From: Pseudomonadota bacterium
GTDB taxonomy: Bacteria > Pseudomonadota > Alphaproteobacteria > Rhodospirillales > Casp-alpha2
Length of the DNA stretch: 64,000 bases
Reading direction: 5' to 3'
NCBI GenBank assembly: GCA_027624235.1
Contig: JAQBYB010000004.1
Location: forward strand, 1 to 64,000
The notes below the pieces were generated by a model. It was given only the letters and a program-made list of their open reading frames with translations. It had not been told where the DNA came from and did no database searches. Below, in pieces: positions 1-64,000 of the stretch (position 1 is its first letter; every line of letters begins with the position of its first letter). The translations under genes were made by a program, and so were the position numbers.

Positions 1-29
1 CTTAAGCGGCTTTTTCTCATACTGCCCAT
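1..29 (-). CDS. possible start of a gene cut by the window edge
   Basis: Just downstream of the methylase stop, on the same strand, an ATG at 29 opens a frame that runs off the window without a stop (first residues MGSMRKSRLK). An AAGGTG ribosome-binding-like stretch lies about five bases upstream. D12 methylases are often followed by a cognate restriction enzyme gene, so this may be its start. Only nine codons are visible, so the call is tentative. Confidence 0.3.
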
Positions 30-40
30 GATAACACCTT

Positions 41-1081
41 TTATGGGTTATCTGGTACAGCCCCTTTTATTAATTTCTCAAATGCTTCCTTCACAGTCGT
101 TTTTTTCGAAAAACTGGAAGAATATCGACCTGATCTATATAGGCCTTTTGAATCTACACTAGGGTAATCATAGAGGATCAGTGTTTCATACAGATGATAA
201 TACCGGGAGTATTGGTCGCCAGTGTATGGTGGGTCAGCATATATAACAGATGGCTTTTCTTTTTTCTTCTTAAGTTGAATAAGTAAATCCAGCGCATCGT
301 TACAAAACGATTTATTCCCCTTTCGCCACCGGTAAGACCCAATAGGTCCTATATCATCGATCGCCCGAAGCCATTCCTTCCATATCTCCCGTTTGCGCTG
401 GCCGATATAACTCCCCTTATTGTTTTTCTTAACGGTGAGAAATTGAGCGAAATGACCGGTTGTTGTCGCAACTTTTGATACAGCCTGGCAAAGAGCTAAT
501 AAAAACCACCGATGCACTTCGCTTGAGATTCGGCATTCATCTAATGCTTTGTCAATGGCATACCGCAAAGAATCTATAGCAATACATTGCGCCAAACCAA
601 AATATCCCCCCGCAAAAGTGATTGTAAAAAGGCGATAAGGAAATCGTCTTGGATGGGATGATAGTTTTGAACGTTCGATTTCAAAATCCGACGAATTCCT
701 AACATTTGGAATTTTCGTTTGAAGCCTTCCAATTTTGGAAAAATTATTGCTACTGAGGACTTTTTTTTCTTCCTCGAACTCATACAAAAATCGGGCTACC
801 AGTTTCTCATAATTCTTCGAGAAATCTTTTAAGATTAACTCAGACGCTTCTATTGATCTTGGTGCTGGCCAATCAGAGCGAAAGAAGGCTTCAGCTACAG
901 TTGACGCAAATATTTGAACATCATTGGCCCAAACATTTCGTGTTGTTCCAACGGCCTCGCCAATCGCACACATACCTGAAAATAGGTCAAGCAATGGCCC
1001 CCCCGGTTGATTTTCAATAACCGCTGACACCTGATTCGCCAATTGCCGTTTTGTGCCCATATAACTGACGTTCAAAGTCAT
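41..1081 (-). CDS. D12-class N6-adenine DNA methyltransferase
   Basis: This 346-residue protein would transfer a methyl group from S-adenosylmethionine to adenine N6 in DNA. The N-terminal SYMGTKRQLA and LLDLFSGMCAIGE segments match the SAM-binding motif I of D12 (Dam-type) enzymes, and the catalytic DPPY lies at residues 283-286 followed by YTGDQYSRYYH. The ATG at 1081 is preceded by GGGGAGG at good spacing. The gene is visibly richer in A and T than everything downstream and uses AT-rich codons, which suggests horizontal acquisition. It could be one half of a type II restriction-modification system, with the partner off the left edge, or an orphan methylase. Recognition sequence cannot be read from the sequence. 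Confidence 0.85.
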   Translation of the reverse strand: MTLNVSYMGTKRQLANQVSAVIENQPGGPLLDLFSGMCAIGEAVGTTRNVWANDVQIFASTVAEAFFRSDWPAPRSIEASELILKDFSKNYEKLVARFLYEFEEEKKVLSSNNFSKIGRLQTKIPNVRNSSDFEIERSKLSSHPRRFPYRLFTITFAGGYFGLAQCIAIDSLRYAIDKALDECRISSEVHRWFLLALCQAVSKVATTTGHFAQFLTVKKNNKGSYIGQRKREIWKEWLRAIDDIGPIGSYRWRKGNKSFCNDALDLLIQLKKKKEKPSVIYADPPYTGDQYSRYYHLYETLILYDYPSVDSKGLYRSGRYSSSFSKKTTVKEAFEKLIKGAVPDNP

Positions 1082-1290
1082 CGGTTATCAACCTCCCCGT
1101 GAGTTTATTTACTATAAGCTTATATTTAGTTGACAGGCTAGCTCGTTCGCTGTGTCTGTGACTAGTTCGTATTATTAACACAATCAATTCAAGTCTGGCC
1201 GGTCATGGTTCAAGTGGTCAATCAATTTAAGTGAGGGGCTTCACCGCGCGGTATACCAACAAAGCCTTAACCATTCCGGTCAGCTCCCCC

Positions 1291-1671
1291 CTACTCCCCC
1301 CGCAACCGATCCGTATCCCGCCGCTGCCGCTTCGTCGGCCGGCCGGAGCCGGGTTCGCGCTGGGCCGGTTTCATCGGGCCGGGGCCGGATTTTTTTCGCG
1401 GTTGCGGTGGTTGCAGGTCTTCGTACAGCGTTTGCGCTTCGGTGGCCGGGCCGCGCCGGGCGCCGAGGTCATTGATCCGGATGACGCGGATATGGTCGCC
1501 TTTCGGGAAGGTCAGCACGTCGCCGGCGTGGACGGCGTGATGGGCCTTTTTGTTGACGGTCCCGTTGATGCGGAGCTTGCCGCTGGCGCAGAATTTGCTG
1601 GCCAGCGAGCGGCTTTTGAAAAACCGCGCATACCACAGCCACTTATCCAGGCGCTGGCTTTGCACGGTCAT
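1291..1671 (-). CDS. S4-domain RNA-binding protein, HslR-like
   Basis: The 126-residue protein starts with MTVQSQRLDKWLWYARFFKS, the typical opening of the heat-shock protein 15 (HslR) family, whose S4 domain binds stalled 50S subunits carrying peptidyl-tRNA. The S4 core runs over about residues 6-70 (SRSLASKFCASGKLRING, then a DVLTF strand). The C-terminal third is basic and low in complexity, as usual in alphaproteobacterial members. The reading frame stays open for 40 more codons upstream, but that stretch is a dispersed repeat, so the ATG at 1671 is the better start. Family assignment is firm, exact ribosomal role is inferred. Confidence 0.85.
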   Translation of the reverse strand: MTVQSQRLDKWLWYARFFKSRSLASKFCASGKLRINGTVNKKAHHAVHAGDVLTFPKGDHIRVIRINDLGARRGPATEAQTLYEDLQPPQPRKKSGPGPMKPAQREPGSGRPTKRQRRDTDRLRGE

Positions 1672-1680
1672 GCCGCTTTC

Positions 1681-1766
1681 GAATGCTTCGAGGCGGCCGC
1701 CGGGGCGGCCTCCTCGGCATGAGGCGGCAGGGAAAGGCGCGAGGATTTCCTCATCCTGAGGAGGGT
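1681..1766. repeat. dispersed repeat family B, diverged copy
   Basis: The stretch has GCTTCGAGGCGG, a GCCTCCTCGGCATGAGG hairpin and TCCTCATCCTGAGGAG in the same order as the copies at 5806 and 44758. It abuts the S4 gene start and accounts for the spurious upstream extension of that frame. The terminal inverted repeats of the 44758 copy are not present here. Confidence 0.6.
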
Positions 1767-1809
1767 CGCAGTTTTGTGGCGGCGATGGCAAGCCCCGAAC
1801 CCCCGGCCC

Positions 1810-2508
1810 TCATAACATCGGCCCTCTTACCATGGGAACGAAGGCGACCGGCAGCATCGCCTGTTCGCTGAGGCGGCCGCCCTCGGCCCTGGTAATCAGC
1901 GTCAGGTGTTGGGTCTCATGCACCCGGCCCAAGGGGATGACCATGCGCCCGCCCGGCGCCAATTGTTCGATGAGGGCGGCGGGGGTGCGCTCCGGCGCCG
2001 CGGTGACGATGATGGCATCAAAGGGGGCGTGCTCGGGCCAGCCGTCGAAGCCGTCGCCGCCGCGAACCTCGACGTTGGCGTAGCCGATGGCGGCGAGGCG
2101 GCTCCGCGCCGCCGCCGCCAGGGCCTCAAGGCGCTCGACGCTGAATACGCGGCCCGCCAGTTCGGCCAGCACCGCCGTCTGGTAGCCCGACCCGGTGCCG
2201 ATTTCGAGCACCCGGCTGGCGCTGTGCAGATCCAGCAAGTCGGTCATCAGGGCGACGATATAGGGCTGCGAGATGGTCTGACCAAAGCCGATGGATTGCG
2301 GCCGGTTGACGTAGGCGGCGACGCGATCTTCGGGGCGGACGAATTGATGGCGCGGCACCTTGGCCATCGCCGCCATCACCGCGCCGGAAAATTCAGGCCG
2401 CCCGGTCCAGGTCGCGGTTTCGGCGGCGTTGGCGGCGATCTCGGCCAACAGGCGGAGGTGGGCGCGCGCCAGCTTTTCGGTATCGGGGTCGAACAGTCCC
2501 ATGGTCAT
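1810..2508 (-). CDS. pcm: protein-L-isoaspartate O-methyltransferase
   Basis: The 232-residue protein is a SAM-dependent repair enzyme that methylates L-isoaspartyl residues in damaged proteins. The diagnostic segments are present: PRHQFV, the GFGQTISQPYIVALM substrate loop, motif I LEIGTGSGYQTAVLAEL, and the later FDAIIVTAAPE and LAPGGRMVIPLG strands. Length fits the family. It shares strand with the histidine kinase upstream and the S4 gene downstream, with small gaps, so they may be co-transcribed. The link is positional only. Confidence 0.93.
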   Translation of the reverse strand: MTMGLFDPDTEKLARAHLRLLAEIAANAAETATWTGRPEFSGAVMAAMAKVPRHQFVRPEDRVAAYVNRPQSIGFGQTISQPYIVALMTDLLDLHSASRVLEIGTGSGYQTAVLAELAGRVFSVERLEALAAAARSRLAAIGYANVEVRGGDGFDGWPEHAPFDAIIVTAAPERTPAALIEQLAPGGRMVIPLGRVHETQHLTLITRAEGGRLSEQAMLPVAFVPMVRGPML

Positions 2509-2566
2509 CAGCTTGGCGAGAGAGGCACACCTGCGTCAAGTCCCAGGCGAAAAGATTGGGACCGGT

Positions 2567-3508
2567 TCAGCACACCGCCTTGAAATTTTTAATATTGCCC
2601 TTGATCACCCGGCTTTCCGGGAACGACAGGACCACCGTGGTGCCGACCGCGAGCTTGCTTTCGATATGAAAGGTGCCGCCATGGAGTTCGATCAGGGATT
2701 TCACCAATGGCAAGCCTAAGCCGGTACCGTGCGACGTACCCGAAAACGGATTTTTTTTAGTGTGAAAGGTCTTCATCACGTTGGGCAAGTCCTCCGCCGC
2801 GATGCCAACACCTGAATCGGCGACCGCAACGGCAATGCCGCCTTTTTCGCCGCGTTCGGCGGTCACCGCGATCCAGCCATCCTTGAGCGTATGTTCGACG
2901 GCGTTGGCCAGCAGGTTGATCAGCATCTGCTTGACCAGCCGTTCATCGGCGTTGATCCAGAGCAAATCCTGGGGCAGGGAAATCTTTAGGAGGATACCCT
3001 TGGCCATGGCGCGCGCCTTAACCAGATTGGTAGCGTTCTGCATGACCGACAGCAGGTCGACGGGTTCCTCATTGAGTTCCAAATGACCCGCTTCGACCTT
3101 GGACAGGTCGAGGATATCGTTGATAAGGCCAAGCAGGTGTTCACCGCTTTCATTGATATTCTTGGCGTATTCGCAATAGCGTTCCGTGCCGACGGGCCCG
3201 AACATTTGATTTTTGATGATATCAGAAAATCCGAGGATGGAATTTAGCGGCGTGCGAAGCTCGTGGCTCATGAAGGCCAAAAATTCGGACTTGGCGCTAT
3301 TGGCGGCTTCCGCTTTTTCCCTGGCCAATTCGGCTTCGTTCCTGGCCGCTTCGGCCAGGGTCAACTCGTTGCCGAGCCGTTCGATGCTGCGCCGCAGACC
3401 GGCATCGGGGCCGACCTTGCCCGCGCCCCGGCCGAACAGAAGCCAGGCCAGGACGGCGAATGTCAGCCCGAAGACGGCGGCCAATAATATCAGCGTAGAA
3501 AGGTCCAT
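2567..3508 (-). CDS. membrane-anchored sensor histidine kinase
   Basis: About 313 residues. One N-terminal membrane helix (STLILLAAVFGLTFAVLAWL) is followed by a short coiled coil (residues about 45-70, rich in Ala, Glu, Lys), then a HisKA dimerisation domain with the phospho-acceptor motif FMSHELRTPLN, and a HATPase_c domain with DERLVKQMLINLLANAVEH (N box), VADSGVGIA (G1) and GTGLGLPLVKSL (G2). There is no periplasmic sensor, PAS or HAMP domain, so it probably depends on a partner for input. No intact response regulator lies next to it. TTG at 3511 is a possible alternative start. Confidence 0.9.
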   Translation of the reverse strand: MDLSTLILLAAVFGLTFAVLAWLLFGRGAGKVGPDAGLRRSIERLGNELTLAEAARNEAELAREKAEAANSAKSEFLAFMSHELRTPLNSILGFSDIIKNQMFGPVGTERYCEYAKNINESGEHLLGLINDILDLSKVEAGHLELNEEPVDLLSVMQNATNLVKARAMAKGILLKISLPQDLLWINADERLVKQMLINLLANAVEHTLKDGWIAVTAERGEKGGIAVAVADSGVGIAAEDLPNVMKTFHTKKNPFSGTSHGTGLGLPLVKSLIELHGGTFHIESKLAVGTTVVLSFPESRVIKGNIKNFKAVC

Positions 3509-3850
3509 CAATTTCGTAGGTATTTGTGGAGGAGCCGAAAACTATTATTACGCGTATTAAAAAATTTCTACAATCGCAAATGGTGACTAAAAATACGCAC
3601 TATTTTAAATAATGCAATACAATTGCATGCAACCGTTGCGTCATAACCATACTGTTATTATGGGTATCGATGGAAAGGTACTAGGCTACGTATTTACCGG
3701 GAATTCGGATATCATGATAAAAATTGTTGTGTTTCCGCTTGCGCTTGGGGCTTGCATCCACCGGGGCGCTGAACCATATCTTTGGCCGAAGGGCGCTCCG
3801 CCTTGATCCGGTCAGGGGGATACGCCCCCGTCAGCAATGAAGGAACCACC
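3509..3850. other. AT-rich intergenic region between divergent kinase and htpG
   Basis: About 340 bases without a convincing gene, much richer in A and T than the flanks for its first 200 bases. It must hold the promoters of both divergent genes. A short open frame near 3612-3806 has no ribosome-binding site and resembles nothing recognised. Confidence 0.6.
3751..3779 (+). promoter_or_regulatory. possible heat-shock (sigma-32) promoter of htpG
   Basis: CTTGCA at 3751-3756 and CCATAT at 3774-3779 are separated by 17 bases and lie about 70 bases upstream of the htpG start. They resemble the CTTG / CCATAT-type elements of sigma-32 promoters, and htpG is a known member of that regulon. Spacing is slightly longer than the reported alphaproteobacterial consensus, so this is a candidate only. 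Confidence 0.4.
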
Positions 3851-5782
3851 ATGGCGACAGAAAAATTCACCTTCCAGGCGGAAGTCAGCAAGCTTCTCGA
3901 TATCGTTGCCCACTCGCTGTACAGCCATAAGGAAATCTTCCTGCGCGAATTGATCTCGAACGCGTCCGACGCCTGCGACCGGCTCCGCTACGCCGCCCTG
4001 ACCGATGCGGCGCTGACCGCCGGCGATACCGATTTTAAAATCACCCTCGGCCTCGACAAGAAAGCCAAGACGCTGACCATCACCGATAACGGCGGCGGCA
4101 TGAGCCATGACGACCTGACCGAGGTGCTCGGCACCATCGCCCGTTCCGGCACCCAGGCGTTTGTCGATCAGGTCGCCGCGACCGCCAAGGACGGCGACAA
4201 GAAAAAAGGCAAAGACGCCAAAGCCGGGAACGGCATGGCGCTGATCGGCCAGTTCGGCGTCGGCTTTTATTCCGCCTTCATGGTCGCCGACACCGTCGAT
4301 GTGCTGACCCGCAAGGCCGGCGAGAAAACAGCCTGGCGGTGGTCATCGGACGGCAAAGGCGAGTTCACCATCGACACGGCGACGCGCGAGGCGCGCGGCA
4401 CCGATGTCATCTTGCACCTGAACGCAAAGGAGACCGAATACCTGGAGCCGGCCCGCATCGAGACCATCGTCAAACAGCATTCCGACCACATCGGCATCCC
4501 GATCATCCTGAAAGGCGATGGGACCAAGAAAGACGGGGACCGCACGCTGAACACCGCGTCGGCGCTTTGGACCCGGCCGAAAAAAGACATCACCGCCGAG
4601 CAATACCAGGAATTCTACCACCACGCCGCGCACGCCTTCGATGAGCCGTGGATGACGCTGCACAACAGCGTCGAAGGCGTGGTCTCTTATACCAACCTGT
4701 TGTTCATTCCCTCGGCCCAGCCCTTCGACCTGTTCCACCCGGACCGCAAGGCGCAGCTCAAGCTCTACGTTAAACGGGTGTTCATCACCGACGATTGCGA
4801 GGGTTTGATGCCGCCGTACCTGCGGTTCATGCGCGGCATCGTCGATTCCGAAGACCTGCCGCTGAACATCAGCCGCGAAATGTTCCAGCACAATCCGCAA
4901 CTGGCCAAAATCCGCTCCGGTCTGGCCAATCGGATCATGGCCGAGCTCAAGAAAAAGGCCGACAAGAAACCCGATGAATATGTCCAGTTCTGGGAAAATT
5001 TCGGTTCCGTCCTTAAGGAAGGCCTCTACGAAGAACCCGAAAACCGGGAGAAAATCCTGAATCTGGCGCGCTTTAAAAGCTCCACCGAGGACGGCTGGAC
5101 CAGCCTTGCCGATTATCTCGGACGCCTCCAGGACGGCCAGGAGGTCATTTATTACATCACCGGCGAGGATGCCGACGCCATGGCCGCCAGCCCGCATCTG
5201 GAAGGCTTCAAGGCCAAGGGCGTCGAGGTCTTGTTGATGACCGACCCGGTCGACGATTTCTGGATTCCGTCGGTGGGAGAATTTGACGGCAAGGCCTTTA
5301 AATCGGCGGCCCGCGCCGGCGCCGACCTGGACAAGATCAAAACCGCCGAAAGGGACGAGAAAAAAGACCAGGCCGCGGACAAGGCCGCCAATGCCATCGC
5401 GCCGCTGCTGGCCCAGTTCAAGGTCGCGCTCGGCGCTGCGGTCAAGGACGTCCGCGCCTCCGAACGGCTGACGACAAGCCCGGTCTGCCTGGTCACCGGC
5501 GAAGGCGACATGGATGCGCGCCTGGAAAAAATGTTGAAACAGAACCGCCAGGCCGGGATGCCCGATTTGACGGCCCGGGTGCTTGAGGTTAACCCCGATC
5601 ACAGCCTGATCAAAAGACTGGCGAACCGCGCCAAGGACGGCGACGGCAAGGACAGCCTGATCGCCGACGCCGCGCACTTGCTGCTCGATCAGGCCCGCAT
5701 CATCGAAGGCGAGCCGGTCGCCGACACCAAGGCGTTCTCCCGGCGGCTGTCGGCGGTGATGGAAAGCGGGCTGAAGGCCTGA
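3851..5782 (+). CDS. htpG: molecular chaperone HtpG (bacterial Hsp90)
   Basis: A 643-residue cytosolic ATP-dependent chaperone. The GHKL ATPase domain shows YSHKEIFLRELISNASDA, TDNGGGM and GQFGVGFYSAFMVAD. The middle domain has the PSAQPFDLF and LPLNISREM segments, and a dimerisation domain follows. The frame opens 23 codons earlier, but MATEKFTFQAEVSKLL is the family start and has AAGGAACC just upstream. A lysine-rich insertion at about residues 115-128 (KDGDKKKGKDAK) sits in the lid region, common among alphaproteobacterial members. It stands alone as a single-gene unit. Confidence 0.97.
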   Translation: MATEKFTFQAEVSKLLDIVAHSLYSHKEIFLRELISNASDACDRLRYAALTDAALTAGDTDFKITLGLDKKAKTLTITDNGGGMSHDDLTEVLGTIARSGTQAFVDQVAATAKDGDKKKGKDAKAGNGMALIGQFGVGFYSAFMVADTVDVLTRKAGEKTAWRWSSDGKGEFTIDTATREARGTDVILHLNAKETEYLEPARIETIVKQHSDHIGIPIILKGDGTKKDGDRTLNTASALWTRPKKDITAEQYQEFYHHAAHAFDEPWMTLHNSVEGVVSYTNLLFIPSAQPFDLFHPDRKAQLKLYVKRVFITDDCEGLMPPYLRFMRGIVDSEDLPLNISREMFQHNPQLAKIRSGLANRIMAELKKKADKKPDEYVQFWENFGSVLKEGLYEEPENREKILNLARFKSSTEDGWTSLADYLGRLQDGQEVIYYITGEDADAMAASPHLEGFKAKGVEVLLMTDPVDDFWIPSVGEFDGKAFKSAARAGADLDKIKTAERDEKKDQAADKAANAIAPLLAQFKVALGAAVKDVRASERLTTSPVCLVTGEGDMDARLEKMLKQNRQAGMPDLTARVLEVNPDHSLIKRLANRAKDGDGKDSLIADAAHLLLDQARIIEGEPVADTKAFSRRLSAVMESGLKA

Positions 5783-5805
5783 TGCGCCTTCCCCTTGCGG
5801 GCCGC

Positions 5806-5923
5806 TGAAAAAGAGGTTTTGTTGCCGCCGGATGCTTCGAGACGGCGCTTCGCGCCTCCTCAGCATGAGGGTGGGTGTTTGATTCGCCTCATCCTGAGCC
5901 TGTCGAAGGATTGTTGACGCCGC
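5806..5923. repeat. dispersed repeat family B, second copy
   Basis: After htpG the spacer contains GCTGAAAAAG, then GCTTCGAGACGGCGC, the hairpin CCTCCTCAGCATGAGG, and CCTCATCCTGAGCCTGTCGA followed by AGGATTGTTG. The same blocks occur in the same order in the element at 44758-44929. Here the outer inverted repeats are truncated. Confidence 0.7.
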
Positions 5924-5996
5924 AAGAAACGGGTGGCGGGGACAGTCTTGGCGGCGTATCAAGAGGGACCAAAACCGAAGCAACAGCGGTGCAGTC

Positions 5997-6875
5997 ATGC
6001 CGGAATTATTGCCCTTGGAAACCGATCCCAACCGCCATGCCGATGTTGCCGCCGCCATTGAGTATCTGGTCCGCAATTATGCCGCGCAGCCGTCCCTGGA
6101 CGATGTCGCGCGCATCGCCGGGATCAGCCCGCATCACTTTCAGCGCACCTTCAAGGATTGGACCGGCATCAGCCCGAAGCGGTTCCTGCAATACGTCACC
6201 CTGGTCCACGCCAGAAAATTGCTGAAGACCCCGACCAATCTTCTCGACACCGCCTTCGACCTCGGTCTATCGGGGCCGGGGCGGTTGCATGATCTGTTCG
6301 TCGCCTGCGAGGCGGTGACGCCCGGCGACTATAAACGTCGCGGCGGTGGCCTGTGCATCCACTATGGCCTCCATGACAGCCCCTTCGGGCGTGTCCTGAT
6401 CGGCGTCACCGAGCGGGGCATTTGCGGATTGGGCTTCGTTACCGATGACGATGCGGCCGCCGTCGGCGCGCTCGCCGGGGAATGGCCGGCGGCGGAATTG
6501 ATCGAAAATGCCGGGATGACGGCGGCGGCGGCCAAGGCGGCATTTGATTTCGCGTTCCACCCGGACCCAAGCAACACACCACCGCGGCTGTTGGTGATGG
6601 GCACCAATTTTCAGATCAAGGTCTGGGAGGCGCTGATGCGGATTCCCCGCGGCGGCGTCGTCAGCTACCAGGATATCGCCGGCGCCATCGGCAAGCCGAA
6701 GGCGGCCCGCGCCATCGGTCACGCCGTCGGCGCCAATCCGATCGCCATGCTGATTCCATGCCACCGGGTGATCCTGAAATCCGGCGTGCTGCACCACTAC
6801 CGCTGGGGGGTCGAGCGCAAAGGCGCCATCCTGGCCTTGGAACAAGCCGGGGAACAAGCCGGCATGGAGGAATAA
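5997..6875 (+). CDS. Ada-like AraC-type regulator fused to O6-methylguanine-DNA methyltransferase
   Basis: A 292-residue fusion. Residues about 15-110 are an AraC/XylS helix-turn-helix domain (LDDVARIAGISPHHFQRTFKDWTG). Residues about 115-285 form a methylated-DNA-protein cysteine methyltransferase with the active-site PCHRV (Cys255) and the VSYQDIAGAIGKPKAARAIG recognition helix. It lacks the N-terminal zinc-binding methylphosphotriester domain of E. coli Ada, so it should repair O6-alkylguanine by suicidal transfer but cannot sense phosphotriesters in the classical way. It is probably a single-gene unit. Confidence 0.92.
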   Translation: MPELLPLETDPNRHADVAAAIEYLVRNYAAQPSLDDVARIAGISPHHFQRTFKDWTGISPKRFLQYVTLVHARKLLKTPTNLLDTAFDLGLSGPGRLHDLFVACEAVTPGDYKRRGGGLCIHYGLHDSPFGRVLIGVTERGICGLGFVTDDDAAAVGALAGEWPAAELIENAGMTAAAAKAAFDFAFHPDPSNTPPRLLVMGTNFQIKVWEALMRIPRGGVVSYQDIAGAIGKPKAARAIGHAVGANPIAMLIPCHRVILKSGVLHHYRWGVERKGAILALEQAGEQAGMEE

Positions 6876-6883
6876 ACGGTCCG

Positions 6884-7004
6884 AAGAAAAAAGAGGAAAG
6901 GAGATAAGGGGGATTAATGGGGGATACGGGGACAGGAAAAACTAATGCGCCGGAGGCGCGAAGAGATTATCCCCTCTTCTCCCCTTATCTCCTTATCACT
7001 TTTC
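6884..7004. repeat. dispersed repeat family A, copy 1
   Basis: A purine-rich left arm (GGAGATAAGGGGGATTAATG), the core TAATGCGCCGGAGGCGCGAA and a pyrimidine-rich right arm (TTATCCCCTCTTCTCC) form a long imperfect hairpin. It fills the space between the convergent methyltransferase and DUF1223 genes. The same structure recurs at 19647, 37049, 45039 (half) and 52845. Confidence 0.85.
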
Positions 7005-7005
7005 T

Positions 7006-7749
7006 TTAGCTTTTATTGAGATCAAGGCGGGCGGCGCCGAGGATGCGGCCGGTCTTTTCCGACTGCACGATCACCGCGCACCCATCGCGGCCCTGGGCCG
7101 CCATCTCCGACGCCTTGGTCGTGATCTCCACGGCTTGGCCGGTCCAGGTGCCGATCCGGGTCATGCCGCGGACGACATTGTGATAACGCAATGTTTGCCC
7201 GGAATTTTCGCCGCGTTTGACCTCGGTGTCGTGTTGGCTGTCGAACACGGCCAGCCAGATGGCGGCGTTTTCCACTCTGCCGGCATTCGGCAGGGCAACG
7301 CGCACGCCGTCGCCGGCGCGGCTTATTTTTACCGCCAGCCGTTCCAACTTGGCCGCTTCGGTGATTTTCCGCTGCACCTTGGCGCGGTCGGACCCGGTCG
7401 AATCAAAAGCGCCCTGGATCACCATCTGCGGCGTATAGACATAACGCAGACCCAGTTTTTTGGCGTAGTCGCGTTGGCGCTTGGTGTTCCTGGGATCGGC
7501 GAAGGGATCTTTCCAGCCGATGTAATCCCAGTAATCGACATGCACCGACAACGCCAGGACATCATCGCGTTTGGCCAATTCGCCCAGAAATTTATCGGCA
7601 GGCGGGCACGACGAACAGCCCTGCGAGGTGAACAGCTCGACCACGGTCAACGGCGTGGCCTCGGCGGCGATCACCGGTGCCGGCGCCGCCAGGGAAAAGG
7701 CAACGGCCAGCGATGCCGCCGTCACCAGAGATTTGAGCGTCTTTACCAT
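7006..7749 (-). CDS. DUF1223 family exported thioredoxin-like protein
   Basis: The 247-residue protein has a clear signal peptide ending near APVIAAEA. The mature part opens with VVELFTSQGCSSCPPADKFL, the CxxC-bearing signature of the DUF1223 family, and contains the conserved VDYWDYIGWKDPFADP and YTPQMVIQG segments. These proteins are predicted periplasmic thioredoxin-fold proteins of unknown substrate. The CSSC pair suggests thiol-disulfide chemistry, but this has not been shown here. It lies downstream of aconitase on the same strand after a gap of about 100 bases. Confidence 0.88.
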   Translation of the reverse strand: MVKTLKSLVTAASLAVAFSLAAPAPVIAAEATPLTVVELFTSQGCSSCPPADKFLGELAKRDDVLALSVHVDYWDYIGWKDPFADPRNTKRQRDYAKKLGLRYVYTPQMVIQGAFDSTGSDRAKVQRKITEAAKLERLAVKISRAGDGVRVALPNAGRVENAAIWLAVFDSQHDTEVKRGENSGQTLRYHNVVRGMTRIGTWTGQAVEITTKASEMAAQGRDGCAVIVQSEKTGRILGAARLDLNKS

Positions 7750-7822
7750 GGCCGTAAAACTAGGGGATGACGCCGATCACCACTAATCACATCAAGGTGA
7801 GGACGCCCCGATTCACGGAAAT

Positions 7823-7845
7823 GTGATGGCCGGGCCGGCGGGCCA

Positions 7846-7849
<4 letters not shown>
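7823..7849 (-). terminator. hairpin overlapping the aconitase stop codon
   Basis: A perfect 9-bp stem (GTGATGGCC / GGCCATCAC) with a 9-base GC-rich loop overlaps the last codons of acnA. No T-run follows on the reverse strand, so it may protect the 3' end or slow polymerase rather than act as a standard terminator. Confidence 0.3.
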
Positions 7850-10533
<2,684 letters not shown>

Positions 10534-10627
10534 GGCGTCTCTCCTCTATGAACAGGGTTTGGCCGATTGATGCAGAAGTCTCCACACTTTCCCGCATTTG
10601 TCTATATTTTGGCGCGAACGGGCACGC

Positions 10628-11025
10628 TTACAAGCATTCACGTTTTCTAAGGAGGACTTCCACCGTTGCAAACAGTTTTTCCGGGTCAATCGGTTTCGCC
10701 AGCGTCCCGACGGCGCCAATTTTTCCCGCCGCCTTGAGCGCCGTTCCGGGCGCCATGCCCTTATACCCCGCGGAAATGGCAATAATCGGGATGCCGGGGT
10801 TCATGGCCCGCATTTGTGAAATGCCTTCAATGCCGCCCATGCCCTCCATGAAAATATCGCTCAGCACCAAATCATAGCCGGCTTCCATAAATCCATTGAG
10901 GCCATTTTCAGCGCTGTCGGCCATCGTCGTTTGATAGCCCTTATCCGCCAGCAAGACAGCAAGACAGCAATCATCTCGATGACCAACATATCATCGTCAA
11001 TGATCAGAATGTTTTTTTTCTTCAT
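10628..11025 (-). pseudogene. response regulator receiver protein, frameshifted by an 8-bp duplication
   Basis: From the ATG at 11025 the frame reads MKKKNILIIDDDMLVIEMIA and then shifts. The rest of a normal receiver domain (LADKGYQTTMADSAENGL, phospho-acceptor in VLSDIFMEGMGG, IAISAGY, the conserved lysine in LAKPIDPEKL) continues in another frame to the stop at 10628. The break falls exactly on two tandem copies of GCTGTCTT. Removing one copy restores a single receiver domain of about 130 residues with no output domain. It could be a recent inactivation, a slippage-switchable gene or an assembly error. Confidence 0.82.
10953..10968. repeat. 8-bp tandem duplication that breaks the response regulator
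   Basis: AAGACAGC occurs twice in tandem on the plus strand, with the flanking GC and AA extending the identity. The net effect is a +8 shift inside the receiver-domain coding sequence. Confidence 0.85.
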
Positions 11026-11280
11026 GCCGCGTTTCCCGATGCCACGTCTTATCCTTTAGTCACTGGGCCATGGCGTGTCCAGCAATCGACGGCGAGCCCT
11101 GTCAAAATCACCCCATCGTAAAAACCCGGGCCGGCTTTTTCGCCTTGTGGTCCGGCGCGGTATATGGCTCATTATTTACGCCGTCTCGGGTTTACATGGT
11201 GTCATAAAGACCTCGACTCCCGTGGCGGCCATGTAAGAACGATACGATCAAGAGACCACGCGACCTGGGGAGGACCACGC

Positions 11281-13248
11281 ATGAGCGACAGAGTGCCGGA
11301 TTCAGGCCGCCCCGATACCTTTCCGAAGCTGCTGCGGGAAAATGCGCGGGTGCGCGCCGACAAACCGGCCAGCCGCGAAAAGGATTACGGTATCTGGCTG
11401 TCGTGGACGTGGGGCCAGGTCGGCGGGGAAATCCGGGCGCTGGCCTGCGGCCTGGCGGATTTGGGCATCGGGCGCGGCGATAAGGTCGCCATCTGCGGCG
11501 ACAACCGCCCGCATCTGTATTGGTCGATGACGGCGGTGCAGGCCCTGGGCGCCGTCCCGGTGCCGGTCTATCAGGATTCCGTTTCCGACGAGATGCGCTA
11601 CATCTATGACCACGCGGAGATCAAATTCGCCATCGTCGAAAACCAGGAACAAGTCGACAAGCTGTTGGAGATTAAGGATACGCTGCCCCACCTGGAGCAC
11701 ATTATCTATCGGTTCCCGCGCGGCATGCGCAACTACGACCAGCCGTTCCTGGATTTGTACACCGATATTCAGGACCGGGGCCGCGCCTTCGATGCCGCCA
11801 ACCCCGATTTTTACGAGGCCGCGGTCGATCGGGCGACCGGGTCCGACATCGCCATCATGCTCTATACCTCGGGCACGACGGGGCGGCCCAAGGGCGTGAT
11901 GTTGAGTTTTGACAACCTGATCATCACCGGGCGCAACGGCGCCATCCGCGAGAATTTGACCGAGGACGAGGACATGCTGGCCTACCTGCCGATGGCGTGG
12001 ATCGGCGACAATATTTTTTCCGTCGCGCAATCCTATGTCACCGGGTTCTGCGTCAGTTGCCCGGAAAGTTCGGACACGGTGCTGCAGGACCTGCGTGAAA
12101 TCGGCCCGACCTATTTTTTCGCGCCGCCGCGTATTTATGAGAGCCTGCTGACCACGGTGATGATCCGCATCGAAGACGCCGCCAAATTCAAACAGTTCTT
12201 GTTCCGTTATTTCATGGCCGTGGCCGGCCGTGTCGGCATCGACATTCTTGACGGCAAGACGGTCGCGGTGGCCGAGCGGGTTCGCTACTGGTTCGGCAAC
12301 CTGCTGATCTACGCGCCGCTGAAAAACGTCTTGGGCCTGTCCAAGGTGCGCGTCGGCTATACCGCCGGCGAGGCCATCGGCCCCGATATTTTCACCTTCT
12401 ATCGCTCGTTGGGGCTGAACCTCAAGCAGATGTACGCGTCGACCGAGGCCTCGGTGTTCATCACCATCCACCCCGATGGCGATGTCCGCCCCGAGACATC
12501 GGGAACGCCGGCCATCGATGTCGAGGTCAAGGTCGAAGACGACGGCGAGGTGATGTTCCGCGGCCCCGGCGTGTTTCAGGCCTATTTCAAGGACGAGGCC
12601 GCCACCCACGGGACCAAGACCGACGACGGTTGGGTCCACACCGGCGATGCCGGGTACCTGGACAGCGAAGGGCACCTGCATATCATCGACCGCGCCAAGG
12701 ATGTCGGCAAGCTCAATGACGGCACCCTGTTCGCGCCCAAATTCATCGAAAATAAACTCAAGTTTTTTCCCCACATCAAAGAAGCCGTCGCCTTCGGCAA
12801 CGACCGCGGCTATGTCGCCGCCTTCATCAACATCGACCTGGAATCCGTCGGCAACTGGGCCGAGCGGCGCAACATGGCCTATATGGGCTACACCGACCTG
12901 GCCGGGCTGGATGCGGTCTACGACCTGATTTCCGATTGCGTCGCCCAGGTCAACCGGGACCTGGCCGCCGATGAGAAACTGCACGGCTCGCAAATCCGCC
13001 GATTCCTGATCCTGCATAAGGAACTGGATGCCGATGACGGCGAATTGACCCGCACCCGCAAGGTCCGGCGTTCGGCCATCGCGGATAAATACACCGACCT
13101 CATTAACGCGCTGTATTCCGATACCGATCATTGCGCGGTCGAGGCCGAGGTCACCTTCGAGGATGGCCGCACCGACATCATCAACGCCGATCTGAAGATC
13201 CGGGAAGCCGTGCGCATCGCCGGGATTCAGGCCGAGGCAGCGGAATAG
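11281..13248 (+). CDS. AMP-dependent acyl-CoA synthetase, long-chain type
   Basis: The 655-residue enzyme should activate a carboxylic acid with ATP and CoA. It has the P-loop-like YTSGTTGRPKGVMLSFDN, TEASVFITIH, the A7/A8 region GWVHTGDAGYLDSEGHLHIIDR, and the C-terminal catalytic-lysine region LTRTRKVRRS. The start at 11281 follows GGGGAGGACC, and an upstream extension of the frame has no such signal. It is followed after three bases by an ABC ATPase and heads a seven-gene cluster for transport and activation. Such ligases beside Liv-type transporters usually serve fatty or aromatic acids, but the substrate cannot be read here. Confidence 0.9.
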   Translation: MSDRVPDSGRPDTFPKLLRENARVRADKPASREKDYGIWLSWTWGQVGGEIRALACGLADLGIGRGDKVAICGDNRPHLYWSMTAVQALGAVPVPVYQDSVSDEMRYIYDHAEIKFAIVENQEQVDKLLEIKDTLPHLEHIIYRFPRGMRNYDQPFLDLYTDIQDRGRAFDAANPDFYEAAVDRATGSDIAIMLYTSGTTGRPKGVMLSFDNLIITGRNGAIRENLTEDEDMLAYLPMAWIGDNIFSVAQSYVTGFCVSCPESSDTVLQDLREIGPTYFFAPPRIYESLLTTVMIRIEDAAKFKQFLFRYFMAVAGRVGIDILDGKTVAVAERVRYWFGNLLIYAPLKNVLGLSKVRVGYTAGEAIGPDIFTFYRSLGLNLKQMYASTEASVFITIHPDGDVRPETSGTPAIDVEVKVEDDGEVMFRGPGVFQAYFKDEAATHGTKTDDGWVHTGDAGYLDSEGHLHIIDRAKDVGKLNDGTLFAPKFIENKLKFFPHIKEAVAFGNDRGYVAAFINIDLESVGNWAERRNMAYMGYTDLAGLDAVYDLISDCVAQVNRDLAADEKLHGSQIRRFLILHKELDADDGELTRTRKVRRSAIADKYTDLINALYSDTDHCAVEAEVTFEDGRTDIINADLKIREAVRIAGIQAEAAE

Positions 13249-13251
13249 TCC

Positions 13252-14055
13252 ATGGCCCAGGACATGACAAAGCCAAGAAACATCGGCGACGTGCTGCTGA
13301 ACGTGGAAAACATCAGTATTGCCTTCGGCGGGGTCAAGGCGCTGGACGGCGTCAGCTTCGATGTTCGCGAACATGAAATTCTCGCCATCATCGGCCCCAA
13401 CGGCGCCGGCAAAAGCTCGATGCTGAACTGCATCAACGGCTTTTATCATCCCCAGGACGGCATCATCACCTTCAAGGGAACCCCGCGCCAGCGGATGCAG
13501 ACCCACGAGGCCGCCGCACAGGGCATCGCCCGGACGTTCCAGAACATCGCCCTGTTCAAGGGCATGTCGACGCTCGATAACATCATGACCGGGCGGAACC
13601 TGAAGATGAAAAAGAACCTGCTGTGGCAGGCGCTGTATTTCGGCCCGGCGCTGACGGAAGAACTGGAACACCGCGCCAAGGTCGAGGAAATTATCGATTT
13701 CCTCGAAATTGAGGCAATCCGCAAAACCCCCGTCGGCAAACTGCCCTACGGCCTGCAAAAACGGGTCGAGCTGGGCCGGGCGCTGGCGGCGGAACCGGAC
13801 CTGCTGCTGCTGGATGAGCCCATGGCCGGCATGAACCATGAGGAAAAAGAGGACATGTGCCGCTATATCCTCGACGTCAACGACGAATTCGGCGCCACCA
13901 TCGTGCTCATCGAACACGACATGAGCGTGGTCATGGATATTTCCGACCGGGTCGTGGTGTTGGATTACGGCCGCAAGATCGCCGCCGGAACGCCCGACGA
14001 GGTCCGCGCCAACCAGGACGTCATCGACGCCTATCTGGGGGTCAGCCATGACTAG
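13252..14055 (+). CDS. branched-chain-type ABC transporter ATPase, LivG-like
   Basis: A 267-residue ATP-binding subunit. Walker A is GPNGAGKSS, the signature region is LPYGLQKRVELGRALAAEP, Walker B is LLLLDEPMAGMN and the H-loop is IVLIEHDM. The long insertion after the Q-loop, with ARTFQNIALFKGM, is typical of LivG/BraF. It pairs with the LivF-like ATPase at 17551. The start lies three bases after the ligase stop, so the two are co-transcribed. Confidence 0.93.
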   Translation: MAQDMTKPRNIGDVLLNVENISIAFGGVKALDGVSFDVREHEILAIIGPNGAGKSSMLNCINGFYHPQDGIITFKGTPRQRMQTHEAAAQGIARTFQNIALFKGMSTLDNIMTGRNLKMKKNLLWQALYFGPALTEELEHRAKVEEIIDFLEIEAIRKTPVGKLPYGLQKRVELGRALAAEPDLLLLDEPMAGMNHEEKEDMCRYILDVNDEFGATIVLIEHDMSVVMDISDRVVVLDYGRKIAAGTPDEVRANQDVIDAYLGVSHD

Positions 14056-14077
14056 ACGGACAAGGGCCAGCTAGGCC

Positions 14078-15013
14078 ATGGAACTTCTCAACATCCTTTT
14101 CGTGGCGCCGTTCGTGGACATCACCTCAAGCCCGGTGTTCTTCGCCGAGGTCGTCATCGGCGGGCTGATGACCGGCGTCATGTATTCGCTGGTGGCCCTG
14201 GGCTTCGTGCTGATCTTCAAGGCGTCGGGCGTGTTCAACTTCGCGCAAGGGGCGATGGTGCTGTTCGCGGCGCTGACCCTGGTCGGCCTGATGGAACGCG
14301 GTGTGCCGATCCCGTTAGCGCTGGCCGGCACCGTGCTGGTGATGATCGCCCTGGCGATGCTGATCGAACGGATGATGCTGCGCCATCTGGTCAACCAGGA
14401 AGGCATCATCCTGTTCATGGCCACCATCGGGCTTAATTTTCTGCTCGAAGGCGCCGGGCAGATCGCCTGGGGCTCCAACGTCAAGGTCCTCGACCTCGGC
14501 ATCCCAAACCAATCGTTCGAAGTGGCAGGCATCCTGCTCAACCAGTTCGACCTGTTCGCCGCCGCGATCGCCGCCGTCATGGTCACGGTGCTCGCGGTAT
14601 TTTTTCAGAAAACCACCATCGGCCGGGCGCTGCGCGCCGTCGCCGACGACCACCAAGCCGCACTCAGCGTCGGCATCCCGTTAAAGACCATCTGGGTGAT
14701 CGTGTGGTCGGTGGCCGGCATCGTCGCGCTCGTCGCCGGCATCATGTGGGGGGCCAAGTCGGGGGTCCAGTTCTCGTTGTCGCTGATCGCGCTGAAGGCG
14801 CTGCCGGTGCTGATCCTGGGCGGCTTCACCTCGGTGCCCGGCGCCATCATCGGCGGCTTGATTATCGGCGTCGGTGAAAAGATCGCGGAAATTTACTGGG
14901 GCCCGGCGTTCGGCGGCGCCATCGAAGGCTGGTTCGCCTATATGCTGGCGTTGGCGTTCCTGATGTTCCGGCCGCAAGGCCTGTTCGGCGAAAAGATCAT
15001 CGAGAGGGTGTGA
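14078..15013 (+). CDS. branched-chain-type ABC transporter permease, LivH-like
   Basis: A 311-residue inner-membrane protein with about eight hydrophobic segments. GLMTGVMYSLVALGFVLIFKASG and FNFAQGAMV at the N terminus, and ALRAVADDHQAALSVGI plus LILGGFTSVPGAIIGGLI in the second half, are the hallmarks of LivH permeases. It overlaps or abuts the LivM-like gene. Confidence 0.93.
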   Translation: MELLNILFVAPFVDITSSPVFFAEVVIGGLMTGVMYSLVALGFVLIFKASGVFNFAQGAMVLFAALTLVGLMERGVPIPLALAGTVLVMIALAMLIERMMLRHLVNQEGIILFMATIGLNFLLEGAGQIAWGSNVKVLDLGIPNQSFEVAGILLNQFDLFAAAIAAVMVTVLAVFFQKTTIGRALRAVADDHQAALSVGIPLKTIWVIVWSVAGIVALVAGIMWGAKSGVQFSLSLIALKALPVLILGGFTSVPGAIIGGLIIGVGEKIAEIYWGPAFGGAIEGWFAYMLALAFLMFRPQGLFGEKIIERV

Positions 15014-15018
15014 GAGCA

Positions 15019-16095
15019 ATGTTTTATCGCGAATCCGGACAATTCAAAACCAGCTACCAGAAGGACCAACAAGTCTTCCCCATCGCCCAGGATCGCATTT
15101 TTATCGCCCTGTTGCTGGTCGTTGCCTTCGCCGTGGTGCCCTTCGTCGCCGACGAATATTGGCTGCAAGCCGTCATCATCCCGTTTTTGATCTTCTCGCT
15201 GGCCGCCGTCGGTTTGAACCTGCTGACCGGCTACGCCGGCCAGGTCAGCCTGGGCACCGGCGCCTTCATGGCGGTCGGCGCCTACGCCACCTACAAAATC
15301 ACCACGGCGTTTCCCGAAATCAACATCGTCATCGTGTTTTTAATGTCGGGCATGGTCGCCGCCGGTGTCGGCATCGTCTTCGGCCTGCCGAGCCTGCGCA
15401 TCAAGGGCTTTTATCTGGCCGTCGCCACGCTGGCGGCGCAGTTTTTCATCCTGTGGCTGTTCAACAAGGTCGGCTGGTTTTTCAACGACAGCCCGTCGGG
15501 CACGATCACGGCGCCGCCCCGGACCCTGTTCGGCATTATGATCTCCGGTCCCGAGGCGACGGCGGAAGTGCGCTATTTCGTCTCGCTGACGTTCCTGGTG
15601 GTGTTCACGGTGATCGCCAAGAACATCGTCCGTGGCCGCATCGGCCGGTCGTGGATGGCGATCCGGGACATGGACATCGCCGCCGAGATCATCGGCATCC
15701 AGCCCCTGAAGACGAAACTCATGGCCTTCGCCATCAGTTCCTTTTATTGCGGCCTCGCCGGCGCGCTCAGCGTCTTCGCCTGGCTGGGCGGCGCCGAGAC
15801 CGAAGCCTTCAGCATCGCCATTTCGTTCCAGGTGCTGTTCATGATCATCATCGGCGGCCTGGGGTCGATCATGGGCTCGATCATGGGGGCGGCGTTCATC
15901 ACGCTGGTTCCCATCTTCCTGACCAATATGCCGGCGATGTTCGGCATTCCCATGGCCACCGATCTGTCCAAGCATATCGAGGAAATCGTGTTCGGCGGCC
16001 TGATCGTCTTTTTGCTGATCGTCGAGCCGCACGGGTTCGCGCGGCTGTGGCAGATCGGCAAGGAAAAACTGAGACAATGGCCGTTCCCGTATTAA
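15019..16095 (+). CDS. branched-chain-type ABC transporter permease, LivM-like
   Basis: About 358 residues with 8-10 predicted membrane helices. Conserved LivM segments include AAVGLNLLTGYAGQVSLGTGA, FGLPSLRIKGFYLAVATLA, WMAIRDMDIAAEIIGI and ISFQVLFMIIIGGLGSIMG. A GTG at 15010 overlaps the stop of the previous gene, but the ATG at 15019 has GAGAGG at proper distance and is preferred. A gap of 116 bases separates it from the substrate-binding protein gene, which may have its own promoter. Confidence 0.92.
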   Translation: MFYRESGQFKTSYQKDQQVFPIAQDRIFIALLLVVAFAVVPFVADEYWLQAVIIPFLIFSLAAVGLNLLTGYAGQVSLGTGAFMAVGAYATYKITTAFPEINIVIVFLMSGMVAAGVGIVFGLPSLRIKGFYLAVATLAAQFFILWLFNKVGWFFNDSPSGTITAPPRTLFGIMISGPEATAEVRYFVSLTFLVVFTVIAKNIVRGRIGRSWMAIRDMDIAAEIIGIQPLKTKLMAFAISSFYCGLAGALSVFAWLGGAETEAFSIAISFQVLFMIIIGGLGSIMGSIMGAAFITLVPIFLTNMPAMFGIPMATDLSKHIEEIVFGGLIVFLLIVEPHGFARLWQIGKEKLRQWPFPY

Positions 16096-16211
16096 CCTCT
16101 TAAAATATTGGCAAAAGCCCATTGGCCAGTGGTTTGTCAACGTGTTAGTGTTTTACTGAAATTAAAACGAGAAGCTGGCAACGGCCCAATTAACCCTAGG
16201 GAGACAAAACA

Positions 16212-17528
16212 ATGAAGTTCCGTTCACTTATCCTGGGCGCGCTGGGGGTTGCCGTCGGCATCACCGGCATCGCCCTGTCGAAAGCGGCATACGCCGCCGA
16301 GCAATTCATCCCGATGCTGGTCTACCGCACCGGCCCCTACGCGCCGTCCGGCATTCCGGTGGCCAACGGGTTTAGGGATTACTATACCCTCGTCAACAAG
16401 CGCGATGGCGGCATCAACGGCGTCACCGTCACGTTTGAGGAATGCGAGACCAAGTATGACACCAAGATCGGCGTCGAATGCTACGAGAAACTAAAAGGTA
16501 AAGGCCCGACCGGCGCCTCGCTGTTCAATCCGTATTCGACCGGCATCACCTATCAGCTGATCCCGAAGGCCTCCGTCGACAAGGTTCCGATCCTGTCCAT
16601 GGGCTATGGCCGCACCTCGGCCGCCGATGGCCGCGTCTTCGAGTGGGTGTTCAATTTCCCGATGACCTATTGGAGTCAGGCCTCCGCCTTCGTCAAGTAC
16701 GTGTCACGCCAGGAAGGCGGATACGACAAGCTGAAAGGCAAAAACATCGTCCACGTCTATCACAACTCAGCCTACGGCAAGGAAGCCAACCCGACGCTGG
16801 TGGCGCTGGCCAAACGCTACGGCTATAAACTGACGTTGCTGGCCGTTGATCATCCGGGCCAGGAACAGAAAGCCACATGGTTGCAGATCCGCCGGCTCAA
16901 GCCCGACTGGGTGTTCATGTCCGGCTGGGGCGTCATGAACTCGGTCGCCATCAAGGAAGCCGCCGCCATCAATTTTCCGATGGACCATTTTGTCGGTAAC
17001 TGGTGGTCCGGCACCGACGCCGACGTGATTCCCGCCGGCCAGGGATCGGTGGGTTACAAGTCGACCACCTTCCATTCCGCCGGTTCCGGTTTCCCGGTCC
17101 ACGCCGATATCATCAAGCACGTCTACGGCGGTGACGCGGCCAAGGCGAAGGAAAACAACATCGGTGAGGTGCTCTACAACCGCGGCATGGTCAACGCCAT
17201 GTTCGGGATCGAAGCCATCCGTACCGCCATGGGCAAATACGGCAACAAGTCGATGACCGGCGAACAGGTACGCTGGGGACTTGAAAACCTGAATGTCGAA
17301 AATGCCCGTCTGCAGGCGCTCGGCATGAAAGACTTCACCAGAGGCGTGAAAGTCAGCTGCGCCGATCACGAAACCGGTGGCTCCCTGCGCATTCAGCAGT
17401 GGGACGGCACCAAGTGGAAGTTCGTCAGCCAGTGGCTTTCACCGATGCGCGATATCGTACGCCCGATGATCGAGAAGGACGCGGCGATGTTCGCCAAGGA
17501 AAACAAGATCACGCCGCGAAGCTGCTAA
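16212..17528 (+). CDS. branched-chain-type ABC substrate-binding protein
   Basis: The 438-residue protein has a signal peptide (hydrophobic run LGALGVAVGITGIAL, cleavage near AYAAEQ) and a type I periplasmic-binding fold. It belongs to the Peripla_BP_6 superfamily: FEECETKYDTKIGVECYEKL, VHVYHNSAYGKEANPTLVALA and RRLKPDWVFMSGWG follow the LivK pattern. It is longer than the amino-acid-binding LivK proteins of E. coli, which fits members dedicated to organic acids. Strong AGGGAGAC lies upstream. Ligand unknown. Confidence 0.9.
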   Translation: MKFRSLILGALGVAVGITGIALSKAAYAAEQFIPMLVYRTGPYAPSGIPVANGFRDYYTLVNKRDGGINGVTVTFEECETKYDTKIGVECYEKLKGKGPTGASLFNPYSTGITYQLIPKASVDKVPILSMGYGRTSAADGRVFEWVFNFPMTYWSQASAFVKYVSRQEGGYDKLKGKNIVHVYHNSAYGKEANPTLVALAKRYGYKLTLLAVDHPGQEQKATWLQIRRLKPDWVFMSGWGVMNSVAIKEAAAINFPMDHFVGNWWSGTDADVIPAGQGSVGYKSTTFHSAGSGFPVHADIIKHVYGGDAAKAKENNIGEVLYNRGMVNAMFGIEAIRTAMGKYGNKSMTGEQVRWGLENLNVENARLQALGMKDFTRGVKVSCADHETGGSLRIQQWDGTKWKFVSQWLSPMRDIVRPMIEKDAAMFAKENKITPRSC

Positions 17529-17550
17529 TAAACACATTGGGTTAAGAATT

Positions 17551-18396
17551 ATGGCGTCACCATCAGGACAGCAAGAAGCCGACATGGTGGCGCCTGCCCA
17601 ATCCCTTCTCACCGTCAACAATATCGAGGTCATCTACGACCACGTCATCCTGGTGTTGAAGGGAGTCTCGCTTGAGGTTCCGGACGGCGGCATCGTCGCC
17701 CTCTTGGGCGCCAACGGCGCCGGCAAGACGACGACGCTGAAGGCCATTTCCAATCTTCTCCGGGCTGAGCGCGGCGAAGTTACCAAAGGCTCCATCGAAT
17801 GCATGGGCGAACGTGTCGACCGGCTTAGCCCCAACGATCTGGTGAAGCGCGGCGTCATCCAGGTGATGGAAGGCCGCCATTGTTTCGAGCATCTGACGGT
17901 CGATGAAAACCTGTTGACCGGCGCCTACACCCGCCGCGACGGGCGCGCCGCCATCGCCGAATCGCTGGAAAAGGTCTATCACTATTTCCCGCGTCTGAAG
18001 GAACGCCGCACCACCCAGGCCGGTTATACCTCCGGCGGCGAACAGCAAATGACCGCCATCGGGCGCGCCCTGATGGCCAATCCGAAGATGATCCTTCTGG
18101 ATGAGCCGTCCATGGGTCTGGCGCCGCAACTGGTTCTGGAAATTTTCGAGATCGTGCGCAACCTCAACAAACGCGAAGGCGTTAGTTTTTTGTTGGCCGA
18201 ACAGAACACCATGGTGGCGCTGAAATTTTCCGATTACGGCTATGTCCTTGAAAACGGCCGCGTCGTCATGGACGGCGATGCCAAAAGCCTCAGTGACAAC
18301 GAAGACGTTAAGGAATTTTATCTGGGACTGAGTTCCGGCAGCCGGCGCAGTTTCCGCGACGTCAAACATTACCGCCGCCGCAAACGCTGGCTTTAA
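17551..18396 (+). CDS. branched-chain-type ABC transporter ATPase, LivF-like
   Basis: 281 residues with Walker A GANGAGKTT, LRAERGEVTKGSIECMGE, signature YTSGGEQQMTAIGRALMANP, Walker B MILLDEPSMGLAPQL and an AEQN H-loop region, all typical of LivF. A basic tail of about 20 residues (RSFRDVKHYRRRKRWL) extends beyond the usual end. It lies between the binding protein and the PaaK-like gene, separated from the latter by eight bases, so it is part of the same operon. Confidence 0.92.
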   Translation: MASPSGQQEADMVAPAQSLLTVNNIEVIYDHVILVLKGVSLEVPDGGIVALLGANGAGKTTTLKAISNLLRAERGEVTKGSIECMGERVDRLSPNDLVKRGVIQVMEGRHCFEHLTVDENLLTGAYTRRDGRAAIAESLEKVYHYFPRLKERRTTQAGYTSGGEQQMTAIGRALMANPKMILLDEPSMGLAPQLVLEIFEIVRNLNKREGVSFLLAEQNTMVALKFSDYGYVLENGRVVMDGDAKSLSDNEDVKEFYLGLSSGSRRSFRDVKHYRRRKRWL

Positions 18397-18404
18397 GCGC
18401 CGCC

Positions 18405-19646
18405 ATGCTGGAGCCCGAATACTACGACACCCTGGAAACCCGCGACTGGCAAGAACGGGAAATACAACAGTTCCAGGCGCTCGGTCCGCACCTGCAAACG
18501 GCCAAGGAAAACGCGCCTTATTTCAGGGACATCCTGGCCGACATCGACCCCGGCGCCGTCACCAGCCGCGCCGCCCTGGCGGGCCTGCCGATCACCAGCA
18601 AATCCGACCTCGGCGGCCTGCAACGGAAAACCCCGCCGTTGGCCGGGATGGCCAATGTGGCGGCGGACAATTTTCTCCGCCTGTACCAGTCCCCCGGCCC
18701 GACCTATGAGCCGGAAGCCGCCGGCAAGGACTGGTGGCGGTTCGGCCGGGCGCTCTATGCCACCGGCGTGCGCCCCGGCGACATCATCCACAACGCCTTT
18801 TCCTACCACCTGACCCCCGCCGCCATGATGGTCGAAACCGGCGCCCAGGCCATCGGCTGTACGGTGGTGCCCGCCGGCACCGCGCCGACGGAGCAACAGC
18901 TCCAGGCGATTTCCCATCTCCGCCCCAGCGTCTATACCGGCACGCCGTCGTTCCTTAAAATCCTGCTCGATCGCGCCGTCGAAGGCGGCATCGACGTAGG
19001 CTCCCTGAGCAAGGCCCTGGTTTCCGGCGAGGCGCTGCCGGATGCGCTGCGCCGGGATTTCGACGGGCACGGCATTCGCTGCCTGCAAGCCTACGCCAGC
19101 GCCGATCTCGGCCTGATTGCCTATGAGTCGAAGGCCAGGGACGGCCTCATTGTCGATGAGCGGATCATCGTCGAAATCGTCCGTCCCGGCAGCGGCGATC
19201 CCGTCCCCGACGGCGTCATCGGCGAGGTCGTCGTCACCACGCTGAACCGCGAATACCCGCTGATTCGCTTCGCCACCGGCGACCTGTCCTCGGTGATTGC
19301 GGGGGTCAGCCCGTGCGGGCGCACCAACATGCGATTGTCCGGCTGGAAAGGCCGCGCCGATCAATCATGCAAGGTCAAAGGCATGTTCGTGACCCCGAGC
19401 CAGATCGCCGCCGTCGTCAAACGCCATGCGGAAATCGGCAAGGCGCGGCTGGTCGTCGATCGACAGGACGGCAAGGACCGCATGACGCTGATCTGTGAAG
19501 TCGCGGGCGGGAATGAGGATTTAGGCGCGTCCATCGCCGAAACCCTGCACAGCCAGTGCAACCTCAACGGCGCGGTCGAACTGGTTGAGACGGGAAGCCT
19601 CGCCAACGACGGCCTGGTCATCGAGGACAAACGGGCGGCGGGTTAA
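18405..19646 (+). CDS. PaaK-like AMP-binding protein with an unusual P-loop
   Basis: A 413-residue relative of phenylacetate-CoA ligase. The fold is recognisable from RPSVYTGTPSFLKILLD, KALVSGEALPDALR, YASADLGLIAYE, GEVVVTTLNREYPLIRFATGDLS and the C-terminal KVKGMFVTPSQI. At the place of the usual SSGTTGKP nucleotide-binding loop it has YQSPGPTYEPE, lacking the Ser/Thr/Gly pattern. It may be a specialised subfamily, or it may bind but not adenylate substrates. It ends the ligase-Liv operon, which suggests a role in activating or handling the imported acid. Confidence 0.8.
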   Translation: MLEPEYYDTLETRDWQEREIQQFQALGPHLQTAKENAPYFRDILADIDPGAVTSRAALAGLPITSKSDLGGLQRKTPPLAGMANVAADNFLRLYQSPGPTYEPEAAGKDWWRFGRALYATGVRPGDIIHNAFSYHLTPAAMMVETGAQAIGCTVVPAGTAPTEQQLQAISHLRPSVYTGTPSFLKILLDRAVEGGIDVGSLSKALVSGEALPDALRRDFDGHGIRCLQAYASADLGLIAYESKARDGLIVDERIIVEIVRPGSGDPVPDGVIGEVVVTTLNREYPLIRFATGDLSSVIAGVSPCGRTNMRLSGWKGRADQSCKVKGMFVTPSQIAAVVKRHAEIGKARLVVDRQDGKDRMTLICEVAGGNEDLGASIAETLHSQCNLNGAVELVETGSLANDGLVIEDKRAAG

Positions 19647-19812
19647 GAAGAAAAAGGCAAGTGATAAGGGGAGAAGGAGATAAGTGATAAGGGGAGAAGA
19701 GGGGGATAGGGGGATGGATTCTACCGCGCCTTCGGCGCATTATTTCTTATCCCCCTATCCCCAGATATCCCCTTTTCTCCTTTTCACTTTTTTCCTTCTC
19801 GGTGCTCTCCGG
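19647..19812. repeat. dispersed repeat family A, copy 2
   Basis: The left arm is purine-rich and itself contains a short direct repeat of GTGATAAGGGGAGAAG. The core reads, on the reverse strand, TAATGCGCCGAAGGCGCGGT followed by AGAATCCATCCC. The right arm is pyrimidine-rich and ends in CTTCTCGGTGCTCTCCGGG, related to the outer arm of the copy at 52845. The element lies between convergent genes. Confidence 0.85.
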
Positions 19813-19859
19813 GATATCCCGCTCATTATTTTAAATTCGTCCATAATCTCGCCACATTT

Positions 19860-19992
19860 AGGCGGTGTAATGTCTCTCATAGACTTTTTCGTCTATACCC
19901 ACCAGGGATTCCCCCTTTCTCTGGTCCCCTTATCGGCACTCCTGTAGCCGAGACCTGAAACGGTCGGACTTTCCAAGTCCGGCCGTTTTATT
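19860..19992 (+). ncRNA. candidate structured small RNA
   Basis: Four hairpins follow one another: ATAGAC/GTCTAT (19879-19896), ACCAGGGA/TTCTCTGGT region (19901-19925), TCGGC/GCCGA (19933-19951) and a 14-bp terminator hairpin (19958-19988) followed by TATTTGTTTG. A CATAAT-like -10 lies near 19842. No plus-strand gene is downstream, and the flanking genes are convergent, so a leader function is unlikely. I do not recognise an Rfam family. It could instead be a remote terminator for the operon ending at 19646. Confidence 0.45.
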
Positions 19993-19997
19993 TGTTT
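19958..19997 (+). terminator. strong intrinsic terminator
   Basis: Left arm AAACGGTCGGACTT and right arm AAGTCCGGCCGTTT pair over 14 bp with one G-T wobble around a 3-base loop (TCC), followed by the T-rich TTATTTGTTTG. This is the most canonical terminator in the window. Confidence 0.85.
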
Positions 19998-20001
19998 GTT
20001 T

Positions 20002-20104
20002 GCGCGAATGCGTCGTCGCGGATGACGACATCGGCGCGGGATTTGCTTATTTGTTTGCGCGAATGCGTCGTCGCGGATGAAGACATCGGCGCGGGATTTG
20101 CTAT
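20002..20104. repeat. 55-bp tandem repeat, two copies of family C
   Basis: GCGCGAATGCGTCGTCGCGG at 20002 recurs at 20057, and the copies differ by one base (GATGACGAC versus GATGAAGAC). Each copy contains the family C pattern CGTCGTCGCGGATG, four bases, CATC and GGGATTTGCT. The second copy runs up to the stop codon of the aminotransferase gene. Confidence 0.85.
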
Positions 20105-21378
20105 TTCCGCCGCAGCTTATTGACCGTCGCCAATTCGACGCAGTGACAGAAGATTTCCATGGCGTCCCGAATATCGCCCACCGACGGCATCGTCGGCGCC
20201 AGTCGGATGTTGCGGTCGCGCGGGTCCTTGCCGTAGGGGAACGTGCCGCCCGCCGGCACCACCTTCACCCCCGCTTCCCCGGTCAGGCGCACGACATCCG
20301 TGGCGCAGCCGTCGAGGACATCGACGCTGACGAAATAGCCGCCTTCCGGTTTGGTCCAGGTGGCGATGCCCTTGCCGCCGAGACGGCGTTCCAGAATCTC
20401 GTCAACGGCGGCAAACTTCGGCGCGATGATCGCCGCCTGTTTGTCCATGTGGGCGGCAATGCCGTCCCTGTCGCCGAGAAAGCGGACATGGCGAAGCTGG
20501 TTGATCTTGTCCGGGCCGATGGTGGCGACAAACATTTTGCCCTTGGCGTCGTCGATGTTGGTTAAGGAGCCCGCCATCATCGCCACCCCGGCCCCGGCCA
20601 GGGTGATCTTCGAGGTCGAGCCGAACATCAGCACCCGGTCTTCCGTGCCGGCGTGCTTGCACGCCGCGAGCAGGTTTTTCACCGCCGCCACGCCGCCGCC
20701 CAAATGATGCACCGCATAGGCATTGTCCCAGATCACCCGAAAATCCGGCGCCGCCACCGCCATCGCCGCCAAGCGGTCGACGACGGCGTCTGAATAGGTG
20801 ACGCCGGTGGGGTTGGAGTATTTCGGCACGCACCAGATGCCCTTGACCGACGCATCATCCCTGACCAACGCCTCGACGGCATCCATGTCGGGGCCGTTGT
20901 CATCCATGTCGATATTGATCATCTCGATGCCGAGTTGCTCGCAGATGGTGAAATGGCGGTCATAGCCGGGCACCGGACACAGGAACTTCACCGGCATCTG
21001 GTCCTTCCATGGCCCGTCACCGCCGGGCATGCCGAACAGCACGCCGCCGGCCAGGGTGTCGTACATCATCGTCAGGCTGGCGCTGCCGCCGACGATGATT
21101 TCGTCCGGCGTGACCTCCATATACTCGGCGAACAGGCGCTTGGCTTCGCAGATACCGTCGAGAATGCCGTAATTGCGGTAATCGGTGCCGTCCTCGCCAC
21201 GGCAATCGTTCAGGGACACCGCCTCCAGCAAGCCCGCGCACAGGTCCAGTTGTTCCGGCGACGGCTTGCCCCTGGTCATATCGATAGCCAGATTGCGGCC
21301 GCGCAGGCGGTCATAGTCGTGCTGTAATGCCGCGGCGTGGGCGTCCAGTTCCGCCGTCGTTTTTGTCGCCAGGTCCAT
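20101..21378 (-). CDS. class I aminotransferase, Ic-type aspartate aminotransferase (MocR-like family)
   Basis: About 425 residues of a PLP-dependent aminotransferase. The opening LAIDMTRGKPSPEQLDLCAGL and the segments YRNYGILDGICEAKRLFAEY, GGSASLTMMYDTL, WCVPKYSNPTGVTYSD, VIWDNAYAVHHL and the PLP-lysine FGSTSKITLAGAGVAMM mark the Aminotran_MocR (PF12897) group, some members of which are aspartate aminotransferases. The frame extends 38 codons upstream, but the ATG at 21378 has GAGGGATATAAC before it. No helix-turn-helix domain is fused. Substrate specificity is inferred from the family. Confidence 0.85.
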   Translation of the reverse strand: MDLATKTTAELDAHAAALQHDYDRLRGRNLAIDMTRGKPSPEQLDLCAGLLEAVSLNDCRGEDGTDYRNYGILDGICEAKRLFAEYMEVTPDEIIVGGSASLTMMYDTLAGGVLFGMPGGDGPWKDQMPVKFLCPVPGYDRHFTICEQLGIEMINIDMDDNGPDMDAVEALVRDDASVKGIWCVPKYSNPTGVTYSDAVVDRLAAMAVAAPDFRVIWDNAYAVHHLGGGVAAVKNLLAACKHAGTEDRVLMFGSTSKITLAGAGVAMMAGSLTNIDDAKGKMFVATIGPDKINQLRHVRFLGDRDGIAAHMDKQAAIIAPKFAAVDEILERRLGGKGIATWTKPEGGYFVSVDVLDGCATDVVRLTGEAGVKVVPAGGTFPYGKDPRDRNIRLAPTMPSVGDIRDAMEIFCHCVELATVNKLRRK

Positions 21379-21520
21379 GTTATATCCCTCAAGTTTGCGT
21401 CGGTTTTCTGTATGAACGGGACCGGCCCATTTGTAAACAACCGCCGCCGTTCTTCTTTTTTTGGCCGAATTGTTATACCGTTCGGCGTCCATTCCGACAG
21501 GGCCACGCCTGGGAGTTTTC

Positions 21521-22177
21521 TTGCCTCATTTCACCGGCACCGATCTGGTTTGTTTTCGCGGCGAGCGCACGGTGTTCACCGGCCTCGACTTCGCCCTTGG
21601 CGCCGGCGACGCGCTGGTGCTGCGCGGTCCTAACGGGTCGGGTAAATCCAGCCTGCTCAGGCTGATGGCGGGGCTCAGCCGACCGCTGGCCGGCGCCGTC
21701 ACCTGGGACGATGAAAGCATTGCCGACAACCCCGAAGCCCACAACCTTCGAATGCACTACATCGGCCACGCCGACCCGGTGAAGCCGGTGTTGACGGTCA
21801 CCGAAAACCTCGATTTTTGGACGCTTTTGCGAAGCAAGGCCAACGATGAGCTGCGTCAACCGAATGGCGTCGGCGAGGCCATCAAATCAGCATTGGCGCG
21901 GCTCGGCATCGGCCATTTGGCCGACGTGCCGGGGCGATTCCTGTCGGCCGGACAAAAACGCCGGGTCAATCTGGCCCGCATCCTGGCCGCCCCGGCAACC
22001 TTGTGGCTGTTGGATGAGCCGCATACGGCCTTGGACCAGGCCGCCCTGCGCAGCCTGGATGACGCCATTGCCGAACATCGGCGGGGTGGCGGCATGGTGG
22101 TGATATCGTCCCATGCACAGGCCGCGCCGGAGGATGCCGACGCCATCGACCTCGGCCAGTTCCAGGAACGCCTCTGA
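21521..22177 (+). CDS. ccmA: heme exporter ATPase CcmA
   Basis: The ATP-binding subunit of the CcmABCD complex that releases holo-CcmE during cytochrome c maturation. Walker A is GPNGSGKSS, the signature is LSAGQKRRVNLARILAAP (an SAGQ form typical of CcmA) and Walker B is LWLLDEPHTALD. The open frame begins at 21461, but the TTG at 21521, preceded by CTGGGAG, gives the usual N terminus. It overlaps ccmB by one base and starts the ccm operon, divergent from the aminotransferase gene. Confidence 0.93.
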   Translation: MPHFTGTDLVCFRGERTVFTGLDFALGAGDALVLRGPNGSGKSSLLRLMAGLSRPLAGAVTWDDESIADNPEAHNLRMHYIGHADPVKPVLTVTENLDFWTLLRSKANDELRQPNGVGEAIKSALARLGIGHLADVPGRFLSAGQKRRVNLARILAAPATLWLLDEPHTALDQAALRSLDDAIAEHRRGGGMVVISSHAQAAPEDADAIDLGQFQERL

Positions 22178-22842
22178 TGAGAGGATTTATTCAAATCGTC
22201 CGCCGCGACCTGCATCTGGCCCTGCGCCAGGGCATGGACAGCCTGATGGTGGTGGCGTTCTTCGTCATCGCCGTGGTGCTGTTCCCGTTCGGCGTCGGGC
22301 CGGAACCCAACACCCTGGCCCGGATCGCGCCCGGCGTGATCTGGGTGGCGGCATTGCTGTCGTCGATGTTGTCGCTGGAACGATTGTTCCAGACGGATTT
22401 TGAAGACGGCAGTCTTGAATTGCTGGCGTTGCAGCCGGTCGCCCTGGAAATCACGGTGATGGCCAAGGTCTCGGTGCATTGGCTGACCACCGGCCTGCCG
22501 CTGATCATCGCGGCGCCGTTGTTGGCGGTGTTGATGAACCTGCCCATTGAGGGATTCGTGCCGCTGATCATCGCGCTTTCCTTGGGCACCCCCGCTTTAA
22601 GTCTGATCGGCGCCATCGGCGCGGCGCTGATCCTCGGCTCGCGGCGCGGCGGCATCCTGCTTTCCCTATTGGTGCTGCCGCTTTATATTCCGGTGCTGAT
22701 TTTCGGGGTCAGCGCCGTCGATGCCGTGATCGGCGGGTTTTCGGCGAAACCGCAACTGCTGATCCTGTCCGGGATATTGGTGGCGGCGCTGCCGTTGTGC
22801 CCGTGGGCGGGGGCGGCGGCGGTTCGTCAAGGAATCGAATGA
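22177..22842 (+). CDS. ccmB: heme exporter permease CcmB
   Basis: A 221-residue, six-helix inner-membrane subunit that partners CcmA. Conserved CcmB segments are FFVIAVVLFPFGVGPEPNTL, IAPGVIWVAALLSSMLSLERLF, DFEDGSLELLAL and LGTPALSLIGAIGAALILG. Translationally coupled to ccmA. An 88-base gap with a predicted FNR site separates it from ccmC. Confidence 0.95.
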   Translation: MRGFIQIVRRDLHLALRQGMDSLMVVAFFVIAVVLFPFGVGPEPNTLARIAPGVIWVAALLSSMLSLERLFQTDFEDGSLELLALQPVALEITVMAKVSVHWLTTGLPLIIAAPLLAVLMNLPIEGFVPLIIALSLGTPALSLIGAIGAALILGSRRGGILLSLLVLPLYIPVLIFGVSAVDAVIGGFSAKPQLLILSGILVAALPLCPWAGAAAVRQGIE

Positions 22843-22865
22843 CAATATTGGAAGAATTCTTAAAA

Positions 22866-22908
22866 TTGACATAAATCAATGTGAGACAAGACCCCCGGCT
22901 TGTACATT
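22866..22908 (+). promoter_or_regulatory. predicted FNR-activated promoter in front of ccmC
   Basis: TTGACATAAATCAA at 22866-22879 matches the FNR/Anr consensus TTGAT-N4-ATCAA with one difference. A -10-like TACATT lies at 22903-22908. A start site about six bases after it would place the centre of the FNR box near -41.5, the class II activation position. The promoter would drive ccmC onward when oxygen is low, on top of read-through from ccmA. Confidence 0.65.
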
Positions 22909-22930
22909 AAGCTGGCACATAAGGAATTAG

Positions 22931-23668
22931 ATGTTTCATCGTTTTGCCAATCCCACCCGTTTTTTGCGTTTTGCCGCCGTCGTCCAGCCCTGGATCGCCG
23001 GGCTTACGGTGCTGCTGATCAGCGCCGGGCTATACTTCGGCCTGTTCGACTCGCCCGCCGATTACCAACAGGGCGCCACCGTGCGCATCATGTATGTGCA
23101 TGTGCCGTCGGCCTGGATGGCGTTGTTCTGTTATACGTCCTTGGCGATCGCGTGCGGCGTGGCGCTGATCTGGAAACACCCGCTGGCCGATCTGGCGGCC
23201 AAGGCGACGGCGCCGATCGGCGCCGGGTTCACGTTTTTGGCGCTGGTCACCGGGTCGTTGTGGGGCAAGCCGATGTGGGGCGCCTGGTGGGTTTGGGATG
23301 CGCGGCTGACGTCGATGCTGGTGCTGCTTTTCCTCTATCTCGGCTATATGGCGCTCAACAACGCCTTCGACGATCCCGCCCGTGGCGCCAAGTCGTCGTC
23401 GATCCTGGCCCTGGTCGGCTTCGTCAACGTGCCGATCATCAAGTTTTCCGTCAATTGGTGGAACACGCTGCATCAACCGGCCAGCGTCGTCAAAATGGGC
23501 GGGCCGTCGATTCATGCCTCGATGTTAACGCCGCTCTTGCTGATGGGGGTCGGGTTCACTACCTATTACCTGTGGGTGATGTTGATCCGCATTCGATATG
23601 AGGTCACCAATAATAAAATCCGCGCCCTGCAACGGCGCCAGGCCGCAACCGGGGAAAGCCAGATATGA
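22931..23668 (+). CDS. ccmC: heme exporter subunit CcmC
   Basis: A 245-residue membrane protein with six helices that loads heme onto the CcmE histidine. The WWD domain is present as WGAWWVWDARLTSMLVLL, and the flanking heme-ligand histidines lie in MYVHVPSAWM and PSIHASMLTPLL. A basic C-terminal tail extends into the cytoplasm. The stop overlaps the ccmD start (ATGA). Confidence 0.97.
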   Translation: MFHRFANPTRFLRFAAVVQPWIAGLTVLLISAGLYFGLFDSPADYQQGATVRIMYVHVPSAWMALFCYTSLAIACGVALIWKHPLADLAAKATAPIGAGFTFLALVTGSLWGKPMWGAWWVWDARLTSMLVLLFLYLGYMALNNAFDDPARGAKSSSILALVGFVNVPIIKFSVNWWNTLHQPASVVKMGGPSIHASMLTPLLLMGVGFTTYYLWVMLIRIRYEVTNNKIRALQRRQAATGESQI

Positions 23669-23835
23669 CGCGCCTTTCTGAATTTCTTGACATGGGCGGC
23701 TATGCGCATTTCATCTGGCCGTCCTATGCGGTGGTCGCGGTGGTGATGCTTGGGCTGTTGATCATCAGTCAACGTGAACTGCGCACCGCGCAACGCGACC
23801 TCGACGCGCTCGATGCGCCTGAGGAGGCGCAATGA
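23665..23835 (+). CDS. ccmD: heme exporter accessory protein CcmD
   Basis: A 56-residue single-helix protein: [20 protein letters not shown] opens it, the hydrophobic helix [14 protein letters not shown] follows, then a charged tail. The MGGYAxFIWPSY signature is diagnostic. ATGA overlaps join it to ccmC and ccmE. It stabilises the CcmABC complex and promotes release of holo-CcmE. Confidence 0.93.
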
Positions 23836-24287
23836 AACGCAAGCACAAGCGCCTGACCTTCGTCGCCATCGCCTTGACTTTGCTGGGCGCGGCCACGGCG
23901 TTGGTGCTGAGCGCCTACGAAGACAGCATCGTGTTTTTCTACAGCCCCACCGATCTGGCCGAGAAAAAGATCGCCGACGGGCGGCGCGTCCGCTTGGGCG
24001 GGCTGGTCGAGGAAGGCAGCGTCAAAAAAGCCGGCGACGCCATCACCCTGTTCCGGGTCACCGACCTCACGACCACCGTCGCCGTCAGCTACAAGGGGCT
24101 GCTGCCGGACCTGTTTCGCGAAGGCCAGGGCGTCGTCGCCGAAGGCCGCCTGAAGGCCGGCGTTTTCAACGCCGAAGACGTGCTGGCCAAGCATGACGAG
24201 ACCTATATGCCGCCCGAAGTCGCCGACGCGCTGAAAAAATCCGGCAAATGGCAAGACCAGGAAAAAGACAAGGGAAAAACAAAATGA
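23832..24287 (+). CDS. ccmE: periplasmic heme chaperone CcmE
   Basis: A 151-residue protein with one N-terminal membrane anchor ([21 protein letters not shown]) and a periplasmic beta-barrel. The covalent heme attachment motif is HDETY (His121, Tyr125) in [13 protein letters not shown]. The flexible C-terminal tail is lysine-rich. It overlaps ccmD and ccmF by four bases each. Confidence 0.97.
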
Positions 24288-26275
24288 TAGCAGAAATCGG
24301 CCATTTCGCCCTGATCCTGGCGTTATTGATGGCGGTGGTGCAATCGACGCTGCCGCTGATCGGCGCCCACAAGGGCTATGAATCCTGGATGGCGACGGCA
24401 AGACCCGCGGCGATCATGCAATTCGTCCTGGTCGCCATTTCCTTCGGCAGCCTGACGCAGCTTTACCTGACGTCGGACTTTTCCGTCCTCAACGTGGTCC
24501 AGAACTCGCACACGGCGAAACCGCTGCTCTACAAAATCGCCGGCGTTTGGGCCAATCACGAAGGATCGCTGCTGTTGTGGGTATTGATTCTGGCGCTTTT
24601 CGGTTCCGCCGTCGCGGTGTTCGGCGCCAACCTGCCGCCGAAGCTGCGCGCCCGTGTGCTGTCGGTGCAGGCGATGATCGCCGTCGGCTTCTATCTGTTC
24701 ATGCTGCTGACCTCGAACCCGTTTGAGCGCATTTTTCCCGCCCCCATCAACGGCCAGGACCTGAACCCGTTGTTACAGGACCCTGGTCTCGCCTTACACC
24801 CGCCAATGCTGTATCTGGGCTATGTCGGCTTTTCCATGGCGTTTTCCTTCGCCATCGCCGCCTTGATCGAAGGCCGCGTTGATGCCGCCTGGGCGCGCTG
24901 GGTGCGGCCGTGGACGCTGGCGGCGTGGTGCTTCCTGACCGGCGGCGTCGCCCTCGGGTCGTGGTGGGCCTATTACGAACTCGGTTGGGGCGGCTGGTGG
25001 TTCTGGGACCCGGTCGAGAACGCCTCGTTCATGCCGTGGCTGGCGGGAACGGCGCTGCTGCATTCGTCGACGGTGGTCGAAAAACGCGACACCCTGAAGG
25101 GCTGGACCATCCTGCTCGCCATCATCACATTTTCGCTGAGCCTGCTGGGCACGTTCCTGGTGCGCTCCGGCGCGTTGACATCGGTGCACGCGTTTGCCAC
25201 CGACCCGGCGCGCGGCGTCTTTATCCTGGGCCTGTTGATCGTCGTCATCGGCGGCTCGCTGGCGTTGTTTGCGTGGCGGGCGCCGGCGTTGGTCAGCACC
25301 GGCGTCTTTCAGCCGATCTCGCGCGAAGGGGCGCTGTTATTAAATAATCTGATTATGGCGACGGCGGCGGCGGCGGTGTTGCTGGGCACGCTGTATCCGT
25401 TGTTTTTGGACGCCATCGGCGGCGACAAGGTTTCGGTCGGCGCGCCGTTTTTCAATGCCGTGTTTATCCCGTTGATGGTGCCGATGATCGTCGCCATGGC
25501 CGTCGGCCCGATGCTGTCGTGGAAGCGCGCCGATCTGAAACCGGCGTTTTCGCGGCTGTGGGCGGCGGCATTGGCAGCAGGCCTACTCATGGCCACCGTC
25601 TGGGTGATTAAGACCGACGGGCCCTTCATGGGTGTTATCGGGGCCGGACTGGCGGTATGGCTGTTCGCCGGCACCGGTGTCGAGCTGGCGGAACGGCTGC
25701 GGCTGTTCAAGGTGCCGCTATCGGATAGTTTCAGCCGCCTCAGGCGCACACCAAGGGCGGCCTGGGGCATGACCCTCGGCCATCTCGGGCTGGCCATCAC
25801 CATTGCCGGGATGACCGGCGCCGGGTCATGGCGGACGGAAAGCATTCAGGCGATGAAGCCCGGCGAACGGGTCACCGTCGCCGGCTATGAATTCATCTTC
25901 GACGGCGCCAAGGACGGCATCGGCCCCAACTATTCGATCGTCGAAGGCACCTTCCGCGTCTTCAAGGACGGCAAGGCGTTCGTCACGCTGCGCCCGGAAA
26001 AGCGCATCTACAACGTCTCCAAGCGCCCGACCACGGAAGCCGCCATCCACACCACCTTTTTCGGCGATCTGTACGCCGTCGTCGGCGACAAAGACCCCAA
26101 CGGCGCCTACGTCACCCGGCTTTATTTCAACCCCCTGGTCGCCTGGATGTGGGGCGGCGTCATCATCATGATCGCCGGCGGCGGCTTAAGCCTGACCGAC
26201 CGCCGCCACCGCATCGGCGCCCCGGCCAAGCGCACCGGCCAAGGCGCGGCGGTGGCACAAGCGGCTGGAGCCTAA
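24284..26275 (+). CDS. ccmF: cytochrome c heme lyase subunit CcmF
   Basis: A 663-residue polytopic protein of the heme ligation complex. The WWD motif appears as [20 protein letters not shown], with [19 protein letters not shown] and the histidine-bearing [18 protein letters not shown] segments conserved. A large periplasmic domain precedes the last helix. The ATG at 24284 overlaps the ccmE stop. Confidence 0.97.
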
Positions 26276-26280
26276 AGCCA

Positions 26281-26820
26281 GTGTTCAACCGCCTTATCTA
26301 TATCCTGCCGCTGACGGTGTTCCTGATCATGGCCGTCTATTTCGCCATCGGCCTGACCAAGGACCCCAAAATTCTGCCGTCGGCGCTGATCGACAAGCCG
26401 ATCCCGGAATTTGTCCTGCCGCCGATCGAAGGCGGCCCCGGCAAGGGGTTTTCCAGCGCCGATCTCAGGGGTAAAGGGGTATCCGTGGTCAACGTGTTCG
26501 CGTCGTGGTGCGTGCCGTGCCGGATCGAACATCCGCAGATCACCCGATTGGCTCAGTTGAAGGTGGCGACGCTGTACGGCCTCAATTACAAGGATAAGCC
26601 GGAAAACGCGCTGAAATGGCTGGCCGAACTGGGCGACCCCTATGCCGCCCACGGCGCCGACCCCAGGGGCCGCGTCGGCATCGACTTCGGCGTCTACGGC
26701 ATTCCCGAAACCTTCATCATCGATAACAACGGTATCATTCGCTACAAGTACGTCGGCCCCATCGACGCCGCGCGCCTGGAAAAAGTAATCCTGCCCATCA
26801 TCAAGAAGTTCAGCAAATGA
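26281..26820 (+). CDS. ccmG: thiol:disulfide interchange protein CcmG (DsbE)
   Basis: A 179-residue membrane-anchored thioredoxin. After one helix (LIYILPLTVFLIMAVYFAI) comes PIPEFVLPPIEG and the active site WCVPC (Cys77, Cys80). The cis-Pro region YGIPETFIIDNNGIIRYKYVG is intact. It keeps apocytochrome CxxCH cysteines reduced. GTG at 26281 is chosen as start because it gives the canonical N-terminal anchor, and the frame continues upstream only through ccmF shadow sequence. Confidence 0.94.
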   Translation: MFNRLIYILPLTVFLIMAVYFAIGLTKDPKILPSALIDKPIPEFVLPPIEGGPGKGFSSADLRGKGVSVVNVFASWCVPCRIEHPQITRLAQLKVATLYGLNYKDKPENALKWLAELGDPYAAHGADPRGRVGIDFGVYGIPETFIIDNNGIIRYKYVGPIDAARLEKVILPIIKKFSK

Positions 26821-27335
26821 GGCCGACTATGAGGATTGGGATCATCGCCTTGGCCGTGGCGTTGGGCCTGACCGGCATGACCACCGCGCCCGCTTGGGCC
26901 GTCAACCCGGACGAGGTGCTGTCCGACCCGGTGCTGGAAGCGCGCGCCCGTGAAATATCCAAGGGCCTGCGCTGCCTGGTCTGTCAGAACCAGTCGATCG
27001 ATGATTCCGACGCCGACCTGGCCAAGGACCTGCGCATCATTGTCCGCGAACGTCTGGTCGCCGGCGACAGCGACGCCCAGGTGGTCAATTTCGCGGTCGC
27101 GCGGTATGGCGATTTTGTGCTGCTGAAGCCGCCGTTCAAGGTCGCGACCCTGGCTCTGTGGCTGGGACCGCTGGCCATCGCCGCGGCCGGGTTGATGGCG
27201 GTGGTGATGTTCTTCCGACGGCGGCGCAGCGTTGGCGCGTCTGCTCAAACCAGCAGCGCCGCCATCGCGCCGAAGTCCCTGAGCGACGAAGAAAACCGGC
27301 GCATCGAGGAAATTCTAAAGGATACGTCCGCATGA
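26817..27335 (+). CDS. ccmH: cytochrome c maturation protein CcmH (short form)
   Basis: 172 residues: signal peptide, the reductase motif LRCLVCQNQSIDDSDADLAK with the CxxC pair, then a single C-terminal helix (LALWLGPLAIAAAGLMAVVMFF) and a short cytoplasmic tail. It reduces apocytochrome thiols with CcmG. This is the short CcmH of organisms that encode CcmI separately. Its start and stop overlap ccmG and ccmI by ATGA. Confidence 0.95.
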   Translation: MRPTMRIGIIALAVALGLTGMTTAPAWAVNPDEVLSDPVLEARAREISKGLRCLVCQNQSIDDSDADLAKDLRIIVRERLVAGDSDAQVVNFAVARYGDFVLLKPPFKVATLALWLGPLAIAAAGLMAVVMFFRRRRSVGASAQTSSAAIAPKSLSDEENRRIEEILKDTSA

Positions 27336-28648
27336 CGACGTTTTGGGCCGTCGCCGCCCTGATGACCGTGGCCACCCTGGCGATGGTGATCGTCCCGTTG
27401 CTGCGCAAGCCGAAGCAATCGGCGCCGCGCCGCGCCGAATTCGACCTCACCGTCTACAAGGACCAGCTTGCCGAAATCAGCCGCGATGCGGAACGTGGAT
27501 TGCTAGGCGACGCCGAGGCCAAGGCCGCCAGCGTCGAGATCAAGCGCCGCATGTTGAAAACAACGGAGACAACGGACGATGATGAAGGCGGCAATGCCGG
27601 GCAACCTTCCTTAAGCCGCGCCGTCGCCGTCATCCTTGCCGCCGCGACGCCGATTGTCGCCTTCGGGTTCTATATCGTTCTCGGCGCCCCGAGCCAACCC
27701 GACCTGCCCTACGCCAAGCGCGACATCAGCGCCGAAATTCAGGCCCGCGAAGGCCGCCTGCAAAAGGCCGAGGTGCTGCAGTTGACGGCGAAGCTGGTTG
27801 AGGCCCTGAAAAAGAGGCCCACCGACATCAAGGGCTGGCTGCTGTTGGGCCGCACCTACCTGACCATCAACGAGTTCCAGGGCGCGCTGGAAGCCTTCCG
27901 CCGCGCCACCGAGATTTCGAACCGCCGCGCCGACATCGCCGCCAGTTACGCCGAGGCGATGATCCTGGCCGAAAACGGCAAGGTCACCGCGACCGCGCGA
28001 AAACTGTTCACCGAGATTCTGGCCGGCGATCCCTTCGACCCCAAGGCGCATTATTACCTTGGTCTGGAAAAGGCCCAGGCCGGAAACCTGCGAGGCGCCC
28101 TACAGGCCTGGACGGACCTGATCCAGCTTTCACCCGCCGACGCGCCGTGGCTGGACTCCGTCCATCAGCAAATCAACAGCACCGCCAAGGAGCTGGGCAT
28201 CGACCCATCGACGGTACTAGCATCGGCCAGGGCGACGGTGCTGTCGCTGACCAGGGGCCTGGGCTCGCCCAAATCATCGTCCCTGCCGCGGATGTCGATG
28301 CCGCCCGCCGCGTCTTCCCCCGCCCCGTCTTCCCCCGGCCCGTCTTCCTCCGGCCCGTATTCCTCCGCCGCGTCTTCTCCCGCCCCGTCTTCCCCCGGCC
28401 CGTCATCCCCGCCCACTTCCTCGTCACCAAAAGGCCCGAGCGCCGCCGAGGTTAAGGCCGCCGGGCAGATGTCGGCCGGTGACCGCGACCAGATGATTCG
28501 CTCGATGGTCAACCGCCTCGCCGACCGGCTCAAGCAAAACCCCGACGATCTCGCCGGATGGCAACGCTTGGCGAAGGCCTATGAGGTGCTCGGCGATCAG
28601 GACAAAGCCGCCGCCGTCCGCAAAAAAATCGAGGCCCTGACCAAGTAG
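27332..28648 (+). CDS. ccmI: cytochrome c maturation protein CcmI
   Basis: 438 residues. Two helices flank a cytoplasmic loop rich in charged residues (LTVYKDQLAEISRDAERGLL), followed by periplasmic TPR repeats (IKGWLLLGRTYLTINEFQGA, then a second set near the C terminus with LAGWQRLAKAYEVLGDQDKA) that chaperone apocytochrome c. Between the two TPR regions lies a Ser/Pro-rich linker encoded by a 15-bp tandem repeat (28311-28415). It is the last gene of the ccm operon. Confidence 0.92.
   Translation: MTTFWAVAALMTVATLAMVIVPLLRKPKQSAPRRAEFDLTVYKDQLAEISRDAERGLLGDAEAKAASVEIKRRMLKTTETTDDDEGGNAGQPSLSRAVAVILAAATPIVAFGFYIVLGAPSQPDLPYAKRDISAEIQAREGRLQKAEVLQLTAKLVEALKKRPTDIKGWLLLGRTYLTINEFQGALEAFRRATEISNRRADIAASYAEAMILAENGKVTATARKLFTEILAGDPFDPKAHYYLGLEKAQAGNLRGALQAWTDLIQLSPADAPWLDSVHQQINSTAKELGIDPSTVLASARATVLSLTRGLGSPKSSSLPRMSMPPAASSPAPSSPGPSSSGPYSSAASSPAPSSPGPSSPPTSSSPKGPSAAEVKAAGQMSAGDRDQMIRSMVNRLADRLKQNPDDLAGWQRLAKAYEVLGDQDKAAAVRKKIEALTK
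28311..28415 (+). repeat. 15-bp coding minisatellite in ccmI
   Basis: Seven units of the type CGTCTTCCCCCGGCC encode the linker SSPAP, SSPGP, SSSGP, YSSAA, SSPAP, SSPGP, SSPPT. Because the unit is a multiple of three, unit gain or loss would change linker length without a frameshift. Confidence 0.9.
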
Positions 28649-28771
28649 CGCCTTGCCCGGCGACGGTCTCCACCACCCTTGAAATACGGGTTTGATTCAT
28701 GGGAGCCTCTTCTTGCTAATATCCTGTCATTAGCGGCGGTTTCGCCTGGTGTGGGATTGGGGGCAGAACTC

Positions 28772-30073
28772 ATGTTGAGCGAAAAACATCGCGGCCGAAT
28801 CATCGAAGCCTGCGAGATTCTGCGCGCCGCCGAACGCCCGGTCCGTGTCCTGCGGAGCATCAGCTGGCCGCCCGAGGTCGCGGCGTCCTTCTTCGCCAAG
28901 GGTGCGCGCGAAATGCCGGAAGTCCGTTACACGCCCATCGATCCCTCAGCCGTGACAGAATTGGTGGAGAAGGCACGACGCTTGGCGGACGGATCGTCGC
29001 CCATCCACACCTGGTTACAACGGGTGGCGGGAACCATCAGTACCGGCGCCCGCATGATCGCCGCCATCGGCACGCCGGATTTCCATCATTATTCCGTCGA
29101 ACTCTACAGGTCTCCGACGGAGCCCATCCTCGACGAAGTGACCCAACCGCTAGCGCTGGCCCGCCAAATCGCCGAAACCCTCGCTGTCTTCATCCAAGAC
29201 CCCGACAATGGGAAGTCCGACGTGCCGATGGCGGCGACGATGACGGCCGAGGAGATAGGCGCCCGCATGCGGCCAATCCTCCTCCGGTTTTTCGGCAATC
29301 ACACGCCCCAGATCGATATCGTCGATACCTTGTCGGCGAATGCCCTTGCCGGCAGTCGATATATCCGCCTGCGGCGCGGCGCGGCGTTTTCCGAGCGCGA
29401 TCTCCAGCAACTGGTCCAGCACGAGGCCTTCATCCATATCGGAACGTCGTTGAACGGCAGGGAACAGTCGATGCTGCCGATTCTAGCGGCCGGCCATCCG
29501 GGCACGACGCGAACCCAGGAAGGCCTTGCCGTCTTCGCGGAAATGATCAGCGGTTCCATGGATCCGGCGCGAATGCGGCGCCTTGCCAACCGGGTGATTG
29601 CCATACAGATGGCTATCGAGGGGGCCGATTTTCTCGATATCTACCGCTTTTTTCTTGAGCACGAAACCAAGCCTCAGCAGGCTTTTGAAAGTGCGCGCCG
29701 GGTCGTTCGTGGGGGGGTGCTTTCCGGCGGCGCCCCCTTCACCAAGGACGTAGTATACCTTGAGGGATTATTGGGTGTTCACAATTTTCTGCGCGCGACG
29801 GTGCAGTTCGGGCGGTTAGACTGCCTCCATTTGTTGTTCTGCGGCAAGCTTGATGTCGAGGATTTACCGGCGATGGTAATGCTGGCGGAAAACGGGCTCT
29901 GCAAATTCCCTAAATTCCTGCCGCCATGGGCCGCCGATTCAGGATTCCTGATCTCTTACCTGGCCTATTCGTCGTTTCTTAACCAGGTCAATCTGGACCG
30001 GGTTCGTCTTCACTATTCCAATCTCCTCGCCAACGTGCCGAAACTCGACATTCCCGCATGGCAGGCTGAATAA
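28772..30073 (+). CDS. QEGLA-motif (DUF1704) putative metallopeptidase
   Basis: 433 residues of the DUF1704 family, often labelled flavohemoglobin expression-modulating QEGLA motif protein. The HExxxH motif is H217-E-A-F-I-H222 in QHEAFIHIGTSLNG and the name-giving QEGLA lies at 249-253. Family knowledge: the human relatives (KIAA0895 group, including the tubulin detyrosinase MATCAP) use HExxxH plus a downstream glutamate as zinc site, and E250 occupies the corresponding place. The ATG at 28772 is preferred over the upstream TTG. There is no signal peptide. Substrate unknown. The next gene on the same strand is an MFS transporter. Confidence 0.85.
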   Translation: MLSEKHRGRIIEACEILRAAERPVRVLRSISWPPEVAASFFAKGAREMPEVRYTPIDPSAVTELVEKARRLADGSSPIHTWLQRVAGTISTGARMIAAIGTPDFHHYSVELYRSPTEPILDEVTQPLALARQIAETLAVFIQDPDNGKSDVPMAATMTAEEIGARMRPILLRFFGNHTPQIDIVDTLSANALAGSRYIRLRRGAAFSERDLQQLVQHEAFIHIGTSLNGREQSMLPILAAGHPGTTRTQEGLAVFAEMISGSMDPARMRRLANRVIAIQMAIEGADFLDIYRFFLEHETKPQQAFESARRVVRGGVLSGGAPFTKDVVYLEGLLGVHNFLRATVQFGRLDCLHLLFCGKLDVEDLPAMVMLAENGLCKFPKFLPPWAADSGFLISYLAYSSFLNQVNLDRVRLHYSNLLANVPKLDIPAWQAE

Positions 30074-30165
30074 GGCCCCCGATGACTCACATCGGTCATC
30101 CATTGTGAGGACAGTCTTGAAATTTTTCATTGCGGCAAGGCCCGGCCAAGCCTAGGGATTGTCGG

Positions 30166-31425
30166 ATGAAACCAAAACCCATTCCGCTCTTTGCCATTAT
30201 CTTCGGCGCGGCGATCCTTCAGATCGCCAACGGCGTCCTTGGCGTCATTATTCCTTTGCAACTGGGATTGGCAAAGACATCCGCGTCGGGAATTGGCCTC
30301 GTCGTCACCGCCTATTCCATTGGCTTTCTGATCGGCTGCCTGAAGTCACCGGGCTTGATTCGCGACATTGGACACATTCGCGCTTTTGCGGCGTTGGCGG
30401 CGATCTTCAGCGTTAGCTCCTTGCTTTTTATGACGGTTGAATGGCCTCCGGCATGGGCCCTGCTTCGACTTGCCGGAGGGTTCTCCGCCGCCGGACTGTA
30501 TGCGGTTATTGAAAGCTGGGTAGCCGATCACGCCCCACCCGCCGGGCGCGGCCGCCTGCTGGCGATTTACATGGTCTGCAACAAGGCCGGGCTGATGCTG
30601 GGCCAGGGCGTGTTGTCGCTCGGTGATACAATGGAGGGTGGATTTTATTTGCTGGCGGGCATCTGCGCGGCCATTTCCATCGTCCCTGTCTCGTTGACCC
30701 GCACCGGCGGCCCGCCGACCCGGGATGTCGCCACGCTGTCGTTTCGCGAGCTCTACCGCATCGCGCCCATCGGAATCGTCGGCTGCCTAGGCGCCGGCCT
30801 GGTCAATCCGACCATGCTGGGGCTGCTGCCGGTGTATGGTTTGGAAATCGGCGTCAGCGCCCGACACATTCCGCTTCTGATCGTGGCGGCGCAATTCGGC
30901 ACCTTCCTCCTGCAATGGCCACTGGGATGGTTTTCGGATCGCGTTGACCGGCGTTGGGTTATCGTTCTGGCGACGGCGGGAAGCAGCGCGGTCGGGCTGG
31001 TTCTGGCCATGGCCGGTAATATCGGCCTGCCGCTTTTGTTGATTTTGTTCGGCCTGTGGGGCGGCTTCGCCCTGTCGATGTATGCTGTCTGTATTGTCCA
31101 CGCCGGCGATCATGTCGATCGTAATCAGTTTGTGCCGCTCGTCAGTTCCCTGATGTTGGTCTGGGCCATCGGAGCGTCCGCCGGCCCGCCCCTGGCCGCT
31201 CTCACAATGGAACTGTACGGCGCGGTCGGCTTAATGTACTTCGTCACCACGATTTCCGCGATGATCGGCGGCTTCGCCCTCTGGCGCATGAACCGCCGCG
31301 GTCCCATCGCCGTCGAAGACCGCGATGCCTTCATCAATATCCCGGCCTCCAGCCCCGAGGCCGGTGTCCTGGTCGGAAATATCGACCGCCAACCCGCGAA
31401 AGCCAAACATCCTGATGATGCATAA
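30166..31425 (+). CDS. MFS transporter, YcaD-like
   Basis: About 419 residues and 12 predicted helices. AYSIGFLIGCLKSPGLIRDIGHIRAFA contains the loop 2-3 region, LLRLAGGFSAAGLYAVIESWVAD and RGRLLAIYMVCNKAGLMLGQ fit the YcaD/UMF2-like subgroup of major facilitator proteins. The C-terminal half starts near FRELYRIAPIGIVGCLG. The ATG at 30166 gives the canonical first helix. It ends close to the converging ureohydrolase gene. Substrate cannot be predicted. Confidence 0.87.
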   Translation: MKPKPIPLFAIIFGAAILQIANGVLGVIIPLQLGLAKTSASGIGLVVTAYSIGFLIGCLKSPGLIRDIGHIRAFAALAAIFSVSSLLFMTVEWPPAWALLRLAGGFSAAGLYAVIESWVADHAPPAGRGRLLAIYMVCNKAGLMLGQGVLSLGDTMEGGFYLLAGICAAISIVPVSLTRTGGPPTRDVATLSFRELYRIAPIGIVGCLGAGLVNPTMLGLLPVYGLEIGVSARHIPLLIVAAQFGTFLLQWPLGWFSDRVDRRWVIVLATAGSSAVGLVLAMAGNIGLPLLLILFGLWGGFALSMYAVCIVHAGDHVDRNQFVPLVSSLMLVWAIGASAGPPLAALTMELYGAVGLMYFVTTISAMIGGFALWRMNRRGPIAVEDRDAFINIPASSPEAGVLVGNIDRQPAKAKHPDDA

Positions 31426-31458
31426 GTCCGGCAACCGGTTGGCCCGGCAGTTTTTCAG

Positions 31459-32358
31459 TCAACCGGCGAAGCGGTAGCCGAGGATCTTGTAGGCCAACTT
31501 CGCCGCCAGAAAATCACAGGCGTGCCAGCCCGGAATGGGGGCGAGTTCGCAAATGTCGGCGCCGACAATATCGGCGGCTTCGCAGGCGCCCTTGATGATC
31601 GGCATGACGTCGTCCCAGAACAGGCCGCCCGGTTCGGGCGTGCCGGTGGCCGGCATCAGGCTGGAGTCGAAGCCGTCGACGTCGACGCTCAAATAGACGG
31701 GCCGCCCGGAAAGGTGCGAGATGATTTCACCGACATCCCAATTTCGGCGGTCCTTGGCCCAATAGATGTTGATGCGGTGGCGGTTTTCCTCGAGGAAGGG
31801 AATCTCCTCCGCCGAAATGTTGCGGATACCGACGGAGACAAGCGATACCCCGGCGATATCCAGGCACCGCCGCATGGCGGCGGCATGGGAATAGTGCTCG
31901 CCTTCGTAGCCGTCCCTGAGGTCCGCATGGGCGTCGAACTGTAAGATGACAAGGCCGTCGTGGCGCCGCGCCAGGGGCCTGATCGCCCCCGCGGTCAGGG
32001 AATGTTCACCGCCGAGAACGAACGGAAAGCGGCCTTGGTCGAGAACGTCTTCGACGATCCCTTCCAACTGGGCCAGGGCGGCTTTGACCCCCGCGGACCC
32101 CCCGTCGATGGCAAAGGGCGCCAGGGTCGATAGCCGGAATTCGCGGTACGGCTCGCGCCACAGGTCCTCGTCAAATAATTCGACCTGATGCGACGCATCG
32201 ATGATCGCCTGGGCGCCATGCGCGGTGCCGCCGCCGTAGCTGGTTGAGGCCTCCAGCCCGAAGGGGATGACGGTAACGCCGGGTTTTTCTTCTGTCGCCG
32301 CTTCCGCGTTCTCGCCGGACAGGCCGAGAAAGCCCTTCTGCGCGGGAAGAATGTTCAT
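31459..32358 (-). CDS. agmatinase-type ureohydrolase
   Basis: 299 residues of the arginase/agmatinase family, which removes urea from guanidino compounds. The Mn ligands are visible in LGGEHSLTAG, FDAHADLRD and SVDVDGFDSSLMPATGTPEPGG. The start ATG at 32358 overlaps the upstream gene's stop. It is third in a coupled operon with a decarboxylase and a deoxyhypusine-synthase-like gene, so the substrate is probably a polyamine precursor such as agmatine or a guanidino-polyamine. Guanidinobutyrase is also possible. Confidence 0.88.
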   Translation of the reverse strand: MNILPAQKGFLGLSGENAEAATEEKPGVTVIPFGLEASTSYGGGTAHGAQAIIDASHQVELFDEDLWREPYREFRLSTLAPFAIDGGSAGVKAALAQLEGIVEDVLDQGRFPFVLGGEHSLTAGAIRPLARRHDGLVILQFDAHADLRDGYEGEHYSHAAAMRRCLDIAGVSLVSVGIRNISAEEIPFLEENRHRINIYWAKDRRNWDVGEIISHLSGRPVYLSVDVDGFDSSLMPATGTPEPGGLFWDDVMPIIKGACEAADIVGADICELAPIPGWHACDFLAAKLAYKILGYRFAG

Positions 32359-33404
32359 CGGCGCTGGAAAAGATCGGCAAACCTTCGCCGCCGCCGGTTC
32401 TTCCAATGGCCGCGGTGATACGCGTCACTGGCCAGCAGGGGGATGACGCTGCCGGCCTCGGCAAAGACCATCTGTTCCAGCGCCGTATCGACCTTACCCC
32501 AGGAAGCGGCCTCCTTGAGGGTGGAGCTGCTGCAGGCGCCGTCACGGACGTCGGCGACGGTAATCTGGATGGCGTACTTGTGCACATCGACGTCGCGGCC
32601 AAGAATTTCGGCGCAGACGACGGTATCCTGAGCGAAGTTTTTCGGCACGCCGCCGCCGACCATCAGCAGACCCGTTGTTCCGGCCTTGATCTTGATGTCG
32701 GTGAGTTCGCGGAAATCGCGCACGGAATCGATGGTGAGATGGCGTTCTGGGTTCCGGTCCTGGTGAAGGACCAGCCCAAAACCGGCGCTGGAATCGGTAA
32801 AGGCCGGGCAAAACACGGGGACGCCGTTCTCATACGCCGCCTGCACCAGAGAGTCCGCCTTGCCGGCCTTGCCGGATGCAAGATAGGCCCCCATGGCATG
32901 AATGAACTCGCGCGACGTATGCGGCCGGGGCGGAAGACTGTCGGCAATTTCGCCGATGACGCTGTCGCAAGTCTGCAGGTCTTCTTCGTCGATATAGGTA
33001 TCATAGATCCGATCGATGAGGTGGCTCCGCAAGTACTGGTCATCAATATCCGGTGTACCCTGGAAATGACGAAACCCCAGGGCCTCGAAAAAATCCATGT
33101 CAACGATGCTGGCGCCGGTGGCGACAACGGCGTCAACCATGTTGTATTTGATCAGGTCGGAATAGATCCGCATACAGCCGCCCGCCGATGTCGAGCCGGC
33201 CAGGGTCAGGATGATCGAACAGGTCTGATCGGCCAGCATGGTGTTGTAGATGTCCGCCGCCCGCGCCAGATCGCGGGACGTGAACGACATTTTCGCCATG
33301 CTGTCGATAATCGGGCGGGCGTCGATGGCCGTCATGTCGATGTGCTCGACAGGCGTGCTCAGCAACGCTGCCTTTTCGTTCTTGGTTTTTATTTTCGAGC
33401 TCAT
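32355..33404 (-). CDS. deoxyhypusine synthase-like protein
   Basis: 349 residues of the deoxyhypusine synthase fold, an NAD-dependent aminobutyl transferase. TLAGSTSAGGCMRIYSDLI, NMVDAVVATGASIVDMDFFEALG, CPAFTDSSAGFGL and the catalytic-lysine region EAASWGKVDTA are conserved. Bacteria have no eIF5A, so the acceptor must differ from the eukaryotic one. Family knowledge includes homologues that move an aminobutyl group onto putrescine to make homospermidine. Position between a decarboxylase and a ureohydrolase supports polyamine synthesis. It overlaps both neighbours by ATGA. Confidence 0.88.
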   Translation of the reverse strand: MSSKIKTKNEKAALLSTPVEHIDMTAIDARPIIDSMAKMSFTSRDLARAADIYNTMLADQTCSIILTLAGSTSAGGCMRIYSDLIKYNMVDAVVATGASIVDMDFFEALGFRHFQGTPDIDDQYLRSHLIDRIYDTYIDEEDLQTCDSVIGEIADSLPPRPHTSREFIHAMGAYLASGKAGKADSLVQAAYENGVPVFCPAFTDSSAGFGLVLHQDRNPERHLTIDSVRDFRELTDIKIKAGTTGLLMVGGGVPKNFAQDTVVCAEILGRDVDVHKYAIQITVADVRDGACSSSTLKEAASWGKVDTALEQMVFAEAGSVIPLLASDAYHRGHWKNRRRRRFADLFQRR

Positions 33405-34615
33405 GAAGTTTTTCCAGCGTTTTGTTGCAGGGGCCTGTTTGCGCTGGGCCAATCCGTGGAGGCCCCGGCACGGTACATGGTCAGCATCGGCGCATCGGTG
33501 AGCACGGCCATTTCGTCAGAGTGGAAGCCGTTGAAATGGGTTCGCATGGTGGAGCCATAGGCGCCGGTCAGGCCAATTTCGATGTAGTCGCCTTCGCCAA
33601 TGTCATCGGGCAGCATGAAGGGGCCTTTCATGAAGTCCAAGCCATCGCAGGTCGGGCCGTAAAAAGAAAAGGGCATAAGCTGTCCGGGCACGCTGCCCTT
33701 GGGACGGATGGCGCGGGCCGGAAAGATAAAGCCGGGCACGCCGGCATCGAAGAGGCTGCCGTAAGTGCCGTCGTTGATATAGAGAAAACTGCCTCGGCGA
33801 AGGTCGACGCGGACGAGAGTCGACGCCGCCTCCGCGACCAGGGCGCGCCCGGGCTCCGCCCAGACTTCGCAGACGTCGCTGACGGGAAGGGTCTTCAAGG
33901 CGGAGGCGATCTCTCCCAGGTAGACGTTGAGTGGCGGTGGGGCCATATTCGGATAGGCGGACGGGAACCCGCCCCCGACGTCGATGATATCCAGCGTCAC
34001 GCCGGAGGACACGATCAGGTCGCGCACCATGTGGATGGCGGTTCCGTAGGCGGAGGGCGACATGCACTGAGAGCCGACATGGAAGCAAACCCCGAGCCGC
34101 CTGGCCAGCGACCGGGATTTGAAAAGCAGGTCCGCGCCCGCCAACGGCTCGATTCCGAACTTGGAGGACAGGTCCAGTTCCGCATGAAAATTGGGGACCG
34201 CAAGGCGGATCAGAAGATTAAGGTCATCGGCGTTGCCCGTCGCGGACAGAATTTTCTCCAACTCCGCCTCGGAATCGAGGGCGAAATCCCGCACCCCGTA
34301 TTGGAAATATGCATGACCGATGGCGTCGCGGCTTTTCACCGGATGCATGTAGGAAACCCGCGCGCCGGGAAAGCGCCGGGTGATCTGTTCGATTTCCGTG
34401 ATCGAGGCGACATCGAAGCGCCGGACGCCCGCGTCGTAGACGGCGTCGAGGATTTCCGGCGTCGGATTGGTTTTGACGGCGTAGAGAATTTCACCGGGGA
34501 AATTGCGGACAAAATAACTGCTGGCACGAGCGGCTGCGGCGGGCCTAAGACAGGTGACTGGTCTTGTCGGCGCTAAGGCGCTAACCAGAGACCTTGCAGA
34601 ATTGAACCGGTCCAT
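33401..34615 (-). CDS. ornithine/lysine decarboxylase, alanine-racemase fold
   Basis: 404 residues of the type III-fold PLP decarboxylases. The PLP lysine lies in ILYAVKTNP, followed by CFHVGSQ, DIIDVGGGFPSAYP, WAEPGRALVAE, the catalytic cysteine in YGPTCDGLDF and a C-terminal GLTGAYG. It matches bacterial ornithine or ornithine/lysine decarboxylases rather than diaminopimelate decarboxylase. First gene of the polyamine operon, with the start at 34615 after GGAGG. Its transcript has a leader with competing hairpins, described separately. Confidence 0.9.
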   Translation of the reverse strand: MDRFNSARSLVSALAPTRPVTCLRPAAAARASSYFVRNFPGEILYAVKTNPTPEILDAVYDAGVRRFDVASITEIEQITRRFPGARVSYMHPVKSRDAIGHAYFQYGVRDFALDSEAELEKILSATGNADDLNLLIRLAVPNFHAELDLSSKFGIEPLAGADLLFKSRSLARRLGVCFHVGSQCMSPSAYGTAIHMVRDLIVSSGVTLDIIDVGGGFPSAYPNMAPPPLNVYLGEIASALKTLPVSDVCEVWAEPGRALVAEAASTLVRVDLRRGSFLYINDGTYGSLFDAGVPGFIFPARAIRPKGSVPGQLMPFSFYGPTCDGLDFMKGPFMLPDDIGEGDYIEIGLTGAYGSTMRTHFNGFHSDEMAVLTDAPMLTMYRAGASTDWPSANRPLQQNAGKTS

Positions 34616-34932
34616 CTCATGGAGCCTCCAAAGGATTGCTATATCCTAAACCGCCCCAAAATTAGGACCGGGAATTTGGAAATAAGGGTGAAATCACCTC
34701 CTGTAAAGAAAAAAATGATCATCTCGAAGCTTCAAGCCAGGAGACGGATCGGACGGCATGATCTGAAGCCGCATTTCCGCACCGTGAACCCCTGTAATTT
34801 GAAGGCAATACAGCCAACGGCCATCCCGGACGGAGCCCACTCATCCGCACTGAGCGAATATCGGTCAGATCGTCTATACTCTCGTTTTAGCGTCCTTCCA
34901 TAATCTCATTTTAAGGCCCTGACACTGAACCC
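34616..34932. other. 317-base divergent intergenic region
   Basis: The region separates the reverse-strand decarboxylase from the cytochrome b561-like gene. Apart from the leader above it holds a TATACT -10-like hexamer at 34875-34880 for the cytochrome gene, without a clear -35. A 94-codon open frame across it (34619-34903) has no ribosome-binding site and no recognisable sequence. Confidence 0.5.
34621..34720 (-). promoter_or_regulatory. structured leader of the decarboxylase operon
   Basis: On the reverse strand, TCCAAA can pair with TTTGGA across about 45 bases and so cover the GGAGG ribosome-binding site. Inside, TCCTAA/TTAGGA and AGGAT/ATCCT are alternative stems that share bases. Further upstream AGGAGGTGATTTCACCC is a second self-pairing site that also looks like a ribosome-binding site. 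This fits translational control. Alphaproteobacterial ornithine decarboxylase genes are known to carry the speF RNA motif here, but I cannot verify the match by eye. Confidence 0.4.
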
Positions 34933-35628
34933 ATGACCGACGATTCGTTGATTAAAATAAAAAAAGAACCGGTCCGGGTTTGGGATTTGCCGACCCGCGT
35001 CTTCCATTGGACGTTGGCGGTCTTGGTGGTGTTCGCCTTAATAACATCCGAGGCGGAAGGAGGCCTGTTCTGGACTCACTTGGCCGCCGGGTACGGGGTC
35101 ATGGGGTTGGTCGTGTTCCGGCTGGTCTGGGGGGTGATCGGCACACGCCATGCCCGGTTTACCGATTTCGTGCGACCGTGGGCCGTGGTCCGCGACCACA
35201 TCAAGGCGATGTTGCGGTCCTCCTTATCCCGCTCCATGGCCGGCTCCGTTGGCCATACCCCCGCCGGGGGCTGGATGATCATCGCCCTGTTGGCGGCGCT
35301 GGCGCTGCTGATCGCAACCGGGTTTTTCGCCGGTGACGAGGGCGACAAAGGACCACTGGCGCACTATATCGGGGCGTGGCTTGCCGATGCGATGAGCGAG
35401 GCGCACGAAAGCCTGAACGGCCTGTTGTGGACTCTGGTTGGCGTTCACGTCGGCGGCGTTTTGTTTGTTTCCTATACAACCAAGGACAATCTCATCCGCG
35501 CCATGTGGACGGGCCGCAAGGAGCAAATCGCTGGCGAAGATATTCCAGCGGCTGGAATCCCGCGGGTGGCGCTATCGGTCACGGTCGGCGTCGTCGCCGT
35601 CGTCGCCATCGTTGCCGCCGCCTGGTGA
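34933..35628 (+). CDS. cytochrome b561-type membrane protein
   Basis: 231 residues with four predicted helices. VRVWDLPTRVFHWTLAVLVV carries the first conserved histidine, TSEAEGGLFWTHLAAGYGVMGLVVFRLVWGVIG the second, and ESLNGLLWTLVGVHVGGVLF the last, the pattern of the Ni/Fe-hydrogenase-type b subunit / cytochrome b561 family (PF01292). It should carry two b hemes and pass electrons between quinone and a periplasmic partner. No hydrogenase gene is nearby and no c-type cytochrome is adjacent, so the partner is unknown. Confidence 0.88.
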   Translation: MTDDSLIKIKKEPVRVWDLPTRVFHWTLAVLVVFALITSEAEGGLFWTHLAAGYGVMGLVVFRLVWGVIGTRHARFTDFVRPWAVVRDHIKAMLRSSLSRSMAGSVGHTPAGGWMIIALLAALALLIATGFFAGDEGDKGPLAHYIGAWLADAMSEAHESLNGLLWTLVGVHVGGVLFVSYTTKDNLIRAMWTGRKEQIAGEDIPAAGIPRVALSVTVGVVAVVAIVAAAW

Positions 35629-35673
35629 TCGCGGGCTCTGGAAATTGCCGCGGCGGTGCCTTATAACCCTGCC

Positions 35674-35777
35674 ATGAGTTTAGAAACAATCGCGCTGTTT
35701 TTTGCCGCCAGCTTCATCATCAAGGCGACGCCGGAACAATTCTGATCGGCACCGGCGGCGCGGTGGCCACCTCTTAA
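35674..35777 (+). pseudogene. remnant of a LysE/RhtB-family exporter gene
   Basis: From the ATG at 35674 the frame reads MSLETIALFFAASFIIKATP, the typical LysE-family N terminus, and stops at 35743. In another frame the next bases read ILIGTGGAVATS and a stop, which resembles the end of RhtB-like proteins. The roughly 170 residues between are missing. This looks like an internal deletion relic. The match is short, so confidence is moderate. Confidence 0.45.
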
Positions 35778-35791
35778 TGTCGGGGATTTAA

Positions 35792-36991
35792 ATGAGCGCT
35801 TTCAAGACAATCGACGACCTCGACGTGCAGGGCAAACGCGTCCTGGTGCGCTGTGACATGAACGTGCCGATGAAGGATGGCCGCATTACCGACGCCACCC
35901 GCATCGAACGCTCGCTGCCGACCATCAACGACCTGCTGGCTGCCGGCGCCGGGGTCATCGTGATGTCCCATTTCGGCCGGCCCAAGGGTCAGGTGGTCAA
36001 GGACATGAGCCTCAAGCCGGTGGCGCAAGCCCTGGCCAAGGCGCTCGGCCGCGACGTCGCCTTCGCCGGAGACTGCATCGGCCCGGAGGCCCAACGGGCG
36101 GCCCAGGTGGTTGCCTCGGGCGGCATCGCGATGCTGGAAAATCTGCGTTTCCACGGCGAAGAAGAAGCCAACGACGCGGCCTTCGCCGGCAAGCTGGCGG
36201 AGCTCGGCAATTTTTACGTCAATGACGCGTTTTCCTGTGCGCACCGGGCCCATGCCTCGACCGAGGCCATCGCCAAACTGTTGCCGTCGGCGGCGGGGCG
36301 GTTGATGCAGGCGGAACTGGTGGCGCTCGGCGACGCGCTGGAAAACCCGGAACGCCCGGTCGCGGCGCTCGTCGGCGGCGCCAAGATATCGTCAAAGATG
36401 ACGGTGCTGGGCCACCTGGTCAGCAAGGTCGATATGCTGATCATCGGCGGCGGCATGGCCAACACCTTCCTGTTCGCGCAAGGCATCGATGTCGGAAAAT
36501 CGCTGTGCGAAACCGATATGGCCGACGCCGCCAGGGACATTCTGAACAAGGCCGCCGAGGCCGGCTGTGAAATCGTGCTGCCCATCGATGCCGTCGTCGC
36601 CACGGAATTCGCCGAAGGGGCGGCGTCCGAGACCGTGCTGCTCAACGCCATCCCCGCCGACGCCATGATGCTGGACGTCGGCCCGGCGTCCGTCGCCGAC
36701 CTGATGGCGCGTTTGGCGCAATGCAAGACCCTGGTCTGGAACGGGCCGCTCGGCGCGTTTGAGGTCAAGCCCTTCGATACCGCCACCAACGCGGTCGCCC
36801 GGGAAGCCGCCAAACTGACGGCGGCGGGCCGCCTGCTCAGCGTCGCCGGCGGCGGCGACACGGTGGCGGCGCTGGCCAATGCCGGTGTGCAGGACCAATT
36901 CACCTATGTCTCGACGGCAGGCGGTGCGTTCCTGGAATGGCTGGAGGGCAAGGAGTTGCCGGGCGTCGCGGCGTTAAGCCGCGCAGAGTAA
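35792..36991 (+). CDS. pgk: phosphoglycerate kinase
   Basis: A 399-residue glycolytic/Calvin-cycle enzyme converting 1,3-bisphosphoglycerate and ADP to 3-phosphoglycerate and [57 protein letters not shown], the hinge and [11 protein letters not shown] nucleotide site are all standard. The last few codons form the first unit of a 27-bp tandem repeat. Neither gapdh nor fba is next to it in this window. Confidence 0.97.
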
Positions 36992-37048
36992 TACGCGGCG
37001 TTAAGCCGCGCAGAGTAATACGCGGCGTTAAGCCGCGCGGAGCAAGGG
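36968..37048. repeat. 27-bp tandem repeat overlapping the pgk stop codon
   Basis: Three units begin GCGGCGTTAAGCCGCGCAGA. The first two (36968-36994, 36995-37021) are identical, the third is diverged at its end. Each has a GCGGC/GCCGC hairpin. The first unit encodes the last residues and stop of Pgk. Confidence 0.9.
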
Positions 37049-37154
37049 ATTAAAAAGGGAATGGAGATGTGGGGATAAGAAAAAGTAATGCGCCGAAGGC
37101 GCGGTAGAATCTATCCCTTCTCTTCTTTTTTACTTCTCTGTGATCGCCGTGGTG
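37049..37154. repeat. dispersed repeat family A, copy 3
   Basis: Purine-rich arm (AATGGAGATGTGGGGATAAG), core TAATGCGCCGAAGGCGCGGT then AGAATCTATCCC, pyrimidine arm, and an outer CTCTGTGATCGCCGTGGTGA similar to the outer arm of the copy at 52845. It lies between the convergent pgk and chemoreceptor-like genes. Confidence 0.85.
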
Positions 37155-37191
37155 AAAGTCTTTTTTCTTTCCGGATGGACGAGGGGCACCC

Positions 37192-39090
37192 TCACGCCTT
37201 TTTCGGCGGGGCGCCCTGATTGCCGGTATTGTCTTGGGAGGGCTTTTCCGTTTTAGCCACGCTGCCCGGCCTGACTTTTGAGATCACGTCGTCCAGCATG
37301 TGTTGCAGGTATTCTGACTGGGTCAGCAACTTGGTGGTCGCCTCCAGGGCCTGGGCCGACGCGGTGGCGCCGATTTCCTGCGCCATTCTGGTGACATCGA
37401 TCATGGTGTTGCGGACGGTGCCGGTGGTTCTCTCGGCGCGCTCGGTGGCGTCGCGGATGGCGTCGAAACGCTTGGCCATGTCAGCGTCCAGAAACCGGGA
37501 CGCCTCGACCGGCTCCCTGCCCTGACCGGACAGGATAACCAGATTGCTGGGGCCGTCGTCCTTCGGCCCGCCGCGGAACGCCAGCAGGTTGGTCTGATCG
37601 CGGATCGCCATCACCAACGCGCTCATATCATCGATTTGGCGGACCGCATCCTCGATGCCGTTAATCAGGGCTTCGGTGCGCTCCACGTCGTCGGCCGCCG
37701 CCGTCACGTATTGGCTGAAACTGGCGAGTTGGCGGCTGACCGAAGAAATCGGGCCGCCCCGGTTGATGCCGGAGGCTAAATTGGCGGCGGGCATGGGATC
37801 GGGGTAAGGCGCGGCGGGAACCGGCGGCGGCGCGTCCTCCGTTTCGTCGGAAAGCAGCGCCGCGCGGGCGGCGGAACTGGCCACCCTGCCTTGGTCTTCG
37901 ACCGCTTCCAGGGCGTCTTTAAGGCGTGAATGGGTTTGCTCCAATTCGCGGCGCAGATGTTCCAGCTCGGACAGGTCGCCGACCCAATGATCCAGCGCCC
38001 TGGCGACGACGCCGATGGCGCAGCTGTTACCGCGGGCGGGGATGGAAACGCCGCGATCACCATCGGCAAGACGGCCCGCCACCGCCGCCAAATCACGCAG
38101 CGGCGTGGTCATCGAACGGATCACCGCCAGCCCGATGATCATCAACACGATAATACCAGCACCGCCGCCGATGCTGATCATCGAGCGCGACAGCATCTTA
38201 AGGGAGGCCAGTGCCGCCGCCGCTTCGTCACGCCGGGATGCGGAAAACCCGGCCAAGATGTCTATGGACGGCGTCATGTATGCGATCAGGTCATCGAAAC
38301 GCTGGGTTTCTTCGCTAAAATTGAAGCGCGAATTAATCATCGCCAGCAGGGTGGTCTCGTGCTGTGTCAACAAATCCTGCAGCACCACTTTGCGGTTACT
38401 GGGGATTTTTGTTTCGTGCAGGAAGACAATCAGGGTTTGGTAGCGTTTCTGGATTTCCTCGACCCCCTTCTTGTAGCCCGACAGCAGCGTTTCCTTGCCT
38501 TCCTGGTTGATGCGCGCGACTTGGCCGGCGAGGTTGGCATAACCGGCGGTCGAAAACTTGGCCTGCAGGTCCTCGGTGGCGTTTTTAAGATCCAGGCTCA
38601 AGCCGGTGCCGTCGGCCAGCCCCAACGCCTTTTCCGAAGCCACCAGTTTCGCGAACAATTCATCGTACTGGCCGAGACCATCGCGCAGTGTGGCGATTTG
38701 TTTGCTCATCGCCGCGGTTTCCGGCATCCGCGCCAGCCGGGTGATGGCATCGGTTACGGTTTTGAGGTGAAGGCCGAAGCCATCTGCGATGGCGATATCC
38801 TTTTTCAGCAGAAACGACTTTTCCTCGGCGCGGGCGTTGGCGACGCCCTTTTCCATATGAGAGACCAACGTCGCCAGGCGCTCGGCCCGCGACCAATCGT
38901 CGAGGACTGAAAAGACCCTGCTTTCAACAAAAAAATAGAGCCCGGCGAAGGCGGCAAGGGCGATCAGGCCCGACAGCAAGAACAACCGCCGACGGGCGTC
39001 CAGGCTTTGGCCGCCCATAAACGTGCGCCCGGCCTCATCTTCGAGGCGCAGGTGCAGGAACTCATGGTCGCGGTTGTCGTCTGCGTTCAT
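37192..39090 (-). CDS. chemoreceptor-like membrane protein with degenerate signalling tip
   Basis: 632 residues. A first helix at about 36-54, a helical periplasmic domain of roughly 250 residues, a second helix near 305-325, a HAMP-like segment (IRSMTTPLRDLAAVAGRLADGD) and long coiled coils are arranged as in methyl-accepting chemotaxis proteins. The hairpin tip that normally reads EQTNLLALNAAIEAARAGE is here DQTNLLAFRGGPKDDG, so half of the CheA/CheW-binding tip is altered and the returning arm is shortened. Proline-rich linker at about 435-450. It may signal without CheA, or be non-functional in chemotaxis. No che genes are nearby. Confidence 0.75.
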   Translation of the reverse strand: MNADDNRDHEFLHLRLEDEAGRTFMGGQSLDARRRLFLLSGLIALAAFAGLYFFVESRVFSVLDDWSRAERLATLVSHMEKGVANARAEEKSFLLKKDIAIADGFGLHLKTVTDAITRLARMPETAAMSKQIATLRDGLGQYDELFAKLVASEKALGLADGTGLSLDLKNATEDLQAKFSTAGYANLAGQVARINQEGKETLLSGYKKGVEEIQKRYQTLIVFLHETKIPSNRKVVLQDLLTQHETTLLAMINSRFNFSEETQRFDDLIAYMTPSIDILAGFSASRRDEAAAALASLKMLSRSMISIGGGAGIIVLMIIGLAVIRSMTTPLRDLAAVAGRLADGDRGVSIPARGNSCAIGVVARALDHWVGDLSELEHLRRELEQTHSRLKDALEAVEDQGRVASSAARAALLSDETEDAPPPVPAAPYPDPMPAANLASGINRGGPISSVSRQLASFSQYVTAAADDVERTEALINGIEDAVRQIDDMSALVMAIRDQTNLLAFRGGPKDDGPSNLVILSGQGREPVEASRFLDADMAKRFDAIRDATERAERTTGTVRNTMIDVTRMAQEIGATASAQALEATTKLLTQSEYLQHMLDDVISKVRPGSVAKTEKPSQDNTGNQGAPPKKA

Positions 39091-39355
39091 CCATCCCCCT
39101 GGATACGGAATTTTTGGCGCAAATGCTGGGACAAATGCGCAGATTGGATCAACTTTACCATATTATTCCTATGTTCCCGGATATTTTTCTTTTATTCGGA
39201 TTACCGGCAAGGGATCAAATGGGTCTTGGATGTTGATCATAATTTTACACTCGGCTAGCGTTAAACGTTACAATTGATCCTGGCCCGTTTTTTTCGGGTT
39301 ATATTAAAACTGATAATTCGTTTTCACCAAGGTTCAACCAAGGGAGGGCAAGCCC

Positions 39356-40687
39356 ATGAAGATTTTCAATACAAGAAGCGTCCTTACCGGCGCGGTTTTG
39401 GCCATTGCGGCCATAGCGGCTCCGATCCAGGCGATGGCGGCGGAAAAGCTGGTCATCGTTACGTCGTATCCGACCGACACCACCGTCACCGTCGGCAAGG
39501 CCTTCACCAAGGCCACCGGCATCGAGGTCGAGATGCTGAGGAAGGGAACCTCCGCCTGCATCAAATACCTGCAGTCGACCGCCGCCAACAACACCTCCGA
39601 CATGTTCTGGGCATCGGCGCCGGATGCCTTCGAGGTCCTGAAAGGCGACGGCCTGTTGCAAAAGTACCAAGTCAAGGTCAAGGGGATTCCGGAAATGGTC
39701 GGCGCCTTTCCGATCAACGACCCCGATGGCTATTACAAGGGGTTCGCGGCGTCCGGGTACGGCTTCATGTGGAATACCCGCTACATGAAAGCCAAGAACC
39801 TGCCGGTGCCCAAAACATGGGCGGATTTGACCAAACCCATCTATTTCGGCCACATCGGCATGAGCTCGCCGTCGCGTTCCGGCACCACCCACCTGACCGT
39901 CGAAACCCTTCTCCAGGGTATGGGCTGGGAAAAAGGCTGGGACCTGATGAAGGGCATCGCCGGCAACTTCAAGACCGTCACCGAACGCAGCTTCGGCGTT
40001 CCCGACGGCGTCAACTCCGGCCAATTCGGCATCGGCATCGTCATCGACTTCTTCGGCCTGTCGTCCCAGGCGTCGGGGTTCCCGGTCGATTTCCTGTATC
40101 CGAAGGTAACGACGCTGGTGCCCGCCAACATCGCCATCGTCAAGAACGCGCCGAACCAGAAAGCCGCCGCCGCCTTCATCGAATACCTGCTGTCGCCGGA
40201 AGGCCAGGAGGTTCTTCTCGATCCGAAGATCCGACGCCTGCCGGTCAACCCGGCGACCTATGCCAAGGCGCCCGAGGGCTTCCCCAACCCGTTCAAGGAC
40301 AAGTCCATCGGCGCAGCCGTGAAGTTCGACCTGAACCTGTCGAAAAACCGCTACAACATCATCAATTCGCTGTTTGACGTGATGGTCACCTATCGGTTGG
40401 ATGATCTTCGCGCCGCCACCAAGGCCATTCAGGCGGCGGAAGCCAAAGGCAAAAGCGCCGCGGCCAAAAAGCTGATCACCGAAGCCAAGGCGCTTGTCGC
40501 CATGGTGCCGATCACCGCGGCCAAGGCCGGCGAAAAGGACTTCAACAATATCTTCAAGAAAAAGCGCAAGAAAGCTAGCGTGAAGATCACCGGTCGCCAG
40601 GCCGAGTTCGAACAGGCCTGGGACACCCAGATCAAAGCCAACTACGCCAAGGCCGAGGAGTTGGCGAACAAAGCCGCTTCCATGTAG
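39356..40687 (+). CDS. Fe3+-type ABC transporter substrate-binding protein
   Basis: 443 residues with a signal peptide (LTGAVLAIAAIAAPIQAMAAE). The mature part is a class II periplasmic binding protein: KLVIVTSYPTDTTVTVGKAF, VEMLRKGTSACIKYLQS, WADLTKPIYFGHIGMSSPSRSG and AAAFIEYLLSPEGQEVLLD fit the FbpA / putrescine-iron group. It is about 100 residues longer than FbpA because of an Ala/Lys-rich C-terminal extension. GGGAGGG precedes the start. The ligand may be ferric iron or another small oxyanion such as a phosphonate. Confidence 0.85.
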   Translation: MKIFNTRSVLTGAVLAIAAIAAPIQAMAAEKLVIVTSYPTDTTVTVGKAFTKATGIEVEMLRKGTSACIKYLQSTAANNTSDMFWASAPDAFEVLKGDGLLQKYQVKVKGIPEMVGAFPINDPDGYYKGFAASGYGFMWNTRYMKAKNLPVPKTWADLTKPIYFGHIGMSSPSRSGTTHLTVETLLQGMGWEKGWDLMKGIAGNFKTVTERSFGVPDGVNSGQFGIGIVIDFFGLSSQASGFPVDFLYPKVTTLVPANIAIVKNAPNQKAAAAFIEYLLSPEGQEVLLDPKIRRLPVNPATYAKAPEGFPNPFKDKSIGAAVKFDLNLSKNRYNIINSLFDVMVTYRLDDLRAATKAIQAAEAKGKSAAAKKLITEAKALVAMVPITAAKAGEKDFNNIFKKKRKKASVKITGRQAEFEQAWDTQIKANYAKAEELANKAASM

Positions 40688-40705
40688 GAAGCCTAACCTT
40701 CCAAT

Positions 40706-40753
40706 AACGGGGTCCGGCGAGATGGCATACCGAACCGGGCCCCGTTTATTTTG
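40706..40753 (+). terminator. terminator/attenuator between binding protein and permease genes
   Basis: AACGGGGTCCGG and CCGGGCCCCGTT pair over 12 bp (one G-T) around a 17-base loop, followed by TATTTTGTTGTTTTTT. It lies 20 bases after the binding-protein stop, so most transcripts should end here and a minority read into the permease, which would give the binding protein in excess. Confidence 0.8.
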
Positions 40754-40780
40754 TTGTTTTTTCTGACGCCGGAGGACGGC

Positions 40781-42505
40781 TTGAATTTGATTTCACGCAG
40801 CCATTGGGGGGTCAACGCCCTGGCCTTGTGCATCGGCCTGTTCCTGCTCGTCTTCCTTGTCATTCCCGTCGTCACGGTTGTCATCGTCGCCTTTCAGGAT
40901 CCCGGCACCGGCGCGTATACGCTCGTCAATTTCGTTGATTTCTTCAACACCTCCTTGTTCCAGGAATCGTTTCTGAATTCCTTCTACGTGGCCAGCATGT
41001 CGGTAGTGGTGGCGACGATCATCGCCATCCCGCTGGCCTATTTCACGACCCGGTTCAACTTTTCCGGCGCCGTCCTGATCCAGACCTTGGGCATCATCCC
41101 TTTGATCATGCCGCCGTTCGTCGGCGCCGTCGCCATGCTGTTGCTGTTCGGCGAAAACGGCTCGGTCAATCTGCTGTTCGACGAATGGTTCGGCTTCACC
41201 ATTCCGTTCATGCAGGGACTGAACGGCGTCATCTTGGTGGAATCCATTCATTATTTCCCGTTTATCCTGATCAATCTATCGGCGGCGTTGCTGAACATCG
41301 ACCGCGCCATGGAGGAATCGGCGCAGAATCTGGGCGCCAGCGGCACGCGGCTGTTCCGGCGCATCGTCTTCCCGCTGGCCATGCCCGGCTACGTGGCCGG
41401 CGCCTCGCTGGTCTTCCTCAAGGTCTTCGACGATCTCGGCACCCCGTTGCTGCTCAACATCAACAACATGCTGGCCCCGCAGGCGTATTTGAGGGTTTCA
41501 TCAATCGGTATTTCCGATCCCATGGGCTATGTGATCTCGGTTATTTTGGTGACGTTTTCCCTGTTTTCGTTGTGGGTGGCGTTCCTGGCGCTCAAGGACA
41601 AGGATTATTCCACCGTCCAGAAAGGCGGCGGCGGCCTGATGAAGCGCGACCTCAGGACGTGGGAGAAGATCGGCTGCTACGCCGTCGTTATTCTGATTCT
41701 GCTGATGGTGCTGTCGCCGCATTTGGGTTTGGCGTTGCTGTCCTTCGGAACCGTCTGGTCCTACAGCGTGCTGCCCGACGCCTTCACGTTCGCGCATTAT
41801 GGAAACATGTTCAGGGTGGCCGGCCCGTACATTTCGAACACCCTGCTGTACGCCGGGCTGGCGGCGTTCATCGACATCTTCCTGGGCACCGCCATCGCCT
41901 ACGTCGTGTTGCGGACCGGCGTGGTCGGCCGCAAATGGCTGGACTTCATCGCCATGGGCGCGGTCGCGGTGCCCGGCGTCGTCATCGGCATCGGCTATTT
42001 GCGCACCTTCGTCGAATTCAACGTGCCGATCATCGACAAGCCGCTGGCGTCATGGTGGGTGGTGATCGTCATCGCCTTGTCCATCCGCCGCCTGCCCTAT
42101 GCATTGCGCGCCTGTATGGCGGCGTTGCAACAGGTCAGCGTGATGCTGGAAGAAGCCGCCGAAAACCTGGGCGCGACCAAATCGCGAACGGTCCGCCGCG
42201 TCGTCGTGCCGTTGATGACCGGCGGCATCCTGGCCGGGTTCGTCACCAGCTTCGCCACCGCCTCGGTCGAACTGTCGGCGACCATCATGCTGGTCAACAC
42301 CGAAGCCGACGCGCCGCTGGCCTATGGCATCTATCAATTCATGCAATCGGCGGCGGGGCGCGGACCGGGGGCGGCGCTGGGCATCATCGCCGTCCTGATC
42401 GTCGGCACCGCCACCTACATTTCCCACCGCGTTATCGAACGCACCGAGAGACAACGCAGCGATGGCGGCATCGTCGTCGCGGAAGTAGCCGGAGCAGCCC
42501 CATGA
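40781..42505 (+). CDS. Fe3+-type ABC transporter permease (fused two-domain)
   Basis: About 574 residues with two copies of the binding-protein-dependent permease domain, each with six helices, as in FbpB/SfuB. The EAA loops read EESAQNLGASGTRLFRRIVFPLAMPG and EEAAENLGATKSRTVRRVVVPLMTGG, where the ATPase docks. The start is probably TTG at 40781 with GGAGG six bases before it. The frame opens 30 bases earlier inside the terminator T-run. Its stop overlaps the ATPase start. Confidence 0.9.
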   Translation: MNLISRSHWGVNALALCIGLFLLVFLVIPVVTVVIVAFQDPGTGAYTLVNFVDFFNTSLFQESFLNSFYVASMSVVVATIIAIPLAYFTTRFNFSGAVLIQTLGIIPLIMPPFVGAVAMLLLFGENGSVNLLFDEWFGFTIPFMQGLNGVILVESIHYFPFILINLSAALLNIDRAMEESAQNLGASGTRLFRRIVFPLAMPGYVAGASLVFLKVFDDLGTPLLLNINNMLAPQAYLRVSSIGISDPMGYVISVILVTFSLFSLWVAFLALKDKDYSTVQKGGGGLMKRDLRTWEKIGCYAVVILILLMVLSPHLGLALLSFGTVWSYSVLPDAFTFAHYGNMFRVAGPYISNTLLYAGLAAFIDIFLGTAIAYVVLRTGVVGRKWLDFIAMGAVAVPGVVIGIGYLRTFVEFNVPIIDKPLASWWVVIVIALSIRRLPYALRACMAALQQVSVMLEEAAENLGATKSRTVRRVVVPLMTGGILAGFVTSFATASVELSATIMLVNTEADAPLAYGIYQFMQSAAGRGPGAALGIIAVLIVGTATYISHRVIERTERQRSDGGIVVAEVAGAAP

Positions 42506-43551
42506 CCGAGATCAGACCCGATGCCGTCGCCGTCACCATCGAAAACCTCAGCCTTTCCTTCGGCGACACCGAAGTGCTGAAGGGCGTCAACCTGACCATC
42601 GAACCAGGGGAATTCTTTACCTTCCTGGGACCCTCCGGGTCCGGCAAATCGACCCTGCTGCGCGCCATCGCCGGATTCGGGCCGAACCCGGGCGGGCGCA
42701 TCCTGATCGGCGACGATGACGTCACCCGCCAGCCGCCGTGGACACGCAATGTCGGCATGGTGTTCCAGAGCTACGCGCTGTGGCCGCATATGACGGTGCG
42801 CAAAAACGTCGCCTTCGGGCTCGAAGAACGTAAATTAATGCCGAAGGAAATCAAGGCGCGGGTCGATGAGGCGCTCGACCTGGTCGGCCTGCTGGACTTT
42901 GCCGAACGCCGCCCGTCGCAGCTTTCCGGCGGCCAGCAGCAACGCGTGGCGCTGGCCCGCACCATCGTCATCGAACCTCGGGTGTTGCTGCTCGACGAGC
43001 CGCTCTCGAACCTGGATGCCAATCTTCGCATTCAAATGCGGCGCGACATATTGAGCCTGCAACGAACTTTGAAACTGACCACCATCTTCGTCACCCACGA
43101 CCAGGAAGAAGCCAACACCACATCGGACCGCATCGCGGTATTGGACCAGGGAATCATTCAACAGGTGGGCTCACCCATTCATCTCTACGACGAACCCGTC
43201 AACCGCTTCGTCGCCGATTTCCTGGGCACCGCCAACCTGATTGACGGCCCCCTGGAGACGGTGGACGGCACCGCCTTATTTGAATCAGATAATGGCGGCA
43301 CCGCCATGTTTCGGCCGCAAGACCTCACCATACAACCGCCGCCCGGCACCGCCGGCCCCGATGCCGCCCTTCTCTCGGGACGGGTTGAGCACCGGGAATT
43401 CCTGGGCAACCTGATCCGCTACAACGTCACCGTCGGCGGACGCTCCCTCATCGTTGAAGATTCTCACAACGCCGGACGTCCGGCCTTTTCCCCCGGCGAC
43501 GATGTCGCCTTGGCCCTGGACACCCGAAATATCCGCATCCTGACCGGCTAA
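42502..43551 (+). CDS. Fe3+-type ABC transporter ATPase
   Basis: 349 residues: Walker A GPSGSGKST, signature LSGGQQQRVALARTIVIEP, Walker B VLLLDEPLSNLDANLR, H-loop FVTHDQEEA, then a C-terminal TOBE/OB domain (from about residue 240) as in FbpC, PotA and related importers. It completes the importer with the two genes upstream, and the ATGA overlap shows coupling to the permease. Confidence 0.92.
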   Translation: MTEIRPDAVAVTIENLSLSFGDTEVLKGVNLTIEPGEFFTFLGPSGSGKSTLLRAIAGFGPNPGGRILIGDDDVTRQPPWTRNVGMVFQSYALWPHMTVRKNVAFGLEERKLMPKEIKARVDEALDLVGLLDFAERRPSQLSGGQQQRVALARTIVIEPRVLLLDEPLSNLDANLRIQMRRDILSLQRTLKLTTIFVTHDQEEANTTSDRIAVLDQGIIQQVGSPIHLYDEPVNRFVADFLGTANLIDGPLETVDGTALFESDNGGTAMFRPQDLTIQPPPGTAGPDAALLSGRVEHREFLGNLIRYNVTVGGRSLIVEDSHNAGRPAFSPGDDVALALDTRNIRILTG

Positions 43552-43591
43552 TTTAGAGATTCCGTTAACCTTTACCGCCTACGGTAAGCTG

Positions 43592-43822
43592 ATGACGGAC
43601 GGGGTTGGCAACATCAATTCAACCATAACGCCGGTGGCCAAACGGCCCAGCGTTTATCAATCGGAATCGAATCGCGAAGTCCAGGCGCGGGCCAATTCGA
43701 TCCAGCAACGAACCTCGAACGAGGAACGCGACGGGCTGACCCGCCTCAACCGGATTTTGGGCTCCAATCAGCCACTCAGCGATAACGTGCCGCGTGGATT
43801 TTACCTGAATATCAGGGTTTAG
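43592..43822 (+). CDS. small hypothetical protein
   Basis: A 76-residue hydrophilic protein, rich in Asn, Ser, Arg and Gln, without cysteines, signal peptide or membrane helix. I do not recognise a family. Codon use looks like the neighbours, the frame is open from a plausible ATG 40 bases after the ABC ATPase, and a weak GGTAAG precedes it. It could be a real small gene or chance. Confidence 0.5.
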   Translation: MTDGVGNINSTITPVAKRPSVYQSESNREVQARANSIQQRTSNEERDGLTRLNRILGSNQPLSDNVPRGFYLNIRV

Positions 43823-43909
43823 CACTCCCCGGCCATCCGGCCCGGCGTTGCAAACCCCAATGGGCAGTGACAGACTCCCCTCCTTCGCTTGGGAAGGAGA
43901 ACCCCGACC

Positions 43910-44756
43910 GTGTCCTGGACATCCAACGCGCTGACCGAATTACTGGGAATCCGGATTCCCATCATCCAGGCGCCGATGGCCTGATCGACGCCGGCGGCCT
44001 CGGCTCGCTCGGCTGCGCCTTCATGAACCCCGAACAATTCGCCGATCAATGCGCCATGGTGCGCGGTGCCACCAACGGCGCCTATAACGTCAATTTTTTC
44101 ACCCACAGCGAACCAAGCCTGGACCCCGACCGGGGCGAAAAAATGCGCGGCGCCCTCAAGCCCTATTATGATGAATTCGGCCTGGGCGCGGTGCCGGCGG
44201 CAATACCGTCCGCCGCCAGCTTTGATGAGGCGACACTGGACGCCGTGCTGAAAGCAGCGCCGCCCATCGTCAGTTTCCATTTCGGGCCGCCGAGCCCCGA
44301 CATGGTGCAGGCGATCAAGGCCACCGGCGCGGTGGTTCTCAGTTCCGCCACCACCGTCAAGGAAGCCCGCCTGCTGGAACAAGGCGGCTGCGACGCCGTT
44401 ATCGCGCAAGGGTTTGAGGCCGGCGGCCATCGCGGCACCTTCGCCGCGCCCTCCTCGATGCCGCGGACGACGACACCCGCATCACCTCCGCGTTTTCCGG
44501 GCGTCCGGCGCGCGGCCTGGAAAACCGCTACATCCGCGACATGGCCGGCCAGGAAGACATGTTCCCCGATTTTCCCATCAACAACACGCTGACCGGGCCG
44601 CTGCGCAAGGCCAGCGCCGACGCCGGCAAGCCGGATTTCATGTCGCTGTGGTCGGGCCAGGCGGCGGCGCTGTCGAAATCGCTGGCGGCGGCGGATTTGG
44701 TGGAGACGCTGGTGGCGGAAACCGACGCGGTTCTCAAACGCCTGCGAAAAAAATAA
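43910..44756 (+). pseudogene. decayed nitronate monooxygenase gene
   Basis: GTG at 43910, with AAGGAGA upstream, reads SWTSNALTELLGIRIPIIQA then PMA and a stop, the family N terminus. Another frame resumes with LIDAGGLGSLGCAFMNPEQF and continues to GFEAGGHRGTF, the FMN phosphate region. A third piece resumes with ALLDAADDDTRITSAFSGRP and runs to the normal C terminus (FMSLWSGQAAALSKSL). Short deletions explain both breaks. About 75 residues carrying the AAGGIADGRG-type flavin motif are missing from the second gap. The protein cannot be functional. Confidence 0.85.
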
Positions 44757-44757
44757 G

Positions 44758-44929
44758 CTAGCAGGCTGCTGAAAAACCCATGATTTGGTTGAGTGAGCCT
44801 TCGAGACGGACCTCCGGTCCTCCTCAGCGCGAGGTATAAGCTATTGTAATTCCTCATCCTGAGCCGCGCGCGCAAGCCGGCGAGTCGAAGGATTGTTGCC
44901 GCAAATCCACTTTTTCAGCAACCTGCTAG
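44758..44929. repeat. MITE-like element, family B with terminal inverted repeats
   Basis: CTAGCAGGCTGCTGAAAAA at the left and its inverse at the right (CTAGCAGGTTGCTGAAAAA on the other strand) match at 18 of 19 positions and bound 172 bases. Inside are CCTTCGAGACGG, CTCCTCAGCGCGAGG, TTCCTCATCCTGAGC and GTCGAAGGATTGTTG, shared with copies at 1681 and 5806. It has no open frame of note. Confidence 0.8.
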
Positions 44930-44974
44930 AGCAAATCCCGAGCGGATGGTTACATCCGCGACGACGAATTTGCG
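44930..44974. repeat. repeat family C, reverse-oriented copy
   Basis: GCAAATCCCGAGCGGATG, four bases, CATCCGCGACGACGAATTTGC. The inner stem GCGGATG/CATCCGC is perfect and the outer GCAAAT/ATTTGC also pairs. It directly abuts the family B element. Confidence 0.8.
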
Positions 44975-44989
44975 TCTAAAACAAAGGCG

Positions 44990-45031
44990 TAGAGCATTTT
45001 AGGTGAACGCAAGTGAACCGGAAATGCTCTA
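44990..45031. repeat. palindromic repeat TAGAGCATTT
   Basis: TAGAGCATTT at 44990-44999 and AAATGCTCTA at 45022-45031 are exact inverse repeats, with AGGT and ACC extending the stem. Similar AGAGCATTT palindromes are known as common intergenic repeats in alphaproteobacteria. Confidence 0.75.
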
Positions 45032-45038
45032 GCAGCCG

Positions 45039-45128
45039 TTTCACCACAGGGCGCACAGAGAGGCGTGTAAGGGAAGAGGATATGGGGGGAACGGGAATGA
45101 CGACCATACCAATTAACAGGCGTGTGGC
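45039..45128. repeat. family A half-element, copy 4
   Basis: TTCACCACAGGGCGCACAGA matches the inverse of the right outer arm of the element at 52845, followed by a purine-rich arm with GGAAGAGGATATGGGGGGAA. The GCGCCGAAGGCGC core and the second arm are absent. It lies between the convergent monooxygenase relic and parC. Confidence 0.65.
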
Positions 45129-45143
45129 GAATCAATCTCTCTA

Positions 45144-47399
45144 TCACTTAAACCTATTGGCCCGCGCGAAGCCTTTGGGCACCATCAGGCCGGCCTGGGC
45201 GCGTTTGCCGATCCAGCGTTTGATGTCGGTTTCCGTCCGGGTTCCCTGCTGGCCGGCCTGCCAGGTCAGCCCTTCCTTGGCGTTCAACGTCGTGATATCG
45301 GCAAGGCCGCCCTTGGCGTAGCGTTGCAGGATGACGCCGCGGCCCCGGGTCATCACCGGCAATTCGTCCAGGGGGATAATCAATAGCTTCCTGTTGGCGC
45401 CCAAAATCGCCAGATGATCAGCGTTCGCGCCGACGACAATGGCGGCCTGGGCCTCTTCGCCACTGCCTAGGTTAAGCACCTGTTTGCCGTTGCGGGTTTG
45501 GGCGATGAGGGAATCTTCCTCGACGATAAAGCCGCGCCCGGTTTCCGATGCGACCACCAGCCGGCGTCCCTTCCCTGCTTCCGGTTCAGGAGCAGGTGTA
45601 TGAATGAACATGGCGACGGTGTCATGGCCCTCGGTCAGGTCGATCATCAGGCGCAGCGGTTCGCCATGGCCACGACCGCTGGGAAGCTTGTCACAGCCGA
45701 GCGTATAGAACCGCCCGTTGGTGGCGAAGATCACCAGCTTGTCGGTGGTTTCCGCATGCAGCACGAAGCGGCCGTGGTCGCCTTCCTTGTATTTCAGTTC
45801 CGAGGGATCGGTGATATGGCCCTTGTTGGCCCTGATCCAGCCCTTGTCGGAAGCGACGACGGTGATCGGTTCCTTTTCGATCATCGCGTCGAGCGGCACC
45901 ACGATCGCCGGCGGCGGCTTGCCGATTACAGTGCGGCGCTTGCCCAACAGGGTCTTCGCTGAAAACTGTTTTTTGATTTCGGTGATTTCATTGGCGATCA
46001 TCTTCCAGCGGCGGTCTTTGTCACGAAGCAGGCCGCGAATGGATTTTCCTTCCTTGGTCAGGTCCGAATGTTCCTGCTGAATTTCGCGCTCTTCGAGCTT
46101 GCGCAACTGGCGCAGGCGCATGTTTAAAATCGCCTCGGCCTGGACATCGGACAGCTTGAAGGCCTTCATTAATTTCGGCTTCGGTTCGTCCTGGGTGCGG
46201 ATGATATGGATGATTTTGTCCAGGTTCAGGTATGCGATCAGAAATCCTTCGAGGATTTCCAGCCGGTGCTCTATTTTTGCGAGCCGATGCTTGGAACACC
46301 GAACCAGGACGTCATGGCGGTGATCGAGAAAGGCGGCCAGGGCTTCGCGCAGGTTCATGACGCGGGGCGTGTTGTTGGCGTCCAGAACGTTCAGGTTGAG
46401 GGAGAACCGGGTTTCAAGCTCGGTCTGGCGGAACAGTTGTTCCATCAGCATTTCGGCGTCGGTGGTGCGGTTTTTGGGTTCCAGCACGATGCGGATGGTG
46501 TCCGCTGACTCGTCGCGGACATCGGCCAGGATCGGAAGTTTCTTGTTAATGACCAGTTCGGCGATTCTTTCAATCAGCCGCGACTTTTGAACCTGATAGG
46601 GAATTTCGGTGATGACGATCTGATACATGCCGTGCGGCAGTTTTTCTTTTTCCCACCTGGCGCGCAGACGGAAACCGCCGCGCCCGGTGCTATATGCCTC
46701 AATGATGTTTTCCTTGGGTTCGACCAGGACCCCGCCGGTGGGAAAATCGGGGCCGGGAATAATACTGAACAGTTTCGAAAAGTGGACATTGGGAAACTTG
46801 ATCAGGTGGATCAACGCGTCGCACAACTCGACAATGTTGTGCGGCGGTATCGATGTCGCCATACCGACGGCGATGCCGGCCGATCCGTTGGCGAGTAAAT
46901 TGGGGAACCGCGACGGCAGCACCACCGGTTCGGAATCCTCGCCGTCATAGGTGTCGCGGAAATCAACGGCGTCCTCGTCGATGCCGTCCAGCAGGTTCCA
47001 GGCGATCTCGGTCAGTTTGGCCTCGGTATAGCGCATGGCGGCGGCGTTATCGCCATCGACATTACCAAAATTGCCCTGGCCGTCGACCAGCGGATAGCGT
47101 TGCGCGAATTCCTGGGACAGCCGCACCATGGCGTCGTAAATAGCCTGGTCGCCGTGCGGATGGTATTTGCCCATGACGTCGCCGACGATGCGGGCGCATT
47201 TTTTGAAGCCCGACTTCGGGTCCAGCTTCAACTTGCGCATGGCGTACAGCAACCGGCGGTGGACCGGCTTCAGTCCATCACGGACATCGGGCAACGACCG
47301 CGAGACGATGGTCGATAGCGCATAGGATAAATACCGTTCGCTCAGCGCGTCGGCTAATCGGGTGTCCCGGATATCCCCGGAGGTGGCGACCTTGGCCAT
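45144..47399 (-). CDS. parC: DNA topoisomerase IV subunit A
   Basis: 751 residues. The breakage-reunion domain has [40 protein letters not shown] and the catalytic tyrosine in [11 protein letters not shown] (Tyr124). A coiled-coil arm ([20 protein letters not shown] on a long helix) and a short degenerate C-terminal beta-pinwheel follow, without a GyrA box, which supports ParC over GyrA. The position that is serine in quinolone-sensitive E. coli ParC is Gln85 here. It decatenates sister chromosomes with ParE, whose gene is not in this window. Confidence 0.93.
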
Positions 47400-47701
47400 T
47401 CTTGTTTCTCAAGTCCTAAAAGTGATCGAAGTTGGTTGATACAAAATATAGTATCCTATAGATGAAAATCGTCAATCCGTGGGTTTCAGGTGAATAATCC
47501 CCTGAGCGTAGAATTTTCACCTATGGCAAAGCCTTCACGTATGGCTTGCAAACAATCATTAAGGCAGCTAATTAGCCTCGGTTGGCTGCACATTATCTCG
47601 GTTGGCTGCACATTATATTGACTGAGATTAGCCTGATAACCGGCCCCCGGCGGCGACCTGTCGGAGGTTTCATACTAAGACGACAAAGGATGAGTTGAAT
47701 A
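47400..47701. other. 302-base intergenic region between parC and the cold-shock gene
   Basis: Divergent spacer. It is AT-rich near parC and contains a 20-bp tandem duplication (47577-47616) followed by TTGACTGAGATTAGCC. The last 60 bases are the GC-rich 5' untranslated region of the cold-shock gene with AAGGATGAG before its ATG. Long structured leaders are usual for cold-shock genes. No other gene is seen. Confidence 0.6.
47577..47616. repeat. 20-bp tandem duplication upstream of the cold-shock gene
   Basis: CTCGGTTGGCTGCACATTAT occurs twice in exact tandem. Each copy contains TTGGCT and an ACATTAT, which look like promoter halves, so the duplication may have altered promoter spacing or an operator. 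Confidence 0.9.
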
Positions 47702-47962
47702 ATGGCTACTGGAACTGTTAAGTGGTTTAACCGCGCCAAGGGTTATGGCTTTATCGAACCGGAAGATGGCTCGAAGGATGCCTTCGTGCATATCTCCGCG
47801 GTTCAAAACGCTGGCATGGAAACGCTGGACGAAGGTCAGAAAGTTCAATACGACCTCGTTGAAGGCGCGAACGGCAAATCTTCCGCTGAAAATATCGTTG
47901 ATATGGGCAGCAGCGGCGCGCCGGCGAAGGCGCCGGCCGGTGATTCCGAAGACGCCGAGTAA
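47702..47962 (+). CDS. cold-shock domain protein, CspA family
   Basis: 86 residues. The nucleic-acid-binding motifs RNP1 KGYGFIEP and RNP2 DAFVHIS sit in a standard cold-shock domain (residues 1-67), followed by an acidic, Ala/Gly-rich tail. It binds single-stranded RNA and DNA and probably melts RNA structure. It lies between parC and recO and is a single-gene unit with its own terminator. Confidence 0.97.
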
Positions 47963-47970
47963 CAGCTGAC

Positions 47971-47993
47971 CGCCCCGACCCACGGGCGTTTTT
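47971..47993 (+). terminator. intrinsic terminator of the cold-shock gene
   Basis: CGCCC and GGGCG form a 5-bp GC stem with an 8-base loop, followed directly by TTTTT, eight bases after the stop codon. It separates the gene from converging recO. Confidence 0.7.
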
Positions 47994-48004
47994 AGGATAC
48001 CCTA

Positions 48005-48739
48005 TCAAGTCTTGGAGGCTGGCTTCGGTCGTAGCCTTTCCGTAAGCCTGTTGCGGGCCGCCGGCAGACCGTTTTTGGTGTGCCCGTAAACATCCCTTTC
48101 AAGGAAGTAAGCGGTCAATGCCAGGCCGTCGGCGACCTCTTTGGCGGTGCCGAAGGCGCCTGATTGCAAAAGAAAGCCCGGTAACACCAATAGTTTCTTC
48201 TTATAAGGCTCCGCCGCCGCCAGCGACACCGCGCGGCCGGATTTCGGAGATACGTAGGCCAATTGATCATTCTGGCCGGTGGCGGCGCAGGTGCTGAGGT
48301 CAAGCGCGAAGCCGATCTCTCCCAGAAGACCCAATTCCCATTTGACGTAGGCCGAGGGCCAGTTTTCTTGCTGTAATGAGCCGATCAGCGCCAGCAGGCC
48401 GTCGAAAATGGGCTGATGCGGTTCGCGTTCGGCAAGCGCCCCTTCGGTGATCGCGCAGGCGGCACTGAGCCCGGCCAATTTCAGGGGGTCGCGCAACACC
48501 GTCGCGGCGAAGGCTTCCGTCATCTCACAACTATATGTACCCAGATGTTCGGCCAGCCGCGCCCGCCAACGGGCCTCGACCCGGTTGCCGGGTTGCAGGA
48601 TGCCGCGGGCTTTTTTGCCGGCGCCGCCGCGCACCAGGCCCAAGTGCCTGCCGTGTTCACGGGTCAACAAGCAAACGATGGACGAAGTTTCGCCGTGCTT
48701 TTTCGCCGAGAGAACGATGCCGTCGTCTGTCCAGTCCAT
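48005..48739 (-). CDS. recO: DNA repair protein RecO
   Basis: 244 residues: the N-terminal OB fold begins MDWTDDGIVLSAKKHGETSS and continues with LTREHGRHLGLVRGG, and the C-terminal domain contains FALDLSTCAATGQNDQLAYV. It loads RecA at single-strand gaps. In many alphaproteobacteria recO lies next to era, whereas here a cold-shock gene and an ABC importer operon lie between. Start ATG at 48739. Confidence 0.95.
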   Translation of the reverse strand: MDWTDDGIVLSAKKHGETSSIVCLLTREHGRHLGLVRGGAGKKARGILQPGNRVEARWRARLAEHLGTYSCEMTEAFAATVLRDPLKLAGLSAACAITEGALAEREPHQPIFDGLLALIGSLQQENWPSAYVKWELGLLGEIGFALDLSTCAATGQNDQLAYVSPKSGRAVSLAAAEPYKKKLLVLPGFLLQSGAFGTAKEVADGLALTAYFLERDVYGHTKNGLPAARNRLTERLRPKPASKT

Positions 48740-48742
48740 AAC

Positions 48743-48772
48743 TTGAGGTTATCCCCTAGCCATGTGTAATAT
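48743..48772 (+). promoter_or_regulatory. predicted promoter of the amino-acid importer operon
   Basis: TTGAGG at 48743-48748 and TAATAT at 48767-48772 are separated by 18 bases and lie about 60 bases upstream of the substrate-binding protein gene, in the divergent spacer with recO. Confidence 0.4.
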
Positions 48773-48829
48773 ACAAGCGTATGAATATAGGCACTTAATA
48801 ACTACATAACCTTCCAGGGAGAGATCAAT

Positions 48830-49708
48830 ATGCTGAAAAAATTAGGACTTCTCATTGTCGCGGCGGTTGCCTTCGGCACCGTGCAGCCGGTTGAGGCCGG
48901 TGAGTCCAGGGTTCTTAAACGGATCCAGGAACGCGGCGTCGTCAACATGGGTCACCGTGAATCGTCCGTTCCCTTTGCCTACATCGACAAAGACGGTAAG
49001 CCGATCGGCTATTCCATGGATATCTGCAACATGTACGTCGATAAAATCAGGGACACCCTGAAAATGCCGGACCTCAAGGTCAAACTCGTGCCGGTGACGT
49101 CACAGACCCGGATCGCGCTAATGGCCAACGGCACCATCGACATGGAATGCGGGTCCACCACCAATAACCTGACCCGGCAAAAGCAAGTCTCCTATCTTGC
49201 CGTGACCTTCATCACCGGCACCAAGATCGCCAGCAAGAAAGGTTCCGGCATCATGGAAATCGAAGACCTGAACGGCAAGACCATCGGTCTGTCGCAGGGA
49301 ACCACCAACGAAAAAGCCATCAAGCGGGTCGCCGAGGAAAAGGGCATCAAGATCAAGATCATCCCCGTTAAGGATCATCCGCAAGGCTGGCTGGCGCTTG
49401 AGACCGGCCGCGCCGACGCCTACGCCAGCGATGACGTGTTGTTGTACGGCTTGATCTCGAAGTCCAAAAACCCGGCACAGTTTCAGGTCACCGGCCGCTT
49501 CCTCAGCTATGATCCGTACGGCATCATGGTGCCCCAGGACGACTCCATCTATCAGCGCCTCGGCAATGAGTTGCTGGCCGACATGATGCGTACCGGTGAG
49601 ATGCAGAAGCTCTATGACAAGTGGTTCAATCCCGGCCCGACCGGCATCAACATGCCGATCAGCTCGACCCTGAAAACCGCGTTCGAGATTCAGGCCCTGC
49701 CGCACTAA
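48830..49708 (+). CDS. glutamate/aspartate-type ABC substrate-binding protein
   Basis: 292 residues with a signal peptide (LGLLIVAAVAFGTVQPVEAGE). The mature part follows the GltI/PEB1 pattern: LKRIQERGVVNMGHRESSVPFAYIDKDG, GYSMDICN, ALMANGTIDMECGSTTNNLTRQ and VKDHPQGWLALETGRADAYASDD. Such proteins bind acidic amino acids. AGGGAGAGA precedes the start. First gene of a five-gene operon that ends in a racemase. Confidence 0.9.
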   Translation: MLKKLGLLIVAAVAFGTVQPVEAGESRVLKRIQERGVVNMGHRESSVPFAYIDKDGKPIGYSMDICNMYVDKIRDTLKMPDLKVKLVPVTSQTRIALMANGTIDMECGSTTNNLTRQKQVSYLAVTFITGTKIASKKGSGIMEIEDLNGKTIGLSQGTTNEKAIKRVAEEKGIKIKIIPVKDHPQGWLALETGRADAYASDDVLLYGLISKSKNPAQFQVTGRFLSYDPYGIMVPQDDSIYQRLGNELLADMMRTGEMQKLYDKWFNPGPTGINMPISSTLKTAFEIQALPH

Positions 49709-49795
49709 CATTCGGCGAAGTCAACTTTTTGGCGGGACCGGAGGTTGCGATAAGCATCCCCCGGTCCTTTGCCGGAAAGGAAATGGGGGGAATCT

Positions 49796-50650
49796 TTGGA
49801 ATTTTCCTATAACTGGGACTGGAGCGTCCTTTTTTGTACGGTCCAAGACGTCAAAATCGGCTGTGTCGCGCCTTACTTCTATTGGATCGTCGAAGGCTTC
49901 GGCTGGACCATCGCCGTCGCGTCGGCGGCCTGGGTGATCGCTTTTTCCTGGGGCTCTATCATCGGCATCCTGCGCACCCTCGAAGACCCGATCTGGCTGA
50001 GAATTCCCGTTGTTAAGTCCCCCGTAAATTTTAATACATCCGCCATCGAGGCAGACAACGGCGTCGTTTTGATCAACATCGCCTGGTTCCTGCACGGCTT
50101 CGCCACCATCTATGTCACCATTTTCCGCAATATTCCGCTGCTGGTGCAGATGTTCCTTTGGTATTTCGTGCTGCCCGAGGTGCTGTCGAAAGAAGCGGGA
50201 ATGTGGTTGAAACGCGAACTGCCGCTGCCGGAATATTGGACGTCGGTTGTGTGTTTAGGTCTGTACACGGCATCGCGTGTCGGTGAAGCCGTGCGCGCCG
50301 GCATCAATTCCATTACCCAGGGTCAGCATTACGCCGCCATGGCCGTCGGCCTGACGCGGGTGCAGGTCTACCGATACGTGCTGTTGCCGGTCGCCTACCG
50401 GATTATCGTTCCGCCGCTGACCAGCGATTTTCTGGGCATTTTCAAGAATTCGTCGCTGGCGCTGACCATCGGCGTTTTGGAACTGACGGCGATGACGCGC
50501 CAGATCGACGAATACAGCTACCAGACGTTTGAATCCTTTACCGCCGCCACCGTGCTGTACATCTTGGTCACCGCGATCGTCATGTTCGTCATGCGCATTG
50601 TTGAAGGCCGCGTCTCCATCCCCGGCATGATATCCCTGGGGGCCAAATAA
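49796..50650 (+). CDS. amino-acid ABC transporter permease, GltJ-like
   Basis: About 284 residues. It has an N-terminal extension with LEFSYNWDWSVLF and CVAPYFYWIVEGFGWTIAVA, then TIYVTIFRNIPLLVQMFLWYFVLP and the ATPase-docking loop QGQHYAAMAVGLTRVQVYRYVLLP. TTG at 49796, preceded by TGGGGGG, is taken as start. The insertion at about residues 70-95 (VVKSPVNFNTSAIEADNGVV) is larger than in E. coli GltJ. Confidence 0.88.
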   Translation: MEFSYNWDWSVLFCTVQDVKIGCVAPYFYWIVEGFGWTIAVASAAWVIAFSWGSIIGILRTLEDPIWLRIPVVKSPVNFNTSAIEADNGVVLINIAWFLHGFATIYVTIFRNIPLLVQMFLWYFVLPEVLSKEAGMWLKRELPLPEYWTSVVCLGLYTASRVGEAVRAGINSITQGQHYAAMAVGLTRVQVYRYVLLPVAYRIIVPPLTSDFLGIFKNSSLALTIGVLELTAMTRQIDEYSYQTFESFTAATVLYILVTAIVMFVMRIVEGRVSIPGMISLGAK

Positions 50651-50651
50651 C

Positions 50652-51314
50652 ATGGAAAGCGGCTTCGACTACGGCATCATCCTCAAATCGGTTCCCTATC
50701 TGGCCGAGGGTTTGGTGCTGACTTTCCAGTTGACGATTTTGGGGATTTTAGGCGGATTGGTTTTCGGCACCTTGTTGGCGTTATGCCGGCTGGCGCCGTT
50801 CGCGCCGGTGTCATTTATCGCCGGAACCTACGTCAACTTCTTCCGGTCGATGCCGCTGATCCTGGTGATTTTCTGGTTCTATTTCCTGGTGCCGTTCCTG
50901 GTCGGCCGTCCGGTCGGCGGCTTCTGGTCGGTGACCATCGCCTTCATCATGTTCGAAGCCGCGTACTATTGCGAAATCATGCGCGCCGGCATCCAAAGCG
51001 TGAAGGTCGGACAGGTCTACGCCGGACAGGCCTTGGGGCTGACCTACCGGCAAAACATGCAATACATCGTCCTGCCGCAGGCGTTTCGGAACATGATCCC
51101 GATCCTGTTGACCCAGGCGATCGTTTTGTTTCAGGACACGTCGCTGGTCTACGTCGTCGGCCTTGGTGATTTTCTGGTCCATGCCGATATCGTCGCCAAC
51201 CGGGACAACCGGCTGATGGAAATGTTCTCCACGGTGGCCGTTGTCTATTTCATCCTATGCCTATTGGGAACGCTATTTGTCGGCCGCCTGCAGAGGAAGT
51301 ACGCCAATGAATAA
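50652..51314 (+). CDS. amino-acid ABC transporter permease, GltK-like
   Basis: 220 residues with five helices: TFQLTILGILGGLVFGTLLA, TYVNFFRSMPLILVIFWFYF, the docking loop KVGQVYAGQALGLTYRQNMQ and LPQAFRNMIPILLTQAIVLF. It forms the heterodimeric channel with the GltJ-like subunit, and overlaps the ATPase gene by eight bases. Confidence 0.93.
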   Translation: MESGFDYGIILKSVPYLAEGLVLTFQLTILGILGGLVFGTLLALCRLAPFAPVSFIAGTYVNFFRSMPLILVIFWFYFLVPFLVGRPVGGFWSVTIAFIMFEAAYYCEIMRAGIQSVKVGQVYAGQALGLTYRQNMQYIVLPQAFRNMIPILLTQAIVLFQDTSLVYVVGLGDFLVHADIVANRDNRLMEMFSTVAVVYFILCLLGTLFVGRLQRKYANE

Positions 51315-52089
51315 AACTGATAATACCGCCCCTTCAACCGAAACCACTTCCGGTGTCGGCATGATCCGAATGAATGACGTGTCCAAGTGGTATGGCGATT
51401 TCCAGGTTTTGATCAATTGCACGACCAAGGTCGATGTCGGCGAAGTGGTGGTTATCTGTGGTCCGTCCGGTTCGGGAAAAAGCACCCTGATCAAGGTGAT
51501 AAACGGGCTGGAACCGTTCCAGGAGGGCGAAATCACCTTCGACGGCATCTCGGTCGGCGATCAGGCGACGAACCTGCCGAAGCTGCGCTCCAGGATCGGC
51601 ATGGTGTTTCAGAATTTCGAGTTGTTCCCGCACATCACCATTATCGACAACATCAATTTGGCGCAGTTGAAGGTGTTGGGCCGCGACCAGGACGAGGCGA
51701 CGAAACGCTCCATGGAATTGCTGGAGCGGGTCGGTCTTATTGACCAGATGGACAAGTTCCCGGCCCAGCTTTCCGGTGGCCAGCAACAACGCGTCGCCAT
51801 CGCCCGTGGGCTTGCCATGGACCCCGCCGCCATGTTGTTCGATGAGCCGACCTCGGCCCTGGACCCGGAAATGATTAACGAAGTCCTCGACGTGATGACC
51901 GAACTGGCCCTTGAAGGTATGACCATGATGGTCGTCACCCATGAAATGGGCTTTGCCAGGCGGGTCGCGCACCGGGTCGTGTTTATGGATGAGGGCCGGA
52001 TTGAGGAGGATTGCTCGAAGGATGAATTCTTCAGCGGTGAACGCGGGGAACGGGCACAGGAATTCCTCTCAAAAATCCTTACCCATTAG
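51307..52089 (+). CDS. amino-acid ABC transporter ATPase, GltL-like
   Basis: 260 residues: Walker A GPSGSGKST, Q-loop VFQNFELFPHITI, signature LSGGQQQRVAIARGLAMDP, Walker B AMLFDEPTSALDPEM, H-loop VVTHEMGFARRVA. The first 20 residues are a hydrophilic leader absent from E. coli GltL. It completes the importer of the four preceding genes. Confidence 0.94.
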   Translation: MNKTDNTAPSTETTSGVGMIRMNDVSKWYGDFQVLINCTTKVDVGEVVVICGPSGSGKSTLIKVINGLEPFQEGEITFDGISVGDQATNLPKLRSRIGMVFQNFELFPHITIIDNINLAQLKVLGRDQDEATKRSMELLERVGLIDQMDKFPAQLSGGQQQRVAIARGLAMDPAAMLFDEPTSALDPEMINEVLDVMTELALEGMTMMVVTHEMGFARRVAHRVVFMDEGRIEEDCSKDEFFSGERGERAQEFLSKILTH

Positions 52090-52099
52090 GTTTAAAAAA

Positions 52100-52843
52100 A
52101 TGATGAATGACGCGAGAGCCCGGCCCGACAAACTGGGCGTGTTGGGCGGTATGGGGCCGTTGGCGACGGTGGATTTTCTGGGCAAGCTGATCGCGCTGAC
52201 GCCGGCCTTGAACGATACCGATCATATTCCCGTCGTCGTTACGTCTGAGCCCCAGATTCCGACCCGCGTTCGGGGAATATCGGACAATGACCCGGCGTCG
52301 CCGCTGCCGGCGTTGTTGGCGCGGCGTGATTTTCTTGTCGGCGCCGGGGCCGGGGCCATCGCCATGCCCTGCAACACTGCCCATTATTGGTACAAGGAAT
52401 TGGCGAAAGACCTGGAAATCCCCTTCCTGCACATCGTTGACGCGGTGATCGCGGCGCTGGTCAGCGGTGGTCATGAAGGCGCCAAGATCGGGCTGATTGG
52501 CACCCGGGCGACGGTCGAAGGGCGGCTGTACGAAGACCCCCTTACCCAGCATGGCTTTAATTGCCATGTCGCCGACGCGGCGACCACCGCCAATTTGGTC
52601 GTTCCCGGCATTGCCCTGGTCAAGGAATACCGCGTCAACGAGGCGAAGCCGTTGTTGCGCCAAGCCGTTGAGAGATTGTTGGACGGGGGCGCCAAGAGGG
52701 TGATTTTGGGCTGTACCGAATTACCGGTCGGCCTCGACATGGACGAGCCCTGGGTGGCCGACCACTGCATCGACCCGACCGGGGCGCTGGCACAGGCCTG
52801 CGTCGATTGGGCGATGGCGGCTAGGCAAAAAGCTAAGCTATGA
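52100..52843 (+). CDS. aspartate/glutamate racemase family protein
   Basis: 247 residues. LGVLGGMGPLATVDFLGKLI, the first catalytic cysteine in AMPCNTAHYWY and the second in ILGCTELPVGLD are those of PLP-independent Asp/Glu racemases (RacX/YgeA group). It starts ten bases after the importer ATPase, so it is probably translated from the same message. It could racemise imported aspartate or glutamate, or use a D-amino acid taken up by the importer. RacX-type proteins can also be broad-specificity. Confidence 0.88.
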   Translation: MMNDARARPDKLGVLGGMGPLATVDFLGKLIALTPALNDTDHIPVVVTSEPQIPTRVRGISDNDPASPLPALLARRDFLVGAGAGAIAMPCNTAHYWYKELAKDLEIPFLHIVDAVIAALVSGGHEGAKIGLIGTRATVEGRLYEDPLTQHGFNCHVADAATTANLVVPGIALVKEYRVNEAKPLLRQAVERLLDGGAKRVILGCTELPVGLDMDEPWVADHCIDPTGALAQACVDWAMAARQKAKL

Positions 52844-52844
52844 T

Positions 52845-53043
52845 CCACAGGGCACACACAGATCAGAGAGAAGTAAAAAAGAAGAGTAGGGATAAGGAGA
52901 TAGGGGGATAAAGGGAGATAAGAAGGGATAGATTCCACCGCGCCTTCGGCGCATTTATTTTTCTTATCCCCATATCCTCAAAAATCCCCACATCTCCTTT
53001 TCCCCTTTCTTCTCTTTCTCTGAGATCTCCGTGCGCTCCGTGG
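52845..53043. repeat. dispersed repeat family A, longest copy
   Basis: The outer arms CCACAGGGCACACACAGATC and, inverted, CCACGGAGCGCACGGAGATC are followed on both sides by GAGAGAAG-type purine runs. The core, on the reverse strand, is AAATGCGCCGAAGGCGCGGT then GGAATCTATCCC. The whole 199 bases can fold as one long imperfect hairpin that fills the gap between the convergent racemase and era genes. Confidence 0.88.
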
Positions 53044-53053
53044 TGAAAAACTT

Positions 53054-53977
53054 TTAAGCGTTGAAATTGAGGCCCAGATCTCGGTAGCGTTCCGGGTCGT
53101 CGCCCCAATGTTCACGCACCTTGACGAACAGGAACAGGTGCACCCGGCGCTCGAAGATCACCTCGAGCTCCTCCCTAGACGCTTGGCCAAGCGCCTTGAT
53201 GCGGCTGCCGCCCTTGCCGAGAACGATGGCTTTTTGGGTCGGGCGTTCGACGTAGATGACCTGGTCGATGCGTACCGAGCCGTCTTCCTTTTCCTGCCAG
53301 CCCTCGGTTTCGACCGCCGCCGCGTAGGGCAATTCCTGGTGCAGTTGCAGGTAAAGCTTCTCGCGGGTGATTTCGGCCGCCGTCAAACGGCCGGGCATGT
53401 CTGATATCTGGTCTTCGGGAAACAACCACGGTCCGGTGGGCATTCGGTCGCACAAAAATGCCAACAAGTCCTTTACCCCATCCCCCTTTTCCGCAGAGAC
53501 CATGAAGATATCGGAAAACACCTCGGAAGCGTTCAACTCCGCGGTCAAATTCAGAAGATCGGGCTTTTTCACCAGATCAATCTTATTGATGGCGAGGATG
53601 ATTTTTTGGCCGGATTTTTTAAGTCTTTTAATAATGGCGTGGGTGTTTTTGTCGATGCCCCGGTCTGCATCTACTAGTAGAAGAACCTCATCGCCATCCC
53701 CTGCTCCGCCCCAGGCGGCGGCAACCATGGCCCTATCAAGCCGGCGCTTGGGCTCGAAGATTCCCGGCGTGTCGATGAAGATGATCTGGGCCTGATTTAC
53801 AATGCAGATGCCGAGTACGCGTGACCGGGTGGTTTGAACCTTGGGCGAAACGATGGACACCTTGGTCCCGACAAATTGGTTGAGCAGCGTTGATTTGCCG
53901 ACGTTGGGAGCGCCGACGATGGCGGCAAAACCGGCCTTGGTCTTTGTGCCGGTCTCAATTGCAGGAGTCTCATTCAT
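53054..53977 (-). CDS. era: GTPase Era
   Basis: 307 residues: G1 GAPNVGKSTL, G2 region VQTTRSRVLG, G3 DTPGIF, G4 NKIDLV, G5 SAEKG, then a C-terminal KH domain with VLGKGGSRIKALGQASREELE. It binds 16S rRNA during 30S maturation. It overlaps rnc by four bases (ATGA), as is common in alphaproteobacteria. Confidence 0.97.
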   Translation of the reverse strand: MNETPAIETGTKTKAGFAAIVGAPNVGKSTLLNQFVGTKVSIVSPKVQTTRSRVLGICIVNQAQIIFIDTPGIFEPKRRLDRAMVAAAWGGAGDGDEVLLLVDADRGIDKNTHAIIKRLKKSGQKIILAINKIDLVKKPDLLNLTAELNASEVFSDIFMVSAEKGDGVKDLLAFLCDRMPTGPWLFPEDQISDMPGRLTAAEITREKLYLQLHQELPYAAAVETEGWQEKEDGSVRIDQVIYVERPTQKAIVLGKGGSRIKALGQASREELEVIFERRVHLFLFVKVREHWGDDPERYRDLGLNFNA

Positions 53978-54690
53978 TCACTTATTCCAATGACTTCCAG
54001 CATGGCTTCGGCGGCGGCCTGTTCGGCGGCCTGTTTCGATGGCCCCTGACCGGACACCGGTTTTTTTGCCCCAACGGTGACTTCGATGGTGAACCGGGGC
54101 GCGTGGGCCGGGCCATCGCGACCTGTCTCCCGGTAGTCGGGCAGTGCCAGTCCCTGTCCTTGCGCCCATTCCTGAAGGGTGGTTTTGGAATCCTTGGGCG
54201 GTGCCGGGGTCTCGTCCATCAGGACGCGCCAATTGGAAATGATGAAGTCTCTGGCGGCAAGCAGTCCGGCATCCAAATATAGTGCGGCGATCACCGCTTC
54301 GCAGCAATCGGCGAGGATGCTGGGGTTGATCCGGCGATTGGCGCCGTCGTCGCCTTTGGCAGACGATATATGTTCCGCCAGGCCGATGCCTTCGGCGACG
54401 CGGACCAGGGAATCACGCCGCGCCAGGGCCGAAAACCGGTATCCGATTTTGCCCTCGTCTTCGTCAGGGAAATTTTCCAGCAGCAGTTCCGCGATCACCA
54501 AGCCGAGAACCCGGTCGCCGAGAAATTCCATCCGTTCATTGGACTTCAACCGGTCCTTGGAGGCGCTGGCATGGGTCAGGGCCTGGATCAGAAGTTGGGG
54601 GTTATTAAATTGATGGCCGAGGGTGTCTTGAAGCCCGGTGATATCTGGACCCGGTGCGTCGATGTTGGGTTCATGTTCTGGGCGGTTCAT
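53974..54690 (-). CDS. rnc: ribonuclease III
   Basis: 238 residues. The catalytic motif ERMEFLGDRVLGL is intact, with the second metal-site region ILADCCEAVIAALYLDAG. A double-stranded RNA-binding domain follows (about residues 160-235, with KKPVSGQGPSKQAAEQAAAEAM). It processes rRNA and structured mRNAs. Overlaps both lepB and era. Confidence 0.97.
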   Translation of the reverse strand: MNRPEHEPNIDAPGPDITGLQDTLGHQFNNPQLLIQALTHASASKDRLKSNERMEFLGDRVLGLVIAELLLENFPDEDEGKIGYRFSALARRDSLVRVAEGIGLAEHISSAKGDDGANRRINPSILADCCEAVIAALYLDAGLLAARDFIISNWRVLMDETPAPPKDSKTTLQEWAQGQGLALPDYRETGRDGPAHAPRFTIEVTVGAKKPVSGQGPSKQAAEQAAAEAMLEVIGISE

Positions 54691-55433
54691 TCGATGCTTT
54701 CGAAAAAACGCTCAAGCCGGAGCGATTTTCCCCAATTCCAGAACTCCCAAACCGAGCCGTCGACGGAAAAGAATTTGAACTCCGCCCGACCGATCAGATT
54801 TTCCCGGGGAATATAGCCGACGTCGTTGAGGAAACGGCTGTCCCGTGATCGGTCCCGGTTGTCGCCCATGCCGAAATAATGGCCCTCGGGGACGGTGTAA
54901 ACCTGGGTGTTGTCGTAGATGGTGTTTTCGGTGAATTCCAGAACGTAATGGGTGCGGCCGCCGGGAAGGGTCTCAAGATACCGGGGAGATCGCACGAAAT
55001 TGTTGTCGCCGATCGGTTCGACCAAATCCTCGACCTTTTCCCGCTTCACCGCCTTACCGTTGATATAGAGGATACTGTCCTTCAATTGCACGGTGTCGCC
55101 GGGCAGGCCGATGATACGTTTAATGTAATCGGTTTTGTTGTCGGTCGGCAGCTTGAACACTATGACGTCGCCGCGTTTAGGTTCGGTAAAGAAGATGCGG
55201 TCCGGGATCAGCGGCAGGCTGAATGGCAGGGAATGGCGGCTATAGCCGTAGGAAAACTTGGACACGAACAAGTAGTCGCCGACCAAAAGCGTCGGCCGCA
55301 TTGACCCCGACGGGATATTGAACGGCTCATACGCCACCGTCCTCACCCCGAGGGCGATGATGATGGCATATAAAACGGTCTTGAGAGTTTCCTTAAAGCC
55401 GTCCGGCTTTTGTTGCGCCATTAAATTCGCCAC
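54687..55433 (-). CDS. lepB: signal peptidase I
   Basis: 248 residues. One N-terminal helix (LKTVLYAIIIALGVRTVAY), the catalytic serine in NIPSGSMRPTLLVGDY, the general-base lysine in KTDYIKRIIGLPGD and the C-terminal box GDNRDRSRDSR. It cleaves Sec and Tat signal peptides at the outer face of the inner membrane. Start and stop couple it to the acpS-rnc run. Confidence 0.97.
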   Translation of the reverse strand: MANLMAQQKPDGFKETLKTVLYAIIIALGVRTVAYEPFNIPSGSMRPTLLVGDYLFVSKFSYGYSRHSLPFSLPLIPDRIFFTEPKRGDVIVFKLPTDNKTDYIKRIIGLPGDTVQLKDSILYINGKAVKREKVEDLVEPIGDNNFVRSPRYLETLPGGRTHYVLEFTENTIYDNTQVYTVPEGHYFGMGDNRDRSRDSRFLNDVGYIPRENLIGRAEFKFFSVDGSVWEFWNWGKSLRLERFFESIE

Positions 55434-55512
55434 CTAATTATTTGATTTGAAAAGCGAACCGCGGACGGTCCGGTAAATTTCGGGCAGATCAAGCCAGCCA
55501 GCCCCCCGACTG

Positions 55513-55923
55513 TCAAGGCGCATCGTCTGAATGCTCGGCGGAGATGATCACCACCGCCTGGGCCATCGGGTATTCATCGGTTTGGGTGACGTCGATGCGT
55601 GCCGCCATTCCCTTCGGCACCAGGCTATCCAGCCGCGCCTTGGCGCCGCCGCTCAAAATCATATAGGGCTGGCCGGTGGGGTGATTGGCGACGACCAGAT
55701 CGCGCCAGAAGACGCCCTGGCGAAAACCCGTCCCCAGCGCCTTGGCGCAGGCTTCCTTGGCGGCAAACCCCAAGGCGTAGGACGCAGCCGGGTTCGGTCT
55801 TTTATCGGCTTTCACTTGTTCGCTTTCGGCATAAATGCGCTGCGTGAAACGCGCGCCGAAGCGTTCCAGGGCTCTTTCCATTCTACGGATATCACAGAGG
55901 TCGGTGCCGATGCCCAGAATCAT
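55513..55923 (-). CDS. acpS: holo-[acyl-carrier-protein] synthase
   Basis: 136 residues that attach 4'-phosphopantetheine to ACP. ILGIGTDLCDIRRMERALER holds the first metal ligand and FAAKEACAKALGTG the second, the standard AcpS signature. Four bases separate its start from the pdxJ stop, so both are one operon. Confidence 0.96.
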   Translation of the reverse strand: MILGIGTDLCDIRRMERALERFGARFTQRIYAESEQVKADKRPNPAASYALGFAAKEACAKALGTGFRQGVFWRDLVVANHPTGQPYMILSGGAKARLDSLVPKGMAARIDVTQTDEYPMAQAVVIISAEHSDDAP

Positions 55924-55927
55924 GAGA

Positions 55928-56671
55928 TCATGCCGAGCGTTCGGCGCGGGCCTTGTCCATTAACGCCCGCATGCGCTTGATGGAACTATCCAAGCCGCCG
56001 AAAATCGCCTCGCCGATCAGGAAATGGCCGATGTTGAGCTCTCGAATGGTGTCGATGGCGGCGATGGCGGCGACGGTATCGAAGGTCAGCCCGTGTCCGG
56101 CATGGCATTCAAGCCCTAAGTCCTGGGCCGCCTGGGCGGCATCGGCAAGACGCTTGAACTGCCGCTCCTGATCAGGGCCGGACGCTTCGCAATAGGCGCC
56201 GGTATGAAGCTCGATTACCGGCGCACCCAGGGTCACCGCCGCTTCCAGTTGTTTGATATCCGGTTCAATAAACAGCGAAACCCGAATGCCTGCGTCGCCG
56301 AGGGCGGCAACGTAGGGCTGCAATTGTTTCAGGCCACCGGCGGCATCGAGGCCGCCTTCGGTGGTGCGTTCTTCCCTTTTTTCCGGGACAATACAGGCCG
56401 CGTGCGGGTTGTGGCGAAGGGCGATCTCCAGCATTTCCTCGGTCGCCGCCATCTCCAGGTTCAAGGGCACCGCAAGGCGGTCCATCAGGCGGGTGATGTC
56501 GTCGTCGGAAATATGACGCCGGTCTTCGCGCAGATGCGCCGTAATGCCATCGGCGCCGGCGGTTTCGGCCAGCTTGGCGGCGTGGACGGGGTCCGGGTGG
56601 ATGCCGCCCCGCGCATTTCGGATGGTCGCCACGTGATCGATATTCACACCCAGGCGAAGGTCATATTTCAT
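55928..56671 (-). CDS. pdxJ: pyridoxine 5'-phosphate synthase
   Basis: 247 residues, a TIM-barrel enzyme that condenses deoxyxylulose 5-phosphate with 1-amino-acetone 3-phosphate in vitamin B6 synthesis. RLGVNIDHVATIRNARGG, GITAHLREDRRHI, VPEKREERTTEGG, SLFIEPD and ELHTGAYCEA are the family segments. Lies between the DUF2062 gene and acpS. Confidence 0.97.
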   Translation of the reverse strand: MKYDLRLGVNIDHVATIRNARGGIHPDPVHAAKLAETAGADGITAHLREDRRHISDDDITRLMDRLAVPLNLEMAATEEMLEIALRHNPHAACIVPEKREERTTEGGLDAAGGLKQLQPYVAALGDAGIRVSLFIEPDIKQLEAAVTLGAPVIELHTGAYCEASGPDQERQFKRLADAAQAAQDLGLECHAGHGLTFDTVAAIAAIDTIRELNIGHFLIGEAIFGGLDSSIKRMRALMDKARAERSA

Positions 56672-56673
56672 CT

Positions 56674-57264
56674 TCAGCGTCCCTTGTTGGTGAAATACCC
56701 GGTGCCGAGCCTTCTCCGCCGACGCCTCTGATATCTCTCAACCATATACTTTAACGGCACATAGAAAACCAGCCATACCACGATTCCGGTGGGAACGCTG
56801 CTGACCAGCATCGGCCAGAAAACCGCGCCGGTGGTCTCCATCAGGTATTGCAGGTCAACGCTCAGAAGCGCTTCCATCATATTACCGAAAAGCTCGCCGA
56901 ATGCCGGTGTCTTAAGGCTTTCCGTCAGCTCGCCTGCGGTCAACCAGATGCCGGATTGATACAGCCAAGCCCAAATGAAGGGGAAGGTCCACGGATTGCC
57001 GACCACGGTGCCGATCGCCGACGCCAGAATATTGGCGCGAATAATCCACGCCAGGATCGCCGAAAAAATGAAATGCAGGCCGACAAAAGGCGTAAACGAT
57101 ATCGCGGCCCCGCAGGCAAAGCCGCCGGCGATGGAGTACGCCGAGCCGGGCATCCGGGCCAGCCGGTGCATGGAATAGGCGCCGGCCCGCCGCCAGCCGA
57201 TGGATGGCCAGAAGAAGCCGAGAATTTTTTGACCCAGGGTCAATGGGGTGTTGCGTTTAAACAT
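56674..57264 (-). CDS. DUF2062 membrane protein
   Basis: 196 residues with three or four hydrophobic segments. GGFACGAAISFTPFVGLHFIFS and AIGTVVGNPWTFPFIWAWLY are the conserved DUF2062 core. Function unknown. Its position between relA/spoT and pdxJ is usual in alphaproteobacteria. The C terminus is basic (YQRRRRRRLG). Confidence 0.9.
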   Translation of the reverse strand: MFKRNTPLTLGQKILGFFWPSIGWRRAGAYSMHRLARMPGSAYSIAGGFACGAAISFTPFVGLHFIFSAILAWIIRANILASAIGTVVGNPWTFPFIWAWLYQSGIWLTAGELTESLKTPAFGELFGNMMEALLSVDLQYLMETTGAVFWPMLVSSVPTGIVVWLVFYVPLKYMVERYQRRRRRRLGTGYFTNKGR

Positions 57265-57309
57265 GCCCGGAATATAGGCCTTTGAGGAGTGAAAAATAAA
57301 CCGTGCCGA

Positions 57310-59484
57310 TCAGCCGCGCGCCCGCTCCACTGAATTAATGGCCGGGTCGGCGCGAAGGGCGGCAATGATATCGGTTAGGTGTTTGAGGTCGCGGACCTCT
57401 ATATCAATCAACAATTCGAAAAACTGGGGCGTCCGGTCGGCGACCTTCAGGTTTGAAATATTGCCGTCGTTCTTGGCGATAACCGTCGACAGGTCGCCAA
57501 GGCTACCCGGCACATTGAGGATCGTCAGGCGCAGGCGCCCGACGTATATGTCAGAGGCTTCCTTGTCCAGGTTCCAGGACACGTCAAGCCAGCGTTCCGA
57601 AGCATCGACGAAATCTTCCAGGGTGTCGCAGTCGATGGTGTGGATGGTGACGCCCTTGCCGGTGGTGACGATGCCGACGACCCGATCTCCCGGCAGCGGA
57701 TGGCAGCAACCGGCGAAATGAAGCGCCATACCGGGAATCAAGCCCTTGATGGAAATCCCTTTGCCCTTGCCGCCGCCGCTCCTGTCTTTCGCCTGCTTGT
57801 CGCGGACCGGGGCTAACGGTACGACCTTGCCGTCATCTTTCTTCCTGCGAATTCCGGGAAACACCGCCTCGACGACCTCGCGACCGGTCAGGACACCGGC
57901 GCCGACCTTGGCAAAAATGTCTCTGACTCTGGTTTGTCTAAAAACCTTAAGCACGTTCCTGATCGCCTTGTTGGTGAATTTGTAGCCCTCATCCTCGAAC
58001 GCCCTTTCCAGGATGGCGGTGCCTAATTTCGTGTATTCTTCACTTTCCTGGGTGCGGATAAACCGCCGGATTCTTGCCTGCGCCTTGCCGGTGATGACGA
58101 AGCTTGCCCAGGTCGGAGACGGGGTTTGCGCCGCGGAGGTGATGATTTCGACCTGGTCACCGTTACGCAACTCGCTCCTGAGCGGCATCATGCGGCCATT
58201 GATTTTGGCGCCGACACAATGGTCTCCGACCTCGGAATGCACCGCATAGGCAAAGTCCACCGGGGTCGCGCCTTTGGGCAGCGTGATCAAATCGCCGCGC
58301 GGTGTGAAGCAAAACACCTGGTCCTTGAACATTTCGAGCTTGGTATGTTCCAGGAATTCCTCCGGTTCGGCGGCGTGTTCCATGATGTCCAGAAGTTCGC
58401 GGAGCCATCGGTATTGAGGCGCGGCGCCGGCGATTTGTTTCCCGCCTTCACCATCCTTGTAGTGCCAGTGCGCGGCAACGCCGTGTTCGGCGACGTCGTG
58501 CATCTCGGCGGTTCGGATTTGCAGCTCGATGCGTTGGCGTTCCGGCCCGAAAACCCCGGTGTGGAGCGAACGGTAACCATTCGGTTTTGGCGTCGACAGG
58601 TAATCCTTGAAACGGCCCGGCACCACCGGGTAGGCCCCATGCGCGATTCCCAGGGCGCGATAGCAGTCCTCGGTGGTGTCGACGATAACCCGAAAGGCCA
58701 TGATGTCGGAAAGCTGTTCGAAACCGATGTCTTTGTCCTGCATCTTGTCCCACACCGAATACGGTGTTTTCTCGCGGCCCTCGATGACTGCTTTGATGCC
58801 GTTATCGGAGAGGGTTTTTTCCAACTCGGCGATGATTCGCGGGATCAGGTCGCCGCCCTTTTCGCGCAGGAAGTCGAGCCGTTTAAGAATGGATTTACGG
58901 GCCTCGGGGTTTAATTCCCCGAAGGCCAGGTCTTCCAATTCGTTTTTCATGCCCTGCATGCCGATGCGTTCGGCCAACGGCGCGTAAATGTCCATGGTTT
59001 CGACGGCGATGCGGCGGCGCTTTTCGGGTCTTTTGATGTAATGGAGGGTGCGCATGTTGTGCAGCCGGTCGGCCAGCTTGACCAGTAGAACCCGGATGTC
59101 CTCCGACATGGCGAGCACGAACTTACGGAAATTCTCGGCCTGTTTGGCTTGATCGGATTGGAATTCAATCCGCGTCAGCTTGGTGACGCCGTCCACCAGG
59201 CGGGCGACATCCTTGCCGAAGCTTTTACTGATCTCTTCGAGGGAGGTCTCGGTGTCTTCGACGGTGTCGTGCAGAAGGGCGGTGATGATGGAGGCCATAT
59301 CGACCTTATAATCGGTCAGGATACCGGCGACTTCGAGCGGGTGTGAAAAGTAAGGATCTCCCGACAGGCGGGTTTGTGAGCCATGCACCTTCATGGCGAA
59401 AACGTAGGCGCGATTGAGTGCATCCTCGTCGGCGCCGGGGTCATAGGCTTTGACCCGCTCTACGAGTTCGAATTGCCTGATCAC
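57310..59484 (-). CDS. bifunctional (p)ppGpp synthetase/hydrolase
   Basis: About 724 residues of the RelA/SpoT (Rsh) type. The HD hydrolase domain is intact (HPLEVAGIL, ALLHDTVEDTE), the synthetase domain has EGREKTPYSVWDKM, PNGYRSLHTGVFGP and VAAHWHYKDG, then come TGS (VFCFTPRGDLITLPKGATPV), zinc-finger-like HFAGCCHPLPGD and a C-terminal ACT domain. Both activities should be present, as in the single alphaproteobacterial Rsh. The frame opens 22 codons earlier, but GTG at 59484 gives the family start (MIRQFELVERVKAYDP). Confidence 0.93.
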   Translation of the reverse strand: MIRQFELVERVKAYDPGADEDALNRAYVFAMKVHGSQTRLSGDPYFSHPLEVAGILTDYKVDMASIITALLHDTVEDTETSLEEISKSFGKDVARLVDGVTKLTRIEFQSDQAKQAENFRKFVLAMSEDIRVLLVKLADRLHNMRTLHYIKRPEKRRRIAVETMDIYAPLAERIGMQGMKNELEDLAFGELNPEARKSILKRLDFLREKGGDLIPRIIAELEKTLSDNGIKAVIEGREKTPYSVWDKMQDKDIGFEQLSDIMAFRVIVDTTEDCYRALGIAHGAYPVVPGRFKDYLSTPKPNGYRSLHTGVFGPERQRIELQIRTAEMHDVAEHGVAAHWHYKDGEGGKQIAGAAPQYRWLRELLDIMEHAAEPEEFLEHTKLEMFKDQVFCFTPRGDLITLPKGATPVDFAYAVHSEVGDHCVGAKINGRMMPLRSELRNGDQVEIITSAAQTPSPTWASFVITGKAQARIRRFIRTQESEEYTKLGTAILERAFEDEGYKFTNKAIRNVLKVFRQTRVRDIFAKVGAGVLTGREVVEAVFPGIRRKKDDGKVVPLAPVRDKQAKDRSGGGKGKGISIKGLIPGMALHFAGCCHPLPGDRVVGIVTTGKGVTIHTIDCDTLEDFVDASERWLDVSWNLDKEASDIYVGRLRLTILNVPGSLGDLSTVIAKNDGNISNLKVADRTPQFFELLIDIEVRDLKHLTDIIAALRADPAINSVERARG

Positions 59485-59568
59485 GGGCTTAACCCCAAAG
59501 CAGGGCAGCGGCTGTGAAGTTCTGCTGTTCCATAGGGCCGCCGCATTCAAACACCTTTTATTGAGGAG

Positions 59569-59949
59569 TTATTCCTCTTTGTCGTCGTCCTGGTCGTCGC
59601 CATTGTCGTCATCAAGCTCATCGGCATCCTTACGGGCGGCGAGTGGGGTGACGCCTTCATTGGCGTCAAGGTCCTGTTGGATGGCGATCAGGTCAACGTC
59701 GTCTTCCTCGGGGTCGTCCATTTCGACGAATTTCTGTAACCCTTTGATTAAGGATTCTTGGAGTTCATCATGATCGAGCATGTCTTCAGCTATTTCGCGC
59801 AAGGCGACGACAGGGTTTTTGTCGTTGTCGCGTTCCACTTTCAACGCCGCACCGGCGGAGATATTACGGGCGCGTTGGGACGCCAGCATAACGAGCTGAA
59901 AACGGTTGGGAATTTTGGTGACGCAATCTTCGACGGTAACTCGGGCCAT
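59569..59949 (-). CDS. rpoZ: RNA polymerase omega subunit
   Basis: 126 residues starting [20 protein letters not shown], the omega signature, with [20 protein letters not shown] and [11 protein letters not shown]. The C terminus is a long acidic extension ([13 protein letters not shown]). Next to relA/spoT, the classical arrangement. Confidence 0.97.
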
Positions 59950-60096
59950 CGGGGCAACTCCTTGGGGATGTAACTGGAACCTCTGGGACGCCGTTTATAT
60001 ATTTTGCGCGCCCCTGAAAGCAAGACAATAGCCTGAAAAAACTTAAAAAAACGGCATTGTTCCTCCCGGTTTCACTGACGTCCCCGTTTTCGCCCC

Positions 60097-60657
60097 TTAA
60101 AGCGCGGCTTTTTGCCGCCACTCGGTGCCGAAGTCTCCTCCCGCATCGGGGATGGCCTCGGTCTGCTGTCCGGGGGGAAGGGCTGCGATCATGTCCTCGA
60201 CTGTCAGCCCCGTGGCCGGATGGCGCCAGCCCGGCGCGATGTCCAAAAGCGGCAGCAGCACGAAGGCGCGCTCTTGCAACCGGGGATGCGGCAATTGCAG
60301 CATCCCTACCCCTTCCAGGGTGGCTTCCAGGGTCATTTCGCCGTAGGCCAGAAGGTCCAAATCCAGGATTCTGGATGCGTTGGCCTGATCGCGGCGGCGA
60401 CCGAAGGTTTCCTCGGTTTCCAGCAACAAGGCCATCAGGGCCTCAGGCGGCATCGCCGTTTTGATGCGCACAGCGCCATTGATGAACCAGGGTTGATCGG
60501 AAACCGGGACCGGGGCGCTTTTATACCAACGCGAGCGCTGAGTAATGGAAAGCTCGGCCTCGGCCAAGGCGGCCAGGGCGGCGCCGCAGGTGGCGCGGGG
60601 CTCACCAAAGCGGGGACTGGGAAGATTTGCGCCGATAGCAACCAGGATCAAAACCAA
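60097..60657 (-). CDS. folK: 2-amino-4-hydroxy-6-hydroxymethyldihydropteridine pyrophosphokinase
   Basis: 186 residues. LVAIGANLPSP, the SRWYKSAPVPVSDQPWFING segment, EETFGRRRDQANASRILDLDLLAYG and LPHPRLQERAFVLLPL are the HPPK signature, with both Mg-binding aspartates in LDLDLL. It transfers pyrophosphate from ATP in folate synthesis. Start is TTG at 60657, with GGAGAAAA just before. Divergent from the NYN gene. Confidence 0.95.
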   Translation of the reverse strand: MVLILVAIGANLPSPRFGEPRATCGAALAALAEAELSITQRSRWYKSAPVPVSDQPWFINGAVRIKTAMPPEALMALLLETEETFGRRRDQANASRILDLDLLAYGEMTLEATLEGVGMLQLPHPRLQERAFVLLPLLDIAPGWRHPATGLTVEDMIAALPPGQQTEAIPDAGGDFGTEWRQKAAL

Positions 60658-60842
60658 TTTTCTCCAAATTATCTTGTATGACGGTCGTAAACACCCAATA
60701 TTAAAAAACCGGGTGATTTTATCATTTATTTACCCGGCGCGCCCTCTGGCATCGCTATTTTGCGACTTTATTGCCGCCGGAGGCGCATAAATCCGGGAAT
60801 TTTTTCCGGATGCCCGAATTTTTAAAGAAGGAATTTTGTATC

Positions 60843-61457
60843 ATGAATTTTTATCCTCAAGAGCGTATAGCGCTTTTCATTGATGGATCAAACCTTTACG
60901 CCGCCGCCAAAGGGCTTGATTTCGACATCGACTACAAACGTCTTTTGAAATATTTTGCCGATCAGGGCCAGATGATCCGGGCCTATTATTTCACCGCCTT
61001 GCTGGAAGACCAGGAATACTCCCCGCTCCGCCCGCTGGTGGATTGGCTGGACTATAACGGCTACACCATGGTGACCAAACCGGCTAAGGAATTTACCGAT
61101 CCCGCCGGGCGCAAGAAGATCAAGGGCAATATGGACATCGAACTGGCCGTCGATTTAATGGAAATTGCGGACAGTATCGATCATGCGGTGATTTTTTCCG
61201 GCGACGGCGACTTTCGCCGTCTGGTGGAAGTGGTTCAACGCAAGGGGCTGCGCGTCACCGTGGTCAGCACCATGCTATCCAAGCCGCCGATGATCGCCGA
61301 CGAACTTCGCCGTCAAGCCGATGAATTCATCGAGTTGGCTAGCCTTAAAGAACATATCCAGCGTGTCTCCGGCTTCGGCGCCGGCGCCGGCCATGACCAT
61401 GTTCCGATACCGATGCCTGCCTTTGAAGATATCGACCCGGAAGTGGAAATCGTTTAG
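60843..61457 (+). CDS. NYN-domain (LabA/DUF88) putative ribonuclease
   Basis: 204 residues. The PIN-like acidic cluster is visible: FIDGSNLYAAAKG, GNMDIELAVDLMEIA and VIFSGDGDFRRLVEVVQRKG. NYN proteins are predicted metal-dependent ribonucleases. The frame opens 24 codons upstream but the ATG at 60843 has AAGGAATT before it. It is followed by the uracil-DNA glycosylase gene after 15 bases. Target unknown. Confidence 0.9.
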   Translation: MNFYPQERIALFIDGSNLYAAAKGLDFDIDYKRLLKYFADQGQMIRAYYFTALLEDQEYSPLRPLVDWLDYNGYTMVTKPAKEFTDPAGRKKIKGNMDIELAVDLMEIADSIDHAVIFSGDGDFRRLVEVVQRKGLRVTVVSTMLSKPPMIADELRRQADEFIELASLKEHIQRVSGFGAGAGHDHVPIPMPAFEDIDPEVEIV

Positions 61458-61472
61458 ACGGAGTCCTGAACG

Positions 61473-62138
61473 GTGACGGCCCCTGCCGCCTCAATATCCG
61501 AACCTTCGCCGGACTGTGCGTTGTGTCCGCGCTTGCAGGATTTTCGCCATGCCAACCGCACCACCTTCCCAGACTGGCACAATGCCCCGGTGGCGTCGTT
61601 CGGCGGTATCGACGCGGCGCTGCTGATTGTCGGGCTGGCGCCTGGGCTGCGCGGCGCTAACCAAACCGGTCGTCCGTTTACCGGCGATTATGCCGGCGAT
61701 TTGCTGTACGCGACGCTGGCTAAGTTCGGGTTTTCCGATGGCGAGTACGGGGCAACGTCCGATGATGGGTTGACCCTGTTGGATTGCCGGATCACCAATG
61801 CGGTCCGTTGCGTGCCGCCCCAAAACAAGCCCATTGGCGCCGAGGTCAATGCGTGCCGCCGGTTCTTAGAAAACGAAATCAATAGCCTCAAGCGGCTTCG
61901 GATCATCCTGGCGCTGGGGGGCCTGGCGCATGGGGCGGTGCTGACGACGCTGGGCGAAAAGAAAAGCGCCTGGAAATTCGGCCATCGGCACTTCCATGAC
62001 CTTTCCGGCGGTCCCGGGGGCGACTTGGTCCTTGCCGACAGCTATCACTGTTCGCGCTATAACACGAATACCGGCCGCTTGACCGAGGCCATGTTCGAAG
62101 CCGTGTTCGAGGATATTCGCAACCGCCTTTCCGGTTAG
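61473..62138 (+). CDS. uracil-DNA glycosylase, family 5-like
   Basis: 221 residues. CALCPRLQDFR provides the first 4Fe-4S cysteines, LLIVGLAPGLRGANQTGRPFTGDYAG is the family 5 (UdgB-type) active-site region, ITNAVRCVPPQNKPIGAEV carries a further cysteine, and the C-terminal DSYHCSRYNTNTGRLT holds the DNA-binding motif. It removes uracil and other deaminated bases. Co-directional with the NYN gene. Confidence 0.9.
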   Translation: MTAPAASISEPSPDCALCPRLQDFRHANRTTFPDWHNAPVASFGGIDAALLIVGLAPGLRGANQTGRPFTGDYAGDLLYATLAKFGFSDGEYGATSDDGLTLLDCRITNAVRCVPPQNKPIGAEVNACRRFLENEINSLKRLRIILALGGLAHGAVLTTLGEKKSAWKFGHRHFHDLSGGPGGDLVLADSYHCSRYNTNTGRLTEAMFEAVFEDIRNRLSG

Positions 62139-62192
62139 CCTGTCTTTCCGACTGAGAACCGGCCTGCTATACACACTCTCGCATATTTTGAC

Positions 62193-62237
62193 CGCAAATT
62201 CGTCGTCGCAAATGTGTCTATTTGCTCGGGATTTGCT
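62193..62237. repeat. repeat family C upstream of the ThrH-like gene
   Basis: CGCAAATTCGTCGTCGCAAATG, four bases, TATTTGCTCGGGATTTGCT has the family layout. The inner stem is changed on both sides (GCAAATG with TATTTGC) so it still pairs, unlike the GCGGATG/CATCCGC form at 44930. It ends 14 bases before the downstream start codon. Confidence 0.75.
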
Positions 62238-62251
62238 TCAGGGGGAATGTC

Positions 62252-62851
62252 GTGGAAGTCGTGTGTTTGGATTTTGAAGGAGTCCTGGTCCCGGAGATCT
62301 GGATCGAGGTCGCCCGGCATACCGGCATTGAAGCGTTACGGGCGACGACGCGCGATATCCCGGATTACGACGAGTTAATGGGCCAGCGTCTGCGGATTTT
62401 GGCCGATAACGGGCTCGGCCTTGGTGACATTCAAGCCGTGATTAATGACATGGGGCCGATGGACGGGGCGGCGGAATTTCTGGCGACGCTTCGCCAATCC
62501 GCCCAGGTGGTGATCCTGTCCGATACGTTTTACGAGTTCGCCCAGCCACTGGTCCGCCAGTTGGACTGGCCGACGTTGTTCTGCCACCGTCTTATCACCG
62601 ATAAAGCCGGGGCCATCACCGGCTATGCCCTGCGCATGGAAAACCACAAGCGCCATGCCGTGCAGGCGTTTAAGAAATTACGGTTCCGGGTGACGGCGGC
62701 AGGCGATTCTTATAATGATATCAATATGCTGCGTGAGGCCGATAAGGGAATTTTGTTCCGGGCCCCGGACAACGTGAAAGCCGAATTTCCAGAATTTTCG
62801 ACCTGCGAAATGTACGTCGATCTTTTATCGGCGATTTGCGGAGGAAAATGA
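62252..62851 (+). CDS. ThrH-like phosphoserine phosphatase / homoserine phosphotransferase
   Basis: 199 residues of the HAD superfamily. VEVVCLDFEGVLVPEIWIEV has the catalytic DxEG, VVILSDTFYEFAQPL motif II and RVTAAGDSYNDINML motifs III/IV. This matches ThrH of Pseudomonas, which acts on phosphoserine and can transfer phosphate to homoserine. The start is GTG at 62252 with CAGGGGG upstream. The earlier open frame runs through the family C repeat and is not used. Confidence 0.9.
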   Translation: MEVVCLDFEGVLVPEIWIEVARHTGIEALRATTRDIPDYDELMGQRLRILADNGLGLGDIQAVINDMGPMDGAAEFLATLRQSAQVVILSDTFYEFAQPLVRQLDWPTLFCHRLITDKAGAITGYALRMENHKRHAVQAFKKLRFRVTAAGDSYNDINMLREADKGILFRAPDNVKAEFPEFSTCEMYVDLLSAICGGK

Positions 62852-62891
62852 TATCATTGTTGTCTTCAAACGCCTGGGGGGTGGACATGAC

Positions 62892-63035
62892 ATGACAGCA
62901 GAAATCGTAGACTTGGGACAGTACCGCAAACAGAAAGAACGCGGCCAAGATCGAGCGCCTCAAATACGCGACGACCCACCACAGCAAGAGACCCGGGACA
63001 GCGTCGCCTTGAACCAGGACGACAAGACGGTTTGA
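62892..63035 (+). CDS. small basic/acidic hypothetical protein
   Basis: A 47-residue open frame starting MTAEIVDLGQYRKQKERGQD, with GGGGGGTGG about seven bases upstream. Short proteins opening with an EIVxLxxYR pattern occur widely in alphaproteobacteria, function unknown. It lies between the ThrH-like gene and DUF4170. Confidence 0.55.
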   Translation: MTAEIVDLGQYRKQKERGQDRAPQIRDDPPQQETRDSVALNQDDKTV

Positions 63036-63144
63036 AGCCTGCCCCTCTTCCTCAATGCGATAATATTATTTAATAACAATACGTTATATTTTTTTGTCGA
63101 AGGCCCGACGACGGCCTTGATGGCGGTCGTTTGGGCGTCGGCCC

Positions 63145-63396
63145 TTACCCCTCTTCCCGGCGTTCGTGAAATTTCGTCGGGTGTTCCGGGTCCAGCAAAC
63201 GGTGCAGGTGGACGATCACATATTTGACGTTGGCTTCATCAACGCGGGCCTGAGAAGCGCCGCGCCAGGCCTTCACCGCCGAATCGTGGCTGGGAAAAAT
63301 GCCGATAATGTCGAGATCGTCCGGGTCGACGAAATCTGTTCCCTGCGGGTCGGCGACCGTTCCTCCAAAAACCAGATGTAAAAGCGGTTTATCCAT
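63145..63396 (-). CDS. DUF4170 family protein
   Basis: 83 residues: LLHLVFGGTVADPQGTDFVD, IIGIFPSHDSAVKAWRGASQ, VKYVIVHLHRLLDPE. These match DUF4170, small alphaproteobacterial proteins of unknown function. Single-gene unit, divergent from the transferase gene. Confidence 0.88.
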   Translation of the reverse strand: MDKPLLHLVFGGTVADPQGTDFVDPDDLDIIGIFPSHDSAVKAWRGASQARVDEANVKYVIVHLHRLLDPEHPTKFHERREEG

Positions 63397-63481
63397 GTGA
63401 TGATCTCCCGGTCATAAAAAATTTCCTTGTCAGACCTTACCCGTAGCAATCCCTGTCCGCAAAAAGATTAGGACCCGACCA

Positions 63482-64000
63482 ATGATCGACCTCTACACCT
63501 GGCCAACGCCGAACGGCCACAAAATCCATATCATGCTCGAGGAAACCGGGCTGCCCTATACCGTCCATGCCATCAATATCAACAAGGGCGACCAGTTCGC
63601 CCCCGAATACCTAAAGATCAGCCCCAATAACAAGATGCCGGCGATGGTTGATCCGGACGGCCCGGACGGCAAGCCTTACAGCCTGTTCGAGTCCGGCGCT
63701 ATGCTGATGTATCTGGCCGAAAAAACAGGGCAATTCATGCCCACCGAGATGGCGGCGCGGTATCTGGTCATTCAATGGTTGATGTTTCAGATGGGCGGGA
63801 TCGGGCCGATGTTCGGCCAGGCGCATCATTTCCGCCATTACGCGCCTTCAAGGATTGACTACGCGTATGATCGCTATACCAACGAGGCCGGACGGTTGTA
63901 TGGCGTTTTGGACCGGCGGTTGGCAGCGGTCGAGTTTTTGGCCGGTGACTATTCCATTGCCGACATCGCGACGTTCCCGTGGACCCGCTCATACGAACGC
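63482..64000 (+). CDS. glutathione S-transferase, YfcG-like (3' end cut)
   Basis: 173 codons are visible, with the C-terminal end off the window. The N-terminal thioredoxin-like domain [20 protein letters not shown] has the T-x-N glutathione site, then [13 protein letters not shown] with the cis-proline and [13 protein letters not shown]. The C-terminal helical domain contains [20 protein letters not shown] with the GST N-capping motif. It fits the Nu-class (YfcG/YghU) type, often disulfide-bond reductases. Confidence 0.92.

Follow-up and report, generated by a model that had tools for sequence, protein, structure and literature searches.

In the 64,000-nucleotide stretch of DNA analysed here (hereafter the window), the 88 bp that separate ccmB from ccmC probably hold a class II activator-dependent promoter for ccmCDEFGHI, whose activator would be a CRP/FNR-family protein of the FNR/FixK type. 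This reading draws on the layout of the site, on its conservation among alphaproteobacterial ccm loci and on the upstream region of ccmA.

The ccm cluster and the internal promoter

By Pfam and NCBIfam assignments, the System I genes for cytochrome c maturation form one complete cluster in the order ccmABCDEFGHI at 21521–28648 on the forward strand of the window. It opens with ccmA, encoding the heme exporter ATPase (21521–22177; TIGR01189, E = 1.5e-61; PF00005), and ccmB, encoding the heme exporter permease (22177–22842; PF03379, E = 1.8e-79; TIGR01190). The first gene after the putative internal promoter is ccmC (22931–23668; TIGR01191, E = 6.1e-83; PF01578), which is followed by ccmD (23665–23835; PF04995), ccmE (23832–24287; PF03100), ccmF (24284–26275; PF16327 and PF01578), a ccmG/dsbE-type thioredoxin gene (26272–26820; assigned by PF08534 and its position in the cluster), ccmH (26817–27335; PF03918) and ccmI, encoding a CycH-type TPR protein (27332–28648; PF23914). 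Adjacent genes share a few bases at their ends; only ccmB (stop at 22842) and ccmC (ATG at 22931) stand apart, by 88 bp.

This gap contains, on the same strand, an FNR/FixK-type box, TTGACATAAATCAA (22866–22879), a 23-bp spacer (22880–22902) that is constant in length and variable in sequence within the genus, and a −10 element, TACATT (22903–22908), with TANNNT at equal distance in six congeners; box and −10 element lie where a preliminary description of this DNA had placed them. The box conforms to the palindrome TTGA-N6-TCAA (TTGAT/C-N4-A/GTCAA) and is the only site in the window that matches TTGAY-N4-RTCAA, and likewise TTGAC-N4-ATCAA, without a mismatch. The 3.03-Mb host assembly has 35 TTGAY-N4-RTCAA sites, this one among them.

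In class II promoters of E. coli, the box is centred at −41.5 and the −10 element spans −12 to −7, with 22 bp between them. The host has the class II spacing, with a box near −41.5 and a −10 element some 22–23 bp further on. The layout claimed in the preliminary description thus stands, but its "exactly" was too strong, as the host gap is 23 bp instead of 22, which places the box centre at −41.5 or −42.5, depending on a transcription start predicted from class II geometry at 22914–22915. A 23-bp gap is the local norm, used by the box-bearing members of the genus.

Between the −10 element and the ccmC start, the host has 22 bp, which include a likely ribosome-binding site for ccmC, AAGGA (22921–22925). 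The remaining congeners with a box have the ccmC start about 9 bp past the −10 element, which would make the mRNA nearly leaderless; ccmC of the host lies 13 bp farther from the box, at the same box-to-−10 distance. At six Rhizobiales loci (L231, L233, L247, L249, L252 and L259), only a few bases lie between the −10 element and an ATG of ccmC, which suggests that the ccmC mRNA is leaderless or nearly so. In the host, the ccmB–ccmC gap showed no terminator, and read-through is therefore likely, so the internal promoter would add to transcription from ccmA and not replace it. Rfam and tRNA scans returned no matches. A promoter facing the opposite way was rejected, as the minus strand of the host has no TANNNT at 22–24 bp from the box.

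Conservation of the site

Related loci were sampled from 41 related genomes, in 34 of which ccmC was found, and from GTDB contigs, which contributed 80 further loci. Enrichment was evaluated on 84 alphaproteobacterial loci with ccmB beside ccmC, with expected counts derived from dinucleotide shuffles. Conservation in relatives, which the preliminary description had proposed as a check, proved strong: a perfect TTGAY-N4-RTCAA occurs in 19 of the 84 ccmB–ccmC gaps against 0.05 expected, the loci being related and not independent events, and within the genus the perfect box is kept at six of eight readable junctions, one more carrying a single mismatch. At 58 of the 84 junctions there is no box even at one mismatch. 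Control regions gave perfect boxes at 0 of 81 loci inside ccmA, 1 of 111 inside ccmC and 1 of 64 upstream of ccmA. The last count is effectively zero, as its lone match (L044) was discarded as an artefact: ccmA there is truncated where the contig ends, so that the region took in the ccmC box.

Boxes at the junction were found in the genus of the window, in other genera of its family and in a record labelled Magnetovibrio, as well as in records labelled Rhizobium, Neorhizobium, Agrobacterium, Ochrobactrum, Brucella and Falsochrobactrum; the flanking sequence differs between box-bearing lineages. Within the genus, the TTGA/TCAA core and the TANNNT ends are invariant at 10 of 11 positions versus 7 of 40 elsewhere (p = 1.4e-5). 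When 21 loci from Rhodospirillales-related organisms and Rhizobiales were aligned on the box, a TA followed it after 23 bp in 16 and after 22 bp in 5, compared with 0–5 of the 21 loci, mostly 0 or 1, at other offsets. Across these loci, the distance from box to ATG varies and that from box to −10 element is fixed, as is characteristic of class II activator sites. Together, these comparisons support the view that the ccmB–ccmC box is under selection.

The region upstream of ccmA

Directly before ccmA, a by-eye alignment of six congeners revealed a conserved, box-free element on the forward strand (21440–21520; CCGTTCTTCTTTTTTT...TTGTTATACC), which in the congeners ends in TTTGATATACC or similar. 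In the host and the congeners compared, the region upstream of ccmA has no TTGAY-N4-RTCAA within one mismatch. The element is probably the ccmA promoter. Selection on the box, its class II geometry, its place after ccmAB and the box-free upstream region of ccmA make separate control of ccmC onward the natural reading.

Two further observations concern this region. The apparent start codon of ccmA, judged from the alignment start, is a TTG (21521–21523) in the host and six congeners (L160–L165), and such a weak start may help keep CcmA low. In some relatives (L161:1630-1760; similarly in L162, L163 and L167), a stretch upstream of ccmA that is absent from the window folds strongly (z-score −6.0) into hairpins with CTCCTC and CCCCCC loops, followed by a terminator-like stem and a T run; it has no Rfam match and is a candidate small RNA.

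The regulator and alternative readings

Searches of the host genome (G000; 94.7% complete) with PF13545, PF00027 and an FNR query did not find an FNR/FixK-type protein, which is the one weakness of the preferred reading. Among nine congeners, six have a gene for an FNR-like protein, and the four proteins compared have a Cx2Cx8C motif near the N-terminus, a fourth Cys, presumably at the place of Cys122 of E. coli FNR, and the recognition helix RPESMSR, which contains the E-x2-SR motif of FNR. For the one that was scanned, the best NCBIfam model was FnrL, with 74.7 of 300 bits; this is far below the cut-off, so FnrL membership is not claimed. The FNR-like gene adjoins hemN in three annotated congener loci (G003, G006 and G008). 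Neither hemN nor the two genes neighbouring it in congeners were found in G000, and a single assembly gap or a single deletion could thus explain the absence of all four. As hemN and its two neighbours were not found in G000, no contig shows an empty site that would establish FNR loss by synteny. FNR, hemN and the two neighbouring genes were likewise not found in a close relative, G004 (97%). The host may have an unassembled FNR, another binder of the CRP/FNR family or a recent relic. Of note, in G009 (L188:5141-5914) the creatininase-like gene that stands beside hemN in G003 is kept, and the adjacent match is a C-terminal hemN-like remnant only, possibly reflecting decay of the FNR–hemN locus.

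These absences in G000 and G004 are what would be expected if an ancestor had the FNR-driven promoter and the lineage then lost FNR and the hemN neighbourhood, leaving the box to drift without current function, and the ccmC box is indeed lost in G004, the nearest congener by CcmC identity within the set. We nevertheless regard such a relic as unlikely. In G000, box and −10 element are intact and correctly spaced despite the adjacent length change, and boxes persist before the thiolase gene in G000 and G004 and before the gene of an 89-aa protein in G000; boxes also stand upstream of genes of redox function. Other intergenic boxes of G000 precede cytochromes c, a HIG1-domain protein, a 4Fe-4S protein, a thiolase and the 89-aa protein gene, which favours a regulon still in use. 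The box upstream of the thiolase gene (acetyl-CoA acetyltransferase-like) occurs in G000, G003, G004, G006 and G009 (L022:1501-1572, L179, L180, L181 and G004:C120:5387), including genomes in which no FNR was found. The conserved small protein (about 89 aa; MxFHVFQCKxDKDFFVVTDE...) has no Pfam match, and an FNR-type box is found upstream of its gene in several congeners and the host (L196, L195, L197 and L181–L183).

The binder might instead be a CRP/FNR-family protein without Fe-S oxygen sensing, of the FixK, CrpK or DNR type or the G000 protein in L003, in which case the signal may be NO, redox state or a two-component cascade; this, too, we consider improbable. FixK and FnrN have one common motif (PMC4999443), and some congeners additionally encode proteins with PESLSR helices. 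CrpK has many sites in common with FnrL, and one of its ChIP-seq sites in Rhodobacter sphaeroides, weakly enriched (3.42-fold), was assigned to ccmD (PMC4263372); like the present box, it is a CRP/FNR-family site tied to a gene inside a ccm cluster, but the gene assigned is a different one. Against this reading, the three full CRP/FNR members found in G000 have the recognition helices RRPTVSS, TRETVAR and SHEAFYR, none of which contains E-x2-SR.

Last, we dismiss the readings that the palindrome arose by chance or belongs to a constitutive sigma-70 promoter inside the cluster: TTGACA in the box is a perfect −35 hexamer, and the site is one finding among many in a long window, but no −10 element lies 16–18 bp from this hexamer, several congeners carry TTGATC or TTGATT instead with the layout unchanged, and the observed conservation, far above the shuffles and the controls, contradicts chance.

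Proposed mechanism and relation to known systems

In the preferred reading, a class II promoter for ccmC onward, a regulator dimer would bind the palindrome centred approximately 41.5–42.5 bp upstream of the start, replace the −35 element and contact RNA polymerase at the TACATT −10 element. At low oxygen, the active regulator would thereby yield extra mRNA for CcmC, CcmD and CcmE, which deliver heme to CcmE, and the same mRNA would supply CcmF, CcmG, CcmH and CcmI for heme ligation. This mRNA would supplement the basal transcripts that read through from ccmA, and the amount of the translocase CcmA/CcmB would stay set by the ccmA promoter. That low oxygen is the signal, that the regulator is present in this host and that it binds and activates here, we infer. 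The proposal that such a promoter uncouples the exporter ATPase from the remaining genes is retained in part: the split falls between ccmAB and ccmC onward, so the permease CcmB is set apart as well, and with read-through expected, separate control of ccmC onward amounts to an addition more than an uncoupling.

In E. coli, class II FNR promoters are known and the nap-ccm operon is FNR-controlled. The present site has in common with that system an FNR-type box near −41.5 and a downstream −10 element, and the E. coli ccm genes are raised without oxygen; there, however, the entire cluster is controlled from upstream, whereas here the control site would lie inside, after ccmB. According to one abstract, the E. 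coli ccm genes are expressed anaerobically only (PMC10937671). In Alphaproteobacteria, the main text of PMC4999443 places FnrN/FixK sites upstream of ccmIEFH in Rhizobiales, and that of PMC3050613 gives cycH of R. palustris as a target of the FnrN/FixK regulon. As described there, these regulons resemble the present case in motif, pathway and later heme-ligation targets, but the main-text passages covered here name neither a ccmB–ccmC site nor any ccm target in Rhodospirillales.

Magnetospirillum gryphiswaldense has ccmABop and ccmCDEFGHIop as separate operons, both of which respond barely to oxygen (PMC9549626). Its transcription unit boundary thus likewise falls exactly between ccmB and ccmC, which was counted in favour of an internal promoter, and the small oxygen response was counted against; the one Magnetospirillum junction examined (M. 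sulfuroxidans, L214) has no box. In the open-access main texts searched, we came across no account of a conserved FNR/FixK box at the ccmB–ccmC junction, and nothing on rhizobial cycVWZXY. What is new here is a known kind of promoter at an unusual, recurrent place. The broader proposal, that Rhodospirillales-related organisms and Rhizobiales show a recurrent alphaproteobacterial design in which an FNR/FixK class II promoter set precisely at the ccmB–ccmC junction steps up the handling and ligation of heme when oxygen is low, with CcmB fixed by the ccmA promoter, is put forward tentatively, as its chances seem to fall slightly short of even.

Excess CcmB is harmful in that it leaks or drains heme from the cell, and operon order has been argued to keep its amount right (PMC11868835). 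A promoter just after ccmB would thus raise the safe part of the pathway, if that is its purpose. The switch to high-affinity or anaerobic respiration needs more cytochrome c maturation capacity, and a promoter immediately past ccmB would be a simple way to raise all later steps with CcmB not raised. The ratio of CcmAB to CcmCDE is accordingly predicted to shift with oxygen, which would bear on assembly of the CcmABCD complex.
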